A stretch of DNA of 64,000 bases from the NCBI RefSeq assembly GCF_025399835.1, contig NZ_JAODVR010000001.1:1426001-1490000 (forward strand). Reading direction: 5' to 3'. The notes under the pieces were generated by a model. It worked only from the letters and a program-made list of their open reading frames with translations, did no database searches and was not told the DNA's origin. Positions 1 to 64,000 of the stretch are shown one piece after another. The position numbers were made by a program, and so were the translations under genes. The DNA is from Haloarchaeobius sp. HME9146 (GTDB lineage: Archaea; Halobacteriota; Halobacteria; Halobacteriales; Natrialbaceae). Position 1 is the stretch's first letter, and every line of letters begins with the position of its first letter.

Positions 1-31
1 GAACCGAAACCACGAGGGCCGAAATCGGCCC

Positions 32-814
32 TCAGTTCAGGAACTCGTCCAGCCCGCGCGCCGGGTAGCCGACCACGTAGTCGGCTCCCAGTTCCTTCAG
101 CTCCGCAACGCGCTCGCGGACCGTCTCGGTATCGCCGACCAGCGCGAAGTCGGTGCTCGCCGTGAGGAGCACCTCACGCGCCCGGCCGGTCGCAGTCGAA
201 TCCGTCGCGCAGCCGTCGGGCAGTGCCCGCGCCACCGCACCGCGGCGGGAGATGTACCCGCCCACGGCGTCCAGCACCGCGTCCTCCTCGTCGGTGAGGA
301 CAGTGGGCGCGTAGATGGCGACCTCGCCGTCGAAGCCGGCATCTCGGAGAGCCCGCAGGTCCCGCGCGGTCGAGCGCGAGAGCAGTTCGAACTGCGTGCC
401 ACCGGCGGCCATCGCGATGCGCTCGATGCCCTCGGTGCCGACCCACGCCTCGGCATCGACCTTGCGGGCCGCGCCGAGTCGCGGTGCAATCGCCCGGCCC
501 TTCTCGTCGTCGGTGAGGTAGGCGGGGTGGCCGGCGACCAGGATGCGCCGGATTTCCTCGGGCAGCGTCTGGGCCAGCGAGTTGTCGCCGAGGGGGTCGA
601 ACCCGTCGGCGCGGACCGGCGTGGTGACCATGACTCGCGAGTGCTGGGCGAGGTCACGCAGGACCGACGCGTCGGGCAGATGCTCGCGGCCCTCGTAGTC
701 CACCGCGAGCATGTCGACGTCGAGGCCGACTGCCTGGGAGATGTCGACCTCCTTGGGCTTGAGCGCGACGCCGTCGAGGCCAGTCCGGGGGAGAGTGACG
801 CCTCTGGTTAGCAT
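32..814 (-). CDS. Conserved haloarchaeal protein, TIM-barrel-like (DUF7388-type)
   Basis: The protein is 260 aa, soluble and acidic, without signal peptide or membrane segment. The start LTRGVTLPRTGLDG and the end GADYVVGYPARG match my memory of the haloarchaeal DUF7388 family; the alternating strand/helix pattern and the C-terminal ADYVVGYPA strand suggest a TIM barrel distantly like luciferase-type monooxygenases. No catalytic residues can be named and the function is unknown. The ATG start is supported by a strong Shine-Dalgarno sequence 8 nt upstream, which is unusual here because most genes in the window are leaderless. A palindromic GATAG-G-CTATC lies about 30 nt upstream of the start and could be part of the promoter or an operator. 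Confidence 0.85.
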   Translation of the reverse strand: MLTRGVTLPRTGLDGVALKPKEVDISQAVGLDVDMLAVDYEGREHLPDASVLRDLAQHSRVMVTTPVRADGFDPLGDNSLAQTLPEEIRRILVAGHPAYLTDDEKGRAIAPRLGAARKVDAEAWVGTEGIERIAMAAGGTQFELLSRSTARDLRALRDAGFDGEVAIYAPTVLTDEEDAVLDAVGGYISRRGAVARALPDGCATDSTATGRAREVLLTASTDFALVGDTETVRERVAELKELGADYVVGYPARGLDEFLN

Positions 815-822
815 TTTGCGAT

Positions 823-828
823 ACCTCC
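823..828 (-). promoter_or_regulatory. Shine-Dalgarno site GGAGGT
   Basis: On the minus strand GGAGGT stands 8 nt before the ATG at 814. It fixes the start of the DUF7388-type gene and implies a transcript with a 5' leader, unlike most neighbouring genes. Confidence 0.75.
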
Positions 829-981
829 GCTAGTGAAACAGAATGATAGGCTATCGGTCGAGTGGAACTCGATCCATCGTCTGGGCGACCATGTACTGTA
901 GGACAGGCCAGCTTCTGGGATAAGCGTGTCGGAGCACACGAAGTATCGCCGGGGGAAGCTGACGAGTTCGAGGTAACTCAG

Positions 982-1155
982 CTACTCCGGTGACCACTCA
1001 CACGAGGTCCCGAAGGTGAGCTCCTCGTCGTCGATGTACGCCGCGAGGCAGGCGTAGTTGCAGAACGGTTTCTCGTCGTCTGCGCCTCCCTCGCGGACGT
1101 ACACCGGGTCGTGTCGCTCGACGTCGCTCTCACAGTAGATGCAGGGTGTGGACAT
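982..1155 (-). CDS. Small zinc-finger protein (57 aa, TRASH/MYM-like)
   Basis: This short frame translates to 57 aa beginning MSTPCIYCESDVE. It has Cys5 and Cys8 (CxxC), then FCNYACLAAY with Cys32 and Cys36, and Cys52. The CxxC plus FCxxxC..Y arrangement resembles TRASH/MYM-type treble-clef fingers, so it probably binds one zinc ion. Acidic residues and GC-rich third codon positions fit a real haloarchaeal gene. Function is unknown; such micro-proteins often act as metal sensors or protein adaptors, which is only inference here. Confidence 0.75.
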   Translation of the reverse strand: MSTPCIYCESDVERHDPVYVREGGADDEKPFCNYACLAAYIDDEELTFGTSCEWSPE

Positions 1156-1203
1156 ACTGGTCGCAACTGACGGTCGCCACCGCCAAGAACCTGTTTCCGG
1201 CTG

Positions 1204-1728
1204 TCAGGGCACGCGATACGTCGCGACCAGTTCGAACCCTCCTTCGGCGTCCGCCGCCTCGGGCTGGGCCACGGTCGAGAACGCCCACTGTCCGCGTTCG
1301 AGTTCGACCTCGTCGATGACCGTCTCTCCCGCGGCTCCGCTTCCGTTCGGCCCGATGACCCAGCTGTACCGGGCCGACGGCTGGAGCCTGACCGCCGTCG
1401 GCCAGACGTTGTCGGGAGCGACGTGTCGCCAGCCGACGGCGGTCCACTCGTGGAGGTCCCACGAGTTGGGCCCGACGAGCCACGGTTCCGAGGTCCCGTT
1501 CCGCACGACGAACCGGACCGAATCGACCCTGGTCTCGGGACCGACCGATTTCTCGACTCGAATCGTCACCGGGGCATCGTCGCCCTGGCAGACCGTGGCG
1601 CTGGGGTCCGACTGGAAGGAAGGGCAGTGTTCAGGTTCGGGGTCGGGCTGTCTCACGCCGTAGGCGACCAGGGGACTCGCGAGGAGGGCGGCCGACCCGA
1701 GTTCGGCCAACACGGCTCTGCGGTTCAC
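1204..1728 (-). CDS. Putative exported haloarchaeal protein
   Basis: The protein is 174 aa from a GTG start. The N-terminus MNRRAVLAELGSAALLASPL has two arginines before a hydrophobic stretch and looks like a signal peptide, possibly Tat. The mature part is a beta-rich domain with VRFVVRNGTSEPW near residue 70 and YSWVIGPNGSG near residue 122, a pattern like an Ig-like or BsuPI-like cell-surface domain. Two cysteines near residues 35 and 47 could form a disulfide. No enzyme motif is visible. It is probably cell-surface or periplasm-like in location; function unknown. Confidence 0.75.
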   Translation of the reverse strand: MNRRAVLAELGSAALLASPLVAYGVRQPDPEPEHCPSFQSDPSATVCQGDDAPVTIRVEKSVGPETRVDSVRFVVRNGTSEPWLVGPNSWDLHEWTAVGWRHVAPDNVWPTAVRLQPSARYSWVIGPNGSGAAGETVIDEVELERGQWAFSTVAQPEAADAEGGFELVATYRVP

Positions 1729-1774
1729 GAGTGCGGATTCTGGTGGGTGAGAGAAAGCGTTTGTGTCGGCGTCG

Positions 1775-2350
1775 TCAGATGCGCCGGTCGAGCCGCATCG
1801 GCGCGCGCCAGTCCGTCGTCAGTTCGAGCAGTTGCACGAGGATGCGCCCCGTCGCGCCCCAGACGGTGTAGCCGTTGACGTGGAAGTAGTGGATGACTAT
1901 CTCGCCGTAGTAGGGGTGGTCGCGGTGCTCGTACTCGTAGTTCTCGTCGTCGAGCAGGGCCGACACCGGGAGCAGCGCCACCTCAGCGACCTCGCGCTCG
2001 TTCGGGTCGTAGGCGCGGTCGGGGGCCATCCCGACGAACGGTGTCACCGCATATTCGGTGATCGTCCGGATGTCGTCCAGTCGGCCGACCATGTCGACCT
2101 CGTCGGGATGGAGCCCGATCTCCTCGTACGCTTCGCGGAGAGCGGTCTCCTGGATATCGACGTCCCCGGGTTCGTTGCCACCGCCGGGGAAACTCATCTG
2201 CCCGGGGTGTTTGCCGAGGTGGTCGGCGCGTTTCGTGAACAGTAGGTGGTACTCGCCGTCCCGTTCGATGACGGGGATGAGAACCCCGGCATCGTGTTTC
2301 TGGTCCTCGATGGGACGGGGTGTGAACTCGGCGACGCGACGCAGGTCCAT
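1775..2350 (-). CDS. Nudix hydrolase, CoA diphosphatase-like
   Basis: The protein is 191 aa from ATG at 2350; a TTG one codon upstream is less likely. The Nudix box is complete: GGGNEPGDVDIQE followed by TALREAYEEIGL gives G-x5-E-x7-REUxEExGU. Just before it, LLFTKRADHLGKHPGQMSF is close to the UPF0035 motif of coenzyme A pyrophosphatases (the NudL group). The likely reaction is Mg-dependent cleavage of CoA or a related nucleoside diphosphate derivative to 3',5'-ADP and phosphopantetheine. Substrate is inferred from family motif only. Confidence 0.92.
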   Translation of the reverse strand: MDLRRVAEFTPRPIEDQKHDAGVLIPVIERDGEYHLLFTKRADHLGKHPGQMSFPGGGNEPGDVDIQETALREAYEEIGLHPDEVDMVGRLDDIRTITEYAVTPFVGMAPDRAYDPNEREVAEVALLPVSALLDDENYEYEHRDHPYYGEIVIHYFHVNGYTVWGATGRILVQLLELTTDWRAPMRLDRRI

Positions 2351-2418
2351 CAAGCATACGTATGCACCAGAAATGTAAAGCGTTCACTCTCTGCGCAACG
2401 GGCGGTGTCCCGTCTGGC

Positions 2419-2889
2419 TCAGTCGTCCAGACGCGCGTCGAGCCGGTTCCGGATGGTGGTGCAGTCCACCGGTGCCCAGGCCTCGAGGTCGTAGCTCACG
2501 TCGACCAGTTCGCGCATGCGGTCGGTGTCGCCCCCGGCGAGGGCCGCGGTCGCTTCGTCCTCCAGGGTCGCCCGAACGCCCGCACCCAGTTCCTCCCGGT
2601 CGACGTCGCGCTCGTCCACGTCCATGATGTGTGGGAGGTCCTCGCTGTGTGGCGGTTGCTCGGGGAACGCCCGCGGTCCGGCGACCAGCAGTGGCTCGCC
2701 ATCGTCGCGCTCGTACTCGACCAGATGATAGCTCTTGATGGCCTCGTCGAGGGTCTCCCCGGCGTCCACCCCGTCTAGTTCCTCCCCCTCGCGGTACGCG
2801 AGCTCGGAGAGCGCCTCGTACAGTTCGTCACGGGTGAGTCCCCCGAACAGCTCAACGACACCGGCGAGTTCGTCGGCACTGACGCGCAT
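2419..2889 (-). CDS. Conserved haloarchaeal protein (DUF7109-type)
   Basis: The protein is 156 aa, acidic and soluble. It starts MRVSADELAGVVELFGGLTR, ends in NRLDARLDD, and is mostly helical. I recall this N-terminus from a haloarchaea-only family listed as DUF7109, but no function or motif is known to me. It lies between the Nudix and glycosyltransferase genes on the same strand, with 30 nt to the latter, so co-transcription with the upstream glycosyltransferase is possible. Confidence 0.8.
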   Translation of the reverse strand: MRVSADELAGVVELFGGLTRDELYEALSELAYREGEELDGVDAGETLDEAIKSYHLVEYERDDGEPLLVAGPRAFPEQPPHSEDLPHIMDVDERDVDREELGAGVRATLEDEATAALAGGDTDRMRELVDVSYDLEAWAPVDCTTIRNRLDARLDD

Positions 2890-2919
2890 GGTTGTCCAGA
2901 TGACACCAAGCGCAAAGAT

Positions 2920-4017
2920 TCATTCGACTACGCGGGCCATCGCGTCGGTCGCGGCAGCGGCCACGTCCTCGGGGACGAGGGGCGCGTCGTCCCACGCAGG
3001 AAGCCGGGTGTCGACCGTGGGCTCGACGACCGCGTCGGCGTAGGTCGCGACCTGGTCGCGCTCGCCGGCTACGTCGAACTCGAGCCCGTTGAACTTCGCG
3101 TCGGCGGCGTACTGCCGCACGAGGGTTCCCGCCGCGTCCTCGAATCGCGCGGGGAGGGTGTCGAAGTCCGGCTCGATGCCGTGGTCGGCGAGCGCGTTGA
3201 ACAGCGCCCGGCCGACCTGGGTCGACATGTCCGAGAGACCGGTCGGCCCCGAGACGGACCGATGGTCGTGCTCGTGGCGGCCGAGGTCGACCTGTGCAGT
3301 CCCCTCGAACCCGGCGTACTCGAAGGTGTCCGCGAGCACGCCGACTTCGAGTCCGAAGGCGCGCTGGGCACGCACCTGCCGGGCGAGGTCGGCCGTCATG
3401 GCGAACTCGCCGGCGAGCGCGTACCGGAAGGCGTCGAGGTAGTCGAGGAACGGGTGGTCGTGGGCGTCGTCGAGTGCGCGGACCAGGGGCGTGTAGAACA
3501 GCCGGAACAGCCGGCCGTACAGCTGATTGTTCTCGACGCGGGCGTAGTAGCCCTTCGAGAAGTCGAACCCCTGGTCGAGCGGGGAGAGCAGGCGCGGGAC
3601 GTGGGCCTCGCTGTAGCTCTTCGTGTCGGCGTCGTGGACGACGACGTAGTCGGCGCGCTCGGCGGCGAGCCCGAGCGCCAGCCACACGTCGCGACCCTTC
3701 CCGAACCCGTTCTCCAGGCCGTGTTCGTGCAGGAGGTCGGAGACCGAGTCGGCCGAGCACCACAGCAACTCGATGTCGAGGTCGAACGAGCCGAGCCACT
3801 CGTGGAAGTCTGGGACGCGCTCTGCCGGGGCGCGCAGGGGGACGATGACCGAGGCGGGGTCCACCTCGGCGAGCGTCGAGAGCACCTGCTCGGCGGCGAG
3901 TCCCGCGTACTCCCGCTCGGTCATGGGAACCACGACGGCGGTCCGGTCGGTGGGGGCGTCCGGGCAGGGGTTCGTCAGGTCGTGGAGCGTCGCGACCCGC
4001 TCCTGGACGTACTCCAT
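2920..4017 (-). CDS. Glucosyl-3-phosphoglycerate synthase-like glycosyltransferase
   Basis: The protein is 365 aa, with ATG at 4017 chosen over the GTG just before it because a TATA-like TTTTTTAAC lies about 27-30 nt upstream. It has a GT-A fold layout: FGKGRDVW at about 105-112 and the metal-binding VVVHDADTKSY at about 126-135 (DAD in place of DxD). The pairing of GKG and DAD, and the overall length, fit the glucosyl- or mannosyl-3-phosphoglycerate synthase group (GT81-like), which makes glucosylglycerate-type solutes or lipid and polysaccharide precursors. The precise donor and acceptor are not visible. Confidence 0.82.
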   Translation of the reverse strand: MEYVQERVATLHDLTNPCPDAPTDRTAVVVPMTEREYAGLAAEQVLSTLAEVDPASVIVPLRAPAERVPDFHEWLGSFDLDIELLWCSADSVSDLLHEHGLENGFGKGRDVWLALGLAAERADYVVVHDADTKSYSEAHVPRLLSPLDQGFDFSKGYYARVENNQLYGRLFRLFYTPLVRALDDAHDHPFLDYLDAFRYALAGEFAMTADLARQVRAQRAFGLEVGVLADTFEYAGFEGTAQVDLGRHEHDHRSVSGPTGLSDMSTQVGRALFNALADHGIEPDFDTLPARFEDAAGTLVRQYAADAKFNGLEFDVAGERDQVATYADAVVEPTVDTRLPAWDDAPLVPEDVAAAATDAMARVVE

Positions 4018-4104
4018 CACCCGCCATTCAGGACCGGAGTTAAAAAACGGCCCCGACTTGGGGCGCGGGTTGCCGACTCTGCCAGGGTCGGCAGTCGCCG
4101 GCAG

Positions 4105-5349
4105 TCAGTCCGCACCGGTCGGGAGCCGGTCCAGCCGGTAGAGGACGACGAGGATGCCGAGGATGGCGACGAGTATCACCGCGAAGCCGCGGTACACCTC
4201 GTCGTACTGGAGTCCGAGGTCGACGAGCGCGCCGACGGTGACACTCCCCGTGGCCCCGACGAGCATCACCACGCCCGAGTAGAGCGCGTACGCCGACGCC
4301 CGGTTCTCGTCGGGGAGCGACCCGAGCAGGAACGTGTCCATCGCGGGGAACGTCGAGTGGACGACGTAGCCGAGGACCAGGGTGACGACCACGATGGGGA
4401 GGAAGCCCGAGACGTACGTCAGCGCCAGCAGGCAGCCCGCGAACGCCCCGAGAACGCCGAGTAACAGGGGGACGTGCGGGATGCGGTCCGCGAGGTCGCC
4501 GGTGAGGAAGAACGCGGGGACACCAGCGAGGAACACCAGCGTCAGCAGGGTGCGACCCTGCGCGGGCGCGAGGCCCTTCGCGACCGAGAGGTAGCGGACG
4601 TAGAGGTTGAACAGCCCGTTCCAGACGAACCCGGTCCCGCCGAGGACGACGACACCGGTCAGGATGATGCGCCACTGGCGCTTCAGCGCGACCAGCAGGT
4701 TCCGGTCGTCGGCCCCGGCAGTCGGCATCGCGGAGCGGCTGGCGACCCGGTAGAACGCGACGGTCGTCACCGCGGCCACGACCGCGAGGGTGAGCATCAC
4801 CACGCGCCAGGCCGCCAGCTCGCCCAGCCCCGGAACCTGCCAGGACTCCCGGAGCAACACGAGGCCGACGAACAGCGGCGCGCCCACGGCCGCGAGCTGG
4901 CTCGACATCCCGTGGATGCCGATGGCGCGGCCGACGCGCTCTGGGAACAGTTCGCTCACGAGCGGGTTCGCGGCGATGAAGTACGCGCCGCTGGCCAGGC
5001 CCATGAGGAACGCACCGAGGTAGACCAGCGTGAGGGACCCGGCGAAGGCGGTGAACGTCGTCGCGACCGTGAGGACGACGCCGGTCCCGAGGACCACCCG
5101 GTGCCGGGGGACCCGGGTCAGCAGGTAGCCGGTCGGAATCCTGGGAAGGGCGCTGCCGACCCACGCCAGCGTCGCGATGAGGCCCACGGCCCCCTCCGAG
5201 GTGATGCCGAACGCCGCCCGGAACGGGTCGAGCAGGGGTGCGAAGACGACGCGGGCGAAGTTGACGAGGAACACCATCGCACAGAGCGACCCGAACACAC
5301 GCCAGCGACGAACCTCGTCGCCATCACGTGTGTCGGTCCGTGCAGTCAC
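4105..5349 (-). CDS. Major facilitator superfamily transporter
   Basis: The protein is 414 aa with about 12 hydrophobic segments. After a short charged N-terminus comes MVFLVNFARVVFAPLLDPFR, then the typical MFS loop 2-3 region near VGSALPRIPTGYLLTR. It is an inner-membrane secondary carrier; substrate unknown. The start is GTG at 5349: TTTGAA at 5374-5379 (minus) lies exactly 30 nt upstream, as expected for a leaderless transcript. It is divergent from the small zinc-finger gene at 5442. Confidence 0.92.
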   Translation of the reverse strand: MTARTDTRDGDEVRRWRVFGSLCAMVFLVNFARVVFAPLLDPFRAAFGITSEGAVGLIATLAWVGSALPRIPTGYLLTRVPRHRVVLGTGVVLTVATTFTAFAGSLTLVYLGAFLMGLASGAYFIAANPLVSELFPERVGRAIGIHGMSSQLAAVGAPLFVGLVLLRESWQVPGLGELAAWRVVMLTLAVVAAVTTVAFYRVASRSAMPTAGADDRNLLVALKRQWRIILTGVVVLGGTGFVWNGLFNLYVRYLSVAKGLAPAQGRTLLTLVFLAGVPAFFLTGDLADRIPHVPLLLGVLGAFAGCLLALTYVSGFLPIVVVTLVLGYVVHSTFPAMDTFLLGSLPDENRASAYALYSGVVMLVGATGSVTVGALVDLGLQYDEVYRGFAVILVAILGILVVLYRLDRLPTGAD

Positions 5350-5441
5350 GTTCGGACCTATCGACCGGGTCGATTCAAACTTTTCGAATCGAAAGCCGAG
5401 ACACCACGGTACTTTTGGCCTCCCCCATCGTAGCGCCGCTT

Positions 5442-5612
5442 ATGAAGTCGGTCAGGAAAGCCCTACGCGACGGCACGCTCGAGAAGGACACGTACGAACG
5501 TCTCAACTGCGCAGAGTGCGGGAAGACACTGAAGACCAAGAACGACCCGGACGCCATCGGGACGGTACGAACCTGTCCGGACTGTGGCGGCGAGTGGAAA
5601 GAGATCAGATAA
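5442..5612 (+). CDS. HVO_0758-type zinc-finger micro-protein
   Basis: The protein is 56 aa, starting MKSVRKALRDGTLEKDTYER. It has Cys23/Cys26 (CAEC) and Cys45/Cys48 (CPDC) forming a compact zinc ribbon, ending GGEWKEIR. The whole length matches the small haloarchaeal zinc-finger family named after HVO_0758 of Haloferax volcanii. Role unknown; zinc ribbons of this size often contact nucleic acid or protein partners. It stands alone between the divergent MFS gene and the convergent aldo/keto reductase gene. Confidence 0.92.
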   Translation: MKSVRKALRDGTLEKDTYERLNCAECGKTLKTKNDPDAIGTVRTCPDCGGEWKEIR

Positions 5613-5675
5613 TCACGGGGTCGCGGGGGCGATTCTCTTGTTTCGAGTCGGGAGCCGTGGCTGTCGAGCGACGGC

Positions 5676-6764
5676 TCACTCGAACGTCGAGTCGAACGCG
5701 TCCGCGCCCATCGGGTCGAACGTCCCCGCGGCGACGTTCTCCTCGACGTGTTCCGGGCGGCTCATGCCGACCAGCGAACTCGTCACGCCGGGGGCCGACC
5801 GCGCGAAGTTGATTGCCTGTTGAACTACTGAATCACCCGCGAGCTTCGCGGCCACCTCGTCCGGCAACTCGCTCGTCAGGTCGCCCTGCAGGATGGACGC
5901 GCTGGTGAACACGTCGAGGTCCGCCTGGTGGGCGAGCGCGAGGGTGCTGACGGTGCCATCGGCCGAGGACTGGCCCTCGACGGTGAAGGCGTCGGCCATG
6001 TGGACGTTGAAGGGAAGCTGAATCGCGCGGAAGTGCGTCGCCGCGTTCCCGACGGTCTTGGCGGCCGACCGGGCACGCCCGACGACCTCCGACAGCGAGA
6101 GGTAGGAGTCGTGTCCGGGGCCGACACGGAAGCACTCCCAGCTCGCCACACCGTAGTGCTGGATGTCGCCCTCGTCGGCGCGCCGTTCCAGCAGCTCGAA
6201 GGTCGCTTCCAGCTGGTCGTACACCTCCTCGTGTGACTTCTGGACCAGTTGCGTCTCGGGGTTGTGGACGTAGTAGAGGTCGATGTGGTCCAGCCCGAGG
6301 TTGTCGAGCGAGCGGTCGAGCTGGTCGGCGATGTAGCCCGGCACGATGCAGTGACACCCGCTCACGAGGTCGTCGGGGTCGACGATGCCCGAATCGACGT
6401 ACTCCGACTGCACGTACTGGCCCGGGTTGGCGGGGCGCTCGCCGTCGAACGGGACGAACCCGCCCTTCGTCGAGACGAGGACGGCGTCGCGCTCGACGTC
6501 GGCCTCGCGCACCGCCCCGCCGACGACGCGCTCGGAGCGCTGACAGCGGTAGTTGATGGCGGTGTCGACGACGTTGATGCCCGACTCCAGCGCTTTCACG
6601 ATGGACTCGTGGTAGCGCTCGTCGACTTCGTCCGTCGGGTCACCGAGGTACGTCCCGACGCCGATGCTCGACACGAGGCTGTCGCCGAAGCGCCGGAAGT
6701 ACGTCCGGCCGAACGACTCGTGGAACGCGTCGCGGTAGGCCCACGTCGCCGTGCTCGTAACCAT
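5676..6764 (-). CDS. Aldo/keto reductase
   Basis: The protein is 362 aa. The aldo/keto reductase tetrad is recognisable: Asp in NVVDTAINY (about 66), Tyr in the same motif, Lys in VSTKGGFV (about 107) and His in YYVHNPE (about 169). The C-terminal PGVTSSLVGMSRPEHVEEN is the NADP-binding region of the family. It reduces aldehydes or ketones with NAD(P)H, or works in reverse on sugars; the natural substrate cannot be told. It is somewhat longer than typical (about 320 aa) because of an N-terminal extension and an insertion after VPFDGERP. Confidence 0.93.
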   Translation of the reverse strand: MVTSTATWAYRDAFHESFGRTYFRRFGDSLVSSIGVGTYLGDPTDEVDERYHESIVKALESGINVVDTAINYRCQRSERVVGGAVREADVERDAVLVSTKGGFVPFDGERPANPGQYVQSEYVDSGIVDPDDLVSGCHCIVPGYIADQLDRSLDNLGLDHIDLYYVHNPETQLVQKSHEEVYDQLEATFELLERRADEGDIQHYGVASWECFRVGPGHDSYLSLSEVVGRARSAAKTVGNAATHFRAIQLPFNVHMADAFTVEGQSSADGTVSTLALAHQADLDVFTSASILQGDLTSELPDEVAAKLAGDSVVQQAINFARSAPGVTSSLVGMSRPEHVEENVAAGTFDPMGADAFDSTFE

Positions 6765-6809
6765 GGCCGTCGGTTCGGTCGTGGGAAAGAAAAGCCGTCC
6801 GTTCGGCGG

Positions 6810-7979
6810 TCACTGGCGCTCGCCGGCGAGCGCGTCGAACAGCCGCTGCTTGAACTGGTCGCGCGAGACGCCCTTCGAGGGGCCGAGACCCTCCATATGG
6901 TCCTTGGAGATCTGGCCGCCGCCCATGCGGGCGTGGCCACCGGCCTCGGCCATGGGGATGTCCGCGACGACGGTCCGGAGCGCCTCGCCCATGTGCAGCC
7001 GGTCGTCGCGCGACCGCCCCGACATGTGGATGGTGCCGTCTTTCTCGCCGTAGACGACGACCGCTGAGACACCTTCGAGGTGCATCAGTTCGTCCGCTGC
7101 CTGCGGAATCGCGTCGACGTTCGGTATCGCGCCTAGGTCACAGACGCCGAACGGACCGTCGACGTCGACCTCGTGGATGGCCTTCGCCTTCGTCTTCAGG
7201 ACCTCCCGGGGGACCTGCGGGTTGGCGATGCGGTCGAGCAGGTCCTCGTTCACACCCGGGTAGAGGTAGCTGCTGGCGGAGAACTCCGCGGAGGAACAGC
7301 CCTTCGTGAGGTGGTTGGTGTCGGACTGGATGCCGTACACCATCCCCGTCGCGGTGCGCGGCGGGAGGCTCACACCGTCACCGTTGCCGTTGCCGACCGA
7401 CGCGTCGAGTTCGTCGAAGTACTCCGCGAAGATGGTCGCACACGCGCCGTAGTCGGTCCGGATGTCGGTGAACGCGGTGCCGGTGCCGTTCCCGGGGTGG
7501 TGGTCGACGACCGCGTACGGTTCGACGCCCTGCGAGCCCTGGAAGCCGCGGGGCGTGTTGTGGTCGACGAGGACGACCGCGTCGCCGGCGAGGTCGGCGG
7601 CCGTCTCGATGTGTTCGGCCTCGAGGTCGAGGACCGTTCTGAAGGCCCGGTTCTCCTGGTGGCGTATCTCGCCGGGGAACTGCAGCGTCGCGTCCACCCC
7701 GGCGTGTCGACAGAGCTGTGCGACGGCCATCCCGCTGGCCATCGCGTCCGGGTCCGGGTTCGGATGAAGGAGGATGCTGACCGCGTCGTTCTTGCGAATC
7801 GCCCGGAGGAACTTCTCGCCATCGGTCCGGCGGAGTCGCTTCAGGCCGACCCAGCCGCCGAGCCCGAGGACCAGCACGGCCGCGACGAGCCCACCCAGTA
7901 CCAGGGGGTCACTCGGCGCGGAGTCGACGACGCCGGCGACACGGGAACTCACGGTCGCCGGGGTGGCAGCGAACCACAT
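6810..7979 (-). CDS. Membrane-anchored DHH-DHHA1 phosphoesterase
   Basis: The protein is 389 aa. One transmembrane helix at about 27-49 (VLGGLVAAVLVLGLGGWVG) anchors a cytoplasmic DHH domain: motif I DPDAMASG at 76-83, motif II DHNTPRG near 139, motif III DHHPG near 159, and the DHHA1 substrate motif GGHARMGGG near 354. DHH/DHHA1 proteins of this type hydrolyse short oligonucleotides, pAp or cyclic dinucleotides with Mn. Membrane anchoring recalls GdpP-like enzymes, but there is no PAS or GGDEF part. The exact substrate is not predictable from sequence. Confidence 0.92.
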   Translation of the reverse strand: MWFAATPATVSSRVAGVVDSAPSDPLVLGGLVAAVLVLGLGGWVGLKRLRRTDGEKFLRAIRKNDAVSILLHPNPDPDAMASGMAVAQLCRHAGVDATLQFPGEIRHQENRAFRTVLDLEAEHIETAADLAGDAVVLVDHNTPRGFQGSQGVEPYAVVDHHPGNGTGTAFTDIRTDYGACATIFAEYFDELDASVGNGNGDGVSLPPRTATGMVYGIQSDTNHLTKGCSSAEFSASSYLYPGVNEDLLDRIANPQVPREVLKTKAKAIHEVDVDGPFGVCDLGAIPNVDAIPQAADELMHLEGVSAVVVYGEKDGTIHMSGRSRDDRLHMGEALRTVVADIPMAEAGGHARMGGGQISKDHMEGLGPSKGVSRDQFKQRLFDALAGERQ

Positions 7980-8024
7980 ATTCCAGTTCTCACGGGCGAC
8001 CGGTAAGAAGGTTCCCCAAGCCCC

Positions 8025-8921
8025 TCAAGCGTGTCTCTGACGGTACAAATCGACCGCGTGACGGTATCCTTCGCGGAACGTCGGGTACCTGAACTCGTAG
8101 CCGAGGGCCCGGAGTTTCTCGTTCGAACACCGCTTCGAGGTCCTGAGTCGACGTTCACCTGCGTCGGAGAGGTCGCCCTGCGCGAGGCGCTCCTCGATGG
8201 TCTGCTTCGGCGGCTCGTCGACCGCGGCCTGTTCGGCCAGCCAGTCCGCGAACGTCCACTTCGAGACGGGTTCGTCGTCGGTGACCTGCACGACCTCGCC
8301 GCGAGCGAGGTCCTCGGTGAGGAGATACGCCACTGCACCGGCAGCGTCCTCGCCGTGGACCATGTTCAGGTAGCCCTCGGTGACCGGCCCTTCAAGATAG
8401 CGCTCCAGCCGGTAGCGGTCGGGGCCGTACAGTCCCGAGAACCGGGCGACGGTCCCGTCGATGCCGAACTCCTCGCCCGCGCCGAGGGCGAGTTCCTCCG
8501 CCTCGACCAGCACCTCGGTCTTCGGCGTGGTCGGCGAGAGCGGCGTCTCCTCGTCCACCAGGTCGCCGTCATGGTCGCCGTGGACACCCGTGCTGGAGGT
8601 GTAGACCAGCCGTTCCGGCGGGTCCTCGCGCTCGGAGAAGTGTGAGAGCACAGTCCGCATCCCGTCGACGTAGATTCGGCGGGCCGCGTCGGCCCCACGG
8701 CCACCGGTGCTGGCCGCGTAGACGAGCGCGTCGACGTCCGGTATCGCCGCGAGCGAGTCCGCATCGAGCAGGTCCGCCTGGACCGCGGTGAATCCAGACC
8801 CTTCGATGGCGGCGATTCCGTCGTCGGAGCGTCTGACCCCGATGGCTTCGTGGCCAGCTTCGGTCAGCTGTCGTCCCAGTTCGAGCCCGACGTACCCACA
8901 GCCGAGAATCGCGACACGCAT
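8025..8921 (-). CDS. NAD(P)-dependent epimerase/dehydratase-like SDR
   Basis: The protein is 298 aa from ATG at 8921 (the in-frame GTG two codons upstream is less likely). The Rossmann motif is GCGYVGLELG at about 8-17, then VYTSSTGVHGD with the SDR serine/threonine region, and LYGPDRYRLERYL further on. The layout is that of atypical, extended SDR enzymes that act on nucleotide sugars or serve as NADP-binding regulators. The classical YxxxK is not obvious, so catalysis is uncertain. It sits downstream of the DHH gene on the same strand. Confidence 0.88.
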   Translation of the reverse strand: MRVAILGCGYVGLELGRQLTEAGHEAIGVRRSDDGIAAIEGSGFTAVQADLLDADSLAAIPDVDALVYAASTGGRGADAARRIYVDGMRTVLSHFSEREDPPERLVYTSSTGVHGDHDGDLVDEETPLSPTTPKTEVLVEAEELALGAGEEFGIDGTVARFSGLYGPDRYRLERYLEGPVTEGYLNMVHGEDAAGAVAYLLTEDLARGEVVQVTDDEPVSKWTFADWLAEQAAVDEPPKQTIEERLAQGDLSDAGERRLRTSKRCSNEKLRALGYEFRYPTFREGYRHAVDLYRQRHA

Positions 8922-8982
8922 TTGCACGGACGTTGGGAGTCCCCACTGATACCGCTACCGTTGTGTGACAAAAGCCGCCAGT

Positions 8983-9420
8983 TCAGGGCTGTTTGCTGGC
9001 GATGACGTGCTGGATGTGGACGAACTCGTGGAACGACATCGGGGCGCGGCGTTCGATCTTCTGCTGGACCTCGGTCGGGTCCAGGTCGAGCGAGCCGTCG
9101 AGGTCGGCCGCCACGGTCTCGATGTCCATCACGCCGGTCGTCATGCCGAGCAGGAGGTGCTCGCAGGCCATCGTGACCACGGTCTCGGGGTCGGCGACAC
9201 CGTCGGCCAGCGACTGCACTTCCGCGGCCTCTTCGAGACTGAAATCCTCGGGGAGGTCGCCCTCGGCGAGTGCCTTCACGCTCGACTTGTCGAGGCCCGT
9301 CGACCCGACGACCGTGTCGATACCGACGCTGTCGACGACCGCGGCGAGGTCCTCAGCGTACTCGGCTTCGAGGTCGGCCGGCGACAGCCCCGACACGTCC
9401 ATCCGCTGTTCGTGGAACAT
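8983..9420 (-). CDS. DUF5791-type conserved haloarchaeal protein
   Basis: The protein is 145 aa. The ATG at 9420 gives MFHEQRMDVSGLSPADLEAE, matching the start of the haloarchaeal DUF5791 family; it is fully helical, acidic, and ends in EFVHIQHVIASKQP. Function unknown. Its first 68 nt overlap the 3' end of the DUF7286-type gene in another frame, so the two are probably translated from one mRNA, and this gene is the last of the pilus-like cluster. Confidence 0.85.
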   Translation of the reverse strand: MFHEQRMDVSGLSPADLEAEYAEDLAAVVDSVGIDTVVGSTGLDKSSVKALAEGDLPEDFSLEEAAEVQSLADGVADPETVVTMACEHLLLGMTTGVMDIETVAADLDGSLDLDPTEVQQKIERRAPMSFHEFVHIQHVIASKQP

Positions 9421-12400
9421 GAGCGGACGCTTCGGTGGGCCGGTACAAGGGCTTGCTGCATCCGGTCGAGGCGGTCGTGTTCGTGGACTCGCGCGGCGGC
9501 CACACCGTCGGCCCGGGACAGGGCCAGCCCGGCGAGCGCTCGTCCATGTTCCCGTCGAAGTCGCCGACACCGTTCTTGCCGGGCGGGACGACCACCAGCA
9601 CGCCGACTTGATTCTCGAAGGTGACGCGGTCGGCCCGGCCGAGTCGTTCCCGGACGCCGTCGCCGTCGAGGTCGACCGCGACGGGGCCGCCGTCACGACT
9701 GTAGACGAACGACCCACCGGGGTCGTCGGGGCCGCCCTGGCGCGCCCGGACGGTGAACCGGGCGTAGGTCCCGCGGACGTCGACCACCCAGACGTTCGCC
9801 GTGGCGACCCAGGAGTAGAACGGGACGAGGGGCAGGCCCGCGAACACCGACAGCTTCGATTCGTTCCCGTACCGGGACGCCCGCGCCCCGCGGTCGAACT
9901 CGGCTGCCCCCGCCGTGTTGGCCGCCTTGGCCAGCGTGTCCTGTTTCGCCCGGAGGAAGCCCACGGCGTCCGCGACGGCCGCCTCGTCCGTTCTGGCGGT
10001 CTCTGACCGGACGGCGTCTCGTATCGACACTCGCGCGAGGACGGTCAGTTCGTCGCGCCAGCGGGTGGTGTTGGGTCGGGGCGACTGGGCGAGCACCGTG
10101 TCCGCAACCGCGGGCGCAAGCGAGCCGTTCACCGCGGCCTGTGCTCGCGTGCCGGTCGTCGGCCAGCGGTCCAGGGCCGCCGCGACCGCCGTCTCGGCGT
10201 CCGGTCGGTTCAGGTCGGTCTCGGCCGCGAGGTCGGCCGCGACGCGGTCCTGGACGCCCGAGAGCGAGTCCGAAACCGAGGTTTCCAGTGCGGCCCGCTT
10301 CCGGTTTGCTGCTTCCGCCTCGACGAGACTGCTCGCGTACTCCATCGCGACCAGCGCTCGCGTCGCGACCCGCAGGTCGACGGTCGAGGTGTCGGCGTCC
10401 CCGGTCGATGCGTCGACCACGGTGTCGCCCGCGTCGCCGTAGGGGACGGTGAACAGGTTGATGTTCCGCGCCGCGAGGGGGTGAAAGCCCGAGGAGCGGA
10501 TGGCCGGTGCGCGATGGCTCTCGACCTCGTTCACCACCAGGTACGACGGGACGCCGTCGACCGCCAACTGGACCGGCCCGGTCGGGCCGCCGTGGCCGAA
10601 GGACCGGCTCTCGGGGACCGTCGCCCGCTCCTGGGCATCCATCGTCGCCGCCAGGCTGTCGAGGGAGAGGCCGTAGTCTCCGAGGACCGACCCGAGGCCC
10701 TGCCGGCTCCGGGCTGTCGCGTCAGCGCGCTCGCGCAGTTCCGCGCGGACGTGGTCGAGGTAGGCGACGCGAACCGCGGTTCGGGCGCGCTCGGCGACGC
10801 TGTCGTACCGGGCTGGCGCCTCCACGAGTTCTGCTTGCCTTTCCCGTATCCGATTCGCGAGGCCGAGTGCTGGAGTCGCGGTCGTGGCGAGGTCGCCGCG
10901 GGCGCGTTCGACCGAGAGATTCCGGACGGTCTCTCTGAGTTCGGGTAGCCCGGCGTACACGAACGACTCGATTCCTGCTGGGGGCTCGCCGGACAGTCGG
11001 GTCGAGCCCTCGTCGAGGTCTGCGGTGACGGCCCGGCGCGCAAGGGCGTCAGGGCCGCCGCGCGAATCCACGAGGTCCCCTGCGGGGGCCCGCACGTCGA
11101 CCAGATTCCCGCCACCGAGTGGGCCGGGCTGCTCGAACACACCCCGGATGGGTCTGTCAGGGCCGGCTGCGCCCGGCGAGGGAGTCGCGACGACCGCCAG
11201 CCCGACCCGGAAGCGACTGCTGTGGGTCACCGCTGTCACCCGGGTCTCGGGCGAACTCGCGTTCCAGGGCAGGTCGGCGGAGCGGTTCGCAGCTCGCCAG
11301 TGCCACCGCGTCGTCCGGGTGACGTTCACGACGCGCTCGTAGGTCTGCAGGCGGGACAGCCCGTGCTGGGGAGCCGGGAGCGTGGCGTCTCCAGACTCGA
11401 CAGCCGCCGACTCGAATTCCTTGGTCCCGACCAGCTCCCACCCCTCTCCCGGCGATTCGGGTTCCGGTTCCGGCTCGTGGGCGACGCGAGTCACGCTCGC
11501 CCGGAGAGAGACGTCCGCGCTGTAGGTCTCGCGGACGATGTCGGCGAGCGAGTCCGACTCGGAGCCGTCGCCACTCTCGGCCAACAGGTCCCTGAAGGCG
11601 TCGTCAGCGCTCTCGTTGACACCGACCCTGACCGGGTCGCTGGCGGTCGTCTCGGGCTCGGTCGGCGCGGGAATATCCGGCCCGGCGTTGGCGAGCGTCC
11701 CGCCCGGGTCGCCGAGGACGAGATCCAGCCACTCTTCAGGTGAGACCCCGGTCTCGACGGACTGTGCCTGTCCGATGACCTCGCTCGCGAGGATGCGGGC
11801 ACGGGCTCTCCCGAGTGCGCGCTTCCCGGCGTCGTCCGGGCGGCCGAAGCTTCCCTTCTGTGTCGCGAGGGCGGCCTCGTTCGCCGAGAGCGAGACGTAC
11901 GAGGTGGAGAGGACGTTCGAGACGACACCGCCGTCCTGGCCCTGCTTGCCGGCCGTGCTGGTGCCGTACTGGACGTAGCCTCGCGCCCATGCCCAGGCGT
12001 ACAGGCGGGCGGCGAACTGCCGACCGAAACCGGGTCCCTCCGTCGGGCCGCGGTTCAGCCGGGCCTCGAAGTCGGTCACGCGCTCGTGGACGAGCAGGAC
12101 GGGGGTCGCGGCGGTGAACCGGACCGTCCGTTCCTCGACGGCGACGACCCGGCCGCCGACGCGAACCCTGACGGTGACGTTCTCGATTCGGACTCGCATG
12201 GTCCCGTTGCCGGTCTGTTCGAGGTGGACTCGGTGTTTCGCCAGCCGTGCCGTGGTCGGGTCGGCGATGAGCGGCAGACTCGCCATCGCGTGGGCGTCCC
12301 CGACACGAACGTCGACCTCCGAGAGCGCGGTCTGTACCTGCCGGTAGATTCGCAGGCGAAGCACGTCACGGAACGGTGCCGAATCGTTCAGAATCCGGCC

Positions 12401-12646
12401 GTAGGGCGTGTCCGCGGTCGACAGCACGGGGTTCGCGCCGGCGTTGGCGCTCGCCCGCCGGACTGCGCCCCGGAGCGCGGTGCTCACTGCGGTATCGGCC
12501 CGTTCTGCGGCGAGGTCCGCCTGTGGGGTTGCCCCGCCGGGTGCTCGCGTCGCGAGCGTGCCGACCAGCGTCGCGCTACTGACCAGCAGAAGGACGCCGA
12601 CGAGGGCGAAGGGGACCCGCGCCCGCTCGTCATCTGCCAGTCTCAC
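9353..12646 (-). CDS. DUF7286-type large exported/membrane protein of pilus cluster
   Basis: The protein is about 1097 aa. GTG at 12646 is preferred because it overlaps the preceding stop as GTGA, the coupling used elsewhere in this cluster; a GTG at 12655 is also possible. One N-terminal hydrophobic helix (FALVGVLLLVSSATLVGTL, about 11-29) is followed by a very long extracellular region with several helical stretches rich in Ala/Arg/Glu and beta-rich parts, ending near a glycine/aspartate segment. I recall this as DUF7286, always found with PilB/PilC-like genes in haloarchaea. It is probably a surface subunit or assembly scaffold. The C-terminal tail of about 25 residues after ERSPGW overlaps the next gene and may be non-conserved. 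Confidence 0.85.
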   Translation of the reverse strand: MRLADDERARVPFALVGVLLLVSSATLVGTLATRAPGGATPQADLAAERADTAVSTALRGAVRRASANAGANPVLSTADTPYGRILNDSAPFRDVLRLRIYRQVQTALSEVDVRVGDAHAMASLPLIADPTTARLAKHRVHLEQTGNGTMRVRIENVTVRVRVGGRVVAVEERTVRFTAATPVLLVHERVTDFEARLNRGPTEGPGFGRQFAARLYAWAWARGYVQYGTSTAGKQGQDGGVVSNVLSTSYVSLSANEAALATQKGSFGRPDDAGKRALGRARARILASEVIGQAQSVETGVSPEEWLDLVLGDPGGTLANAGPDIPAPTEPETTASDPVRVGVNESADDAFRDLLAESGDGSESDSLADIVRETYSADVSLRASVTRVAHEPEPEPESPGEGWELVGTKEFESAAVESGDATLPAPQHGLSRLQTYERVVNVTRTTRWHWRAANRSADLPWNASSPETRVTAVTHSSRFRVGLAVVATPSPGAAGPDRPIRGVFEQPGPLGGGNLVDVRAPAGDLVDSRGGPDALARRAVTADLDEGSTRLSGEPPAGIESFVYAGLPELRETVRNLSVERARGDLATTATPALGLANRIRERQAELVEAPARYDSVAERARTAVRVAYLDHVRAELRERADATARSRQGLGSVLGDYGLSLDSLAATMDAQERATVPESRSFGHGGPTGPVQLAVDGVPSYLVVNEVESHRAPAIRSSGFHPLAARNINLFTVPYGDAGDTVVDASTGDADTSTVDLRVATRALVAMEYASSLVEAEAANRKRAALETSVSDSLSGVQDRVAADLAAETDLNRPDAETAVAAALDRWPTTGTRAQAAVNGSLAPAVADTVLAQSPRPNTTRWRDELTVLARVSIRDAVRSETARTDEAAVADAVGFLRAKQDTLAKAANTAGAAEFDRGARASRYGNESKLSVFAGLPLVPFYSWVATANVWVVDVRGTYARFTVRARQGGPDDPGGSFVYSRDGGPVAVDLDGDGVRERLGRADRVTFENQVGVLVVVPPGKNGVGDFDGNMDERSPGWPCPGPTVWPPRESTNTTASTGCSKPLYRPTEASAHVPRTADGRVGAVAGRPRSRVR

Positions 12647-13527
12647 GCCGACCACGTCCTGACGGTGACGACGACGGTCCCTGGTGCAATCGCGTCGGCT
12701 GCCGTGGCTGGCGAGTCATATCGACTGCGAAGCGCAGGTTCGACCCGCCCCGCGAGGGCCGCGGTCAGTCGCTGGTTGGCGCGATGGGCCGCCGCCTCGT
12801 CGAGTGTGCCGTCGAGGTCCGTCCCCAGGAATCCGGCCGCGCGGCGGTACCGGTACGCGGTCAGGCGGTCGCCCGGGTAGTCGCCGAGCAGGGCGAGGTG
12901 GCCCCGGTCCGGCGGGAACAGGGTTCCAATCGTGCACGAGGCCGTCCTGTAGGCCAGGTCGTTCCAGTCGTCGGGGGCGGAGGTGTCGACCACTGGCCCC
13001 ACCGCGACCCGGACGCTCGCCGCGTGCACGTCGGTGGACGCCGGCGGTGTGTCTCCCACGGTGACCTGCCCGCGAACCGGGCCTTCGCCGGTCGGTTCCC
13101 AGGTCGCGACGACCTGCCAGTCATGGTCCAGGCCGCCGAGTCGTCGGTGTGTCGTGTTCGCGACGGCGCGCTCGAACTCGTTGCCAGCGTGCGAGATGGG
13201 CTGTCCGTCGACGGTGGCGTTCGCGATGGCGGCGCGGGCGAGCAGGTCGGCCAGCGACCCGTGGCTCTGGCGGTCGAACGCCTCGCCCTCGGTGTCGGGG
13301 AACGAGACGAGCGACTGGTCAGCTCGCCGTGCTCCCGGCGCGAGGGAGTACTCGACCGTCGCGGTCGTGGCGCCGAGGAGTTCGACGGCGTGGTCGGCTC
13401 CGGTCGCGTCGGAGCGGTCGGGACGCTCGGCGGTCACGACCACGAGGACGCTCGCCGAGACGAGCAGCAGGCAGAGCGTCACGTCGAGGACCGTACTGAC
13501 CCCCCGTGACTGCTCGCCAGGTCTCAC
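12643..13527 (-). CDS. DUF7284-type pilin-like protein
   Basis: The protein is about 294 aa from GTG at 13527, which overlaps the previous TGA as GTGA; a GTG at 13533 is the alternative. RGVSTVLDVTLCLLLVSASV at the N-terminus resembles a class III signal/pilin H-domain: a short charged leader, then a hydrophobic helix. The remainder is a beta-rich extracellular domain. I recall it as DUF7284, part of the haloarchaeal pilus-like cluster. It is a likely minor pilin-like subunit. Confidence 0.83.
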   Translation of the reverse strand: MRPGEQSRGVSTVLDVTLCLLLVSASVLVVVTAERPDRSDATGADHAVELLGATTATVEYSLAPGARRADQSLVSFPDTEGEAFDRQSHGSLADLLARAAIANATVDGQPISHAGNEFERAVANTTHRRLGGLDHDWQVVATWEPTGEGPVRGQVTVGDTPPASTDVHAASVRVAVGPVVDTSAPDDWNDLAYRTASCTIGTLFPPDRGHLALLGDYPGDRLTAYRYRRAAGFLGTDLDGTLDEAAAHRANQRLTAALAGRVEPALRSRYDSPATAADAIAPGTVVVTVRTWSA

Positions 13528-13946
13528 GGCCACACCTCCACGCGCAGGGTCCCACTGACCACGACGCCCGGGTCGAGTCGGACGCTGACCGGTCGGACCG
13601 CGGTCGAAACGTCCGGCGGCGCGGCGGGACCAGCCCGCCAGCGCTCGCCCTCGGCGGTGAGCGTGACGGCGACGTGGTAACCGTCGGGACCGGCCGTAGC
13701 CGCGGCGGCAGCGAGGCGCTCCGGGTTCGCGATGCCATCGGGCGCGACTGCGGCGTGGGCTTGCCCGAGCGTGGGCGTCGCGAGGTCGCGACGAACCTCG
13801 TCGCCGCCGTCGACCCGCGCCAGCGTGGAATCGAGCGTCCCGGCGAACAGCGCGAGGCCGACACAGACGGCGAAGACGGCCACGAGCGCGGCCGATGGCT
13901 CCAGCTGCCCCCGACAGTCTGTGGTCGCGGCTTGCCCGCTACGCAT
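13524..13946 (-). CDS. DUF7285-type TadE-like pilus-cluster protein
   Basis: The protein is 140 aa from ATG at 13946, which overlaps the preceding stop by 8 nt; an ATG at 13961 is less likely. The N-terminus MRSGQAATTDCRGQLEP is followed by one membrane helix SAALVAVFAVCVGLALFAG (about 18-36). RGQLEP before the helix recalls the processing region of archaeal pilin-like proteins. The rest is a small beta domain. I recall the family as DUF7285. Confidence 0.82.
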   Translation of the reverse strand: MRSGQAATTDCRGQLEPSAALVAVFAVCVGLALFAGTLDSTLARVDGGDEVRRDLATPTLGQAHAAVAPDGIANPERLAAAAATAGPDGYHVAVTLTAEGERWRAGPAAPPDVSTAVRPVSVRLDPGVVVSGTLRVEVWP

Positions 13947-14421
13947 GGACCAGCGTGACATTCGTCCCCTCCCAGTGGACGCGGGTGATCAGGAGTCGGC
14001 TCCCGGCGGGTCGCCACCGTGGCTCGCCGGCGCTGGCGTGCGTCCGGGCTTCGGCGACGGCCTCGGCGAAGGCCGCTGGCGAGTCGAACACGCTCTCGGA
14101 CGGCGTGCCGGTCGCGACCCGGTGGAGCCGGGTACCGGTCGTGACGGGGACGACCGGGCCGAACGCGAAGCGCGCGTGGGCGGCCCCGCCGGCGTTCCGG
14201 AGCGAGAGGCGGTGGGTGTCGAGGCGGATCGCACTCGCGTCAATCGGGTGCTCTGCCGTGGTCGGGTACGAGGCGGCCGCGACCGCGTCGACGGTGTCGG
14301 CGGCGGCCGCCGCGTCGGGAGCGGGTCTGGTCGGCAGTTCGACTGCCACGCCTGCGACGGCGAGGCTCGCCGCCGCGAGGCCGACCCAGCAGTACCACGC
14401 GTCTATCGGGAGGTCTGGCAT
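13939..14421 (-). CDS. DUF7283-type pilus-cluster protein
   Basis: The protein is 160 aa from ATG at 14421. MPDLPIDAWYCWVGLAAASL is followed by more hydrophobic residues to about residue 30, forming a single N-terminal membrane anchor or pilin-like helix; the rest is a beta-rich extracellular domain. Start choice rests on the promoter: TTCAAG at 14446-14451 (minus) is exactly 30 nt upstream, giving a leaderless message. It begins a second transcript of the cluster that runs through DUF7285, DUF7284, DUF7286 and DUF5791 with overlapping genes. Confidence 0.83.
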   Translation of the reverse strand: MPDLPIDAWYCWVGLAAASLAVAGVAVELPTRPAPDAAAAADTVDAVAAASYPTTAEHPIDASAIRLDTHRLSLRNAGGAAHARFAFGPVVPVTTGTRLHRVATGTPSESVFDSPAAFAEAVAEARTHASAGEPRWRPAGSRLLITRVHWEGTNVTLVHA

Positions 14422-14429
14422 GGCGCGTC

Positions 14430-14451
14430 TGGCCGCGGGTTCGTACTTGAA
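14430..14451 (-). promoter_or_regulatory. Promoter with TATA and GCGGCCA element (DUF7283 operon)
   Basis: On the minus strand TTCAAGTACG (from 14451) is the TATA box, GCGGCCA at 14436-14430 lies at -15 to -9 from the ATG, and the ATG is at 30 nt from the first T. The same three-part spacing occurs before the ATPase and DUF7310 genes and before the three structured RNAs. The 22 bases from TTCAAG to the end of GCGGCCA match the RNA promoter at 56979-57000 at all but one position. Confidence 0.7.
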
Positions 14452-14568
14452 GGCTTGGCTGCGATTGGAAGCAAGGGATGGTCTCGTCGCTGTCGATGGG
14501 GCCTGTGTGGACGTAGTTGCGTTGGTGGGTCGTGGTGGCGTTGGTGGGCGGTGACGACGAGCGTCGTG

Positions 14569-14803
14569 CTCGCGCTGGCGGAGATGGAGACCGCACCACA
14601 GCCTCCCCAGCCGACTCCCTCCGCTCCGCGATGCTTCGCTCCGGTCGTCCCTCGCGCACCGCTGGCTCGCGGCCTGCTCACGGCTTCTTCTCGCGGGCTC
14701 TCGGCCCGCTCGAATGGTTCGCGGAACTTCGTTCCGCGCTATCGCCGTTCGCTTCGAGGCACTCCGTGCCTCGCCCGGCACGCTCGCCAGCGCGCGCCAC
14801 AGT
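14569..14803. repeat. Hairpin-rich dispersed intergenic element, copy A
   Basis: The 402-nt gap 14422-14823 holds no gene. Apart from the DUF7283 promoter it carries this 235-nt element, colinear with 61737-61970. The shared head is CTCGCGCTGG then GATGGAGACCGCA, next CCGCACCACA-CCTCCCCAGCC, then blocks such as GCTTCGCTCC and TCCCTCGCGC, ending GCGCGCCA. Inside are perfect mini-hairpins: CGCGGAAC-TTC-GTTCCGCG (14720-14738), CGAGGCAC-TCC-GTGCCTCG (14755-14773) and GCGGGC-TCTCG-GCCCGC (14693-14709). It follows directly after the TadC gene, so it could end or attenuate that transcript. Confidence 0.65.
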
Positions 14804-14823
14804 GGCAATTCGGTTTCCGTCGT

Positions 14824-16566
14824 TCACACCACCGCCCCGGCGGCCAGGAACGCCCCGAGGTACACCAGCGCCGCGGTCGGGAGGGCCCGGCCCACGCGCA
14901 CACCCAGGAGGCTCCGGTCCAGCCCGTGCTGGAGTCCGGTCGCGAGTACGGTGAGGACGACCGAGAGCACGAGAACGTAGGCACCCACGGCGAGCCCGAG
15001 GTCGGCCGTGGCGAGGGCTGGGGCGGTGGCTGCGGCCGGGTCGCCACCCGCCAGGGACCCTGTCCCACCGTCGAGTCGCATCCCGTCCGCGAGCGCGACC
15101 GTCGCACCGGCGACCAGCGGCCCGAACGTCGTCGCGGTGCTTCGCAGGGTCCCCGTCACCCGGGCGAGGTCGTGCTGGCACTCGCGTTCGAGGGCCTGGA
15201 GGTCCTCCAGGTGGTCGGCCATCGAGACGAGGGCACGCCCGGCTGGCGCGCCCTCGTCGGCAGCCAGTCCGAGCAACGCGGCCGTGCTTCGGGCGCGGGG
15301 ACTCGGAACGGTTGCGAGCGCGCCGTGCTCGCCCAGGAAGGCCTCGCGCACGCCGACCCGGAGCTGTCGCTGGCGGCGGCACGCCTCGGTCAGGACGGCT
15401 CCTGTTTCCCCGGCGACCTCGCTCGCTGCGTGGTCGAGCGCGGCCTCGACGGCGTCGCCCTCGGCGACCCGACGGCCGACGAGGTAGAGCGCGTCGACGA
15501 GGTTCGACTCGACGGCCGTCGCGTGGTCCCGGACGGTCGAGACGGGGCGGAACCAGACCGAGAGCGCGACGCCCGTGGCGAGTGCGGGGGCGACCAGTGG
15601 AACCAGCCAGTCCGGTGCGAGCAGGGGAACGGCGAAGACCGCCACCGTCAGCGTAACCCCGCCGGCAGCCAGCGCTCGCCAGGGGCGGTCCGGCACGGCC
15701 GGATGGTCCCGCGTGACCGCCGGTGGCGGGAACGCGACCGGCCGTCGGGTGAACAGCCAGGCGCTGGCGACGACGAGCCCGACAGGGAGCAGCCCATCGT
15801 ATATCACGACGAGTGCGCCGAGCGTCACCGGGATTCCGGCGACCCGGGCCGCAGGCAGGACCGCGACGAGCGCGAGCGGGAGCAGGACGCCGAAGGCGTA
15901 GATGGCGGTGACCGGTCCCTGCACGGTCGCGGTGAAGGTGGCGAGCCGGTCACGGGTGCCCCGGAGGACCGCCGTCATCGCCCGGTCGAGGGTCCGGACG
16001 CGCTCACCGGCTGGCGCGTCGGCCGCCGCCTCGACGAGGTGGAGTGCGCGCCGGAGGGCCGGGAAGGCGTCGTGCCACGCCGCGACGAACGACCCGAACC
16101 CGGTTTCTGGGGTTCCGGCTGCCCGGCGGACGTGGCGGCCGAGACTGGCGGCCAGCGGGCCGTCGTCTGTCTCGGCGGCGAAGGCGGCTGCACCCTCGGC
16201 TGTCGGCTCGATGTGCATCCGGAGGACGGCGCGACCGACGAGGTCCGGGGCATCGCCGAGCGCGGCGGTCTGCCGGAGGCTCGCCAGCCAGACGGGAATC
16301 GAGTGGACCGCGTGCGCGAGGGCGAGGCCCACCGCGAGTGCAACCACCGGGACCGTGGCGGGGGCGAAGCCGGGGGCCGTACCGGCGACCGCGACGGGGA
16401 CCGCGCCGAGGGCGGCTGTCACGTAGCCCGCTCGAGTCACCGTCTCCGGGGCGAGGTCGCTCTCGAGGAACGCGAGGGCCTGCCCGAGGTCGTCGCCGGG
16501 GTCGACGGGCCAGGGGTAGCCCCGGGCGAGATGTCGACAGGACCACGTCCCGAGGCCGCTCAACAC
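14824..16566 (-). CDS. PilC/TadC-type membrane platform protein (type II secretion F family)
   Basis: The protein is 580 aa from GTG, overlapping the ATPase stop by 7 nt. It has two repeated blocks of membrane helices (about 45-105 with 215-285, and about 300-345 with 480-580) separated by cytoplasmic helical domains, the double T2SSF layout of archaeal TadC proteins. VEAALDHAASEVAGETGAVL near residue 380 belongs to the second cytoplasmic T2SSF domain. It would anchor the ATPase and drive assembly of pilin-like subunits in the cytoplasmic membrane. Confidence 0.88.
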   Translation of the reverse strand: MLSGLGTWSCRHLARGYPWPVDPGDDLGQALAFLESDLAPETVTRAGYVTAALGAVPVAVAGTAPGFAPATVPVVALAVGLALAHAVHSIPVWLASLRQTAALGDAPDLVGRAVLRMHIEPTAEGAAAFAAETDDGPLAASLGRHVRRAAGTPETGFGSFVAAWHDAFPALRRALHLVEAAADAPAGERVRTLDRAMTAVLRGTRDRLATFTATVQGPVTAIYAFGVLLPLALVAVLPAARVAGIPVTLGALVVIYDGLLPVGLVVASAWLFTRRPVAFPPPAVTRDHPAVPDRPWRALAAGGVTLTVAVFAVPLLAPDWLVPLVAPALATGVALSVWFRPVSTVRDHATAVESNLVDALYLVGRRVAEGDAVEAALDHAASEVAGETGAVLTEACRRQRQLRVGVREAFLGEHGALATVPSPRARSTAALLGLAADEGAPAGRALVSMADHLEDLQALERECQHDLARVTGTLRSTATTFGPLVAGATVALADGMRLDGGTGSLAGGDPAAATAPALATADLGLAVGAYVLVLSVVLTVLATGLQHGLDRSLLGVRVGRALPTAALVYLGAFLAAGAVV

Positions 16567-18425
16567 GGTTCCCCCGGCAGGTCTGCGGGGTCGGTTCGCC
16601 CGTCAGCGACCAGTGCTGCCAGCTGGTCTGTCCGGTCGGCGAGGGCCGCTCGGACGTCCGCGTAGGTCTCCGTCGGTCCGGCGAGCGATGCCACGAGGGC
16701 GCTCTCGCCGCGGTCGATCCGGCCGGTCGAGGCGAGCGTCGTCCCGTCGAGTTCGAACAGGGACTCGAAGTGCACGCCATCAGCACCGGTCCGGACCTCC
16801 TCGATGCTCGCGACCCGACGCTGGGTTCCGGTGTCGGTCTCGACGGGGCGGCAGGTGACGACCAGGTCGGTGACGCCGAAGGAGGACTCGGGGACGCCGA
16901 GATCGGCGACGACGCGCTCGCGCACGTCGGCCCCGCCGTCGCCGTGGATGGTTCCGAGGACCGCGCTCCCGCTCGCGCCGACCCGCATCGCCTCGTAGAG
17001 GACGCGGGCCTCCTCGCCCCGGACCTCGCCGACGACCAGTGCGCCCTCACCGAGTCGCAGGGCGGTCCGGAGCGCCTCGTCGGGGGCGACGCTCGGCCCG
17101 TCGCCGGTGGTGGTGTGGAGGGCCTGTACGTCGCGCCCGCCAGCCTGGAGCGCCGAGACGGGCAGCTCCGGGGTGTCCTCGATGACGACGGTTCGGGTCT
17201 GGCGCGGGAGTTCCCACAGCAGCGCCCCGAGCGTCGTCGTCTTGCCTGCGCCGCGGGTCCCGGCGACGAGTATCGCGGCGGCACGCGCGACCGCCAGCGA
17301 GAGGAAGCCGGCCGCCTCGGCGGTGAGGCTCCCGGCGGCGACGAGTCGCGGGAGGGTCCAGGCGTCGCGCCCGTTCCGCCGGAAGGCGAACCCGTACCCA
17401 TCGCTGACGGGGCGGGTGACGCCCGCGACGCGAACCGGGTCGCCGGCCATCTCGGCCGTGGCATCGAGCGTCGGACTGGCCCGGGAGAAGGCGCGCCCGC
17501 TCTCCTGGCGGAACCGGGAGGCCAGCGCGCCTGCCGCCGCCTCGGTGAGCCGGACGTTCGTCGGCATGGTGTGTCCCCCGGCGGTGACACGGAGCGGCGT
17601 CTCCCTGACCGGCGCGGAGGCGAACACGTCCGAGACGGCCGGGTCGCCGAACAGGTCGGTGAGGACGCCGTACTCGCGGGTGTGCTTGCGGAGGATGCGA
17701 GTGAGGGTCTCGACCGGGGCAGCGTCGTCGGCGACCGCCCGGACCGCCCGCCCTGGTGCTCGCGCCGCCCCGTCGATTCGGCCATCGGCGAGGTGAGCGT
17801 AGGCGTCCGCGAGTGTCTCGAGGGCCGGTTCGTCGAGCCGTGACTCGATGGGTTCGAGGTGGTAGCACCGCCGGCCCGTGGCGTCCTCGTACTCCCGGAC
17901 GGTCGCATCGGTTCTTGCCTCGCGCGTGGCGACGAGCGTCGCACCGGGTGGGAGTGACGCCGCGATTCGCGCCTTGCTGACGGGTGGCCCCGAGAACGGG
18001 CGCAATGCGTCCTCGTAGCCGGCGGCCCGGTCTGCGAGGAGCGCGAGGCCGGTCTCGGCGACGAGGTCGGCGACCGGGCCTGCCCGAGCCGTCGCGTCGG
18101 CCGCGGCGCGCAGTGGGTCGGTCCGGGTACGACCCGCCAGCACCGGGTCGTGGAAGGCGGCCGCGTCGGCGAACCGGCCGGCTGCGACCAGCAACGCGGC
18201 CGCGTCGTCCTCGTAGGCCCGTTCCAGCCCGGCGGCCCTGACGACCACGCGCTCGGCGTCTCGGGATTCCAGGGCCACGATGGCGGTCGCCCGGCAGTCC
18301 GGGTCGGTCGCGAGGTCGCCGCCGGGGCAGTCTGTCGCGTCGAGCAGTAGCCGGTCACCCTCGAAGGAGACGGTGCAGCCGCAGGGGTCGTCGGTGCCGG
18401 TGCCGAGCAGCGAGTGCAGTGACAT
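16560..18425 (-). CDS. PilB/GspE/TadA-type pilus assembly ATPase
   Basis: The protein is 621 aa from ATG at 18425 (leaderless, TTTAAA 30 nt upstream). An N-terminal region of about 70 aa carries several cysteines (DPCGC near 15, then Cys near 33 and 44) and may bind metal. The secretion ATPase core follows, with Walker A LVAGTRGAGKTTT at about 388-400, the Asp box VIEDTPELPV, and Walker B ALVVGEVRGEEA. It hydrolyses ATP to power pilin-like polymer assembly with the TadC-type protein encoded immediately downstream. Confidence 0.92.
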   Translation of the reverse strand: MSLHSLLGTGTDDPCGCTVSFEGDRLLLDATDCPGGDLATDPDCRATAIVALESRDAERVVVRAAGLERAYEDDAAALLVAAGRFADAAAFHDPVLAGRTRTDPLRAAADATARAGPVADLVAETGLALLADRAAGYEDALRPFSGPPVSKARIAASLPPGATLVATREARTDATVREYEDATGRRCYHLEPIESRLDEPALETLADAYAHLADGRIDGAARAPGRAVRAVADDAAPVETLTRILRKHTREYGVLTDLFGDPAVSDVFASAPVRETPLRVTAGGHTMPTNVRLTEAAAGALASRFRQESGRAFSRASPTLDATAEMAGDPVRVAGVTRPVSDGYGFAFRRNGRDAWTLPRLVAAGSLTAEAAGFLSLAVARAAAILVAGTRGAGKTTTLGALLWELPRQTRTVVIEDTPELPVSALQAGGRDVQALHTTTGDGPSVAPDEALRTALRLGEGALVVGEVRGEEARVLYEAMRVGASGSAVLGTIHGDGGADVRERVVADLGVPESSFGVTDLVVTCRPVETDTGTQRRVASIEEVRTGADGVHFESLFELDGTTLASTGRIDRGESALVASLAGPTETYADVRAALADRTDQLAALVADGRTDPADLPGEPC

Positions 18426-18433
18426 ACCGGCGG

Positions 18434-18455
18434 TGGCCGCGGTCTCGGATTTAAA
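18434..18455 (-). promoter_or_regulatory. Promoter with TATA and GCGGCCA element (ATPase gene)
   Basis: On the minus strand GAGTTTAAATCC has TTTAAA at 18455-18450, GCGGCCA at 18440-18434 and ATG at 18425: spacing 30 and 15, identical to the other promoters of this set. The CCGCGG palindrome overlaps GCGGCCA. Confidence 0.7.
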
Positions 18456-18508
18456 CTCGGGGACGAGACGGGGCGGGGACGGTCGGCGAGCGACCTGCCC
18501 GACACCGG

Positions 18509-18949
18509 TCACGACCGGGCGACGTGGACCCCATCCGCCGCCAGGGTGAGGACGAGACGATGACTCCCGCTCCCGTCCAGGACCAGCGGCGCGCCGTCAG
18601 CCGTGTGCAGGGCGACGCCGGTCCGGACTTGCTGTACCGGTCCGCCGGCCAGCCGATACGACAGGAGACGCGAGTCCGGGTCGCCGGGCACCCCACCGAC
18701 CGCGACCCACTCGACCTCGCGAGTCGTCCAGGCGGCATCGGGGAGCCGAACCGTCACCAGCCGGCGCGCTCCCGGCCCGCTGATTCGGTCCTCGCTGGCG
18801 ACGAGGCCGTTGGCTGCGCGTTCCAGCCGGGCGAGGTCGGTCGAGACCTGCTGGTCGCTCCTGTGCTCGCGAGCGTCGTCCAGTGCCGGCGCAGTCACGG
18901 CCAGCAGCGCCAGCGCGAGAGCGACCGAGAGAACGGGACGGACGCTCAC
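18509..18949 (-). CDS. DUF7311-type exported pilus-cluster protein
   Basis: The protein is 146 aa from GTG at 18949, which overlaps the DUF7310 stop as GTGA and so is translationally coupled. SVRPVLSVALALALLAVTAP is a signal peptide or anchor, followed by a small soluble domain with helices (DLARLERAANGLVAS) and beta strands. Family recalled as DUF7311, found next to the PilB-like ATPase in haloarchaea. Function unknown. Confidence 0.82.
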   Translation of the reverse strand: MSVRPVLSVALALALLAVTAPALDDAREHRSDQQVSTDLARLERAANGLVASEDRISGPGARRLVTVRLPDAAWTTREVEWVAVGGVPGDPDSRLLSYRLAGGPVQQVRTGVALHTADGAPLVLDGSGSHRLVLTLAADGVHVARS

Positions 18950-19497
18950 AGGACCTCTCGGATACGGGCGAGGAGCCCCCCTTGCTCGCTGTCCTCCTCG
19001 GAAGTTGGTATCGTGTACGGGTCGCCGTCGTCGGTCGGACCCTCCGAGTACTGGCGGGCTGACCCGCCGCCGTGGCGGCTCGTGCGGGTGGACCATTCGG
19101 CGGCCAGCGCACTGTCGGGTGGGTCGGCGCGGTCGGACGTTCCCTCGGTCTGTCTCCGGGCACTGGCCTCGAGTTCCTCGACCCGGGCCTCCAGCGACTC
19201 GACCGCAGCGAGCGCTCCATCCGCGCGTTTCTCCACCCGCTCGTTCACGCTCCGGACGTTGCCGGCGTACCCGCGCAGCGCCTGAACCGCGGCGTCGAGC
19301 TCGGCGACGGTGGCCTCGAGTTCGTCGAGCCGGTCGGTGAGCCTGGCTGCCCTGTTCTCGCCCGGCGTGGTCCCGTCGGTCGGTCCCGCTTCCGGGGCCG
19401 TCCCGACGGAGTCGACACCCATCGTTCCCGGGACCGCATCGTCGTCGGAGATGGCGCGCTCGACCGCCCGCAGTCGGTCGTTCAGTTGGTCGGACAT
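18946..19497 (-). CDS. DUF7310-type coiled-coil protein
   Basis: The protein is 183 aa, soluble. A coiled coil spans about 50-117 (RLTDRLDELEATVAELDAAV and following heptads), then a disordered acidic linker and a short amphipathic end GGLLARIREVL. It is the first gene of the pilus-like cluster, leaderless from TTTAAA at 19527-19522. It may act as an adaptor between the ATPase and other cytoplasmic parts; this is inference from position and coiled coil only. Confidence 0.85.
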   Translation of the reverse strand: MSDQLNDRLRAVERAISDDDAVPGTMGVDSVGTAPEAGPTDGTTPGENRAARLTDRLDELEATVAELDAAVQALRGYAGNVRSVNERVEKRADGALAAVESLEARVEELEASARRQTEGTSDRADPPDSALAAEWSTRTSRHGGGSARQYSEGPTDDGDPYTIPTSEEDSEQGGLLARIREVL

Positions 19498-19505
19498 GTC
19501 GCCAC

Positions 19506-19527
19506 TGGCCGCGGCCTGGTATTTAAA
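19506..19527 (-). promoter_or_regulatory. Promoter with TATA and GCGGCCA element (DUF7310 gene)
   Basis: On the minus strand GGCTTTAAATACC has TTTAAA at 19527-19522 and GCGGCCA at 19512-19506, with ATG at 19497 (spacing 30 and 15). Here the element is a perfect palindrome GGCCGCGGCC at 19507-19516. It sits in the 76-nt divergent gap shared with the CetZ gene. Confidence 0.7.
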
Positions 19528-19573
19528 GCCTCAGTCGGAACGTTTTACCCCCCGCTCTGCGGATGCCGATAGT

Positions 19574-20653
19574 ATGAAAGTCGTCCTGATCGGTGTCGGA
19601 CAGGCTGGTGGGAAGATCGCCCAGTCACTGGCCGAGTTCGACTACAACATGGACTTCGACGCGGTGCAGGGTGCGCTCGCGGTCAACTCCGCGCACGCAG
19701 ACCTCCAGAATCTGGACATCGAGACGCAACTCGTCGGCCAGGATACGGTGAAAGGGCACGGCGTCGGCGGTGACAACGAACTCGGCGCACAGGTGATGCA
19801 AGACGACGCCATCGAGGTCATGGACAGCCTCGACGGGAAGATCACGGCGCAGGCGGAGGCCATCTTCGTCATCGCCGGCCTCGGCGGCGGAACCGGCTCC
19901 GGCGGTGCCCCGGTCCTCGTCCGCGAACTCCAGCGCGTCTACGACCTTCCCATCTACGCGCTGGGCGTCCTCCCCGGCCGCGGCGAGGGGTCGATGTACC
20001 AGGCCAACGCCGGTCGGTCGCTCAAGACCGTCGTGCGCGAGGCCGATTCGACCATCCTCGTGGACAACGACGCCTGGCACGACGCCGGCGAGTCCATCGA
20101 GGGGGCCTTCGACAGCATCAACCAGAACATCGCCCAGCGTATCGGCCTGCTGTTCGCCTCGGGCGAGGCGGTCGAGGGCGTCGGCGAGAGCGTCGTCGAC
20201 ACCTCCGAGGTCATCAACACGCTCCGCGAGGGCGGCATCGCCTGCATGGGCTACGCCAGCGCCATCTCGGGCGAGACCGCCGAGGACAACATCAACGCCG
20301 TCACCAGCGTCACCCGGTCCGCACTGTTCACCGGGACGAGCCTTCCCGATGCCGTCACGGCGGACTCCGCACTGCTGGTCGTCGCAGGTCGCCCCGAGGC
20401 GATTCCGCGGAAGGGCGTCGAACGCGCCCGGCGCTGGGTCGAGGACCAGACCGGCTCGATGCAGGTCCGTGGCGGCGACTTCCCGCTGGATTCGGACCGC
20501 ATCGCCGCGCTCGTCCTCCTCGGTGGCGTCGAGCGCTCGCCCCGCATCGAGGAGTTCATGGAGCGCGCTCGCGAGGCCCAGCAGCAACAACAGAAAGCAC
20601 CCGAGGACCACGCCGCGAACTTCCGCAACGACGACCTCGAAGACCTGTTCTGA
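19574..20653 (+). CDS. cetZ: CetZ-family tubulin-like GTPase
   Basis: The protein is 359 aa starting MKVVLIGVGQAGGKIAQ. The tubulin signature GLGGGTGSGGAP lies at about 103-114; the GTP-binding GVGQAGG loop at 7-13 and QGALAVNSAHADL also fit CetZ rather than FtsZ. The C-terminus is a glutamine-rich linker and a short acidic tail NDDLEDLF. CetZ proteins form filaments controlling cell shape and motility in haloarchaea; which paralogue this is cannot be assigned. It is divergent from the pilus-like cluster, 76 nt away. Confidence 0.93.
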   Translation: MKVVLIGVGQAGGKIAQSLAEFDYNMDFDAVQGALAVNSAHADLQNLDIETQLVGQDTVKGHGVGGDNELGAQVMQDDAIEVMDSLDGKITAQAEAIFVIAGLGGGTGSGGAPVLVRELQRVYDLPIYALGVLPGRGEGSMYQANAGRSLKTVVREADSTILVDNDAWHDAGESIEGAFDSINQNIAQRIGLLFASGEAVEGVGESVVDTSEVINTLREGGIACMGYASAISGETAEDNINAVTSVTRSALFTGTSLPDAVTADSALLVVAGRPEAIPRKGVERARRWVEDQTGSMQVRGGDFPLDSDRIAALVLLGGVERSPRIEEFMERAREAQQQQQKAPEDHAANFRNDDLEDLF

Positions 20654-20659
20654 GCCAGC

Positions 20660-21085
20660 TCAGTTCGGTTCGGTCTCCGGTTCCCTGTCTCGCTTCACCC
20701 GCGCCCGCGCGTCCTCCAGCGTCTCCGTGTCCAGCAGCGTCTCCAGTTTCCGTTCGAACTGTTCCTCCGAGAGTTCGCCCTGTGCGTAGCGCTCGCGGAG
20801 CGTGTCGAGGGCGTCGCGCTTCGAACTGGGGAGGTCCTCTCGCGTCGTCTTTCCGCGGAACGCCCCGTCCAGTGCCTCGTCCATCCGACGGTTCGTCTCG
20901 CCCAGGAGGTCTGCCTCGTCCTCCTCGCCGGAGAGGATGCTGACGATGGGGACGACGACGGCGTACCCGATGACCCAGATCAGCCACCAGTTGTTCACGT
21001 CGAGGAAGAGGCCAGCGAGTCCAGCACCGCAGACGAGCAACGACGCGACCCGGGTCAGGCGGGTGTCGTGAGGGCGGGTCGGCAT
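20660..21085 (-). CDS. SHOCT-domain membrane protein
   Basis: The protein is 141 aa. Two short hydrophobic segments (about 10-28 and 31-51) form a hairpin in the membrane, followed by a charged linker and a C-terminal SHOCT-type helix pair, KRDALDTLRERYAQGELSEE then QFERKLETLL (about 88-118). SHOCT domains are short oligomerisation modules at C-termini. Partner and role unknown. It ends 6 nt from the CetZ stop on the opposite strand. Confidence 0.88.
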   Translation of the reverse strand: MPTRPHDTRLTRVASLLVCGAGLAGLFLDVNNWWLIWVIGYAVVVPIVSILSGEEDEADLLGETNRRMDEALDGAFRGKTTREDLPSSKRDALDTLRERYAQGELSEEQFERKLETLLDTETLEDARARVKRDREPETEPN

Positions 21086-21130
21086 AGCTGTCGATTGGAC
21101 GAACGCGGTGAAAAACGTTCTCTCGCTCGT

Positions 21131-22477
21131 TCAGACCAGGCTCGCGCCGTCGAACTCGGTGCGCTGGAAGTCGACCTCCAGCAGGTCGAGGATGGTCGGC
21201 GCGATGTCGAAGAGGTCCGCGTCGGAGATGTTCGCCTCGGGGTCGTCGATGAACAGGGAGGCGTTGTCGAAGCTGTGCATCCCGTTGCGGGCACCCTTGG
21301 TGAACACCTCGTCGTGACCCTTGAAGCCGGCCTTGAGGTCGAAGCCGTGGTTCGGGATGATGACGAGGTCCGGCGCGATGTCGTCGTGGTCGCCGCGGAA
21401 CGCCTCCTCCTTCTCGACGACACGCTCGGCGACCTTCTCGCCGTTCGGGCCTTCGAGGGCTTCGAGGTCGGCCTTGAGCTCGTCGCGGACCGCCTCGTAC
21501 TCGTCCTGTGGGACCGAGCCACGCGGCTCACGGCCTTCGAGGTTGAGGTAGACGCGTCCCGGGATGAACGAGTAGGCGCGGGCGTCCGAGGAGATGTCGC
21601 CGAGCTCCTCGGGCTCGTCCGTGTCGAACTCCAGCCAGCCCTCGCGGCGGAGCCACTCGTTGAGGTGGACCTCGTTGTCGAGGGTGGTGAACCCGTGGTC
21701 GCTCGCGACGACCATCGTCACGTCCTCCGGAAGCTGCTCGCGGAGCTTGCCGAGGTAGTCGTCGACCTTCTCGTAGAAGTCGAGGAACTCCTGTTTGTAG
21801 TCGCCGTCGCGCTCGTAGTCCTCGAACAGGAAGTGGTTCACGCGGTCGGTCGTCATGAAGACGCCGAAGAACAGGTCCCAGTCGTCCTGCCCGACGTAGT
21901 GCGAGAACGCCTCATAGCGCTTGTCCAGCGTGAGGTGGGCGTCTTCGATGAACTCCGCTTTGTCGTCCTTGTGCCCGAGCTTGGCGTTGACGTCGAGCTT
22001 GTAGTCGATAGAGTCGAGGTAGCCCCCGAACTCGTCGGGGTAGGCGGCCTTGCTCATGTCGTTGACGGAGAGGAAGCCGCTGACCATGCGCTGGACGTTG
22101 CGCTGGGGTGGGAACGTCACGGGGACGTTCATCACGGTCGAATCGCGACCGTCCTCCTCCACGCGGTCCCAGAGGCGCTTGGCCTGCACGTCGTCGCCCA
22201 TGGGGACGTAGGTGTCGTAGGTACCGATCTCACGGTCCTGGAAGCCGTAGACGCCGGTCTCGCCGGGGTTCACACCGGTCGTCAGCGACGGCCAGCAGGC
22301 GCTGGACTCGGGAGGAACGATGCTGTCGATGGGACCGGCGCTCCCCTCGCGAGCGAGCGCGGTCAGGTTCGGAAACCGCTCCTCGTTGTCGGAGATGAGG
22401 CTGTACGGTACCCCGTCGATGCCGAAGAACGCGACGCGGGGCGTGTCGTCGCCACGAAGACGGTCGAAGAGACCCAT
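21131..22477 (-). CDS. Alkaline phosphatase superfamily / type I phosphodiesterase
   Basis: The protein is 448 aa. The superfamily metal site is visible: FFGIDGVPYSL (Asp near 21), the nucleophile region PPESSACWPSLTTG near 56-69, MTTDRVNHF near 208 and ASDHGFTTL near 257. No signal peptide is present, so it acts in the cytoplasm. It hydrolyses phosphate mono- or diesters (nucleotide pyrophosphatase/PGM-like group). Haloarchaeal relatives often sit beside polysaccharide genes, but no such context is seen here. Confidence 0.9.
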   Translation of the reverse strand: MGLFDRLRGDDTPRVAFFGIDGVPYSLISDNEERFPNLTALAREGSAGPIDSIVPPESSACWPSLTTGVNPGETGVYGFQDREIGTYDTYVPMGDDVQAKRLWDRVEEDGRDSTVMNVPVTFPPQRNVQRMVSGFLSVNDMSKAAYPDEFGGYLDSIDYKLDVNAKLGHKDDKAEFIEDAHLTLDKRYEAFSHYVGQDDWDLFFGVFMTTDRVNHFLFEDYERDGDYKQEFLDFYEKVDDYLGKLREQLPEDVTMVVASDHGFTTLDNEVHLNEWLRREGWLEFDTDEPEELGDISSDARAYSFIPGRVYLNLEGREPRGSVPQDEYEAVRDELKADLEALEGPNGEKVAERVVEKEEAFRGDHDDIAPDLVIIPNHGFDLKAGFKGHDEVFTKGARNGMHSFDNASLFIDDPEANISDADLFDIAPTILDLLEVDFQRTEFDGASLV

Positions 22478-22561
22478 ATCGGCCCGTACTGCGGTCGACT
22501 ACAAGAAGCTTCTTTTCACCACTCAATCAGGCCGCAGGTCACGACTCCCGGCAAAAATTCG

Positions 22562-22705
22562 TTACTCGTCGCGCCGCGACGACCGCTCGAAGTTCGTGGG
22601 AACCACGGTAACGTGGTACATCCCGACGCCACCCGTTGATTCGCGTGATTCCGTCGTCTCGCGGGGCTCGACCTTCGTCGTCGGGTGTACGCTGTTGGTT
22701 GCCAT
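22562..22705 (-). CDS. Possible small protein (47 aa)
   Basis: This frame starts MATNSVHPTTKVEPRETTES and ends TNFERSSRRDE. It is charged, without cysteines or hydrophobic stretch. Support comes from a TATA-like TTTATCC about 34 nt upstream in an AT-rich stretch and from codon use like its neighbours. The middle GVGMYHVTVVPTNFE looks like two beta strands. No family recognised; it could also be part of the leader of the phosphatase gene downstream. Confidence 0.45.
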   Translation of the reverse strand: MATNSVHPTTKVEPRETTESRESTGGVGMYHVTVVPTNFERSSRRDE

Positions 22706-22874
22706 CTCTATCAGGATGTACGGGGCACCACCGGATAAAATTACTCATGCTCATAAATTATCGGGGGTCGGCCCGACATTACCAGAGCGTATCTTCTCGT
22801 GCAGCTGGCGTGTTGGGCAGTCCGGTCCGGGCGGACGAGACACGTTTTTGAAGGGGGTACCCGAACGTGGGACC

Positions 22875-23066
22875 ATGGAACGAAACGTAGACGACACCGG
22901 GCAGATGATCCGTGTCGGGCTGGGGTCGGTCGCGGTGTTTGCAGGGATGGTCGCGGGTGCGGGCTTCCAGCGCACGTCACTCGGCGTCCTCCTCGGCGTC
23001 CTCGGTGCGACGCTGTTGCTGACCGGTGCGTTGCGCGTCTGCCCGCTCGGGGCAGTGCTCGACTGA
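22875..23066 (+). CDS. DUF2892/YgaP-like small membrane protein
   Basis: The protein is 63 aa. MERNVDDTGQMIRVGLGSVA followed by two close hydrophobic helices (about 12-30 and 35-53) and the terminal motif RVCPLGAVLD match the inner-membrane YgaP-like domain (DUF2892), whose hallmark is CPLY near the end. It is probably a dimeric helical hairpin in the membrane; the role is unknown, though relatives are linked to rhodanese domains. A TATA-like TTTTTGAAGG lies about 32 nt upstream. Confidence 0.85.
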   Translation: MERNVDDTGQMIRVGLGSVAVFAGMVAGAGFQRTSLGVLLGVLGATLLLTGALRVCPLGAVLD

Positions 23067-23091
23067 AAAGAACCGAACTCGGAGACGGTCG

Positions 23092-23625
23092 TTACTGGAA
23101 GTTCTCTTCGTAGAGGTCCATCGCGTGCTCGATGGCGTCCTTCGCCGCCTGCTTGTCCTCCCAGCCCTGCGTCTCGACTTCCTTGCCGGCCTCGAGGTTC
23201 TTGTAGGTCTTGAAGAACTCGTCGATCTCGTCGAGCTGCTGCTGCGGGATGTCTTCGAGGTCCTCGATGTGGTCGAAGCGCGGGTCCTCGGTCGGGACCG
23301 CGATGACCTTGTCGTCCTGCTCGCCGTCGTCGTCCATCTTCATCAGCGCGACGGGACGGGCTTCGATGACACAGCCCGGGAACGTCTGGTCCTCGACGAG
23401 GACGAGCACGTCGAAGGGGTCCTCGTCGTCGTAGTACGACTGCGGGATGAACCCGTAGTCGGAGGGGTAGTGGACGTTGCTGTGGAGCACGCGGTCGAGG
23501 ACGACCCCGGGGATGTCCTTGTCGTACTCGTACTTGTTGCGCTCGCCTTTCAGGCACTCGACGACTGCGTAGATGGTCTCCGGCGCGTTCGGGCCAGTTT
23601 CCAGGTCTTCCCAGAGATTCGTCAT
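23092..23625 (-). CDS. ppa: Inorganic pyrophosphatase
   Basis: The protein is 177 aa, the usual length for family I soluble pyrophosphatase. The signature region is DPFDVLVL near 68-75, with YGFIPQSYYDDEDPFD giving the Asp metal ligands, and KYEYDKD near the N-terminus contributing Lys and Tyr. It splits diphosphate to orthophosphate in the cytoplasm with Mg, pulling biosynthetic reactions forward. A TATA-like GGTAAATACG lies about 45 nt upstream, implying a leader of roughly 15 nt. Confidence 0.96.
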   Translation of the reverse strand: MTNLWEDLETGPNAPETIYAVVECLKGERNKYEYDKDIPGVVLDRVLHSNVHYPSDYGFIPQSYYDDEDPFDVLVLVEDQTFPGCVIEARPVALMKMDDDGEQDDKVIAVPTEDPRFDHIEDLEDIPQQQLDEIDEFFKTYKNLEAGKEVETQGWEDKQAAKDAIEHAMDLYEENFQ

Positions 23626-23863
23626 ACGTTCTGGCGTGGGAGTACGGGGCGGAAAGTCCTTTCGTATTTACCCATTCGTCACAGTTTATCCTCGGGCGAA
23701 CGACTGTGTGGCACGATATCACGGCCCGGTAACTGGAAAAAAGTAACAGGAACCCGAAATCGCAATGCCTCAGGCAGTCTAGGGAGTGACGGGTCGGTGG
23801 AACTGCAAGTAAATGCACTAATAGTTGAGAAGTGTTAAATAGCCTGGTGACATTTAGTAAGGT

Positions 23864-24214
23864 ATGTCAGAGGCACAAGCAGTCACCGGGCAACAGGGCA
23901 TCGCGCGTGAGCTCACCGCGTTCCAGCACAACATTCTGGTCATTCTGGCAAAGGAGCCGATGTACGGTCTCGCGATTAAACGCGAGCTAGAGGATTACTA
24001 TGGAACGGAGGTCAACCACGGCCGCCTGTACCCGAACCTCGACGAACTCGTCGGGCTCGGACTCATCGACAAGAGCGAACTCGACAAGCGGACCAACCAG
24101 TACGAGCTGACCGACGACGGCTACGACGCCGTCATGGACCAGCTCCAGTGGACGCTGTCGAAGATCGGTGAGGACGAAGAGCGCGCGAACGAAGTCCGCG
24201 CACTCCTCGACTAG
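23864..24214 (+). CDS. PadR-family winged-helix transcriptional regulator
   Basis: The protein is 116 aa. FQHNILVILAKEPMYGLAIK then RELEDYYGTEVNHGRLYPNL is the winged helix of PadR proteins, followed by a wing and a C-terminal dimerisation helix. It has no long effector helix, so it is a PadR-s2-like form common in haloarchaea. TTAAATAG lies about 30 nt before the ATG (leaderless). The 238-nt gap upstream, shared with the divergent ppa gene, may contain its operator. Its stop TAG shares the palindrome CTAG with the stop of the convergent gene. Confidence 0.92.
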   Translation: MSEAQAVTGQQGIARELTAFQHNILVILAKEPMYGLAIKRELEDYYGTEVNHGRLYPNLDELVGLGLIDKSELDKRTNQYELTDDGYDAVMDQLQWTLSKIGEDEERANEVRALLD

Positions 24215-24828
24215 GACGACAGATCGGGCACCCGTTTTTCCGCGGTTTCGAACACGAGCTCCAGCGACGTCTCCACCACTGCTTTCTCCTCCTCGGTCGG
24301 CCACGCGTTGCGCGGATAGTACCACTCCAGGAACTCCTGCAGCTCTGCGCTCGTCGCGGTGTCGGCCGGCCGGGCGTAGTGATTGCCCATGAAGTCGGCC
24401 AGCTTCCTGGCGTTGTTCGCGTGGACCTCGCCGTGTGCGTCGGCGATGGCGGCGACCAGTTCGTCGTTCTGCTCGGCGACCTCGGCCCACTCCTCGGGCT
24501 CGCCCGGGCCCGAGAGCGACGCCTCGACCGCCCGGTCGGTGTCCTCGATGCGGTCGGTCCGGATGACGCCGTCTTCGACCCACTCCTCCGGGTGCAGGAC
24601 GAGCGTCTCGCCCTCGTCGTCGTCGCGGACGCGAGCCGTGAACTCGTGGTCCTCCAGCAGGTCGGTCCGTCGCGTCTCGTAGGACTCGACCGCCCCGTCG
24701 TCGACTGCTTCCCTCGCGAGGCGCGTGAGTCGTTCTGCCTCCTCGACCACGTCCTCGGGGAGTTCCTGGTCTTCGGTCTCGTCGGCCGATTCCGCCTCGT
24801 TCTCGTCCGGATGTGCGTCCTCAGGCAT
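24211..24828 (-). CDS. Conserved haloarchaeal protein downstream of rnhA (DUF7108-type)
   Basis: The protein is 205 aa from ATG at 24828, overlapping the rnhA stop by 8 nt (ATGCCTGA); an in-frame ATG at 24849 would overlap more. A strongly acidic N-terminus (DAHPDENEAESADETEDQEL) is followed by a mixed helical domain containing VVEEAERLTRLAREAVDDGA and HANNARKLADFMGNHYARP. It is translationally coupled to RNase HI, which hints at a nucleic-acid-related role. Function unknown; I recall it as DUF7108. Confidence 0.82.
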   Translation of the reverse strand: MPEDAHPDENEAESADETEDQELPEDVVEEAERLTRLAREAVDDGAVESYETRRTDLLEDHEFTARVRDDDEGETLVLHPEEWVEDGVIRTDRIEDTDRAVEASLSGPGEPEEWAEVAEQNDELVAAIADAHGEVHANNARKLADFMGNHYARPADTATSAELQEFLEWYYPRNAWPTEEEKAVVETSLELVFETAEKRVPDLSS

Positions 24829-25414
24829 CGTCAAGAGCTTCGTTCGCAAGGTTGTCGGCGCGTTCGTTTATCTCTCGCGGAACGTGCGAGAGCGTCCAAG
24901 AGTCGAAGTTCGAGAGCAGCTCCCGGACGGTGACGCGTTTCTCGCGCAGCGTCGGGTTGTTCGTGTCGTACTCGCCGCGGACCTGCTTGACGATGAGCTC
25001 GGAGTCACCGCGGATCTCCAGTTCGTCGTAGCCGAAGTCGCGCGCGGCTTCGAGTACCCGGATGAGCGCGTCGTACTCGGCCTGGTTGTTCGTCGCGTTC
25101 CCGATGCGCTCGGACCCCTCACCGACGATTCCGTCGCTCGTCACGATGACCCAGCCGATGGCTGCGGGCCCGGGGTTTCCGCGGGACGCCCCGTCGAAGT
25201 AACAGTGCGCGCGCCCGCCGCCGTCGCGGAGGACGGCCTCGATGTCGGACGGCTGTGCGCCCTGGATCACGACCTTCTCGTCGTAGGCGACCGCGGACGC
25301 GTCCCCGTACTCCGCGCGCCAGCGCTCGTGTTCGGTGTTCCCGTCGGTGACGGTCGCACCCGCGGATTCCAGTCGTTCACGGGCCTCGTCGACGTCACAC
25401 TCGATGACCGGCAT
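24821..25414 (-). CDS. rnhA: Ribonuclease HI with N-terminal extension
   Basis: The protein is 197 aa. The RNase H fold occupies about 69-197 with the acidic centre: Asp in CYFDGASRGNPG, Glu in NNQAEYDALI, Asp in IRGDSELIV and Asp in NERADNLANE. It cleaves the RNA strand of RNA-DNA hybrids. An extra N-terminal module of about 68 residues (MPVIECDVDEARERL to VLRDGGG) is not part of the catalytic fold and is typical of archaeal type 1 enzymes of this group. It is co-transcribed with the overlapping downstream gene. Confidence 0.94.
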   Translation of the reverse strand: MPVIECDVDEARERLESAGATVTDGNTEHERWRAEYGDASAVAYDEKVVIQGAQPSDIEAVLRDGGGRAHCYFDGASRGNPGPAAIGWVIVTSDGIVGEGSERIGNATNNQAEYDALIRVLEAARDFGYDELEIRGDSELIVKQVRGEYDTNNPTLREKRVTVRELLSNFDSWTLSHVPREINERADNLANEALDDA

Positions 25415-25588
25415 TGACCGAACGTCACCGAACCTGGTGTAAAACCGTTCTGATTCGATTTCAGTGTCAGCTGGACAGAATTGCCGCAGTCTGCTGATTC
25501 GTTCTGAGCGGGACTTTCTGTCGCGGCCGAAGGGGCCAGAATCATACCAAGGGTTTAAGACTCTCCGAACTACTACTATAAAAGTGCG

Positions 25589-26551
25589 ATGACACGGTCT
25601 ACCCGCCAGCGGGAGCGAGAACTCGAGACCGAATCCTCGGACGAGCAAGAAGGGGTCAGGGAGTGCCCCGAGTGCGAATCCGATAATCTGGTCAAGAGTT
25701 CCGACAGGGGCGAACTCGTCTGCGACGACTGCGGGCTGGTCGTCGAAGAAGAGAAAATCGACCCCGGTCCAGAGTGGCGCGCCTTCAACCATCAGGAACG
25801 ACAGGAGAAGTCGCGCGTCGGAGCCCCGACGACACAGACGATGCACGACAAAGGGCTCACGACGACGATCGACTGGAAAGACAAAGACGCATACGGGCGC
25901 TCTATCTCTTCGAAGAAACGCAGTCAGATGCATCGGCTGCGCAAGTGGCAAGAGCGTATCCGGACCAAGGACGCCGGCGAACGCAACCTGCAGTTCGCGC
26001 TCAGCGAGATCGACCGGATGGCGTCCGCACTCGGTGTGCCGCGCTCGGTCCGCGAGGTCGCGTCGGTGATCTACCGGCGCGCGCTCAAGGAGGACCTCAT
26101 CCGAGGTCGCTCCATCGAGGGCGTCGCCACGAGTGCACTGTACGCGGCCTGCCGGAAGGAAGGCATTCCGCGAAGTCTCGAAGAGATCTCCGAGGTCTCC
26201 CGTGTGGAACGAAAAGAGATCGGCCGGACGTACCGGTACATCTCCCAGGAACTCGGCCTGGAGATGAAGCCGGTCGACCCGAAAAAGTACGTACCGCGGT
26301 TCTGTTCTGAACTCGAACTCTCCGAGGAGGTCCAGACGAAAGCAAACGAAATCATCGAAACCACCGCAGAGAAGGGACTGCTCTCGGGCAAGTCTCCCAC
26401 TGGCTACGCCGCGGCCGCGATCTACGCCGCGTCGCTCCTGTGCAACGAGAAGAAGACCCAGCGTGAGGTCGCCGACGTCGCACAGGTGACGGAAGTCACT
26501 ATCCGGAACCGCTATCAGGAACAGATCGAAGCGATGGGCATCCACAGCTAG
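25589..26551 (+). CDS. tfb: Transcription initiation factor IIB
   Basis: The protein is 320 aa. The zinc ribbon has Cys26, Cys29, Cys45, Cys48 (CPEC...CDDC), followed by the B-finger/linker (PGPEWRAFN) and two cyclin repeats (about 125-215 and 225-315) with the HTH that reads the BRE. It recruits RNA polymerase to TBP-bound promoters. Haloarchaea have several TFBs; the number cannot be assigned. The promoter shows GGGTTTAAGAC about 35 nt before the ATG. Confidence 0.97.
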
Positions 26552-26692
26552 GACCCGTCGGTAATCCTCTCCTATTTTCGAGCGCAGAGCGACTGCATTC
26601 TTCTTGCTCTGCTTACAGGACACGGTTCAGCTAGCCTGATTGATATGAGAAGCGGCGTAACCATTAACCCAGCAGGCGACGAGGTGATGGCG

Positions 26693-27637
26693 ATGGGTTT
26701 GCTCATCGGTACCCCGGGGGGTCTCTTTCGCACCAGTGACGGCTTCGAGACCGTCGAACGGACGCTCGACGCGCGGGTCAATCGACTTCGCGTGTTCGAC
26801 GCCGGTGCGTTCGCCGCGACACCGGCCGGTCTCTATCACTCCGAGGACGGCTGGGAGTGGAGGAAACTCGAATCGTTCGCCGGTCCGGTCCACTCGATGG
26901 CCGTCAGCCCCGACGAGGCGTACTGGTACGTCGGCATCCGGCCCGCGGCCGTCTACGTCTCCGAGGACGGTGGAGCGACGTGGGACGAGTCCGATGGCTT
27001 CCAGAACTTGCCTTCCCGCGACCGCTGGCGCGACCGCGCACCCGGCGACGACGCCGCGGTTCGGACCATGGCCGTCCACAGCAGCGCACCCGACAGGCTC
27101 GCGGTCGGTGTCGAACCGGGTGGGGTCTTCGTCAGCGTCGATGGCGGCTCGACCTGGAACGACCGGACTGCCGGGGTCCACGACGACGTCCACCACCTCC
27201 TCGCGCTGGAGATAGACGAGTACCTCGCAGCCACCGGGAACGGCCTCTACCGCACCACCGATGCGGGCCGGTCGTGGCTCCGACAGGACACCGACTTTCG
27301 CGACTTCTGGTTCAACTACTTCCGCGAGTCCATCGCCCACGACGGGACCCTCTACACTGCCGCGAACGGCTGGGGGCCGTCCGCCCCCGGCGGTGCGGTC
27401 TTCGAGACCCCGGTCGACGAGACGGGGCGGGAGGCGACACGCGTTCCGTATCCGGGCGAGAAGGAGTCGTTCGTCGTCTCCTGGGCGACCGACGAGGACG
27501 ATATCTACGCGGGTACCCTGCGAATCGACGACGGGTTCCAGCAACGCGCTCCAGGCCGTATCCTCCGACGCGAGGAACACGGCTGGATCCAGGTCGGTGA
27601 GGTTCCCACTGCCGCGCGGTCGCTCGCCACGATTTAA
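26693..27637 (+). CDS. BNR/sialidase-type beta-propeller protein
   Basis: The protein is about 314 aa from ATG at 26693; ATGs at 26687 and 26645 are possible. MGLLIGTPGGLFRTSDGFET opens a series of repeats with Asp-box-like turns: SEDGWEW, SEDGGATWDES, SVDGGSTWND and TTDAGRSW. This is a 6- or 7-bladed propeller of the sialidase/VPS10-like type without catalytic residues, and without signal peptide, so probably a cytoplasmic binding scaffold. Its TAA stop (27635-27637) lies inside the TATA box of the RNA element that follows. Confidence 0.88.
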   Translation: MGLLIGTPGGLFRTSDGFETVERTLDARVNRLRVFDAGAFAATPAGLYHSEDGWEWRKLESFAGPVHSMAVSPDEAYWYVGIRPAAVYVSEDGGATWDESDGFQNLPSRDRWRDRAPGDDAAVRTMAVHSSAPDRLAVGVEPGGVFVSVDGGSTWNDRTAGVHDDVHHLLALEIDEYLAATGNGLYRTTDAGRSWLRQDTDFRDFWFNYFRESIAHDGTLYTAANGWGPSAPGGAVFETPVDETGREATRVPYPGEKESFVVSWATDEDDIYAGTLRIDDGFQQRAPGRILRREEHGWIQVGEVPTAARSLATI

Positions 27638-27654
27638 ATCGGAGCGAGCGGCCA
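27633..27654 (+). promoter_or_regulatory. Promoter of structured RNA, copy 1
   Basis: TTTAAA at 27633-27638 and GCGGCCA at 27648-27654 precede ATG at 27663 by exactly 30 and 15 nt, the same architecture as the pilus-cluster promoters. The TATA box overlaps the stop codon of the propeller gene. Confidence 0.65.
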
Positions 27655-27662
27655 CTCGCGGT

Positions 27663-27746
27663 ATGTCCTGACCACGCGCCCGGTCGCACCACGCGGTTGT
27701 GCGACACACTGCGACCGGGAACAACTGGGTGTCGCCTGTTCGCCAG
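27663..27746 (+). ncRNA. Candidate pseudoknot small RNA, copy 1
   Basis: This 84-nt element starts ATG-TCC-TGA-CC at the predicted transcription start. Stem P1 pairs CCCGGTCGCA (27679-27688) with TGCGACCGGG (27710-27719), 10 bp. Stem P2 pairs GCGACAC (27701-27707) with GTGTCGC (27729-27735), 7 bp. The order P1-P2-P1-P2 makes an H-type pseudoknot with loops of 12, 2 and 9 nt. Loop 1 contains the conserved CGCGGTTGT and the element ends CTGTTCGCCAG. A competing hairpin GTCGCAC/GTGCGAC (27683-27689 with 27699-27705) would exclude both stems, so it might switch. Two relatives lie at 39031 and 56890. Family not recognised. Confidence 0.65.
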
Positions 27747-27831
27747 ACCAGTGCAACTGCCACCAGGGTGTGAGCACGCGATGGTTCGTCACCCATCACG
27801 GGCGCGAGACCTCACCCGGTGACGAGTGACG

Positions 27832-28845
27832 TCACGACTCGCAGGACTCCGTGACGGTCACCATCGCCGTCTCGGTCACTGGCTTGTCGTTGTTCTCGCG
27901 ACGATACGCCGTGTCGACCGAGCAGTCCGGCCCGAAGTCGAACGTGGTGTCGCCGTCGACGTCCCTGTGCGGCATCGCGACGAGTCTCGTCTTCGATTCG
28001 AGTGTGTCGTCGAGCTCCACGCAGACGCTCTTGTGAGCGCCGGCCGGGAGGTACTCGGAGTGGCCGACGAGGGTTCCAGACGTGTCGTGGATGGCGATGT
28101 AGCCACCGTCGGGGAGGTCGGCACAGGCCTCGACGCTCGTTCCGTCGGTCGTCTGCTTCTCGAAGGTGACGGTCGCGGTGTAGTCGCCTTCGTCCTCGTC
28201 TTTCTGTTCTTCGTCTTCCTGTTCTCCGTCTTCGTCCTCGTCTTCCCGTTCTTCGTCCTCGGAGTCTTCCCCGCCGCCGGTTCCGGATTCGTCACCGTCG
28301 TCATCATCGGCGTCGCTGGACTGCCCGATGGTGAGCGTCGCCGTGGCGGTCTCGGCGGCGCTCTGTGCGTTCACCGTCACACCGACCGGAGCGTTCCCGG
28401 CCTCGCCGGGGTTCGAGACGTCACCGACGGTGACGACGAGCTCGTCACCGGCCTGCAACGAGTAGTTCCCGCCGAGCCCGACGGTCAGCGTCTTCCCGTC
28501 GTTGCTCGAATCGACGCTACTCACGTCGGCCGTCGCGTCGGTGTCGACCGTAGCACCGTCGGCGTCGTCGCCGCGGTCGATGCCGGCCGTGACGAGGTCG
28601 TCCTGCCCGACGTCGCTGATGTCCGCGTCGGTCTCGCTGTAGTCGACGACGAGCGAGTTCCAGGAACTGCCGGTGGCGTCTCCGTCTACGGTCACGGTGA
28701 CCTTGTGAGTGGACACTGCGTCGGGGGTGTCCGGGTCGGCCTCGATCGTCGCGTTCTGTGCGCCCGAGACGGTCGCCGTCACACCGACCAGCGGGACGGT
28801 GCTAGCGGCGAGCGCGAGGGTCTGTCTGCGTGTCGTTCGTACCAT
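27832..28845 (-). CDS. Tat-exported acidic protein with DUF7282 domain
   Basis: The protein is 337 aa from ATG at 28845. The N-terminus VRTTRRQTLALAASTVPLVG is a Tat-like signal. A beta-rich domain (about 25-170) comes first, then an extremely acidic low-complexity linker (about 178-223, nearly all Asp, Glu, Gly, Ser), and a C-terminal domain with VTFEKQTTDGTSV, YLPAGAHKSVCVEL and AMPHRDVDGDTTFDF that matches the haloarchaeal DUF7282 surface domain. It is likely a secreted or surface protein. Cysteines near 246, 282 and 315 could form disulfides. Confidence 0.87.
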   Translation of the reverse strand: MVRTTRRQTLALAASTVPLVGVTATVSGAQNATIEADPDTPDAVSTHKVTVTVDGDATGSSWNSLVVDYSETDADISDVGQDDLVTAGIDRGDDADGATVDTDATADVSSVDSSNDGKTLTVGLGGNYSLQAGDELVVTVGDVSNPGEAGNAPVGVTVNAQSAAETATATLTIGQSSDADDDDGDESGTGGGEDSEDEEREDEDEDGEQEDEEQKDEDEGDYTATVTFEKQTTDGTSVEACADLPDGGYIAIHDTSGTLVGHSEYLPAGAHKSVCVELDDTLESKTRLVAMPHRDVDGDTTFDFGPDCSVDTAYRRENNDKPVTETAMVTVTESCES

Positions 28846-29072
28846 CTTACCGTTCGAACCTTCGTTGAGACATTGGTTGCATAGCTCTCGTCCACGACGG
28901 TGCTGTGACACACCGGCGGGACGGTCGGGGGTTCTCACAGGAGCGGGAATATTATTCAGCTGTTAAGCGCTTGACAACAGTGTGAAACGGTCGATTTCGT
29001 CTCGGGTGCATCGTCGGTGGCGTCGGTTCGTCGGGGAAGGTTCTTACCCGCAGACAGACCATATGCGAACGA

Positions 29073-30326
29073 ATGCGGCTCGACGACTACATCGAGAGCC
29101 TCGAACCCGACGAGGACGCCAGACGCCGGCAGCTGGCGAAGGAGAAGTCCTACGCCATCACCGACTACCTGCAGGACTTCCAATCGCGGTTCGAGGAGAC
29201 GGTGCAAGGTGATTCCCTGTTCGGGGCGACGGCACCCTCCATCTTCGTGGGTCGGACCAACTACCCGCGGGTGTCGACCGGTCTGCTCTCGCCGGTCGCC
29301 GAGGGGGACCCGACGGACTTCGTCACCGACGGCGCGTGGTACCAGCAGGGCCTCGGTGTCGGCGACGTGGTCGAGCGCCGGACCGGTCTGTTGAACTCGA
29401 CCCGGCGGGCCAACGTCGACGTGAACGACGTGTGGGACGGCTTCGTCGGTGTCCAGCGCGAGGTGGCCATCGCGGGTGACCCGGTCGACCTGGAGATCGG
29501 CCTCGATGGGAAACCGAACCTCGACCTCGACGTCGACGACGGCATAGCCACGCCGCGGGGACCGCGAGCGAAGGCCACGTCGGTCGACCTCACCGAGAAC
29601 CCGTACGTCCCGAAACCGGTGAAGAAGACGCTGGAGGACGACGACTGGCAGGCCCAGGGCGCGATGACGTACCTCTACCGCCGGGGGTTCGACGTGTACG
29701 ACGTGAACCGTATCCTCTCGGCGGGCGCGCTCGGCCAGGGCGAGAACCGGCGGCTCGTCCCGACCCGCTGGTCCATCACGGCCGTCGACGACACCATCGG
29801 GCAGTACCTCCGCGGGCAGATCCGCCACGCACCGAGCATCGATTCGGTCGAGGTGTGGGAGAACGAGTTCATGGGCAACCGCTACTGGGTCGTCCTCGCG
29901 CCGGGGCAGTGGGAGTACGAACTCGTCGAGATGAAGGCCCCGGGGAGCGTCTGGAACCCGGCCGAGTCCGGCGACATCTGGATGGGAAGCGCCTCGGAGG
30001 GCTACGAGGGCCGGACGGGGTACGTCGACGAGACGGCCGGCGCGTACTACGCCAGCCGGCTGGGCGTTCTCGAACACCTCGCCGACCGCGGCCGCCAGGC
30101 GAAGTGTCTGGTCCTGCGTGAAGTGAGCGACGACTACTGGGCACCGGTCGGCGTCTGGCAGGTCAGGGAGAGCGTCAGGAACGCCTTCGACGGCGAGCAC
30201 GGTGAGGCGGAGACGTTCCACGAGGCGGTCCGGACGGTCGCCCAGCGCCTTCCGGTCTCACTGGGTCGCCTCCGCAGGAAATCGGAACTCGTCGCGGGGC
30301 TCCAGTCGTCGCTGTCTGATTTCTAA
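29073..30326 (+). CDS. nreA: DNA repair protein NreA
   Basis: The protein is 417 aa, full length for the archaeal Nre family. It starts MRLDDYIESLEPDEDARRRQ and includes FVGRTNYPRVSTGLLSP near 58-74 and the TENPYVPKPVKKTL segment. The C-terminus LQSSLSDF is a PIP box for binding PCNA, as reported for NreA proteins. The NreA N-terminal zinc finger is absent, as in haloarchaeal forms. It takes part in repair of mitomycin C-type and related DNA damage. A TATA-like TTCTTACC lies about 32 nt upstream. Confidence 0.96.
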   Translation: MRLDDYIESLEPDEDARRRQLAKEKSYAITDYLQDFQSRFEETVQGDSLFGATAPSIFVGRTNYPRVSTGLLSPVAEGDPTDFVTDGAWYQQGLGVGDVVERRTGLLNSTRRANVDVNDVWDGFVGVQREVAIAGDPVDLEIGLDGKPNLDLDVDDGIATPRGPRAKATSVDLTENPYVPKPVKKTLEDDDWQAQGAMTYLYRRGFDVYDVNRILSAGALGQGENRRLVPTRWSITAVDDTIGQYLRGQIRHAPSIDSVEVWENEFMGNRYWVVLAPGQWEYELVEMKAPGSVWNPAESGDIWMGSASEGYEGRTGYVDETAGAYYASRLGVLEHLADRGRQAKCLVLREVSDDYWAPVGVWQVRESVRNAFDGEHGEAETFHEAVRTVAQRLPVSLGRLRRKSELVAGLQSSLSDF

Positions 30327-30385
30327 CACCATCGGTTTCCGTAGCCGTCGGATTTATCGTCGCGCACACCATGGTACAATTTGTC

Positions 30386-30508
30386 ATGGTGTGGCCGCTT
30401 CTGTTGGTCGACTTCGGCGGGCAGACGCCCGCCGTCGCCAGCCTGCTCGCGCTCGTCGTCGTCTCGCTCGTGCTCGATTACTACTACCAGCGCGTCGGCC
30501 TTCGGTAG
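30386..30508 (+). CDS. Possible single-span membrane micro-protein (40 aa)
   Basis: ATG at 30386 (MVWPLLLVDFGGQTPAVASL) is preferred over ATG at 30371 because TTTATC at 30353-30358 is 33 nt upstream. One hydrophobic helix VASLLALVVVSLVLDYYY is followed by a short basic end QRVGLR. Haloarchaea encode many such micro-proteins, but there is no family match here. It is followed 6 nt later by a strong palindrome that could terminate it. Confidence 0.55.
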   Translation: MVWPLLLVDFGGQTPAVASLLALVVVSLVLDYYYQRVGLR

Positions 30509-30514
30509 CGGTTC

Positions 30515-30596
30515 ATAATGTCTATTGTAGATCGTTACCGCTGGTTCGCCGGAATGTGGTGGCGAACCAGCAGTAAACAGCTACAATAAACATTAT
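30515..30596. repeat. 82-nt imperfect palindrome, MITE-like or bidirectional terminator
   Basis: Outer arms ATAATGT-C-TATTGTAG (30515-30530) pair with CTACAATA-A-ACATTAT (30581-30596); inner arms CTGGTTCGCC (30541-30550) pair with GGCGAACCAG (30561-30570), loop 10 nt. The AT-rich ends contrast with the local GC-rich DNA. It lies between the convergent ends of the micro-protein and the DUF302 gene, whose stop codon starts in it. The inner arms GGTTCGCC/GGCGAAC recur in the palindrome at 45744. Confidence 0.65.
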
Positions 30597-31042
30597 CAGA
30601 CGTCGTTGACGTTGGCGAACGCCTGCTCGACGAGTTCGCCGGTGTCGGCGACGAGCTCGTCCCAGGTGTCGTCGTCGGGAGCCATCCCGAGCAGCCGCGC
30701 GATCTTCATGATGGAGACGTGGTAGACCTGCTGGCGGCCGGGTTCCTCCTCCCAGATAACTACGTTACAGGGCATCAGTCCGCCAATCTCCGGCGTTATC
30801 TCCATCGCACGGTCCGCCATCTCCGGGTTGCACGCACCGAGGACGTAGTACGGGTTGTGCTCGGAGCCGGTCTTCTCCTTGATGACCTCGGAGGGCGAGA
30901 ACTCGACGAGTGTACCGAAGCCGGCGTCTTCGAACGCCTCGCGGACGTGTTCGACGGCCTCCTCGTGGTCCATCTCCAGGGTCGCACGCTTCTTGCCGAT
31001 GTCGTCGTCACTCAGCTGGTCGGGGTCGATGTTGAGTGCCAT
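30596..31042 (-). CDS. DUF302-domain protein
   Basis: The protein is 148 aa. The DUF302 domain covers about 20-125: VEHVREAFEDAGFGTLVEFS, YYVLGACNPEMADRAMEITP and LMPCNVVIWEEEP. A conserved cysteine in LGACNPE and another in LMPCNVV are typical of the family, which is related to TBP-like folds and often linked to oxygen, sulfur or heme contexts. Cytoplasmic. Function unknown. Confidence 0.93.
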   Translation of the reverse strand: MALNIDPDQLSDDDIGKKRATLEMDHEEAVEHVREAFEDAGFGTLVEFSPSEVIKEKTGSEHNPYYVLGACNPEMADRAMEITPEIGGLMPCNVVIWEEEPGRQQVYHVSIMKIARLLGMAPDDDTWDELVADTGELVEQAFANVNDV

Positions 31043-31092
31043 CGACTAGAGAATTGCACGCACCGCCCAAAAACGTGTCTCCCCGGCCCGGG

Positions 31093-31827
31093 CTACACTG
31101 GAATCGGGAGCCAGCGGAGCAACCCGATGACGGTCTCGGGCGGGATGAGGGGCTCGTGCAGGACCAGCCAGTCCAGGAGGACGAGCCCCGCGCCGTGAGC
31201 GACGATGGAGGGGAGCAGCGAGTCGCTCTTGTAGTCGACTGCGCCGAACAGCACGTCCGTCGGCCCGGAGAGGAGCACTTCGAGCGGTGGCTTCCCGATG
31301 TGGTGGATCATGTAGACGAACGGGCTGATGAACGCGGCCTTGATGCCGAAGCGTTCACCGACGCCGACACAGAGCAGCCCACGGTAGTACGTCTCGACGG
31401 CGACGACCAGCCAGAACTGCTTGAGCGCGTGGACCGCGAACTGGTCCAGTGCGACGGTGCTGCCCCAGTCGCCCCACATCGGGTAGTACGCCCGGATACC
31501 CGGGAGCGACGACCCGATGACGTAGAACGGGAGGACGAACAGCGCCAGCAACAGCGTGTTGCGAATCGCCGGCCAGTCGACCCGGTAGCCGATGTTCTTC
31601 CCGTGGGTAATCGCGAGCGCCATCGGCCCGACGAAGAAAATGAGCGTGTCGGTTACCACCCGCTCGTTCAGTGGGTAGCGCGTGAACTCCATCCACAGCA
31701 ACGCGAGCACGAACCCCAGCAGGAGTGACTTCTGTGTCCAGCTCAGGTTCGACGGGCGCAGGGAGGACAGTCGCTCGGAGAGCCACGACCGGGCGTCGTC
31801 GAAAGACCGTACGACCGTCGAGAACAC
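31093..31827 (-). CDS. CPBP-family intramembrane protease-like protein
   Basis: The protein is 244 aa from a GTG start 6 nt after the DUF5789 stop, so the two are likely one transcript. There are six or so membrane helices. LVVAVETYYRGLLCVGVG (about 138-155) has the ExxYR-type motif in slightly altered form and VYMIHHIGKP (about 170-179) the conserved His motif of CAAX/CPBP glutamic proteases. It may cleave membrane proteins or be a non-peptidase relative; the usual EExxxR is reduced to a single Glu, so activity is uncertain. Confidence 0.83.
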   Translation of the reverse strand: MFSTVVRSFDDARSWLSERLSSLRPSNLSWTQKSLLLGFVLALLWMEFTRYPLNERVVTDTLIFFVGPMALAITHGKNIGYRVDWPAIRNTLLLALFVLPFYVIGSSLPGIRAYYPMWGDWGSTVALDQFAVHALKQFWLVVAVETYYRGLLCVGVGERFGIKAAFISPFVYMIHHIGKPPLEVLLSGPTDVLFGAVDYKSDSLLPSIVAHGAGLVLLDWLVLHEPLIPPETVIGLLRWLPIPV

Positions 31828-31833
31828 GGTGGA

Positions 31834-32124
31834 TTACTCGTCTGTGGTGGGAACGGCACCGCGGCCGACCACGTCGCGGACGGCGTTCTCGAACTCCTGG
31901 CGCTTCTCGAAGTAGGTGATGTCGATGTCCTCGAGCACCGCCGAGATGGTCTTCGGACCCTCGGGCGTCCGGATGGTGGACTCGCCCTCGAGCGCTTCGA
32001 GACGGCTCTTCTGGATGGGCCAGGTCAGTCGGGACGTGACGCGGGCCAGCGGTGCGCCCTCGACGGCGTCACCGGACCCGAGTTCGACGGCAGGTTCTGT
32101 CTCCTCTTCCTCGTCGTCAGCCAT
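31834..32124 (-). CDS. DUF5789-type conserved haloarchaeal protein
   Basis: The protein is 96 aa. MADDEEEETEPAVELGSG opens with an acidic tail; the core APLARVTSRLTWPIQKSRLE then ITYFEKRQEFENAVRDVVGR fits the haloarchaeal DUF5789 family, which resembles DUF2795-like small helical DNA- or protein-binding domains. ATG at 32124 chosen because it opens the conserved part; longer in-frame extension upstream has no family support. Function unknown. Confidence 0.88.
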   Translation of the reverse strand: MADDEEEETEPAVELGSGDAVEGAPLARVTSRLTWPIQKSRLEALEGESTIRTPEGPKTISAVLEDIDITYFEKRQEFENAVRDVVGRGAVPTTDE

Positions 32125-32217
32125 GTGCGGGGGTTTGCAATCCCGTCGATTCAACCTTTCGCTTCGCTGGCCGATGTCTGACGTACTGTTTTGTGTCGTG
32201 GGGCGTAAGTGAGGGAC

Positions 32218-33168
32218 ATGACTAGCCTCGCGGACGTGTACGAGGACAACGTCGGGGAGGTCGAGAACCTCCGTCGGTTCTACCTCGGGATGGGCCTGTT
32301 CCTCGCCGGTGCGCTGTTGACGGTCCTCGGTATCGTAGTCGGTGCGACCGACGTCCTCGCCGGTCTCGGCGTCGGCATCTACGGGTCGAGAGAGATAGCC
32401 GGTGTGTTGGGTGGCCTGGGCATCCCCGCCGTGCTCGTGGGCGTGTTCACGGTCCTGCCGGCGAGTCGGCGCATCCGGGCCGCGGCGGCCATCGGTGCCA
32501 GCGTCTGCGTGCTCGGCGTCGCGCTGTTCAGCCGTGTCTACCCGGGGGACTGGATCGGTTCGCCGACCGCGAGCCAGGGGATGACCCTGCTCGTCGCGGT
32601 CGTCTACTTCGTCGGCGTGTTCACCGCCATCGGGTGCCTGTTCAGCGCGGTCGTGACGTTCAAGACCCGTAACGACCCCGGCGGAACCGTCACCATGCAG
32701 GTGACCCGGGAGGGCGAGACGAAGTACGTCGAGGTCCCGGAGGAGAAGGTCGACGAGGTCGAGGGCGAGAAAGCCAGCGCCGCCCAGTACGGCAGCGTCG
32801 GGATGTTCGGCACCCAGCCCGACGGGAACGTCGAGACGCAGACGAACCGGCCGGGGCGCAAGGCCAGCGCCTCGTCCGGGTCTGGCTCGTGGTCGAACTC
32901 GTCGCCGACCCACCCGGCCGTGAACTCGCCGACCAGCGACGGCGGCACGACTCCGGACGACATCCGGTCGCCGCTGGACGAGGACGCCGAAGTCATGCGG
33001 ACCGAGGAGCCGAGTCCCGCCGACAAGAACCTCGCCGACCGCTACTGCGGCAACTGCGCGCACTTCGACTACGTCCGGACGAACCGGGGTATCCAGCCCT
33101 ACTGCGCCCACCACGACGAGGAGATGGACGACATGGAAGCCTGCCAGTCGTGGGAACCGAACAACTGA
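32218..33168 (+). CDS. DUF7139-type membrane protein with C-terminal Cys/His cluster
   Basis: The protein is 316 aa from ATG at 32218; a GTG three codons upstream is also in frame. Four to five membrane helices occupy about 20-155, followed by a disordered Ser/Gly/Asp-rich cytoplasmic linker, then a compact Cys/His module at the end: YCGNCAHFDYV, YCAHHDEEMDDMEAC, QSW. Its Cys and His spacing could bind zinc or an iron-sulfur cluster. The haloarchaeal family is recalled as DUF7139. Function unknown. Confidence 0.88.
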   Translation: MTSLADVYEDNVGEVENLRRFYLGMGLFLAGALLTVLGIVVGATDVLAGLGVGIYGSREIAGVLGGLGIPAVLVGVFTVLPASRRIRAAAAIGASVCVLGVALFSRVYPGDWIGSPTASQGMTLLVAVVYFVGVFTAIGCLFSAVVTFKTRNDPGGTVTMQVTREGETKYVEVPEEKVDEVEGEKASAAQYGSVGMFGTQPDGNVETQTNRPGRKASASSGSGSWSNSSPTHPAVNSPTSDGGTTPDDIRSPLDEDAEVMRTEEPSPADKNLADRYCGNCAHFDYVRTNRGIQPYCAHHDEEMDDMEACQSWEPNN

Positions 33169-33182
33169 CCGCGACTCGCTTG

Positions 33183-33641
33183 CTATCCTTGCCCAGCCCG
33201 AACTCGTTCTAACGTCGCACACATCCGGTCCCAGTGACTCCCGCGCCAGAAGCACTGCCCGCAGTCCCGGCACCGCCACGTCGGCGTGTCGTCGTCAGGG
33301 GCGTACTCGGGCGTCGACGACCCTTCGGCGACGCGTTCGACCGGGCCATTGCACCGGCCACAGCGCGTCGGCACGTCGGTCGGGGTGAGCGAAACGCCCG
33401 CAGCCGCGAGTTCCGCGAGCTGGTCCTCGGTTTCGCGCTGGCGAAGGAGAACCGCGTCCTCGGCCCGGTTCGATAGGTGTACGTCCCGCGTGACGAGGGT
33501 CCGGCGTTCGTCGGCCGCCATGGCCAGGAGTCGGTCGTCGTCGTCCTCGTCGCGGTCGAGGGCGTAGACGGTATCGTGGCCGCAGAGCCGGAGGTAGCTG
33601 GTGAGACCGCCGCACATCACGTCGAGCAGGAAGCGGGTCAT
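33183..33641 (-). CDS. Mut7-C RNase-domain protein
   Basis: The protein is 152 aa. A PIN-like Mut7-C domain has LLDVMCGGLTSYLRLCGHDT with the first Asp, LLAMAADERRTLVTRD with further acidic residues, and a C-terminal zinc ribbon with RCGRCNGPV and CRDCGQCFWRGSHW. It probably cleaves RNA. Located 20 nt after polX on the same strand, so it is likely the last gene of a DUF5788-polX-mut7C operon. Confidence 0.94.
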   Translation of the reverse strand: MTRFLLDVMCGGLTSYLRLCGHDTVYALDRDEDDDDRLLAMAADERRTLVTRDVHLSNRAEDAVLLRQRETEDQLAELAAAGVSLTPTDVPTRCGRCNGPVERVAEGSSTPEYAPDDDTPTWRCRDCGQCFWRGSHWDRMCATLERVRAGQG

Positions 33642-33661
33642 CTGGTGGTCTTCAGCAGTCG

Positions 33662-35401
33662 TCAGTGCAGGAACTCCCGCACGCCCTCGGCGTCTCGGGC
33701 GTTGAGCACGTCCGCCGCCTCGGCCCAGCCCCGACGGGCGGTGTGGACGCCATAGCGGATGTACTCGAACGTCGCGGTCCGGTGGGAGTCCGTGTTGATG
33801 GCGATGGTCGCGCCCGCGTCGATTGCGTACTTCACGGCGCTCCCCGAGAGGTCGAGACGGTGCGGGTTGCTGTTGATCTCGAGTGCAACGTCGTGTTCGA
33901 CCGCAGCCTCGGCGAGGCGTTCGGGGTCGATATCGAGACCCTTGCGCTGGTTGAGCAGGCGGCCGGTCGGGTGGCCGATGATGTCGACTGCGGGGTGTTG
34001 CATCGCCTCGATGATCCGGTCGGTCCCGTCGCCGTCGAGCGCGGCGTGCGGGGACGCGACGACCACGTCCAGTTCGTCGAGGACCTCGTCCGCGACCGAG
34101 ATGCTGCCGTCGGCCGCGATGTTCGCCTCGACGCCGGTGAACACCTCGATGTCGACGTCCTCGGCTGCCTCTCGGACCGCGTCGGCCTGTTCGAGCAGGT
34201 CCTCGTCCTCGACACCGACGCCGCCGACGACACCGGGACCGGTCGCGTGGTCGGAGATGCAGAGGTAGTCGTGGCCGAACTCTGCTGCGCCGGCCAGCAT
34301 CTCCTCGATGGTCTCGTTCCCGTCGGACCAGTCGGTGTGGTTGTGCAGGTCGCCGCGGATGTCGTCCTCCTCGAGGAGGTCCGGAAGGTCACCGTCGGCG
34401 GCCGCCCGTATCTCCCCTCTATCTTCGCGCAGCTCCGGCGGAATCCACGGTAAATCGAGGGCCTCGTACATCGACTCCTCCGTACTGCCGCCGATGCGGT
34501 CCCCGACGCGCTGGCCCGAATCGGGGTCGTCCACGTTCGAAACATCGAACGCGCCGTACTCGTTGAGCTTCATGCCGCGTTCGATGGCGTAGTTGCGCAA
34601 CCGGACGTTGTGGTCCTTGCTGCCGGTGAAGTACTGTAGCGCCGAGCCGAACTCGTCGGGGACGACCACGCGGAGGTCGACCCGGAGCCCGTCGGTTCGG
34701 ACCGCTGCCTTCTCCGTGCCGGCCTCGATGACGTTGTCCGCCTCGTCCCAGTCGGTGAAGGCGTCGACGACCGCCTCGCCGTCCTCGGTTCCGACGAGCA
34801 CGTCCACGTCGCCGATGGTCGCACGCCAGCGCCGGAGCGACCCCGCGACCTCGACCGACTCCGCGGCGTCGACGGACTCGAGGTAGGCGACCACCGAGTC
34901 GGCGACCGGCCGGGCATCCCCCAGTAGGGTGCGTTCGCCCGCGGACTTCGCGAACTCCAGATTGTCGAGGATGTTCTGCTCGGTCTTCGCACCGAAGCCC
35001 TTGACGTTCTGTATCTCCCCGGCACGGGCCGCGGATTCGAGGTCCTCCAACGTCTCGACGCCGAGTTCGTCGTACAGCGTACCGACCGTCTTCGGCCCGA
35101 CGCCCTCGACGCGCAGGAGGGCGGCCATATCGACGGGATAGCGCTCCCGTATCTCGGTCAACTCCTCGATCTCGCCGGTCTCGGCGTACTCGACGATCTT
35201 CGCGCTGATGGCGTCACCGACGTGGTCGAGTTCGTTCACCGCGTCCTCACCCTCCTCGACGAGTGCCTCGAACGAACCGGGGTACTCGCGGACGCTCTCG
35301 GCCGCCCGGCGGTACGCGTTCGGTTTGTACTCGACGCCGTCGGCCTCGAGCAGGTTGGCCATCTCTTCGAGTCGGTCTGCCACGTCCTGTTTCAGTGTCA
35401 T
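33662..35401 (-). CDS. polX: Family X DNA polymerase/3'-5' exonuclease PolX
   Basis: The protein is 579 aa, typical full length. Helix-hairpin-helix motifs lie in the N-terminal 8-kDa-like part (VEGVGPKTVGTLYDELGV near 98-115); the nucleotidyltransferase motif GSLRRWRATIGDVDVLVG is near 185-202; the C-terminal PHP exonuclease begins DLHNHTDWSDGN near 352 with later His/Asp ligands (SDHAT, ASPHAA, NTDSHR). It fills gaps in base-excision repair and trims 3' ends. It follows DUF5788 with a 3-nt gap. Confidence 0.96.
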   Translation of the reverse strand: MTLKQDVADRLEEMANLLEADGVEYKPNAYRRAAESVREYPGSFEALVEEGEDAVNELDHVGDAISAKIVEYAETGEIEELTEIRERYPVDMAALLRVEGVGPKTVGTLYDELGVETLEDLESAARAGEIQNVKGFGAKTEQNILDNLEFAKSAGERTLLGDARPVADSVVAYLESVDAAESVEVAGSLRRWRATIGDVDVLVGTEDGEAVVDAFTDWDEADNVIEAGTEKAAVRTDGLRVDLRVVVPDEFGSALQYFTGSKDHNVRLRNYAIERGMKLNEYGAFDVSNVDDPDSGQRVGDRIGGSTEESMYEALDLPWIPPELREDRGEIRAAADGDLPDLLEEDDIRGDLHNHTDWSDGNETIEEMLAGAAEFGHDYLCISDHATGPGVVGGVGVEDEDLLEQADAVREAAEDVDIEVFTGVEANIAADGSISVADEVLDELDVVVASPHAALDGDGTDRIIEAMQHPAVDIIGHPTGRLLNQRKGLDIDPERLAEAAVEHDVALEINSNPHRLDLSGSAVKYAIDAGATIAINTDSHRTATFEYIRYGVHTARRGWAEAADVLNARDAEGVREFLH

Positions 35402-35404
35402 GGG

Positions 35405-35821
35405 TTAGCGGTCGAGTGCTTTCTTCAGGAAGTTCATCCAGCGCTTCTGGTCGGCGGCCTCCTGGGCCATCGCCTCCTGTTCGAGGTTCGTCGGGCCGAG
35501 GTTCTCCAGCGCGTTCAGGGCGCGGTCGATGCCGATGATAGCGTTGACCAGTTCCTCGCCCTCCTCGCGCGAGAGCGCTTCCCAGTCCTCCTCGATGCGC
35601 TGGCGACGCTGGAGGCGCTCACGGCGGAGGTTCTTCTTCGCCTCGTCGACGCGCTCGCGTTCCCCCGGCGGGATGGTGTCCCGGCGCTTTATCTCGAAGA
35701 CGAACTCCCGGAGGTCGAGCTCCGTCCCCTGCACGTCGATGCGGTCCGGGATGTCCGCACCGATGGTGGCTCCCTCGCGGTCGGCCCTCGCGAGGAGCTG
35801 CTTCTTCTCGTACTCTTTCAC
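35405..35821 (-). CDS. DUF5788-type conserved haloarchaeal protein
   Basis: The protein is 138 aa from GTG at 35821 (MKEYEKKQLLARADREGATI); an upstream in-frame start at 35848 adds nine residues without family support. It is strongly helical and charged, with DVQGTELDLREFVFEIKRRD near 38-57 and NAIIGIDRALNALENLGP near 95-112. Always-helical short proteins of this haloarchaeal family stand before polX-like genes in my memory, and here the gap to polX is 3 nt, which suggests a repair-linked role. That link is inference. Confidence 0.85.
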   Translation of the reverse strand: MKEYEKKQLLARADREGATIGADIPDRIDVQGTELDLREFVFEIKRRDTIPPGERERVDEAKKNLRRERLQRRQRIEEDWEALSREEGEELVNAIIGIDRALNALENLGPTNLEQEAMAQEAADQKRWMNFLKKALDR

Positions 35822-36371
35822 ACCTGTACGTCGGTTCCGCCGGGTCAAAAACCCTGTCTCGCACCGTGGTTCCTCCCGAGTCCATCGACCACCGGGCCGC
35901 GAATCGAGACTCGATACGACGCCTGAACTCGTTGATACCTTTACAATCGACCCAGTCTACGTACTCGATAGGGAACATCAGTTCCCAGGCAGCCATGTCG
36001 ACCCAACGAATCCGCACCCACCACGCGGCCGGACTCGACCTTTCCCCGGACGAGCCCGGACGCGACGATTTCACAGTCGTCACCGGGAGGCGTTCGTTCA
36101 CACGATCGACGACATGGCGGTCGGTCAGACCTTTCGACTGAAGGTGACGGACTACTCCAATCCCGGACGATTCCGCGTTCATCGGCGGGCGGTTCACAGC
36201 GCCGCCCGCCCCCAATCACCCCTTCGCTGACGCAGACACTACTTCCACACGAGCGATGCGAGACGCTCGACGCCCGACCCCCGGATAGTTACTCCCCGGT
36301 TATCGCTCGATATTAGGAGCGACACGCCCGTTCCCAAACTCCTTTGCGTCTCCTCTGCTTACGTCAGTTCA
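35822..36371. other. 550-nt gene-poor region with hairpins
   Basis: No intact convincing gene. It holds a possible frameshifted small gene (35995-36230), a TATA-like TTTACA near 35940 followed 30 nt later by the hairpin GGGAAC-ATCA-GTTCCC (35971-35986), a strong hairpin GGCGGGCGG/CCGCCCGCC (36184-36210), and two related hairpins with GAGCG/CGCTC arms (36250-36269) and TCGCTC/GAGCGA arms (36303-36322) ahead of the rhomboid gene. Confidence 0.5.
35995..36230 (+). pseudogene. Possible small gene with a -1 frameshift
   Basis: From ATG at 35995 a frame with haloarchaeal codon use reads MSTQRIRTHHAAGLDLSPDE and on to DDFTVVTG at about 36088. There the good coding character moves to another frame reading EAFVHTIDDMAVGQTFRLKV then TDYSNPGRF, ending at 36230. 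Adding one G in the GGG run at about 36085-36087 would join them into a protein of about 78 aa. No family recognised. It could be a decayed gene, a sequencing error, or chance. Confidence 0.3.
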
Positions 36372-37292
36372 ATGGCTGAATGCGACGAGTGCGGCGACCA
36401 CACCAGTATGCCGTACACGTGCAACCGGTGTGGTGAGAAGTTCTGTGGCAAACACCGGTTGCCCGAGAAGCACGACTGCCCCGGGTTGCAGTGGGGAGAC
36501 CCGCAGGGCGTCTGGCAGGAAGACGACTCCGCCAGCGCGGGCCAGCAAGACAGTGGCGGTATCACGAGTGCGCTCTCTGGTCTCGGTTTCGGTCGCGGTG
36601 GCGCACTGAGTTACTTCCGCGGGAACATGACGTTCGTGTTCCTCGCGCTGATGTGGGTCACGTGGGGGCTGCAGTACTTCATCCTCCCCGTCGCCCTCGA
36701 CATCGGCCCCCGGACCAGTCAGCTCTGGTACGACATCTTCACGCTCCAGAGCAACCACCCCGAGTACATCTGGGCGTGGTTCACCTCCATCTTCGCCCAC
36801 GCGCCCGGATTCGGTCACATCGCCGGCAACAGCATCGTGATATTCTTCTTCGGCCGATTGGTCGAGGAGTACGTCGGCAGCCGTGACTACACGCTCATCT
36901 TCCTCGCGAGCGGTGTCGTCGCCGGCCTCGGCCAGATCGGCTTCGCGCTCATCCAGGGCAACCCGACGGCACTCTACGGTGCCTCGGGTGCAGCCCTGGC
37001 GATGCTCGGCGCGCTGACCATCATCCGGCCGAACCTCACCGTCCTCATCTACTTCCTCATCCCGACGCCCATCTGGGTCATCACCGGGCTCTACGCGCTG
37101 CTGAGTGTCACTGGCATCCTCGGTGGCGGTGTTCCGCTTCCGGGACAGGCCAACGTCGCCCACGGTGCGCACCTCGTCGGCCTGGTCATCGGTTTGCTGT
37201 ACGGCCAGCGCGTCAAGGGCCAGATACGCCTGCCGCGCGAGACGCAACTCGGGGGCGGTGGTCGCCGCGGCGGTGGCCGCGGGCCCTTCTGA
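36372..37292 (+). CDS. Rhomboid protease with N-terminal AN1 zinc finger
   Basis: The protein is 306 aa. AN1 finger: Cys4, Cys7, Cys17, Cys20, Cys25, His28, His34, Cys36. After a linker come six or seven membrane helices with rhomboid motifs: HIAGNSIVIFFFG (HxxxN), the nucleophile in LYGASGAALAMLG, and the catalytic His in AHGAHLVGL. It cuts membrane proteins within the bilayer; the AN1 domain, on the cytoplasmic side, may recruit substrates. The end is a Gly/Arg-rich tail. Confidence 0.95.
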   Translation: MAECDECGDHTSMPYTCNRCGEKFCGKHRLPEKHDCPGLQWGDPQGVWQEDDSASAGQQDSGGITSALSGLGFGRGGALSYFRGNMTFVFLALMWVTWGLQYFILPVALDIGPRTSQLWYDIFTLQSNHPEYIWAWFTSIFAHAPGFGHIAGNSIVIFFFGRLVEEYVGSRDYTLIFLASGVVAGLGQIGFALIQGNPTALYGASGAALAMLGALTIIRPNLTVLIYFLIPTPIWVITGLYALLSVTGILGGGVPLPGQANVAHGAHLVGLVIGLLYGQRVKGQIRLPRETQLGGGGRRGGGRGPF

Positions 37293-37295
37293 GGG

Positions 37296-38036
37296 ATGCG
37301 CGACGAGTTCGTTCCGGACCCCGCCGCCTCCCGGGAGGAGATGGAGGCACAGCAACGCCGTGTCGCCGAGGTTGCGCTGTTTGAGGACGACTTCGACTTC
37401 GATTCTTCACAGGTCGGCTCCGACACCGGGCCGCTCGTCGCGGGCGTCGACCAGGCGTTCCTCGACGACCGGGCCGTGAGCGCCATCGTCGTCCTCCGGG
37501 GCGACACCGTGGTCGAGAAGACCTACGCAGTGTCGCCACTCGACATCCCGTATATCCCCGGGCTGCTCTCGTTCCGCGAGGGCGGTCCCATCCTCGACGC
37601 GTTCGAGACCCTCGACACGGACCCCGACCTCGTCATGTTCGACGGGAGCGGACGCATCCACTTTCGGCAGGCCGGGCTCGCGACCCACATGGGCGTCATC
37701 CTCGACGTGCCGAGCATCGGCGTCGCGAAGAGCCTGCTCTGTGGCACGCCGCAGGGCGAGACCGAGAACCTCCCCGTGGGCCAGCGCGTCGCCATCACGG
37801 CCGACGACCGGGTCGACGCGCCCGCGGGGACGACCATCGGCTACGCCGTCCAGACCCGGCAGTACGACACGCCGAACCGGTCGATAAACCCGCTCTACGT
37901 CAGTCCCGGCCACCGAGTGAGTGCCGAGACGGCGGCCGACCTCGTGGCCCGGCTGGCGACCCGGTACAAACTCCCCGAACCCACCCGGCTCGCCGATTCG
38001 TACGCCGACGAGGCGAAACGAACCATCGACACTTAG
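37296..38036 (+). CDS. nfi: Endonuclease V
   Basis: The protein is 246 aa. Motifs of the family: GVDQAFLDD near 50-58 (catalytic Asp), YIPGLLSFREG near 87-97 (wedge and Glu), MFDGSGRIHFRQAGLATHMG near 117-136 (Asp and His) and SIGVAKSLLCG near 142-152. HFR stands where HPR is usual. It nicks DNA one base 3' of deoxyinosine (or RNA at inosine). It starts 3 nt after the rhomboid stop, so co-transcription is likely. Confidence 0.96.
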   Translation: MRDEFVPDPAASREEMEAQQRRVAEVALFEDDFDFDSSQVGSDTGPLVAGVDQAFLDDRAVSAIVVLRGDTVVEKTYAVSPLDIPYIPGLLSFREGGPILDAFETLDTDPDLVMFDGSGRIHFRQAGLATHMGVILDVPSIGVAKSLLCGTPQGETENLPVGQRVAITADDRVDAPAGTTIGYAVQTRQYDTPNRSINPLYVSPGHRVSAETAADLVARLATRYKLPEPTRLADSYADEAKRTIDT

Positions 38037-38061
38037 GTACCCGGCGGGAGAACGCCGGTCC

Positions 38062-38955
38062 ATGACAGACGACTCGGACACGGACGCCGGGGGACCGGCG
38101 ACCGACACGGGGTCGGGGAGCCCCGAACCGAAGCTGGAAACCGTGCTCATCACGGGCTGTTCCTCCGGAATCGGACGCGAGACGGCGAAGGCGTTCCTCG
38201 ACGAGGACTGGCTGGTGTACGCGACCGCGCGCGACACCGACGATATCACGGACCTCGAAGCCGCTGGCTGCAAGACGGCGGAACTCGACGTGACCGACCG
38301 CGGACAGGTCGAACGCATCGTCGAGCGCATCGTCGACGAGCACGGGCGCATCGACTGCGTGGTCAACAACGCCGGGTTCGCCCAGATGGGACCGGTCGAG
38401 GACGTCCCGACGAAGAAGGTCCACGAGCAGTTCGACGTGAACCTCTACGGGCCACACCGGCTCATCCGCGCCGCACTCCCGCACATGCGCGAGTCCGAAC
38501 GCGGGACCATCGTCAACGTCTCCAGCGCGCTCGGGCGCATCACGCTTCCGGGCTCGGGGGTGTACTCCGCCTCGAAGTTCGCACTCGAAGCGATGAGCGA
38601 CGCGCTCCGCGGCGAGGTCGGCCAGCACGACGTGGACGTGGTGGTCGTCGAGCCGGGTCCGGTCGAGACGGATTTCTACGACCGCGCGGACAGCGAACTC
38701 GACGACCTGCCACGTTCGGACGCCTACGGTGACCTCTACGAGATGTACGACGACGCCAACACCGTCAGCGGTGGCAGCCCGATGTCGGTCAAGCCACGGG
38801 CGGTCGCCGAGACCATCCTGAACGCGGCGAGCAGTACCGACCCGGACCCGCGGTATCCGGTCGGGGCCGCCGCGAAGTACTTCATGCTCGTCCGGTTCGT
38901 CCCGGACCGCTGGCGGGACACCATCCTCCGGCTGGTCCAGAAGTTCGCGTCGTAG
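38062..38955 (+). CDS. Short-chain dehydrogenase/reductase
   Basis: The protein is 297 aa from ATG at 38062 with GGGAG 10 nt upstream. After a disordered acidic N-terminus of about 25 aa comes the classical SDR core: TGCSSGIGRETAKAF, NNAGFAQMG, VNVSSALGRITLPG and the catalytic YSASKFALEA, then VVEPGPVETDF. It oxidises or reduces an alcohol/ketone using NAD(P)(H); substrate unknown. Third gene in a same-strand run after rhomboid and nfi. Confidence 0.95.
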   Translation: MTDDSDTDAGGPATDTGSGSPEPKLETVLITGCSSGIGRETAKAFLDEDWLVYATARDTDDITDLEAAGCKTAELDVTDRGQVERIVERIVDEHGRIDCVVNNAGFAQMGPVEDVPTKKVHEQFDVNLYGPHRLIRAALPHMRESERGTIVNVSSALGRITLPGSGVYSASKFALEAMSDALRGEVGQHDVDVVVVEPGPVETDFYDRADSELDDLPRSDAYGDLYEMYDDANTVSGGSPMSVKPRAVAETILNAASSTDPDPRYPVGAAAKYFMLVRFVPDRWRDTILRLVQKFAS

Positions 38956-39030
38956 CGAGTCTGAGGGCCTCGTTCGGGCGGGCGCGAACGGGACGAACGT
39001 CACCGACCTTCGGGTCCTCGTCGTGACGTA

Positions 39031-39112
39031 CAGGCGAACAGACGGTACGAGAACGACACACGCCGGTGTACCGTGCAGCCGCGGACCGGGCGTGTGGTGA
39101 CGGTCAGAACAC
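39031..39112 (-). ncRNA. Candidate pseudoknot small RNA, copy 2
   Basis: This 82-nt element, between convergent genes, starts GTG-TTC-TGA-CC at 39112. P1 pairs CACACGCC (39096-39089) with GGCGTGTG (39064-39057), extended after a bulged C by GGT/ACC. P2 pairs ACGGTAC (39074-39068) with GTACCGT (39048-39042). The strands interleave as in the other copies; loop 1 holds CCGCGGCTGC, loop 3 has 8 nt, and the tail CTGTTCGCCTG (39041-39031) follows P2 at once. P2 differs from the other copies at several pairs yet stays fully paired. Confidence 0.65.
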
Positions 39113-39120
39113 GGCCCGGT

Positions 39121-39142
39121 TGGCCGCCTACTCGTATTTCAA
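39121..39142 (-). promoter_or_regulatory. Promoter of structured RNA, copy 2
   Basis: On the minus strand TTGAAATACG (TTGAAA 39142-39137) and GCGGCCA (39127-39121) precede GTG at 39112 by 30 and 15 nt. The same spacing is found in the other five promoters of the set. Confidence 0.65.
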
Positions 39143-39161
39143 TCCTCGGTCGGGCCGCATG

Positions 39162-40199
39162 TCATCGACCGCGAGTCTTGCGGTTCTCGCGGACGATTCC
39201 ACCCGGAGCGTACACCTTCCCGCGTCGCTCCCTGTCGCCCCGGAGATGGAGGAACGCCAGGAGCGCGAGTGGCGAGAGGGCGGCCCCGGCCAGCAGGCCA
39301 CCGGTCACGAGCGCTGGCTGACCGATCTCGACGATGCCTGCTTCCGGGTTGCCGACGACGATGGCACCCCGCATGTAGCTGGAACCGTGAGCAGGGCACG
39401 CGTACTTGCTGATACCATCACCGTCGAAGGTGAGCGTGTAGGTAGCGCCGGCTTCGTCGGTCGGGTCGCTTGCGTACGCGCCCTCGACGTCCTGCACGTC
39501 GTGGACACCGCCCTCGCCGGTCCACTCCCAGACGACGGTCGTCCCGGAGTCGACGCGGACCGCCGCCGGTTCGAAGGCGTGGTTCCCACCGTTCCCGGGT
39601 GCGCCGACGGTGATGCGGACCTCGTCCTCCCCGCGCATGTCGACGGTTCCCTCGTAGTTCTCGACATCGTCGAACCAGTCGCCGTAGTCCGGTTCGACCT
39701 CGACGAGACCGCCCGTGCCGATGTCGACCGGGACGTCACCGACGACGACCGCTCCTTTCATCCCCATCGCTTCGTGCGGGGAACAGACGTACGTACTCAC
39801 GCCCTCCTCGGCGAAGTCGTGCTGGAAGGTGGCCCCAGCCTCGGTGAGAAGGTCGCTCTCGTACCCGCCTGCCTTCTCCACGACGTTGTGCATGCCACCC
39901 TCGCCGGTCCACTCCCAGACGACGGTCGTCCCCTGGTCGATGCGGACCGCCGCGGGTTCGAAAGCGAAGCCACCGCCGTTACCGGGTGCCCCGACACTGA
40001 TGGAGACTTCTGCCTTGCCACGGGCGTCCACGAGGCCGTCGAAGTTCTCGACACCGACGAACCACTCGGCAAGTGCATTCCCTGGCTGTGCCCGTGCGGT
40101 CGATGCGCTCCCGGCGACGACCGCACCGGCGGCGAGTGCGCCGACCCCACGGAGGAACGTTCGGCGTGAACCGTCGTGTTGAACGAGACTCCTGTCCAT
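39162..40199 (-). CDS. Two-domain halocyanin (blue copper protein) with Tat signal and C-terminal anchor
   Basis: The protein is 345 aa. Tat signal SRRTFLRGVGALAAG at 11-25, then two plastocyanin-like domains. Copper ligands in domain 1 are His104, Cys139, His142 and Met145 or Met147; in domain 2 His233, Cys268, His271, Met276. A membrane helix at about 297-317 and a basic end anchor it to the outer face of the membrane. It carries electrons, very likely to the divergently encoded copper nitrite reductase. Confidence 0.95.
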   Translation of the reverse strand: MDRSLVQHDGSRRTFLRGVGALAAGAVVAGSASTARAQPGNALAEWFVGVENFDGLVDARGKAEVSISVGAPGNGGGFAFEPAAVRIDQGTTVVWEWTGEGGMHNVVEKAGGYESDLLTEAGATFQHDFAEEGVSTYVCSPHEAMGMKGAVVVGDVPVDIGTGGLVEVEPDYGDWFDDVENYEGTVDMRGEDEVRITVGAPGNGGNHAFEPAAVRVDSGTTVVWEWTGEGGVHDVQDVEGAYASDPTDEAGATYTLTFDGDGISKYACPAHGSSYMRGAIVVGNPEAGIVEIGQPALVTGGLLAGAALSPLALLAFLHLRGDRERRGKVYAPGGIVRENRKTRGR

Positions 40200-40219
40200 G
40201 GGGAAACATAGGTGTATTG

Positions 40220-40277
40220 GAGATATATCGGCTCTTCAGATTCTCTAACGGCGAGAAATGTCTTTCTGATATATCTC
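40220..40277. promoter_or_regulatory. Symmetric divergent promoter region (halocyanin / nirK)
   Basis: The 107-nt AT-rich gap contains an inverted repeat: GAGATATATC at 40220-40229 and GATATATCTC at 40268-40277. Each also contains an ATATAT TATA box: 29-30 nt before the halocyanin start, and about 38 nt before the nirK start. A regulator of anaerobic respiration could bind both arms; the regulator is not identified. Confidence 0.5.
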
Positions 40278-40306
40278 TTCTGATGTGTAATATCTTCCTG
40301 TAAATC

Positions 40307-41395
40307 ATGAGTTCCACCACGACCCGACGACGCTTCTTGCAGGCCATGGGAGTTGGCAGTGCGACCGCGCTCGCTGGCTGTACGATCGGCAGCCAACGAA
40401 ACGACCTCTCGATCTTCGATCACGGGATGGCTGCTGGGCAGGCCAAGCTCTCACCGCCGAAGGCGGTCGACGTCGACCGGGTCGCGGCGGACCCGCGGGA
40501 CATCCCTGCGCCCATCACGCGGACGGAACCGGCCGTCGTGGCGGTCGAGATGGAGACGCTGGAAGTCGTCGCCGAGGTCGAGCCCGGCGTCACGTTCACC
40601 TACATGACGTTCGACGGGCAGATTCCCGGGCCGATGGTCCGGACCCGCGTCGGTGACACGGTCGACCTGACCATCCGCAACCATCCCGACAATTCGATGG
40701 TCCACAACGTCGACTTCCACGCGTGCCGCGGCCCCGGTGGCGGGGCCGAAGCGACGGTCGTCGCACCCGGCGAGGAGACGCGCCTGCGCTTCAAGGTCAC
40801 GTACCCCGGTGCGTTCGTCTACCACTGCGCGGTCGCGAACGTCGACTACCACATCTCCAGCGGGATGTTCGGCCTCATCGTCGTCGAACCCGAGGAAGGC
40901 CTCCCGCCGGTCGACCACGAGTTCTACCTCGGCCAGCACGAGCTGTACACGGCTGGAACGGCGGGCGAGCAGGGCCACCACGAGTTCGACTTCGCGGGCA
41001 TGGCGGACGAGGACCCGACCTACGTCCTGATGAACGGCGAGAAGTACGCCATCGGGCCGCAGGGCTACGACGAGATGCGCGTGAAGACGGGCGAGACGGC
41101 CCGGATATTCTACGCGGTCGGTGGCCCGAACCTCACGTCGGCGTTCCACCCCATCGGGAGCGTCTGGGACGAGGTGTGGGAGCAGGGGGCGCTCGCGAGC
41201 CCGCCAGCCCGCTTCGTCCAGACGACGCCGGTCCTGCCGGGGTCGTCCTGTGTCGCGACGATGTCGTTCCCGGTCCCGGGCGACTTCAAACTCGTCGACC
41301 ACGCGCTCAGCCGCGTCGCTCGAAAGGGCTGCCTCGCGGTCGTCCACGCTGACGGTCCCGAGGACCCGACGATATTCGACCCCGACCCGGCCTGA
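40307..41395 (+). CDS. nirK: Copper-containing nitrite reductase
   Basis: The protein is 362 aa. A Tat signal TRRRFLQAMG with lipobox LAGC (Cys25) predicts a membrane-attached lipoprotein on the outside. Type 1 copper ligands: His133, Cys174, His182, Met187; type 2: His138, His173, His332; catalytic Asp136 and His281. All are in the right motifs (HNVDFH, YHC, YHISSGMFG, FHPIGSVWDEV, VDHALSR). It reduces nitrite to nitric oxide in denitrification. Paired with the divergent halocyanin as likely electron donor. Confidence 0.97.
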   Translation: MSSTTTRRRFLQAMGVGSATALAGCTIGSQRNDLSIFDHGMAAGQAKLSPPKAVDVDRVAADPRDIPAPITRTEPAVVAVEMETLEVVAEVEPGVTFTYMTFDGQIPGPMVRTRVGDTVDLTIRNHPDNSMVHNVDFHACRGPGGGAEATVVAPGEETRLRFKVTYPGAFVYHCAVANVDYHISSGMFGLIVVEPEEGLPPVDHEFYLGQHELYTAGTAGEQGHHEFDFAGMADEDPTYVLMNGEKYAIGPQGYDEMRVKTGETARIFYAVGGPNLTSAFHPIGSVWDEVWEQGALASPPARFVQTTPVLPGSSCVATMSFPVPGDFKLVDHALSRVARKGCLAVVHADGPEDPTIFDPDPA

Positions 41396-41428
41396 GCGCC
41401 GAGACGGGGCGAGAACGGTCTCGCCAGC

Positions 41429-42616
41429 TCAGTCCAGACAGGCCGCGACGATGCGCAGCATGCGTTCGCCACACACCTCTTCGGCGAACAGCGGGACGCG
41501 CTTGATGTCGTGGCCGACGAATATCTCCTGGGCCTCCGCCAGGGCCTTCTGCTGGACGTCCCAGCGACGCTGACAGAACTCACAGGAGTCCAGGTTCGGC
41601 TTGACGAACTCGTCCGGGTCCACGTCGTCGGTCACGTCGGCGAGGTCCTCCATCACCTTGTTGACGACGACGGTGCCAACGGGGATGCCGTACTCCTCTA
41701 ACTGGGCGAGCAGGCGCTTGGACTCGAAGACGCTCATCTCCTCGGGGTTCATCACGACGCGGAAGTCGGTCTGCGTGGGGTCCCGGAGCACGGCTCGCAG
41801 GCGCTCTATCTGCTTCTGCAGTTCCTCGAGGTCGTCCGGCATCCCGTCGTCCTCCTGTGCGGGGCCACCGCCGAGCATGCCCTTCAGTCCCTCCATCATC
41901 CCGCCCAGACGCTCGCGGAGCTTGAGCATCCGGCCGACCATCGAGTCCATTATCTCGGGGAGTTCGAGCAATCGGAGCGTGTGGCCGGTCGGTGCGGTGT
42001 CGACGACGACCCGGTCGAACCGCGGGTCGTCGAGGTACTGGAGGAAGAGCTGCATGGCGGCGGCCTCGTCCGCGCCGGGCATCGCGCCGCCCATCAACTG
42101 TTCCATCGGACCGCCCTCGCCACCGAGCATGTCGCCGAGGCCACCCATCGGGCCGCCAGCGCCGCCGGGGCCGCCAGCGCCGCCCATGCCAGCGTCGTCC
42201 TCGTCGCCGGTCGACTGGCCGCCGCCGAAGACGGCTGCGCCCTGCTCCATCGCCACCTCGGGGTCTATCTCGGCCGCATAGAGGGGGATGTCGTCGCGAA
42301 TCCGTGTCGGCTCGGCGGGGATGTCCGTCTCGAACGTGTCCGAGAGCGAGTGCGCCGGGTCGGTCGAGACCACGAGCGTGGTCGAACCGTCGCTGGCGCT
42401 TGCGAGCGCCGTCGAGGCCGCCATCGTCGTCTTGCCGACGCCGCCCTTGCCGCCGTAGAGGACGTACTTCGGCGCGTCGATACCGTCGAGGCCGACCTCG
42501 TCGGCTGCCTCCTCGACCACGTCCACGTCGATATCAGCGTCCGTCGCGTCGACGGACGGCTGTTCGTCGTCGCTTTCTTCTACGTCGTCGACCGCCTCGA
42601 CGCTGATGTCAGTCAT
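41429..42616 (-). CDS. ArsA/Get3-family ATPase
   Basis: The protein is 395 aa. After an acidic N-terminus of about 47 aa, the deviant P-loop GGKGGVGKTT is at 55-64, switch I VSTDPAHSLSDTF near 83-95, and FDRVVVDTAPTGHTLRLLEL further on. CEFCQRRW near the C-terminus is the CxxC zinc motif of Get3 dimers, arguing for tail-anchored protein targeting rather than arsenite export. A Gly/Met/Pro-rich insert (about 130-170) with GGAGGPGG is unusual and could be the client-binding region. Confidence 0.95.
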   Translation of the reverse strand: MTDISVEAVDDVEESDDEQPSVDATDADIDVDVVEEAADEVGLDGIDAPKYVLYGGKGGVGKTTMAASTALASASDGSTTLVVSTDPAHSLSDTFETDIPAEPTRIRDDIPLYAAEIDPEVAMEQGAAVFGGGQSTGDEDDAGMGGAGGPGGAGGPMGGLGDMLGGEGGPMEQLMGGAMPGADEAAAMQLFLQYLDDPRFDRVVVDTAPTGHTLRLLELPEIMDSMVGRMLKLRERLGGMMEGLKGMLGGGPAQEDDGMPDDLEELQKQIERLRAVLRDPTQTDFRVVMNPEEMSVFESKRLLAQLEEYGIPVGTVVVNKVMEDLADVTDDVDPDEFVKPNLDSCEFCQRRWDVQQKALAEAQEIFVGHDIKRVPLFAEEVCGERMLRIVAACLD

Positions 42617-42690
42617 AGGCGCTGGTACCGGGTCACGACTTGTGTACTTCCCGGTTGGGGGCGAGACCGGGTCGGGGGTGGACAGTCGAC

Positions 42691-43791
42691 TCAGGAGAAG
42701 TACGTCGCCAATCGCTCTGCGGCCTCCTCGACCCGGGGCGTCACCAGCGCGAATCGGAACCAGTCCGAGCGCGAGTCGCCGAACGCCTCCCCCGGCATGC
42801 CCGCGACGCCCGCCTCGTCTATCAGGCGCTTGGTGTTCTCGATGGACCCCGGCGTATCACCGAACCGGGCCATCACGTAGAACGCGCCGTCCGGCTGGGA
42901 GTACTCCGCGCCGGCCGCGTCCAGCGCGTCCGTGAACGTCTCGCGTCGCTCGCGCAGGAGTTCCCGGTTCGCCTCGTAGTACGCCGGGTCGGTCTCGCGA
43001 AGCGCGTGCAAGACGGCGTACTGGGCCGGCCGGGACGCCGAGATGGTGACCAGCATGTGCCGGGACTTCGCGGCCTCGACGTGCTCGGGCGGCAGGATGG
43101 CGTAGCCGACCCGGAACCCGGTAATCGCGAACGTCTTCGAGAACGAGTTCGTGACGATGCGGTGGTCCGAATCGACCGAAAGGGCGCTCGTGAACCGCCC
43201 GGAGAGGTCGTAGTGGTCGTACACCTCGTCGCTCACGAGGATGGCGTCGTACGCCTCCGCGATGGCCACGAGTTCCCGAACCACGTCCTCCCCGTACACC
43301 GCGCCGGTCGGGTTGTTCGGCGAGTTCACGACGATGGCGGCGGTGTCGTCGCTGGCGGCCGCCCGCACGTCGGCCGGGTCGAGCGTCCCGTCGGAAGCCG
43401 TGTCGACGAATCGCTGTTTCCCACCGAGCATGTCGGTCTTGCCGGGGTAGTAGGGGTACACCGGGTCCGTCAGGATGATCTCGTCACCGACCCCGCGTTC
43501 GAGCGCACGCGCCATCGCCAGGTAGTTCGCCTCGCACCCGCCGTTGGTGATGACGACCTGGGACTCGTCGACGTTCCGTCTGGCGGCGATCTCCTCGCGA
43601 AGCTCGCGCAGCCCCTCCGAGGGCGGGTACTGGAACTGGAGCGAGTCGAGGTCCGCGTACTCGTGGAGACCCTCTCGCAGGGATTCCGGCGGCTCCCAGT
43701 CCGGGTTCCCGCTGACCATGTCGACCACGTCCCGGTCGGCGTGGACCGCGTAGGACATGATCTCGAAGAACAGCGGCTTCTCGTAGTTCAT
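42691..43791 (-). CDS. Class I/II PLP aminotransferase
   Basis: The protein is 366 aa from ATG at 43791. Fold type I features: NGGCEANYLAMARAL near 92-106, VNSPNNPTGAVY near 160, SDEVYDHY near 192 (Asp and Tyr of the PLP site), and the Schiff-base lysine in TNSFSKTFAITGFRVG near 224-230. Likely an aspartate- or aromatic-type aminotransferase in amino-acid metabolism; substrate not assignable. Confidence 0.94.
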   Translation of the reverse strand: MNYEKPLFFEIMSYAVHADRDVVDMVSGNPDWEPPESLREGLHEYADLDSLQFQYPPSEGLRELREEIAARRNVDESQVVITNGGCEANYLAMARALERGVGDEIILTDPVYPYYPGKTDMLGGKQRFVDTASDGTLDPADVRAAASDDTAAIVVNSPNNPTGAVYGEDVVRELVAIAEAYDAILVSDEVYDHYDLSGRFTSALSVDSDHRIVTNSFSKTFAITGFRVGYAILPPEHVEAAKSRHMLVTISASRPAQYAVLHALRETDPAYYEANRELLRERRETFTDALDAAGAEYSQPDGAFYVMARFGDTPGSIENTKRLIDEAGVAGMPGEAFGDSRSDWFRFALVTPRVEEAAERLATYFS

Positions 43792-43909
43792 GTGGCATGC
43801 CTCGGTGCGCGGGGTGGAGTTTCTTTCGCCACGTCGCCGGGAGCGCCCGGAACCCGGTTCGACACCGAGAGTCCTGCCATTCAAATCACTGCCACTCCTT
43901 CCTCCCACC

Positions 43910-44410
43910 ATGACCCAGATCGCAGAACGTCTCGGCGACGTGCTCCGCGAGCGCAACCACACGCTCGCGACCGCGGAGTCCTGCACCGGGGGGCTCATCG
44001 GGGCCCGCATCACCGATGTGCCGGGCTCGTCGGACTACTTCGACCGGTCGCTCGTCACCTACGCCTACGGCGCGAAAGAGCAGTTGCTCGGCGTGAACCG
44101 CGAGGACCTCGACGCCCACGGCGCGGTCTCGGAGTCGGTCGCTCGCCAGATGGCCCAGGGCGTGCGCGACACCGCCGACGTGACGTGGGGCGTCTCCACG
44201 ACGGGGGTCGCTGGTCCGTCCGGCGGCACCCCTGACACACCGGTCGGGACCGTGTTCATCGGCATCGCCTACGCGGGTCCGTGGGGGACCGAGTCCTCCT
44301 ACACGACGGTCGAGCGCTACCAGTTCGACGGCGACCGCGCGACCGTCAGGGAGAAGACGGTGGAGCAGGCACTCACTGACGTGCTCGACGAGGTGGAGTC
44401 TCTCGAATGA
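43910..44410 (+). CDS. CinA-family nicotinamide-nucleotide amidohydrolase
   Basis: The protein is 166 aa, the stand-alone CinA C-terminal domain (PncC). Signature: TLATAESCTGGLIGARITDV near 18-37 (Ser/Cys active-site region), VTYAYGAKEQLLGV, and GVAGPSGGTPDTPVGTVFIG near 101-120. It deamidates NMN to nicotinate mononucleotide for NAD recycling. TTCAAA lies about 30 nt before the ATG (leaderless). The next gene overlaps its stop by 4 nt (ATGA). Confidence 0.95.
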   Translation: MTQIAERLGDVLRERNHTLATAESCTGGLIGARITDVPGSSDYFDRSLVTYAYGAKEQLLGVNREDLDAHGAVSESVARQMAQGVRDTADVTWGVSTTGVAGPSGGTPDTPVGTVFIGIAYAGPWGTESSYTTVERYQFDGDRATVREKTVEQALTDVLDEVESLE

Positions 44411-44913
44411 ACAAGAAAGGACACGTGATGAACGCGGTGCTGTTGAGTATCGGCCTCGGCTACATCCTCGAACCCGCCGGGACGGAAGCGACCTTCGTGA
44501 AGATAATCGAGGTCGGCCTGCCCGTCACGCTCGGGGCGCTGTTCCCCGACGTGGACACCGAGTTCGGCAAGCACCGGAAGACCCTGCACAACCTCGGCAT
44601 CCTCGCGCTGTTCATCGCCTTCCCGATACTATTCGACGGCAATCTCCAGTACGTCTGGATCGGCGTCCTCACCCACTACGTGCTCGACATCATGGGAAGC
44701 AAGCGGGGTATCGCCCTGTTCTACCCGTGGTCGAAGGAGTTCGGCCTGCCCATCGGCGTCGCGGTCAAGAGCGACCATGCCGACCTGATGACGGTCGTCA
44801 TCACCGGGTTCGAACTCGTCGTCTGCTACGTCATCGTCTTCCACGTCCCGTGGGCGACGCTGGAGTTCGGACAGGGCATCCAGGGTATCGGTCTCGCCGC
44901 GTTCGGGCTCTAA
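44407..44913 (+). CDS. Membrane-bound metal-dependent hydrolase (YdjM/LexA-type DUF457)
   Basis: The protein is 168 aa with four or five membrane helices. MNKKGHVMNAVLL with His6, LFPDVDTEFGKHRKTLHNLG (Asp, Asp, His ligands) near 45-64 and LTHYVLDIMGSKRGI near 92-106 are the conserved metal-binding motifs of the YdjM-like family. Reaction unknown. Translationally coupled to the cinA-like gene. Confidence 0.93.
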   Translation: MNKKGHVMNAVLLSIGLGYILEPAGTEATFVKIIEVGLPVTLGALFPDVDTEFGKHRKTLHNLGILALFIAFPILFDGNLQYVWIGVLTHYVLDIMGSKRGIALFYPWSKEFGLPIGVAVKSDHADLMTVVITGFELVVCYVIVFHVPWATLEFGQGIQGIGLAAFGL

Positions 44914-44931
44914 CGCGCCCCGCGGACAGAA

Positions 44932-45696
44932 TCAGTACACGGCAACGTCGTCGAATCGACCTTCGTACGCGATGTGTCGCGGGTGTGTCGGCTCGGTCCC
45001 CTGCAGGAACAGCCGGTCCATCTTCGACCAGGAGTTCTCGTAGCCGAGATGGGCGAACTCGACCACACAGCGGAGCTGATGGCGGAGGCCGCGCTCGCGG
45101 CGAACCTGCCGTGAAACCCCGTCCTTGAGCGCGGAGACCAGGGCCGCTTCCGTGTCGAGGACCTGGTCGAACTCGGTCCACACCTCACCGATGGACTGGC
45201 TGAGGTGGGCGTACGACGACCCGAACGGTGCCCACCCGTCACGCTCGACTATCTCACGAGCCCGGTCGGCCCACTTCAGCAGGAGCTTCGGGTTGTACGC
45301 CTCGACAGCGTCGATCTCGTCACCCCATGTCTGCAGTTCGTGCTCGTCGAGGCTCACGTTCAGGAACTCGGGATGGGGGGCGAGCACCGCGGCGTCCTGG
45401 CGCGTCAGTTCGGCCATCGCCCCGTCGATGGTGATGAAGTCGGGGACGGGCTCGTCGAGCCCGATCGCGAGGACGTGCCGGCGATTCCGCCAGTCACCGG
45501 TGAATATCTCTCGGGCCGGGACCACGAGCAACTCGTCGTCGCTGTACGCCTCTGCCCGTCGGCGGATCTCCGGCAGGCGGACGAAGTGCGGTGCGTACAC
45601 CAGCACGTCCAGCCCCCGCGACTTCGCGCGCTCGACGACCCCGTCGTCGAGCACCTTGACGTGCATGTCCACCCGCGACCCCTCGCTATCGCTCAC
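44932..45696 (-). CDS. PHP-domain protein
   Basis: The protein is 254 aa. GTG at 45696 is chosen so that the first PHP motif SRVDMHVKVLDDG is inside the protein; starting at the later Met would cut it, and CTAAAC is about 31 nt upstream. Further PHP motifs: VLVYAPHFVR, VVPAREIFTGD, HVLAIGLDEPVPDF and LAPHPEF. Lys replaces the second His of the usual HxH. Probably a metal-dependent phosphoesterase; the function in haloarchaea is unknown. Confidence 0.88.
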   Translation of the reverse strand: MSDSEGSRVDMHVKVLDDGVVERAKSRGLDVLVYAPHFVRLPEIRRRAEAYSDDELLVVPAREIFTGDWRNRRHVLAIGLDEPVPDFITIDGAMAELTRQDAAVLAPHPEFLNVSLDEHELQTWGDEIDAVEAYNPKLLLKWADRAREIVERDGWAPFGSSYAHLSQSIGEVWTEFDQVLDTEAALVSALKDGVSRQVRRERGLRHQLRCVVEFAHLGYENSWSKMDRLFLQGTEPTHPRHIAYEGRFDDVAVY

Positions 45697-45743
45697 ACGC
45701 AGTGGTATCGTCAGGACGAGTTTAGTGGTTCCGTTTCGCGTTC

Positions 45744-45823
45744 GCACTGTCGGCTGTCTCATCTCGCACGGGTTCGCCATGCCGGGATGGCGAACACCGG
45801 TCCGAACAGACAGCCGACAGTGC
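45744..45823. repeat. 80-nt nested palindrome
   Basis: Outer arms GCACTGTCGGCTGTCT (45744-45759) and AGACAGCCGACAGTGC (45808-45823) pair perfectly over 16 bp. Inner arms GTTCGCCAT (45772-45780) and ATGGCGAAC (45787-45795) pair over 9 bp with a 6-nt loop. It lies in the divergent gap between the PHP and zinc-finger genes, so it is not a simple terminator. Inner arms and layout match the palindrome at 30515-30596. Confidence 0.7.
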
Positions 45824-45867
45824 CAGGACAACAATGAAATAGCCGACCTCCGTAGTTTCGCCAACTG

Positions 45868-46164
45868 ATGCCGTGGGAATGCCGAATCGACGAGTGCAAC
45901 ACGACGTACCAGACCGTCGAGGACCTCATCGTTCACCAGAGCACCGAGCACGAACGGCAGGAGTGCAAGGTCTGTGGCGTCGTCGTCCCGGACGGCTACC
46001 TTGCCATCCGACACGCGTTCAACGAACACTCCCGCGCCGAGTACGTCCGGGCCTACGGCGCGAGCTCGGAGGAGGTCAGAGAGCGCGAACAGATCAAAGA
46101 CCTCGTCGAAGAGAGCGCCGACCTGCAGGCGGTGGTCGAACGGCTCGGCGGCTCACCCGCGTAG
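45868..46164 (+). CDS. Double C2H2 zinc-finger protein (DUF7565-type)
   Basis: The protein is 98 aa. Finger 1: Cys5, Cys10, His23, His28. Finger 2: Cys33, Cys36, His49, His54 (CKVCGVVVPDGYLAIRHAF). A charged helix follows to the end. The haloarchaeal family is recalled as DUF7565. It may bind nucleic acid. Immediately after the TAG stop, ACCGAT...ATCGGT (46165-46185) forms a hairpin. Confidence 0.88.
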   Translation: MPWECRIDECNTTYQTVEDLIVHQSTEHERQECKVCGVVVPDGYLAIRHAFNEHSRAEYVRAYGASSEEVREREQIKDLVEESADLQAVVERLGGSPA

Positions 46165-46199
46165 ACCGATCTCTTCGGAATCGGTGCGAACGTTCTGAA

Positions 46200-46341
46200 C
46201 CGCGTCAGCGCGCTATCGAGGCGCTATCGCTCTTCGTTCTTGACTCACGGGGCTCCGCCCCGTTCGGGTGTCCGAGGAACTATCGTTCCTCACTGTCTCG
46301 CGGCGATGCCGCTCGACTGTTCGAAGAGCTATCGCTCTTCG
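46200..46341. repeat. Cluster of tandem mini-hairpins (element B)
   Basis: Perfect short hairpins follow one another: ACGGGGC-TCC-GCCCCGT (46247-46263), GAGGAAC-TATC-GTTCCTC (46274-46291), GCGGC-GAT-GCCGC (46300-46312), CGAAGAGC-TATC-GCTCTTCG (46322-46341), plus a degraded GCGCTATCGAGGCGCTATCGC. The last one contains the stop codon of spt5. Loops TCC, GAT and TATC recall those of elements at 14569 and 61737, but the head sequence of those elements is missing. Confidence 0.65.
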
Positions 46342-46766
46342 CTATCCAGCACCCGGATCTGGTCACCACGCACGGTGACCGGAATCGGGACCGTCGCCTC
46401 GTACAGCTCGACGGTGACCTGGTCCTTGCCCTCGTCGATGCGCTGGACCTGCGCCTTCTCGCCCTTGAACGGGCCAGCGATGAGTTCGACGATGTCGCCC
46501 TCCGCGATGCCCTCGACGTCCGGCTTCGGGGAGAGGAAGTGCTCGACTTCGGAGATGTCGGACTCCCCCGGGATGACGCTGCGAGCGTGCGGGATGTCCT
46601 CGAGCACGCGCTCGATGATGTTGTGGTCGTCTGCTTCGACCATCACGTAGCTCGTCAGCGAATCGGGGGCGAGCGCTGCGTGGATGGTGGACTCTTCACG
46701 GTTCATGATCATGTCCGCGACCGTTCGCTCCTGGCTCGCGGTGGTTTTGACGGCGTATATCGGCAT
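46329..46766 (-). CDS. spt5: Transcription elongation factor Spt5
   Basis: The protein is 145 aa. An N-terminal NGN domain (about 1-85: [36 protein letters not shown]) and a KOW domain ([18 protein letters not shown] near 96-113) give the archaeal Spt5/NusG layout. It clamps RNA polymerase together with Spt4. It begins 2 nt after the secE stop, the conserved haloarchaeal ftsZ1-secE-spt5 order. The last codons EER-stop lie in a strong hairpin. Confidence 0.96.
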
Positions 46767-46768
46767 TG

Positions 46769-46936
46769 TTAGGCTGGTACGAACTGCATCACGAGGGCGA
46801 TGAGAAAGCCCATCAGGCCGACGAAGAGGATGCCGGCCCCGGCGATTTTGGCGATTTGCGAGAATTCATCCCACGAGGGTGTGCTCGCCATCTTGAGCAC
46901 GCGAACGTAGGAGGTGAGGTCCTTGGGAACTTCCAT
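46769..46936 (-). CDS. secE: Protein translocase subunit SecE/Sec61 gamma
   Basis: The 55-aa protein starts [20 protein letters not shown], with an amphipathic cytoplasmic helix ending [10 protein letters not shown] and one membrane helix [20 protein letters not shown]. This is the standard archaeal SecE. It clamps the two halves of SecY in the translocon. Located between ftsZ1 and spt5 on the same strand. The 193-nt gap upstream to the ftsZ1 stop holds its promoter region and no clear gene. Confidence 0.94.
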
Positions 46937-47129
46937 GCCCGGGGCTTTGTCATCAGTGCTTTTCTATCTATTGATGCGCGCTATCGCCGTCGATGCCGCC
47001 CTACGCCGCGGAACCGGGGGTGCTGGCCGCGTGACACGACAGGACATCCGGCGAGTGCGGTGCCGTCGCTGTGGCGACTGAATCCAGAGAGAAGACGATG
47101 GACGTGACCGCCTATCGGTCCGGCGCGGA

Positions 47130-48302
47130 CTATTCGACGAAGTCGATGTCCTGCTGGACGTCCTGAGATTGCTGGGCCTGCTGGGTCTGCTGGGCCTGGC
47201 CCTCGTTGGTGTTGCCGTAGATCTGCGGGGAGTCGACGCCGGTGACGACGATCATGGTGCGCATGCTGCCGTCGAGGGTCTCGTCGATGGAGGTCCCCCA
47301 GATGATGCGGGCGTCGGGGTCGATGCGGTCGTATATCTCCTCGACGACGCCCTCGGCCTCCTCGATGCTCATGTCCGAGCCACCGGTGACGTTGACCAGC
47401 GCGGAGGAGGCACCGGAGATGTCCACGTCGAGCAGGGGCGAGCGGAGTGCAGCCTTCACGGAGTCCGTCGACTTGGCGTCGGAGTCGGACTCGCCGAGGC
47501 CGATCATGGCGACGCCGCCGCGCTCCATGACGGTCCGAACGTCGGCGAAGTCCAGGTTGACGAGGCCGGGCTTCGTGATGAGTTCGGTGATGCCCTTGAC
47601 CGAGCGCATGAGGACCTCGTCAGAGACCTTGAACGCCTGGCGGACCGGCAGTTTGCCGACGGAGTCGAGCAGGCGGTCGTTCGGCACGACGATGACCGTG
47701 TCGCTCACGTCACGGAGGCGTTCGAGGCCGGCTTCGGCGTTGGTCCGGCGGACCTCTCCCTCGGCGGTGAACGGCGTCGTGACGATGGCGATGGTGAGCG
47801 CGCCCGCCTCGCGGGCGGCCTTGGCGACGACCGGCGCGGAGCCGGTGCCGGTGCCACCACCGAGGCCGGCGGTGACGAACACCATGTCCGAGCCCTCGAT
47901 GGACTCGTAGATCTCGCCCTGCGATTCGAGGGCGGCTTCCTCACCGACCTGGGGGAGCGACCCGGCACCGCGCCCGCCGGTCTTCTGCTCGCCCATGAGG
48001 ATCTTCGTGTCCGCGTCGATCTCCACGAGATGCTGGACGTCGGTGTTCGCGGCGACGAGCTTCGCGCCGTGGATGCCTTCCTCGTGCATCCGGTTGATAG
48101 TGTTCCCGCCCGCACCACCGCACCCGACCACGGTGATGTTGGTCTGGAGCTCCTGTAGTACGTCCTCGAGCTCGTCGTCGGTCATCTTGCCGGTGCGCTT
48201 CGGCTCGGAGTCCTGTGGAACTCCACCGGAGCGCTGGGCGGGGTCTCGCTCCTGGGACCCGCCTTCGGCCTCGTCGATAGCGTCTTCAACGATCGAATCC
48301 AT
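47130..48302 (-). CDS. ftsZ1: Cell division GTPase FtsZ1
   Basis: The protein is 390 aa from ATG at 48302. The GTPase signature is [12 protein letters not shown] near 149-160; [14 protein letters not shown] near 58-71 and the T7 loop NLDFADVR near 250 complete the polymerising active site. An acidic/hydrophilic N-terminal extension of about 50 aa and a glutamine-rich C-terminal tail ([20 protein letters not shown]) are typical of haloarchaeal FtsZ1. It builds the division ring. Gene order with secE and spt5 supports FtsZ1 rather than FtsZ2. Confidence 0.95.
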
Positions 48303-48436
48303 CCTTAGCACCCATTATTTTATCGAGGTTAATTACCTTTCCCCCACTGTCCGACGGTCGTCAGACGTTTCGGCGCTCACGTCGTGATAGATGCGATTCC
48401 AGGCATATCCCCGTGACGCGGTGCGTGTTTTATAAC

Positions 48437-49747
48437 TCAGACCGGGAACCGTTCGATTCGCTCCGAAGACACGTCCTCTGGCGTAATCGTACGACCGTCG
48501 ACCTCGACGGGCCGTCCCCCGGCGAGTTGGCCGAACTTCGGTCCCTCCGGCACGCCGGCCTCGTGCGCCAGTTCGGGGTCGAAGCTGTGCGAGCGCGCGA
48601 CGACCTCGCCGTCCTCGCGACGAACCTCGTCGTACTTCTCCGAGATAACGTCGACCAAGGCTGCGACGAAGGCGTCGTACTCCCCGGGCGAGACGGCCGC
48701 ACGGCCGTCGACGCGGCTCCCACTCTGTATCGTCTCGTAGGCGACGAGGGATTCCGCCGCGGCGGCGAGGACGGCCTCGCGGTCGGTCCCCTGTGCCGCG
48801 TCGAGCAGGGCCGCCGGCAGCTCGCGAACCTCCCAGTCCTCGCTGACGGACCCGAACCGGAGCCCGTCCGAAACCGGGCAGAGACGCTCCTCGAGCCGGG
48901 CGACCGTGTCGAGGTCCTGCTCGTCGACCGCGCGGAGCCACGTCTCGCTGACGACCCGGTAGCCGAGGTCCGCGACGACGGCTTCGAGGGTCGGTCGGTC
49001 GCCCTCGACCAGCGCGTACTCGGCTCCGCTCTGGACGAACGCCTGGTCGATGACCTCCCGGTGTTCCTCGGGATGGCCCATCGCGTCGAGGCCCCAGTCC
49101 GCCGCGATGTGGCCCACCGCCCACGCGGTCTCCCGGACGACCCGTTCGAACCGGGGGACGTAGTGGCCGCCGCCGAACCCGACGACGGTGCGCTCCCGGT
49201 GTGGCTCAGCGTCTTCGATATCGAGGATGGCCTGTGCGACGGCTCGCGCGCCCTCGGGGTCGTCCCACTGTTTCTCGTCGCTCCCCAGCTCGACGAACAT
49301 CGAGGGAACGCCGACCCGGCTCGGGCCGTGGTGGGTGCACTCCATGCCGACCTCGTAGCCCTCCGGCGCGTGCTCCGTGAAGGCATCGAGGAGTTCGGCC
49401 TGGGCGTTCGGACACGCCTCGGCGAGGCTGTCGTCCTCCCCGCCGAACTCTGCCGGGCCGAAGTTCCCGGTGAAGTGGGCGGTGAGGAGCGCTCCGGTGT
49501 CGCCCGAGTGGCGCGAGGCGAACACGAGCATGTCGGGGTCGTCGAAGGCGGCCGCCACGTCGTCGAGGTCGAGATGCAGGTCGTCGAACTCGCGGAGTTC
49601 GAACCCGCCGGTCCAGTAGACGGTGCCCCCGCCCTCGCCGTCGGGACGGGTCGGGTCGTCGGTCGACTCCCAGTCGGCGAGGTCGAACAGGTGGGACCCG
49701 ATGTGTGTCGACGCGGAGTCCGCACGGCTCACGACTATCGCGATCAC
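48437..49747 (-). CDS. dtdA: D-aminoacyl-tRNA deacylase (archaeal/GEK1 type)
   Basis: The protein is 436 aa from GTG. Motifs of the DtdA/GEK1 family: FASRHSGDTGALLTAH near 76-91, GMECTHHGPSRVGVPSMF near 133-150 and VVGFGGGHYVPRFERV near 188-203, with zinc-binding His residues. It removes D-amino acids from mischarged tRNA. The C-terminal part (about 300-436) is a longer archaeal extension. Confidence 0.95.
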   Translation of the reverse strand: MIAIVVSRADSASTHIGSHLFDLADWESTDDPTRPDGEGGGTVYWTGGFELREFDDLHLDLDDVAAAFDDPDMLVFASRHSGDTGALLTAHFTGNFGPAEFGGEDDSLAEACPNAQAELLDAFTEHAPEGYEVGMECTHHGPSRVGVPSMFVELGSDEKQWDDPEGARAVAQAILDIEDAEPHRERTVVGFGGGHYVPRFERVVRETAWAVGHIAADWGLDAMGHPEEHREVIDQAFVQSGAEYALVEGDRPTLEAVVADLGYRVVSETWLRAVDEQDLDTVARLEERLCPVSDGLRFGSVSEDWEVRELPAALLDAAQGTDREAVLAAAAESLVAYETIQSGSRVDGRAAVSPGEYDAFVAALVDVISEKYDEVRREDGEVVARSHSFDPELAHEAGVPEGPKFGQLAGGRPVEVDGRTITPEDVSSERIERFPV

Positions 49748-49801
49748 GGGCGAGCGTTAGCGAAGCGAAAACAAGTGGGTATCGGGTCCGGTCGAGCGTC
49801 G

Positions 49802-51211
49802 TCAGTCCGAGTGGTCGGCGACGGGAGCGTCACCGCCCATCGATTCCCTGGCGCGGTTCGCGGTCCACTGGAAGGTCCGCGCGAGTTCGTGACGCCGCCG
49901 CCAGAACATGACGAGGGCGATGAGGACGTAGACGACGGTGTAGCCGTAGAGGATGTCCATGCTGAGTGCATCCGCCTCGGGCCCAGACATCGTCAGGATG
50001 ATGGCGGACTCGGCGGCGACCTGCGAGACGAACAGGACCAGCAGGAGGACGGCCTCTCTGACGCTGATCTCGAAGTTCGTGATGATGGCGATGGCGAAGA
50101 GGCTCTGTGCGGCCGTGATCCAGATCTCGGCTGCCTGCTTGTCGTCGAAGGGCAGCGTCCCGACGTCACCGAGGGCGATGCTGTAGACGATAGCGAGGGT
50201 CCCGATGAGGAGGGTCCACTGGTTGAGCTTCGAGGAGATGAGGGCGTTGAACCCGGCGGTCGAGCGCGCCTTGTTCACGAGGTAGGCGACGACGATGAGT
50301 TCCGGGCTCTCGGAGGCGAGCGGTGCGACCCACTGGATCATGAAGAACGGCGGGGCACCGAGGTCCTTCCCGATGAGTTCCAGCCCGTGTGCGAACGGGT
50401 GGACGGCGGTGTAGATGATGAGACCGGAGTAGAGGAACAGCGAGATGGACGAGAGCGAACGGAACGCGAAGGGAAGTTCCTGGAGGTACGCCGGGACACC
50501 GACCTGTTCCTCGTGTTCCTCGACGTCGCCGCGGACGATGATGATGATGTAGGCGACGTAGAGGCCGAGGAGGACAAGGGTGTCTGCGACGCCGATACCG
50601 CCGTTCAGCGGCACGAGGAACGCGAACAGGGTCGCGCCGAGCAGGAAGACGATTTCCAGGCCGAGGTCACGGTCGAGCGACACGGTGTTCCGGAGGAAGC
50701 CGTCCTTCTTGGTGACGGAGGGGTCCGCCGACGAGGCGGCCCGGTAGACGGTGAACAGGGCGATGCCAGACCAGCCGAGGCCGATGAGGATGCGGTTCGC
50801 ACCCGTCATGTTCGCCACGGCGAGGTTCGCGTCGTGACAGGCCGCGGCAACCGGCGTCACGCCGTTCTCTATCTGCGCCTTGGTGAACTGGTTACACGCT
50901 TCGGCCGTCGCGCCGCCGTTCCCAGCGCCGAAGGCGTAGAGAGCGTCGACGGCGTACTCGGGGGCGACCGCGAGCACGGCGAGCACGGCGATGGCGAACG
51001 CCCGTGGCACGTCTTTCTCTGCCGTCTCGGCACCCCACGCGAGCATAAAGGACGCGCCGAGGACCGAGAGACCACTTACCGCGACTGTCATGAGCGAGGA
51101 GAACCCGAACGCGTCGGGACCACCCAACAGCCTCACACCCACCCACGGTGCTGTGAGGAGGGCGGCGAAGAGAAGGGCGGCCAGCGGGTGCTGGAGTCGT
51201 TGCCGAATCAT
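49802..51211 (-). CDS. Sodium/calcium exchanger-family antiporter
   Basis: The protein is 469 aa with about 11 hydrophobic segments. The two alpha repeats appear as VAPEYAVDALYA near 82-93 and PLASESPELIVVAYLV near 297-312, with the acidic residues that bind cations. There is a loop with two cysteines near 106 and 125 outside the membrane. It exchanges Na for Ca or another divalent cation across the cytoplasmic membrane. Divergent from the UspA gene across a 170-nt gap. Confidence 0.92.
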   Translation of the reverse strand: MIRQRLQHPLAALLFAALLTAPWVGVRLLGGPDAFGFSSLMTVAVSGLSVLGASFMLAWGAETAEKDVPRAFAIAVLAVLAVAPEYAVDALYAFGAGNGGATAEACNQFTKAQIENGVTPVAAACHDANLAVANMTGANRILIGLGWSGIALFTVYRAASSADPSVTKKDGFLRNTVSLDRDLGLEIVFLLGATLFAFLVPLNGGIGVADTLVLLGLYVAYIIIIVRGDVEEHEEQVGVPAYLQELPFAFRSLSSISLFLYSGLIIYTAVHPFAHGLELIGKDLGAPPFFMIQWVAPLASESPELIVVAYLVNKARSTAGFNALISSKLNQWTLLIGTLAIVYSIALGDVGTLPFDDKQAAEIWITAAQSLFAIAIITNFEISVREAVLLLVLFVSQVAAESAIILTMSGPEADALSMDILYGYTVVYVLIALVMFWRRRHELARTFQWTANRARESMGGDAPVADHSD

Positions 51212-51381
51212 ACCTGAACCGTTCGTAATCGCGTAGGTAATGCTTGTGGTTTTCCGAGTCCCCGTCCTATCAGGTAATGAACGCTCGACATCGCTGTCGC
51301 GTCATCCCAGTAACCCGGCTCAATCGGGCTGTTCTCTTCGTACCACTTTAGTACTGTGTCGACGAATATCCAGCAAGAAAC

Positions 51382-52224
51382 ATGTTCGAGCACGTCCTCA
51401 TCGCAGTAGACGGAAGTGCCTGTGCGAGCCGCAGCGCCCAGGCCGGAATCGCGCTCGCAGCGGCGTCCGGCGGGCAGGTCACCGCGGTCGCCGCCGCCCA
51501 CGGGGAACTCGACGAGGCAGCCGCGCGGGCGGCACTCGACGAGGTCGAGTCGTTCGGCGAAGATGCCGGGGTGGCCGTCACGACGCACGTCGTCTCGACG
51601 CCCCCGGCCCAATCCATCGTCAACCTCGCAGACGAGGTCGACGCGGGGCTCATCGTGATGGGCCGACACGGGAACACGGGCCTCAGAGACAGGCTGTTCG
51701 GCAGCGTCACCAACCGGGTCCTCCGCACGGCGGACACCCACGTGTTGACCGTGCCCGGTGGGGAGTCCCCCGTCAGCGACTTCGAGACCATCCTCTTGCC
51801 GACCGACGGGAGCGAAGCCGCGAGCACGGCCGTCGCTCCGGCAGCCGACCTCGCCGACCAGTACGGGGCGGCCCTGCACCTGCTCAGAGTCGTCGACGTG
51901 CGGCAGGAGGCTGGCCCGTTCAGTGCCGGTGGTGTCGACCAGGCGTACGTCGACGACCTCCTCGAGAGGGAACTGGCGTCACTCGGAGACCTGGCCGACG
52001 AGTACGCCACCCTCGCCGGTGACGGCGTGACCTTCGAGCAGGCGACCCGTGCCGGAACCCCGAGCGAGGGTATCTCGGAGTACGTCGACGAACACGACGT
52101 CGATCTGGTCGTCATGGCATCCACCGGCGAGTCGAGTCTGGCCGGACAGTTGCTCGGCAGCACGACCGACCGCGTGCTCCGGCTCGTCGACCAGCCGGTG
52201 CTGGTCGTCAACCCGAACCGCTGA
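51382..52224 (+). CDS. Tandem universal stress protein (UspA x2)
   Basis: The protein is 280 aa with two Usp domains, about 1-138 and 139-280. Each ends in the ATP-binding pattern: [20 protein letters not shown] with [12 protein letters not shown], and [20 protein letters not shown] with [12 protein letters not shown] (G-2x-G-9x-G-S/T). [14 protein letters not shown] and [14 protein letters not shown] are the first strands. It binds nucleotide and supports stress survival in the cytoplasm. TTTAGT lies about 37 nt upstream. Confidence 0.95.
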
Positions 52225-52291
52225 GATAGACAGTACGAGAACGTTGCAGGCGACGGACGACTTTTCACTGCCGGACGCATCGGCTCCGCGT

Positions 52292-53107
52292 ATGCAGGTA
52301 TTCGGACTCGTGGGGAACCCCGTCGGGCACTCGTTGTCGCCGCCGATGCACGAGGCGGCCTACGAGGTCCACGACATGAACGCGCGGTACGTGACGTTCG
52401 AACCCGATCCAGCCGAGCTCGAAACGGCCATCGACGGTGCCGACGCGCTGGGTATCAGTGGGTTGAACGTGACCATCCCGTTCAAGCAGGACGTGCTCTC
52501 GCTCGTCGACCCCGACGAGATGGCAGCGCGAATCGGCGCGGTGAACACCATCGACTTCTCGGGTGACCAGCCGACCGGGCACAACACCGACGCCGAGGGT
52601 GCCCGCCGCGCACTCGAAGAACAGGGTGACGCGACGCTCGCTGGGGCGACCGCTGTCGTGGTCGGGGCGGGTGGCGCAGGACGCGCCATCGCCTTCGCGC
52701 TCGCCGACGCCGGCAGCACGGTCCACATCGTGAACCGGACGGTCGAGCGGGCGACGAGCCTCGCCGCGGAGGTCCCGGAGGCAAGCGGGTACGGGCTCGA
52801 CGCGCTCCCCGAACTCGTCCCCGATGCTGACGTCCTCGTGAACGCGACCAGTGTCGGCATGGAGGAGGACGTCTCACCGGTCCCGGCCGATACGCTCCAC
52901 GAGAACCTCGTGGTCCTCGACGCGGTTTACAAGCCGCTGGAGACGCGGCTGCTCCGGGATGCCGCCGAGTGCGGCGCGACGACCGTCGACGGGGCGTGGA
53001 TGCTCCTCTACCAGGGGGCCATCGCGTTCGAACTCTGGATCGGGCGCGACGCACCCATCGACGAGATGAACGAAGCACTGCGAACCCGCTTGCGAAGCGA
53101 CAGGTAG
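52292..53107 (+). CDS. aroE: Shikimate dehydrogenase
   Basis: The protein is 271 aa. Substrate side: [17 protein letters not shown] near 8-24 and [15 protein letters not shown] with the catalytic Lys near 66; NTD near 101 gives the catalytic Asp; NADP site [16 protein letters not shown] near 124-139 and VNRT. It reduces 3-dehydroshikimate to shikimate in aromatic amino-acid and pABA synthesis, which fits the pab-type genes 0.7 kb downstream. Confidence 0.96.
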
Positions 53108-53142
53108 CGGGTTTAAGTGCCGTCACCCGATACTCTCCTGTA

Positions 53143-53811
53143 ATGGCACTGCTCAAGAAGTTGAAGTCGCTGCTGGGGTTGGACGACGACTCGCAGCCAC
53201 GGTCCTCACGCGACGTAGGCGTGACCGTGGAGAAAGAGCGGCGCGAGCCCTCGACGGCGGCCGAGACGACGAGTACCGAGGCGGCAGCTGCAGAACCGGA
53301 GACGACCGAGGCAGAGACCGCGGCGGAAGCCGACGTCTCGGAGTCGATCGACGAAGCCGAACCCGAGACGACGGAGCCCGAACCCGAGACGGCGGAACCC
53401 GAGCCCGAGGAGACGGCACCCGACGAAGAGGCAGAACCCGAACCCGAGACGGCGGAACCCGAGCCCGAGGAGACGGCACCCGACGAAGAGGCAGAACCCG
53501 AACCTGAGACGGCGGAACCCGAACGCGAGGAGAGCGAGGACGCCGCCGAGGAGACTAAGGACACTGAATCCGACGCGCCGGAGGCCGAACCGGAGGCCGA
53601 GCCGGAGCCCGAACCGGAACCCGAGGAACCGTCCGAGCCGACCGACGATATCAAGGGAATCGGTCCGGCGTACGCCGAGCGACTTTCGAACGCCGGCATC
53701 GAGACGGTCGCCGACCTTGCGGATGCCGACCCCGAGGCCGTCGCCGAGGATACCGACATCTCCGCGACCCGCATCGAGGAGTGGGTGAAACGGGCCAGGG
53801 CGCGACGGTAG
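53143..53811 (+). CDS. Helix-hairpin-helix protein with long acidic repeat linker
   Basis: The protein is 222 aa. An N-terminal amphipathic helix [15 protein letters not shown] could touch the membrane or a partner. Residues about 30-165 are a disordered Glu/Pro/Ala/Thr linker with EPEPE and EPETAEPE repeats. The C-terminal HhH-like domain starts [20 protein letters not shown] and continues [16 protein letters not shown]; such domains bind DNA non-specifically. The linker contains a 60-bp tandem repeat. GGTTTAAGTG is about 32 nt upstream (leaderless). Confidence 0.9.
53401..53520 (+). repeat. 60-bp in-frame tandem repeat, two copies
   Basis: 53401-53460 and 53461-53520 are identical except one C/T change at 53445 versus 53505. 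Each unit codes 20 residues of the acidic linker, so copy number can change without frameshift. Shorter EPE-coding repeats flank it. Confidence 0.9.
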
Positions 53812-53857
53812 TACCGAAACCGCAACACGGTTACGTTCCGTTCTCTTTCCTCAGGAC

Positions 53858-55378
53858 ATGACCGACCCCCACGTCGTGACCAGCCGCGAGGCGTTCGCCT
53901 CGGCGGCGGCGGACGCTCCGCCGGGGGCACGCGTTCCGGTCGAGGTCCATGTTCGCGTCGCCGACCCGTTCGATGCCTATCGACGGGCCCGCGAGGACGC
54001 AGACTGGAACGCGTACGTGGAGACCACCGGCGGCCAGCCCGGCTGGGGCTACTTCGCGGTCGACCCCGTCGACGCGATGACCGTCTCGGCCGATGCGACG
54101 GTGCGTTCGACAGACTCGCGACCAGCCCAGTCGCCGACGCTCGCCGCGTTACAGGGACTCCTCGACGGCGAGACGCTCGTCCGCGGGGACTGTGACGTTC
54201 CCTACCCGTGCGGTGCTATCGGGTGGCTCTCGTACGACGTCGCCCGGGAACTCGAATCCCTCCCGGAATCGGCCGTCGACGACCGACAACTCCCGCACCT
54301 GCAGGTCGGGGTGTACGACCGAATCGCCGCCTGGGAGGAACCCCGTGACAGCGAGGAGACGACGCTCCGGATCACCGCCTGTCCGAGCGTGGCCGCAGAC
54401 GACGACCTCGAGGACATCTACGAGCGCAGTTGCGAGCATGCACTCGACCTCGCAACCCGCGCGACGACCGGCGACCCTGGTTTCGGCGACCCGCCGGTGG
54501 CACAGGAGGACGCGACGTTCCAGAGCGACTGCGGCCGCGAGGCCTACGCCGACCGGGTCCGCCGGGTGAAGGAGTACGTCCACGCCGGCGATACCTTCCA
54601 GGCGAACGTCTCACAGCGGCTCGTCGCCCCGGCAGCCGTCCACCCGGTCGCAGCCTACGACGCGCTCCGGACGGTGAACCCCGCGCCGTACTCCGGCCTG
54701 TTCGAGTTCCCCCGACTCGACCTCGTCAGCGCCAGCCCCGAGCTCCTGCTCGACCGGGACGGCGAGTCGGTTCGGACCGAACCCATCGCCGGCACGCGCC
54801 CCCGAGGACACACCCCTGAGGAAGACGACGAGCTCGCGGCCGACCTGACCAGCGACGAGAAAGAGCGGGCGGAACACGCGATGCTGGTCGACCTCGAACG
54901 CAACGACCTCGGGAAGGTGTGCGAGTACGGGACCGTCGAGGTGGCGGAGTACCGCCGCGTCGACCGGTACTCCGAGGTGATGCACCTCGTCTCGAACGTG
55001 ACCGGTGACCTCCGGGACGACGCGACGCTGGCAGACGCTATCGCCGCGGTGTTCCCCGGCGGTACCATCACCGGCGCACCGAAGCCCCGGACGATGGAGA
55101 TAATCGACGAGCTCGAATCGACCCGGCGAGGGCCCTACACGGGGAGCATGGGCCTGTTCGGGTTCGACGACCGCGCCACACTCAACATCGTCATCCGGAC
55201 GCTCGTCCGCTCGGGCGACGAGTACCACCTCCGCGTTGGCGCGGGTATCGTCCACGATTCGGTACCCGAACGAGAATACGAGGAGACGCTGGACAAGGCC
55301 CGGGCGCTCGTCACGGCGGTTGACGAGGCGCTGGGCGACCGGGCGGGCCTGACCGTCGAGGGGGCAGGCGATGACTGA
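53858..55378 (+). CDS. pabB: Chorismate-utilising enzyme, component I (PabB/TrpE type)
   Basis: The protein is 506 aa. The chorismate-binding core is at about 215-490: [82 protein letters not shown]. Neighbours (glutaminase, then class IV lyase-like gene) argue for aminodeoxychorismate synthase of the folate branch. But the motif is PIAGT, as in anthranilate synthase, where PabB enzymes often have PIKGT, so an anthranilate or dual role is possible. The next gene overlaps by 8 nt. Confidence 0.9.
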
Positions 55379-55994
55379 GATACTCGTCGTCGACAATTAC
55401 GACTCGTTCGTCTACAACCTCGTCCAGTACGTCGGCGAGCTGGCCGACAGCGTCGTCGTCCGCCGGAACGACGCTATCGACGTGGCTGGCATCGAGGAAC
55501 TGGACCCGGACGGTATCGTCGTCTCGCCGGGGCCGGGCACGCCCGCGGAAGCTGGGGTCTCCATCCCGGTGTTCCGCGACCTCGACTATCCGACGCTGGG
55601 GGTGTGCCTGGGGCACCAGGCGCTCTGTGCGGCCAACGGCGCGCCGGTGGTCCACGCCCCCGACGTGGTCCACGGGAAGCCCTCTGTCATCACCCACGAC
55701 GGGCAAGGGATCTTCGCGGATGTGCCCGACCGGATTCGCGTCGGGCGCTACCACTCGCTGGCGGTCGAACGGGCGGACCTCCCCGACTCGCTGGTCGAGA
55801 CGGCCGCGACCGACGACGAACGCGACGTGCTGATGGCGGTGCGCCACCGCGAGAAACCGCACGTCGGCGTGCAGTTCCACCCCGAGAGCATCCTCACGGG
55901 CGACGTGAGCGAACCGGCGGCCGGCGCGCACCTGTCGCTCCGCGTCGGCAAGCGACTCGTTGCGACGTTCATCGACCAATGCGATACCACGTAG
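55371..55994 (+). CDS. pabA: Glutamine amidotransferase, component II (PabA/TrpG type)
   Basis: The protein is 207 aa, class I amidotransferase. [18 protein letters not shown] at the start; catalytic Cys in [10 protein letters not shown] near 79-88; His and Glu in [11 protein letters not shown] near 167-177. It supplies ammonia from glutamine to component I. It overlaps pabB by 8 nt and pabC by 16 nt, so the three are translated as one unit. Confidence 0.94.
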
Positions 55995-56893
55995 ACGGCG
56001 AACTGGTCCCGGCCGAGGACGCGACAATCAGCGTCCGGGACCGGGGATTCCAGTACGGTGACGCAGCGTTCGAGACCATGCGGGCCTACGGCGGCGACGT
56101 GTTCGAGTGGGAAGCCCACGCCGACCGGTTGCGCCGCTCGTGCGATACTCTCGGGTTCGACCACGGGTTCCCCGACGAGGAGCTTCGCGCTCGCATCGAC
56201 GAGACGCTCGACGCGAACGACCTCGAAGACGCCTACGTCAAACTCTCGGTGACTCGTGGCATCCAGCCCGGGACGCTCGCCCCTCAGCCCGAAGTCGACC
56301 CGACGGTGGTCGTCATCGTCAAGCCACTGTCCAGGGGTGGCAAGGGAGCGGATCCAGTCTGGGACGGTCCCGCCGTCCTCCAGACGACGAAGACACGCAA
56401 GCCGCCGGCGAACGCACTCCCACCCCGGGCGAAGACCCACAACTACCTGAACGGTATCCTCGCCCGGAACGAGCTGGTCGAAGGTGCCGACGAAGCTCTG
56501 CTTCGCGACCAGGCGGGGAACGTCTGCGAGGGCGCGACGAGCAACCTCTTCTTCGTGAACGAGCACGGCCTGCACACCCCGAGTGCAGAGCTCCCGCTCC
56601 TGCCGGGCATCACCCGCAAGGTCGTGCTCGAACTCGCCGAGGAGGAGGGCATCCCGGTGTGGCAGGACCGCTATGGGCTGGAGGACGTCCGGACCGCGGA
56701 CGAGGCGTTCCTGACGAACTCGACGTGGGAGCTTCGGCCGGTCGCGACGGTCGATGGGCTGGACGTGGGCGGTGGCCCCGTCACCGACCTGCTCCGGAGC
56801 AAGTTCGCCGCGCTCGTCGAGCGTCGCCACTACGATGGTGAGCGACTGGAGGAAGCGCCGTCGGAGTCCGGGGCTCCCGAGGACACAGACTAG
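55979..56893 (+). CDS. pabC: Class IV PLP enzyme, probable aminodeoxychorismate lyase
   Basis: The protein is 304 aa from ATG at 55979. Class IV fold: ISVRDRGFQYGDAAFETMRA near 19-38, the PLP lysine in PRAKTHNYLNGILARN near 140-155, GNVCEGATSNLFFV near 178-191 and LLPGITRKVVLEL near 205-217. In this operon it most likely splits aminodeoxychorismate to pABA and pyruvate; a branched-chain or D-amino-acid aminotransferase role cannot be excluded by sequence alone. Its stop overlaps the 3' tail of the minus-strand RNA element. Confidence 0.9.
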   Translation: MRYHVDGELVPAEDATISVRDRGFQYGDAAFETMRAYGGDVFEWEAHADRLRRSCDTLGFDHGFPDEELRARIDETLDANDLEDAYVKLSVTRGIQPGTLAPQPEVDPTVVVIVKPLSRGGKGADPVWDGPAVLQTTKTRKPPANALPPRAKTHNYLNGILARNELVEGADEALLRDQAGNVCEGATSNLFFVNEHGLHTPSAELPLLPGITRKVVLELAEEEGIPVWQDRYGLEDVRTADEAFLTNSTWELRPVATVDGLDVGGGPVTDLLRSKFAALVERRHYDGERLEEAPSESGAPEDTD

Positions 56894-56970
56894 CGAACAG
56901 GCGACGCGAATCGAGACCACGCGCGGGGGCGTCGCGCAACCGCGGACCGGCGCGTGGCGGGTCAGTGCAC
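56890..56970 (-). ncRNA. Candidate pseudoknot small RNA, copy 3
   Basis: This 81-nt element starts GTG-CAC-TGA-CC at 56970. P1 pairs CCACGCGC (56957-56950) with GCGCGTGG (56924-56917), 8 bp, and can continue past a C-C mismatch with GG/CC. P2 pairs GCGACGC (56935-56929) with GCGTCGC (56907-56901), 7 bp. Interleaved order as in the other copies; loop 1 has CCGCGGTTGC, loop 3 has 9 nt, tail CTGTTCGCTAG (56900-56890). It lies between convergent genes and its tail is antisense to the pabC stop. Confidence 0.65.
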
Positions 56971-56978
56971 GCCGACGC

Positions 56979-57000
56979 TGGCCGCGGTTTCGTACTTGAA
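56979..57000 (-). promoter_or_regulatory. Promoter of structured RNA, copy 3
   Basis: On the minus strand TTCAAGTACG (TTCAAG 57000-56995) and GCGGCCA (56985-56979) precede GTG at 56970 by 30 and 15 nt. Across these 22 bases it differs from the DUF7283 pilus promoter at one position. Confidence 0.65.
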
Positions 57001-57006
57001 TTCTCG

Positions 57007-58062
57007 CTACGTCCCGCCCACGTCGACCCGTTCGACCCCGTCGACCTCGAGCACGAGGTCCTTCCCGTAGGCGGTCGAGGGGGTCTGGTACCCGGTTTTC
57101 AGGTCGCCGTCGAGTGCGCGCTTCGTGGTGAGTAGCGCAGTGTCGCGGGTCAGCGCGTACCCGTTCGGTGTCTCCAGCCGGGAGACGACCGTCTTCTCGC
57201 CGTCGGTGGCTTCGCCCCATATCTCGCCGCGTCCCTCGCGGAGCTGTTCGTCGTCGGGGCCCTTCACGCGCCGGTTCACGAGCCACTTCAGGAGTTTCTG
57301 TGCGGGGGCCGTGCCGAGGACGGGCGCGAGTTTCCGGAACTTCCGGAGCCGGTTGATGGTCTTCGGGTGGGTCTCGGAGTACACCTGGACGTTGGGGATG
57401 CCCGTCGAGTGGTAGGCGGTGAACACGTCGCCCCAGGGGATGGTCATCGTGCTGCGTTCGCCGTAGCTGAACTCGATCTCGCGGTCGCGGTACGCCTGGG
57501 GCACCTGGACGATCTCGCCGTCTTCCCTGACGACGCCACCCTCGGCGATGTTCTCGACCATCGTCATCGCGGTTCCACGGGACATGCCGCCGAGGCCGCC
57601 GAGCGCCAGCGAGAGGTCGGTCGCGCTGGGCAGACGGTCGTGGAGGTGCGCGGCGAGGCAGTCCGACGGGACCACGTCGAAGCCGACGCCGGGGAGGAGC
57701 ATGACACCGGCTGCGTCGGCGTCCTCGCCCCGTTCGGCGATGTCGCGGAACACGTGCCACTCGCCGGTGATGTCGAGGTAGTGCGTTCCGGTCTCGATGC
57801 AGCCCTCGACGATGGGGTCGGCGGTGTGGGCGAACGGGCCGGCACAGTTCAGCACCACCTCGACGCCTTCGAGGTAGTCCGCGACGGTCCGGGGATTCTT
57901 CGCCTCGAAGACGCGCGAGCGACAGCCCAACTCCTCGGCCTGGTCGTGAACCTTCTCGGCGGTTCGGCCCGCGAGGATGGGGTCGAGGCCGTCGACGGTG
58001 GCCTGCTGGGCGATGAGCCGCCCGGTGTAGCCGTAGGAGCCGTAGATGAGCAGGTCGGACAT
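57007..58062 (-). CDS. Saccharopine dehydrogenase-like / trans-acting enoyl reductase family protein
   Basis: The protein is 351 aa from ATG at 58062 (the in-frame start three codons upstream is weaker). Rossmann start LLIYGSYGYTGRLIAQQ near 4-20, LNCAGPFAHTADPIVEGC near 71-88 and YLDITGEWHVF near 95-105 match the saccharopine dehydrogenase-like oxidoreductases that include mycobacterial trans-acting enoyl reductase. In haloarchaea a role in lipid or polyprenyl reduction is possible but unproven. Confidence 0.9.
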   Translation of the reverse strand: MSDLLIYGSYGYTGRLIAQQATVDGLDPILAGRTAEKVHDQAEELGCRSRVFEAKNPRTVADYLEGVEVVLNCAGPFAHTADPIVEGCIETGTHYLDITGEWHVFRDIAERGEDADAAGVMLLPGVGFDVVPSDCLAAHLHDRLPSATDLSLALGGLGGMSRGTAMTMVENIAEGGVVREDGEIVQVPQAYRDREIEFSYGERSTMTIPWGDVFTAYHSTGIPNVQVYSETHPKTINRLRKFRKLAPVLGTAPAQKLLKWLVNRRVKGPDDEQLREGRGEIWGEATDGEKTVVSRLETPNGYALTRDTALLTTKRALDGDLKTGYQTPSTAYGKDLVLEVDGVERVDVGGT

Positions 58063-58154
58063 AGGTGACACACCTCACGCCGGGGACAAAAGCATGCGTG
58101 AACCCCACGCCACGACCGTGGCGTTCAAATCGGTCCGGGCGTAACGGCCACTGC

Positions 58155-58574
58155 ATGGACGCGGACAGTCGTGTGACGACGGTCGCGGAGGTCCCCGAGG
58201 ACGAGACCTTCCTGTTCACCGTGATGGAGGGGTTCGACGAGCGCGAGGTCGTCCTCACGAAGCTTCCCGACGGCACCGTCGAGGCCTACATGAACTACTG
58301 TCAGCACTGGACCGACGTACGACTCGACAAGGGTTCCGGTGGCACCGTCAGGGACGACGAACTGGTGTGTACGAGACACGCCGCGACCTTCCGCAAGGAC
58401 GACGGGGTCTGTACCCACGGCCCCTGCGAGGGCGCGGTACTCGAGACGGTGGACGTGACCGTCGAGGACGGTGCGGTCTACCTGACGGACGACGACTACC
58501 GGTTCGACCACGTCGGACAGGCCAGCGACATCGACCTATCCTCCGGTGGGCGAATCGGCTTCGACGGGCCCTGA
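58155..58574 (+). CDS. Rieske [2Fe-2S] ferredoxin-like protein
   Basis: The protein is 139 aa. Cluster ligands: Cys49 and His51 in YCQHW, Cys72 and His75 in VCTRHAATF, followed by CTHGPCEGAVLE. It is a soluble Rieske domain, either an electron carrier or part of an oxygenase. TTCAAA at 58124-58129 is 31 nt before the ATG, and directly in front of it CGCCAC-GACC-GTGGCG (58108-58123) is a perfect palindrome over the BRE, a possible operator. Confidence 0.93.
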   Translation: MDADSRVTTVAEVPEDETFLFTVMEGFDEREVVLTKLPDGTVEAYMNYCQHWTDVRLDKGSGGTVRDDELVCTRHAATFRKDDGVCTHGPCEGAVLETVDVTVEDGAVYLTDDDYRFDHVGQASDIDLSSGGRIGFDGP

Positions 58575-58596
58575 CGGGCCTGTGACTGTCGGACGC

Positions 58597-58887
58597 TTAT
58601 TCGACGACGAACGCTGGTTCCTCCAGCGATTCGCTCTTGCACTCCGGACAGCGTGAGGGACGGTTCAGAAGGTCGTCGAAGTCCGTGAACCCGCATTCCC
58701 GACATTCAGGTGGTGCCACGAGCAGTTCCTCCTCGGCGTTGTCGAGCGACCGGGAGATGTGTTCGACGTGGCGAAGGGCGGTGCCGGCTGTCACCTCGAA
58801 CTCCGTGGCGAGTGCACTCGGGGTCGAGGCACCCTCGCGAAGTCTGTCGGTGATGCGCTGGCGGGTGGTTTCGTCAGCCTGGCGCAT
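58597..58887 (-). CDS. Winged-helix regulator with C-terminal zinc ribbon
   Basis: The protein is 96 aa from ATG at 58887 (TTTACC about 30 nt upstream). N-terminal HTH at about 6-50: RQRITDRLREGASTPSALAT then EFEVTAGTALRHVEHI. The C-terminal zinc ribbon has Cys62, Cys65, Cys80, Cys83. The pairing is typical of archaeal ArsR-like predicted transcription regulators. Target genes unknown; the convergent Rieske gene is its neighbour. Confidence 0.92.
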   Translation of the reverse strand: MRQADETTRQRITDRLREGASTPSALATEFEVTAGTALRHVEHISRSLDNAEEELLVAPPECRECGFTDFDDLLNRPSRCPECKSESLEEPAFVVE

Positions 58888-58947
58888 GGGCGTGAGTCGG
58901 ACCCACACAGGTAAATCTCTTGTTCTCACCGCGGGTAGGAGTCGAGG

Positions 58948-60306
58948 ATGCGACGGCGGACCTATCTGGCTGGTGTCGGGAGTGTGTCGGGTGCCCTGGG
59001 TTCGCTGGCGGGGTGTCTGGGTGCGCGAGGGGACGGGGAGTCGAACCGGACGTCGACCGCCTCCCGTTCGCGCACTGCCGGGGCCAGCACTGCGCCTCGG
59101 TCCAACACGCCCACCGACCCGGACACACCAGTCGCGTACACGTATTGCCGGCCGACGGGGAACCGCGTCGCCGCTGGAGCGGGTGCTGTCGATGCGGTGG
59201 ACCCGGTCGACGTCGACCTCGGTGGCATCCCGCAGTGGCTCGTCGCCCTTCCCGAATCGAAGTGGCAGGGCGCGGGGACGCTCTGGGTCGCGATGCTGGG
59301 CGATGGCACGCTGGAGAGCGTCCGAACAGTGGGCCGCGACGTCGAACCGGGACCCTCGTTCCGCGCACTTTCACGGGCAAGTCCGGTCGCACTCGTCGGT
59401 GAGACAGGCGACTCGACCGACGAGGCTCCACGGTTGCTCGCACCCACTGGTTCCGAGTCACCACTCTCACATCCGGTCTCGGTCGCTGGCACACTGGTCC
59501 GGGTCGGTGGGTCCGGCGACCTGCTTGTCGGCGAGAACCGCCTCGACATCGATGCGCTCCCCGATAGCCGCGTGACCGTCGACCCCGATTCCGGTCGGGC
59601 CGTCGTCCTAGCCGGCGCGACCGACCGCTACGCCCACGGCGCACTCGGCGACGATATCGAGGCCAGTCGGGTCGTGGTCGTCGACGTGGCGAGTGCGACG
59701 GTCGAGGCGTCCATCGACGTCTCGCCGGCGGTCGTCGAGGGTATCGCACCCATCCTCGCGGACCTCACCGGCGACGGCCAGCGCGACATCGTCGTCACCG
59801 AGACCGACGCCGAGTCCGGTGCCCGACTGGTCGCCTACGACATGGCTGGCTCGCTGGTGGCCCGCGGGCCCGCCATCGGCTCGGGCTTTCGCTGGCGGCA
59901 CCAGCTCGCGGTCGCGCCGTTCGCCCCCGATGGCGAGCCCGAACTCGCCGTCACGAAGACGCCACACATCGGCGGCACGGTCGAGTTCTATCGCCGCCGC
60001 GGCGACCGACTGGACATCGCCGCGACGCGGGAGACGTACTCCTCGCACGCACTCGGCTCGCGCAATCTCGATATGGCCCGTGCGGGCGACTTCGACGGCG
60101 ACGGCCGGCTCGAACTCGTCGTGCCGACGCAGGACCGCCGTCGGCTCTGTGGATTGCATCGCATCGATGACACACCCGGCGTCACAGAGGCGTGGTGTCG
60201 GCGCGTTGATGGGGAGATTGCGACGAATCTGGCAGCTCAAGCGGCCGGCGCACTCGAACTCGGTGTCGGCCGGGCGGACGGCGTACTCCGTATCTGGCCG
60301 ACATGA
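58948..60306 (+). CDS. Tat lipoprotein with FG-GAP/VCBS-like repeats
   Basis: The protein is 452 aa. RRRTYLAGVGSVSGALGSLA with lipobox LAGC (Cys23) indicates a Tat-exported lipoprotein. A Ser/Thr/Arg-rich linker follows to about residue 60, then a propeller-like domain with calcium-type repeats DLTGDGQRDIVVTETD near 271 and DFDGDGRLELVVPTQD near 386. It is a cell-surface protein, possibly for adhesion or sugar binding; no catalytic residues are visible. Confidence 0.9.
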   Translation: MRRRTYLAGVGSVSGALGSLAGCLGARGDGESNRTSTASRSRTAGASTAPRSNTPTDPDTPVAYTYCRPTGNRVAAGAGAVDAVDPVDVDLGGIPQWLVALPESKWQGAGTLWVAMLGDGTLESVRTVGRDVEPGPSFRALSRASPVALVGETGDSTDEAPRLLAPTGSESPLSHPVSVAGTLVRVGGSGDLLVGENRLDIDALPDSRVTVDPDSGRAVVLAGATDRYAHGALGDDIEASRVVVVDVASATVEASIDVSPAVVEGIAPILADLTGDGQRDIVVTETDAESGARLVAYDMAGSLVARGPAIGSGFRWRHQLAVAPFAPDGEPELAVTKTPHIGGTVEFYRRRGDRLDIAATRETYSSHALGSRNLDMARAGDFDGDGRLELVVPTQDRRRLCGLHRIDDTPGVTEAWCRRVDGEIATNLAAQAAGALELGVGRADGVLRIWPT

Positions 60307-60346
60307 AAGACAAAGACCTTAGTGTAGGCTACGAAACGCGCGGGTA

Positions 60347-61315
60347 ATGAAAGCCGTCGTTCTCGCTGGAGGATACGCAACGCGACTGTGGCCCATCACC
60401 AAACATCGCCCCAAGATGTTCCTCCCTGTCGGCGACTCGACAGTCATCGACCAGATATTCGCCGAACTGGAAAACGACGACCGCATCGACGAGGTGTTCG
60501 TGAGCACGAACGAGAAGTTCGCGCCCGAGTTCGAGGAGCACCTCGCCGAGACCGACTTCGAGAAACCGACCCTCTCCGTCGAGGACACCTCCGAGGAGGA
60601 CGAGAAGTTCGGCGTCATCGGCGCGCTCGCCCAGCTCGTCGACCGCGAGGGCGTCGACGAGGACCTCGTCGTCATCGCCGGTGACAACCTCATCAGCTTC
60701 GACGTCTCGGAGTTCGTCGACTTCTTCGAGGCACAGGACTCGCCGTGTCTCGCGGCCTACGACGTGGGCTCGAAGGAGCTCGCGAAGTCCTACGGCCTCG
60801 TCGAGCTCGACGGGAAGCAGATCGTCGACTTCCAGGAGAAGCCCGACGACCCCAAGAGCACGCTGGTCTCCATCGCCTGCTACGCCTTCACCCGCGACAC
60901 CGTCGGCCTGCTGGAGGAGTACCTCGAGGGCGACAACAACCCCGACGAGCCCGGCTGGTTCATCCAGTGGCTCCAGAACCGCGAGCCGACGTACGCCTTC
61001 ACCTTCGAGGGGGCGTGGTTCGACATCGGGACCCCCGACTCCTACCTCGACGCGGTCGCGTGGTACCTCGGCGGCGAGAACTACGTCGCGGAGTCGGCCG
61101 AAATCGCCAACACGACCCTCGGCGAGAACGTCCACGTGATGGAGGGCGCAGAGATCACGGACAGCCACATCGAGGGGTCGGTCATCTTCCCGAACGCGAC
61201 CATCGAGGACTCGGACATCCGCGACTCCATCATCGACGAGAACACGCACCTCGACAACCTCGACCTCGCCGGCGCGCTCATCGGCGCACACACCCACATC
61301 ACGAACGGGCACTGA
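60347..61315 (+). CDS. Sugar-phosphate nucleotidyltransferase
   Basis: The protein is 322 aa. Nucleotide-binding motif VVLAGGYATRLWPITKHRPK at 4-23, then VVIAGDNLISFDV (metal Asp) and a C-terminal left-handed beta-helix with hexapeptide-like repeats (YVAESAEIANTTLGENVHVM, EITDSHIEGSVIFPNATIED). It activates a sugar phosphate with NTP to NDP-sugar, as in glucose-1-phosphate thymidylyl- or uridylyltransferases of N-glycan or polysaccharide pathways. Substrate not assignable. Confidence 0.93.
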   Translation: MKAVVLAGGYATRLWPITKHRPKMFLPVGDSTVIDQIFAELENDDRIDEVFVSTNEKFAPEFEEHLAETDFEKPTLSVEDTSEEDEKFGVIGALAQLVDREGVDEDLVVIAGDNLISFDVSEFVDFFEAQDSPCLAAYDVGSKELAKSYGLVELDGKQIVDFQEKPDDPKSTLVSIACYAFTRDTVGLLEEYLEGDNNPDEPGWFIQWLQNREPTYAFTFEGAWFDIGTPDSYLDAVAWYLGGENYVAESAEIANTTLGENVHVMEGAEITDSHIEGSVIFPNATIEDSDIRDSIIDENTHLDNLDLAGALIGAHTHITNGH

Positions 61316-61349
61316 GCCGGTTCGGGCGACGTTCTGGTTCTCTGCTCGA

Positions 61350-61601
61350 CTACTCGCCGCGGTCGCGCTCCCAGTCCGGGGGCGGGTCCCGGACGGTCTC
61401 GCTCTCTTTCGCGACGATACGCAGGTAGATCGCCAGGACGCTCCCCATGATGACGACACCGCCGACCAGCAGGTAGACGATGAGCGTCCCGGTCTCGTTC
61501 AACGCGAGCGTCGAGAGCAGGAGCAACAGGAGCAAGCCGAGGCCGACGATGACCGCGATGGCCTTGCGGAACGAGAGGAGGTGGTCGATGAGGTCGCTCA
61601 T
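61350..61601 (-). CDS. Small two-helix membrane protein
   Basis: The protein is 83 aa. MSDLIDHLLSFRKAIAVIVG begins a first hydrophobic helix (about 13-33); a second follows at about 40-62 (IVYLLVGGVVIMGSVLAIYL). The end is charged and cytoplasmic (ESETVRDPPPDWERDRGE). No family recognised; convergent with the nucleotidyltransferase gene. Confidence 0.8.
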   Translation of the reverse strand: MSDLIDHLLSFRKAIAVIVGLGLLLLLLLSTLALNETGTLIVYLLVGGVVIMGSVLAIYLRIVAKESETVRDPPPDWERDRGE

Positions 61602-61736
61602 GTGAGACGGGTCTGTGGGAGGGGAATTGACTGTTTTGGGTGCTGTTCGCTGGCGCTGTCGAGACGGGAACCGGTAGTCGCTCCGAATCGAGGGGCGGAA
61701 CTCGTACTATCGATGGTGGGGACGGCGAGCAGCTGA

Positions 61737-61970
61737 CTCGCGCTGGTGGCGATGGAGACCGCATCCGCACCGGCAACCACACCGCACCACACCCTCCCCA
61801 GCCGATTGCGCGCTTCCTTTCGCTCCGCTGGCGCTTCGCTCCAGTCCAGTGCTCATCCCTCGCGCGGCTCCGACTCGCGGTCGCACTGGCTCACGGGTCG
61901 TTCCTCCCCGTTCGCTGTCGAGGCGACTGCGTCGCCTCGCACGACACGCTCCTCGGCGCGCGCCAGAGAG
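61737..61970. repeat. Hairpin-rich dispersed intergenic element, copy C
   Basis: The 405-nt gap 61602-62006 holds no gene. This 234-nt element is colinear with 14569-14803: head CTCGCGCTGG then GATGGAGACCGCA, CCGCACCACACCCTCCCCAG, blocks CGCTTCGCTCC, TCCCTCGCGC, GCTCACGGG, and the end GCGCGCCA. It contains the perfect hairpin CGAGGCGAC-TGC-GTCGCCTCG (61919-61939), 9 bp with a 3-nt loop. The rest of the gap (61602-61736 and 61971-62006) shows nothing I can assign. Confidence 0.65.
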
Positions 61971-62006
61971 AAAGAAAGGGAATCGAGGCTATGGGCTGGG
62001 CCGGGT

Positions 62007-62921
62007 CTACAGCAGACCCAGCTCTTCGAGGTCCGCTTCGAGCGCGGCGGTGTCTTCCTCGTCCATCGTGGTGAGGGGGTCGCGAAGATCGCCCGCGTCG
62101 AAGCCGCGCAGGGAGAGCGCGGTCTTCACGCCGGCCATGTACGGGCCGCGCTTGAGGGCGTCGCGGATGTCGTACACCTGGCTCTGGAGTTCGCGGGCGC
62201 GGGCTTCGTCGCCCTCGTCGTAGGCGTCGTAGAGGTCGACGACGATCTCGGGGAAGACGTTCGCGACGGCCGAGACCATCCCGCTACAGCCGACTTCGAG
62301 ACCGGGGAACAGCAGGGAGTCCGACCCGGAGAGGAACGTGAGTTCGGGGTGGGCGTCGATGGCCTGCCCGAGCCACGGGACGTTCTTGCTGGAGTCCTTG
62401 ATGCCGACGAGGTTGTCGATGGTCGCGAGCTCGTCCACGGTGTCCAGCGAGAGGCTGTTTCCGGTCTTCGAGGGGATGTGGTAGACGTACACCGGGAGGT
62501 CGGTGGCGGCGCAGACCCGGCGGTAGTGTCGCAATGCGGCGTCGTGGTCGAGGGGGAAGTAGTACGGCGTGACGACGACGAGGCCGTCGGCACCGGCCTG
62601 TTCGGCGGCTTCGGCGCGTCGAAGCGTCTGGTGGGTGCTGGGTGCACCGACGCCGGCGATGACGGGAACACGGTCACCGACCGCGTCGACGACGGCCTCG
62701 ATGGCACGGTCGCTTTCTTCGCCGCCGAGCATCGGGCCCTCGCCGTTGGTCCCGAGCGGGAACACGCCGTGTGCGCCGCCGTCGACGACGTACTCCGCGT
62801 GGGCCGCCGTCTGCTCGTAGTCGACCGATTCGTCCTCGTGGAACGCCGTGATGGTCGGCGGGACGACCCCGTGGATGTCGAGCGGGTCGTCGCTGCCGGA
62901 TGTGGGTGCGTGGCTGACCAT
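62007..62921 (-). CDS. Dihydrodipicolinate synthase-family aldolase
   Basis: The protein is 304 aa. DapA-family core: TITAFHEDESVD near 23, GTNGEGPMLGGEESDRAIEA near 57-76 (usual GTTGE replaced by GTNGE), VYVYHIPSKTG near 144-154 (YHIP in place of YNIP) and the Schiff-base Lys in LVGIKDSSKN near 171-180. It is a class I aldolase or lyase; the changed motifs favour a keto-deoxy sugar acid aldolase over true DapA, but substrate is open. Confidence 0.9.
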   Translation of the reverse strand: MVSHAPTSGSDDPLDIHGVVPPTITAFHEDESVDYEQTAAHAEYVVDGGAHGVFPLGTNGEGPMLGGEESDRAIEAVVDAVGDRVPVIAGVGAPSTHQTLRRAEAAEQAGADGLVVVTPYYFPLDHDAALRHYRRVCAATDLPVYVYHIPSKTGNSLSLDTVDELATIDNLVGIKDSSKNVPWLGQAIDAHPELTFLSGSDSLLFPGLEVGCSGMVSAVANVFPEIVVDLYDAYDEGDEARARELQSQVYDIRDALKRGPYMAGVKTALSLRGFDAGDLRDPLTTMDEEDTAALEADLEELGLL

Positions 62922-62948
62922 GTGGCTAACAAATTACACGGAATCGAG

Positions 62949-63599
62949 TTAATTGTTGCTGTGCTCGTTCCATCGACCGCGGACCGTCTTCGCGAGTGGG
63001 CGGGCGACCAGCACGATCGCGAGGACACCGAACACCGCCAGCAGTCGCAGGTCGACGGGTGCCGTGCCGGTCGCGGCGCGGGCAGACTGGACGATGACCA
63101 TATACATCAGCACCCAGGGGGTGATACCGATGGCCGTCCCGAGCGCGAAGGAACCCGTGGGGACGTTCGAGAGCCCGGCTCCGTAGGACACCACGTCCGC
63201 GGGGGTGGGCGTGAGCCGGATGGCAATCATCCCGCGGAGGTCACCGGTCGCGCCGAACGCGTCGCTTCCAAGCTCGCGGAACCGGCCGAGGATAGCCGAG
63301 TCGCCCTCGTAGCGTTGCGCGAGCAGGTACGGGGGCATGGAGGTGAACACCGTCCCGACGATGGCGATGGGGAACCCGAGCCAGCCGAACCGGAGCAGGA
63401 TTATCAACGAGAACAGGCTCACCGGGAGCGCGAGGAACGGCCTGACGAGGTAGGCGAGGACCAGCGCGAGGAGGAAGACGTAGTCGTTCTCGACGGCCGC
63501 GACCAGCCCGGAGACGTCACCCTTGAGGAGGGTTCGGCCGACGATGGCGACGCTCACCAGCGCTAGGACGACGAGGACCGACCGGCGGGAAGCTCGCAT
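62949..63599 (-). CDS. TVP38/TMEM64-family (VTT domain) membrane protein
   Basis: The protein is 216 aa with about six hydrophobic segments. The VTT/SNARE-assoc core is recognisable: LVRPFLALPVSLFSLIILLR, TVFTSMPPYLLAQRYEG near 82-98, and IRLTPTPADVVSYGAGLSNV near 126-145, with the Pro-rich re-entrant loops. DedA-like proteins of this kind are thought to flip polyprenyl phosphate or phospholipid; that role here is inference. Confidence 0.9.
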   Translation of the reverse strand: MRASRRSVLVVLALVSVAIVGRTLLKGDVSGLVAAVENDYVFLLALVLAYLVRPFLALPVSLFSLIILLRFGWLGFPIAIVGTVFTSMPPYLLAQRYEGDSAILGRFRELGSDAFGATGDLRGMIAIRLTPTPADVVSYGAGLSNVPTGSFALGTAIGITPWVLMYMVIVQSARAATGTAPVDLRLLAVFGVLAIVLVARPLAKTVRGRWNEHSNN

Positions 63600-63689
63600 C
63601 TACCCTGTTTCAAGGGTAGGATTCACTTGACGGTTGCGAGATGGGGAGAGACGAACTGTTCCATCACTCCGTTCGTCGAGCTGCTGGGG

Positions 63690-63935
63690 TCACTCGCTGT
63701 CGCTATCGCCGGCGGTGTTCCCGGTGAGCACGCCGTAGAGGAACCCGAGGACGACCACGACGAAGCCGCCTTTGACGAGGCCGTCCGCGAGCGGGGACTG
63801 GGGAGGGAGCCCGGTCTGCTGGGTGATGAGGGCCTGGATGGTGAGGATACCGCCGGTGAGGATGGCTGCGATGCCGAGGAGCATGGGTCGGACACCTGCG
63901 AGTCGCGTCGTGGTGGAGGGACTGCTATCACTCAT
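63690..63935 (-). CDS. Small two-helix haloarchaeal membrane protein
   Basis: The protein is 81 aa. MSDSSPSTTTRLAGVRP leads into helix 1 (MLLGIAAILTGGILTIQALI) and helix 2 at about 55-71 (GFVVVVLGFLYGVL), with an acidic end. No named family recognised. The remaining 65 nt of the window hold an AT-rich stretch that may be its promoter. Confidence 0.75.
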   Translation of the reverse strand: MSDSSPSTTTRLAGVRPMLLGIAAILTGGILTIQALITQQTGLPPQSPLADGLVKGGFVVVVLGFLYGVLTGNTAGDSDSE

Positions 63936-64000
63936 TGTGTTGTCTGTGTGTCGTTGAACCGACGATTCCCGTGGGCGATAAATCAGTTTTCTGCTCGCGC

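Follow-up and report, generated by a model that had tools for sequence, protein, structure and literature searches.

The bar minigenes of phage lambda are two-codon minigenes. In bacteria, such minigenes, exemplified by mg2 in axe-txe, have a single sense codon between start and stop, and when so short an ORF is translated, ribosomes, tRNAs or the stability of the mRNA can be affected (PMC8708949). Minigenes ending in UAA have been reported to be more toxic than those ending in UGA, and the mg2 study counts threonine codons, which are frequent as the middle codon of the present RNA family, among the toxic ones (PMC8708949). Bacterial minigenes are led by Shine-Dalgarno sequences and lie inside longer mRNAs, whereas the predicted haloarchaeal minigene is leaderless and stands at the 5' end of a dedicated pseudoknot RNA of ~81 nt that occurs in up to 39 copies per genome.

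Small RNAs that act on ribosomes have been described in haloarchaea as well. In Haloferax volcanii, rancRNA_s194 binds the 50S subunit and inhibits peptide bond formation, and like the present family it is a haloarchaeal sRNA encoded between genes and about 100 nt in length, with ribosome binding as the proposed common feature; by its description it differs in being 97 nt long with C-stretches near the 3' end, and neither a start-stop nor a pseudoknot is reported for it (PMC6104027). H. volcanii also has sRNAs with ribosome occupancy and no protein product, and its sRNA_61, of 111 nt, is very abundant (PMC12482152); judged by description, footprints accompanied by no detectable peptide are what an RNA with a two-codon ORF would be expected to give. 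A further point of comparison is given by the Ced/Ups DNA-exchange systems of Sulfolobales, which comprise pili and a HerA-like ATPase that are induced together; their abstracts mention no small RNA (PMC11868833, PMC9905601). The haloarchaeal gene set discussed below differs from them in its DUF7283-7286 proteins, its PLD nuclease and its Cas4-like protein.

Three copies of a pseudoknot RNA in the window

The window is the whole 64,000-nt stretch that was analysed (G000:C1:1426001-1490000), part of a 4.19-Mb haloarchaeal genome. It contains three copies of the RNA, scored below with a covariance model (R1) built from 17 aligned copies.

27633..27662, plus strand: promoter of copy 1 (sequence, position-wise conservation in 70 copies, promoter-only scan)
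27633-27640, plus strand: TATA element of copy 1, TTTAAATC, at -30
27648-27654, plus strand: GCGGCCA of copy 1, at -15 to -9
27663..27671, plus strand: predicted two-codon leaderless ORF of copy 1, ATG-TCC-TGA (family-wide stop conservation)
27663..27745, plus strand: pseudoknot RNA of copy 1 (73.1 bits with R1; covariation)
27679-27688 with 27710-27719, plus strand: P1 of copy 1, 10 bp (read from sequence)
27701-27707 with 27729-27735, plus strand: P2 of copy 1, 7 bp (read from sequence)
27693-27700, plus strand: loop motif of copy 1, GCGGTTGT (read from sequence)
27736-27744, plus strand: tail of copy 1, CTGTTCGCC (read from sequence)
39033..39142, minus strand: copy 2, TATA element and pseudoknot RNA (74.2 bits with R1)
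39142-39134, minus strand: TATA element of copy 2, TTGAAATAC (sequence)
39112 (+1) down to 39033, minus strand: RNA of copy 2, beginning with GTG-TTC-TGA (sequence)
56892..57000, minus strand: copy 3, TATA element and pseudoknot RNA (73.4 bits with R1)
57000-56992, minus strand: TATA element of copy 3, TTCAAGTAC (sequence)
56970 (+1) down to 56892, minus strand: RNA of copy 3, beginning with GTG-CAC-TGA (sequence)

The upstream plus-strand gene ends at 27637, its stop codon falling within the promoter of copy 1, and ATGTCCTGACC begins at 27663, the predicted +1. Copies 2 and 3 have their parts in the same order as copy 1, and the RNA 3' end of copy 3 runs into the stop codon of a gene that converges on it (55979-56893). 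An initial annotation of this DNA had described the elements common to the three segments, and direct reading finds all of them in the order and spacing that it gave; its 10-bp P1, 7-bp P2 and loops of 12, 2 and 9 nt in copy 1 are exact. Its description of copy 1 as the founding copy is unsupported, this copy being one among dozens.

A multi-copy family of Halobacteriales

A composite pattern derived from the three copies matches 15 places in the same genome, compared with none for the reversed pattern. With R1, 33 copies are detected there at E<0.01, which bears out the annotated presence of several copies per genome, and 35 at E<1, while five congeners hold 26-34 copies each. With a broader covariance model (R2), the family is detected in 225 of the 392 Halobacteriales genomes sampled and in 55 of 95 genera, the copy numbers from this order-wide search being lower bounds. 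Deeper searches (E<=0.1 in G003) give 36 copies in G003 and 39, 30, 29, 19, 18, 14, 13, 12, 5, 3 and 2 in eleven other genomes, and copy number ranges from 0 to 39 per genome. Carriers include Halobaculum, Haloarcula pellucida, Halomarina, Halobellus, Halorarius and Halobacteriales MAGs. Two candidates, L088 (a coding-region false positive) and L103 (with a misplaced boundary), were dropped from the set. In the genome of the window the detected copies are confined to the main 3.49-Mb contig, which has copy-free gaps at ~0.22-0.68 Mb and ~1.99-2.68 Mb.

Outside Halobacteriales no member appears among the listed matches of a 295-genome sample of the phylum, and low-GC genomes yielded few candidates, so that absence there is uncertain. 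No family member was found on viral contigs, and single-copy queries gave no match in plasmids or phages. The annotation had named no known family for the RNA, in line with which Rfam 15 gives no match at gathering thresholds across the whole window, and at relaxed thresholds only weak matches far below the gathering scores of the families concerned; the literature searched likewise holds no description of it.

Pseudoknot structure and covariation

Across 100 copies from six genomes, P1 is paired in 94.3% of cells and P2 in 97.8%, and double-sided changes occur in 10/10 pairs of P1 and 7/7 pairs of P2. The drawn structure (P1, P2 and a P2 extension) has a covariation score of 0.569 as against 0.168 for shuffled alignments; none of 500 shuffles scored as high, and slid structures reached at most 0.115. 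P2 is the cleaner test, because the alignment was fitted to P1 and not to P2. The RNA is thus an H-type pseudoknot, with two interleaved helices that are both supported by covariation. This is the fold that the annotation had proposed, and the further homologues with covarying P1 and P2 by which it was to be checked exist, all 17 pairs covarying in these 100 copies. That the family and its pseudoknot are real can be regarded as practically certain. It is a new multi-copy family of haloarchaeal small RNAs, each predicted to be independently transcribed, with a median length of 81 nt from the predicted start (81-84 nt in the annotation).

P2 is flanked by the loop GCGGKUGY, before its 5' strand, and by CUGUYMGCC, after its 3' strand; these two, rather than the middle codon, hold the most invariant sequence of the RNA. 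The annotated tail CTGTTCGCYWG is conserved as CTGTTCGCC plus one A/C, while its CYWG ending is not. Conservation stops one base past the tail, where no T-run is present. P1 begins at a median of +16, and in 74% of copies within +16 to +19.

Several other structural candidates were rejected. The P2 extension, GCGG with UUCGC, is 94% compatible with pairing and has no double-sided changes, and is therefore taken as a conserved internal-loop motif and not as a proven helix. The switch-like stem of the annotation (27683-27689 with 27699-27705) can be drawn in copy 1, but over 100 copies it is paired at the shuffle level (50.2% vs 50.3%), which discounts a conserved second state. The upstream GCCG..CGGC dyad has little pair covariation in 70 copies as an RNA hairpin and is consequently treated as part of the promoter. 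The tail form CUGUUCGCC may resemble the A-loop of 23S rRNA, and this likeness was not used, as the tail varies (CUGUCAGCC, CUGUUAGCC). CTGA occurs near the 5' end and no RUGAUGA is found in the conserved elements, unlike in archaeal C/D box sRNAs, which have C (RUGAUGA) and D (CUGA) boxes both terminally and internally.

P1 is different in nearly every copy in the genus of the window, in contrast to the genus of G132 (L262-L276) and G153 (L280-L281), where it is nearly uniform among paralogues (CCCCGCGTCGGG...), which suggests recent amplification or homogenisation. In G011, L365 and L385 keep the promoter and the start-stop with an apparently decayed RNA 3' half, and are possible remnants of the RNA.

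A two-codon ORF with a selected stop at the predicted 5' end

Positions +1 to +9 read as start codon, any codon and stop codon in 221 of 231 distinct copies. The RTG-NNC-TGA motif at +1 had been seen in the initial annotation, which missed its reading as codons. The third triplet is TGA in 216 copies, TAA in 8, TAG in 4 and a non-stop in 3. If positions 8 and 9 were merely purines, TGG would be expected; it occurs in none of 216 TGR triplets, compared with TAG in 4 of 12 TAR triplets (Fisher p=4.5e-6), and its absence indicates that the stop codon is selected. The twelve TAA/TAG copies represent separate loci, spread over at least seven genomes. Furthermore, the search model rewards TGA and penalises departures generally, with nothing to favour TAG over TGG, so this contrast is unlikely to be a search artefact. 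The third triplet is thus very probably a selected stop codon.

The start is ATG or GTG in 223 of the 231 copies (GTG 183, 79%; ATG 40, 17%), and seven copies keep the stop and have no canonical start. In G046, copy L338 (around 1500) carries a three-codon ORF, ATG-CCC-CAG-TAG, in place of two codons. No amino acid is fixed at the middle codon (Arg 63, Thr 55, Ser 33, Ile 20 and Pro 18 of 231), which is never A-final and is G-first in 9/231, compared with 47% in the genes of the window. The sequence thus has the three parts of a two-codon minigene, a start, one sense codon and a selected stop, and their position at the predicted 5' end makes the RNA resemble a leaderless mRNA with a two-codon ORF. 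Among leaderless Haloferax transcripts GUG is a minor (6%) and weaker start (PMC4983044), and the preponderance of GTG over ATG in the family is the reverse of normal leaderless genes.

A promoter common to the RNAs and a set of protein genes

Upstream of 70 copies the consensus comprises a BRE-like CGA at -36, TTCAAATAC at -30 and G-S-G-G-C-C-A from -15 to -9. A WW element at -10 has been proposed for haloarchaeal promoters (PMC4983044), and GSGGCCA stands where this element would be. The annotation had assigned each copy a predicted TATA promoter of its own, with TATA at -30 and GCGGCCA at -15, which is confirmed in sequence, and had overlooked that protein genes share it. A scan of the same genome with the promoter only finds 35 sites, compared with none in the reversed control, most of which precede model-matched RNA copies, while ten precede protein ORFs that begin exactly at RTG. 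Another site (L292) marks a further, diverged RNA copy, and L288 was set aside as a coding false positive of the pattern. The proteins encoded behind this promoter are an archaeal pilin, DUF7857, DUF7382, DUF7283, DUF7310, a HerA-like ATPase, a T2SSE ATPase, a PLD-domain protein, a MinD/ParA ATPase and, by a weak match, a Cas4-like protein. Three of the sites lie in the window.

14419..14451, minus strand: shared promoter (TTCAAGTAC..GCGGCCA..ATG) of the leaderless DUF7283 gene 13939-14421 (promoter scan)
18423..18455, minus strand: shared promoter of the type II/IV secretion ATPase gene 16560-18425 (T2SSE) (promoter scan)
19495..19527, minus strand: shared promoter of the DUF7310 coiled-coil gene 18946-19497 (promoter scan)
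9353..19497, minus strand: secretion/pilus-like cluster with these three promoters (gene content)

The cluster encodes DUF7286, DUF7284, DUF7285, DUF7283, a 580-aa protein without assignment, the T2SSE ATPase and DUF7310, and has a CetZ tubulin-like gene (19574-20653) as its divergent neighbour.

In other genomes, most of 30 sites with the same promoter precede homologues of these proteins, and one precedes DUF7311. Genomes that are poor in the RNA or lack it retain the promoter on such genes, and add to the set HNH-type nucleases, a NucS_N-like protein (sub-threshold) and Tat-signal proteins with a sub-threshold DUF3006 match. The geometry is that of leaderless genes, with TATA ~30 bp before an A or G that is the first base of the start codon, and it is the same in the RNA copies and in the protein genes with recognisable ORFs, which supports the predicted start of the RNA at RTG. 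With high confidence, judging from sequence, the RNAs and the protein gene set have this promoter in common. Because the set also occurs in genomes with no detectable RNA, it does not necessarily include the RNA. DUF7283 is found in 12 of 15 RNA-bearing and in 10 of 26 RNA-lacking genomes, a weak co-occurrence because six of the 15 belong to one genus. From its gene content, the set may have a role in DNA uptake or exchange.

Genomic context and evolution

All four neighbour orientations are found. The downstream gene is opposing at 23 of the 35 copies in the genome of the window and on the same strand at 12, where it lies at promoter distance, and the copies sit compactly between genes with the 3' end abutting convergent stop codons. 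These orientations and ends point to stand-alone genes; there is no consistent same-strand downstream gene, as a riboswitch or cis-leader would have.

Between this genome and G003, 25 locus pairs share both neighbours, and hardly any are shared between families. Homology between copies within a genome usually runs from about -40 to the tail, and this limitation to promoter and RNA implies that the unit multiplied separately in different lineages, followed by vertical inheritance with compensatory change. Repeats at the ends equal those of shuffles (5-mers 293 vs 286; 6-mers 87 vs 89), so the target-site duplications of a transposable element or MITE are not found there. P1 is rewritten even between the orthologues L078/L080/L081, with 196 of 212 P1 strands distinct, and in the orthologous pairs L045/L075 and L046/L089 the structure is kept while the single-stranded segments and stems are not. 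Since the copies appear to be equivalent and seemingly keep nothing specific to any one of them, a common partner is likelier than copy-specific mRNA targets.

A ribosome-directed model and its alternatives

With its start-stop selected at the predicted 5' end, the RNA most readily suggests the ribosome as this partner. The RNA would begin with the start codon itself, GUG in most copies, then have a single sense codon and the stop, ahead of a pseudoknot from about +16, and 70S ribosomes could load it like a leaderless mRNA. Going by ribosome footprints in general, a 70S ribosome with the start codon in the P site would reach to about that point. A 70S at the 5' end would thus sit against P1, which the first translocation would have to open, and the ribosome would make or attempt a dipeptide and then terminate or stall against the pseudoknot. 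Stalling, termination, peptidyl-tRNA drop-off and decoy are candidate outcomes, by which the RNA would act on ribosomes as a translation brake or as a ribosome or initiator decoy. Made under the same promoter as pilus-like and DNA-handling genes, it would operate in the state in which these are expressed, plausibly DNA uptake or exchange. A probability of roughly 0.45 is given to this explanation as a whole, in which a two-codon minigene RNA engages ribosomes, is co-expressed with the machine encoded by the gene set and is probably a translation brake. Ribosome engagement by itself has slightly better than even prospects, and a brake on translation in a DNA-exchange state is a tentative idea that we consider unlikely as it stands.

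Some features speak against the minigene reading. GUG dominates (183/231), yet it would be the weaker start if the family follows leaderless Haloferax transcripts; seven copies have a stop with a non-canonical start; and UGA prevails, while UAA would be the more toxic stop by analogy with bacterial minigenes. The early stop could merely bar ribosomes from an RNA that happens to start with RUG. On that account the function would reside in the pseudoknot, for example in protein or 50S binding, and the two-codon ORF would be a safety device only, an immediate stop having been selected because strong leaderless initiation at RUG would otherwise unwind the knot. The selected stop suits this explanation, as does the invariance of the loop GCGGKUGY and the tail CUGUYMGCC rather than the middle codon, but losing the G of RTG would be an easier way to avoid translation, and ATG or GTG is kept in 223/231 copies; both the account and its protective logic are considered rather unlikely.

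The remaining explanations leave the ribosome aside. A self-spreading mobile or selfish RNA gene, a ~125-bp unit of promoter and RNA that disperses in each lineage with no need of benefit, would explain why homology usually ends at about -40 and the RNA end, why few loci are common to families (though the 25 pairs within the genus share both neighbours) and why copy number varies so widely, whereas long-term compensatory evolution and stop retention indicate selection on each copy, and the searches made gave no target-site duplications and no viral, phage or plasmid match, which leaves this origin improbable. Regulation of mRNAs by base pairing, as most studied archaeal sRNAs are thought to work (PMC6104027), is quite improbable in view of more than 30 near-equivalent copies per genome and of the loss of single strands and stems, with structure kept, in L045/L075 and L046/L089. 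The compact and often convergent placement would agree with a cis-acting element of the neighbours, be it a riboswitch or leader, a terminator or insulator, or a DNA uptake signal. All four orientations occur, however, there is no common downstream gene, each copy has its own predicted promoter, and covariation and the stop codon favour a function at the RNA level, so that such an element is very improbable; the cis-leader or riboswitch reading was rejected because gene contexts disagree among the copies of the genome itself.

Implications

More than half of the haloarchaeal genomes sampled contain the family, often with dozens of copies, and Rfam lacks it. Its combination of RNA structure with a selected two-codon ORF, and the promoter that it shares with the pilus-like gene set, suggest a new kind of ribosome-directed RNA. 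There are genera with just two copies, and haloarchaea are genetically tractable, so the role of the two-codon ORF is directly testable. The conserved set of secretion ATPase, DUF7283-7286, HerA, PLD nuclease, Cas4-like protein and MinD may constitute a haloarchaeal machinery for DNA uptake or exchange. That leaderless start-X-stop pseudoknot RNAs form a class that brakes translation during such a pilus, HerA and nuclease programme is a doubtful proposition at present. If true, a two-codon minigene would for the first time be the core of an RNA class, and the family would provide archaea with a molecular marker of a competence-like regulon.
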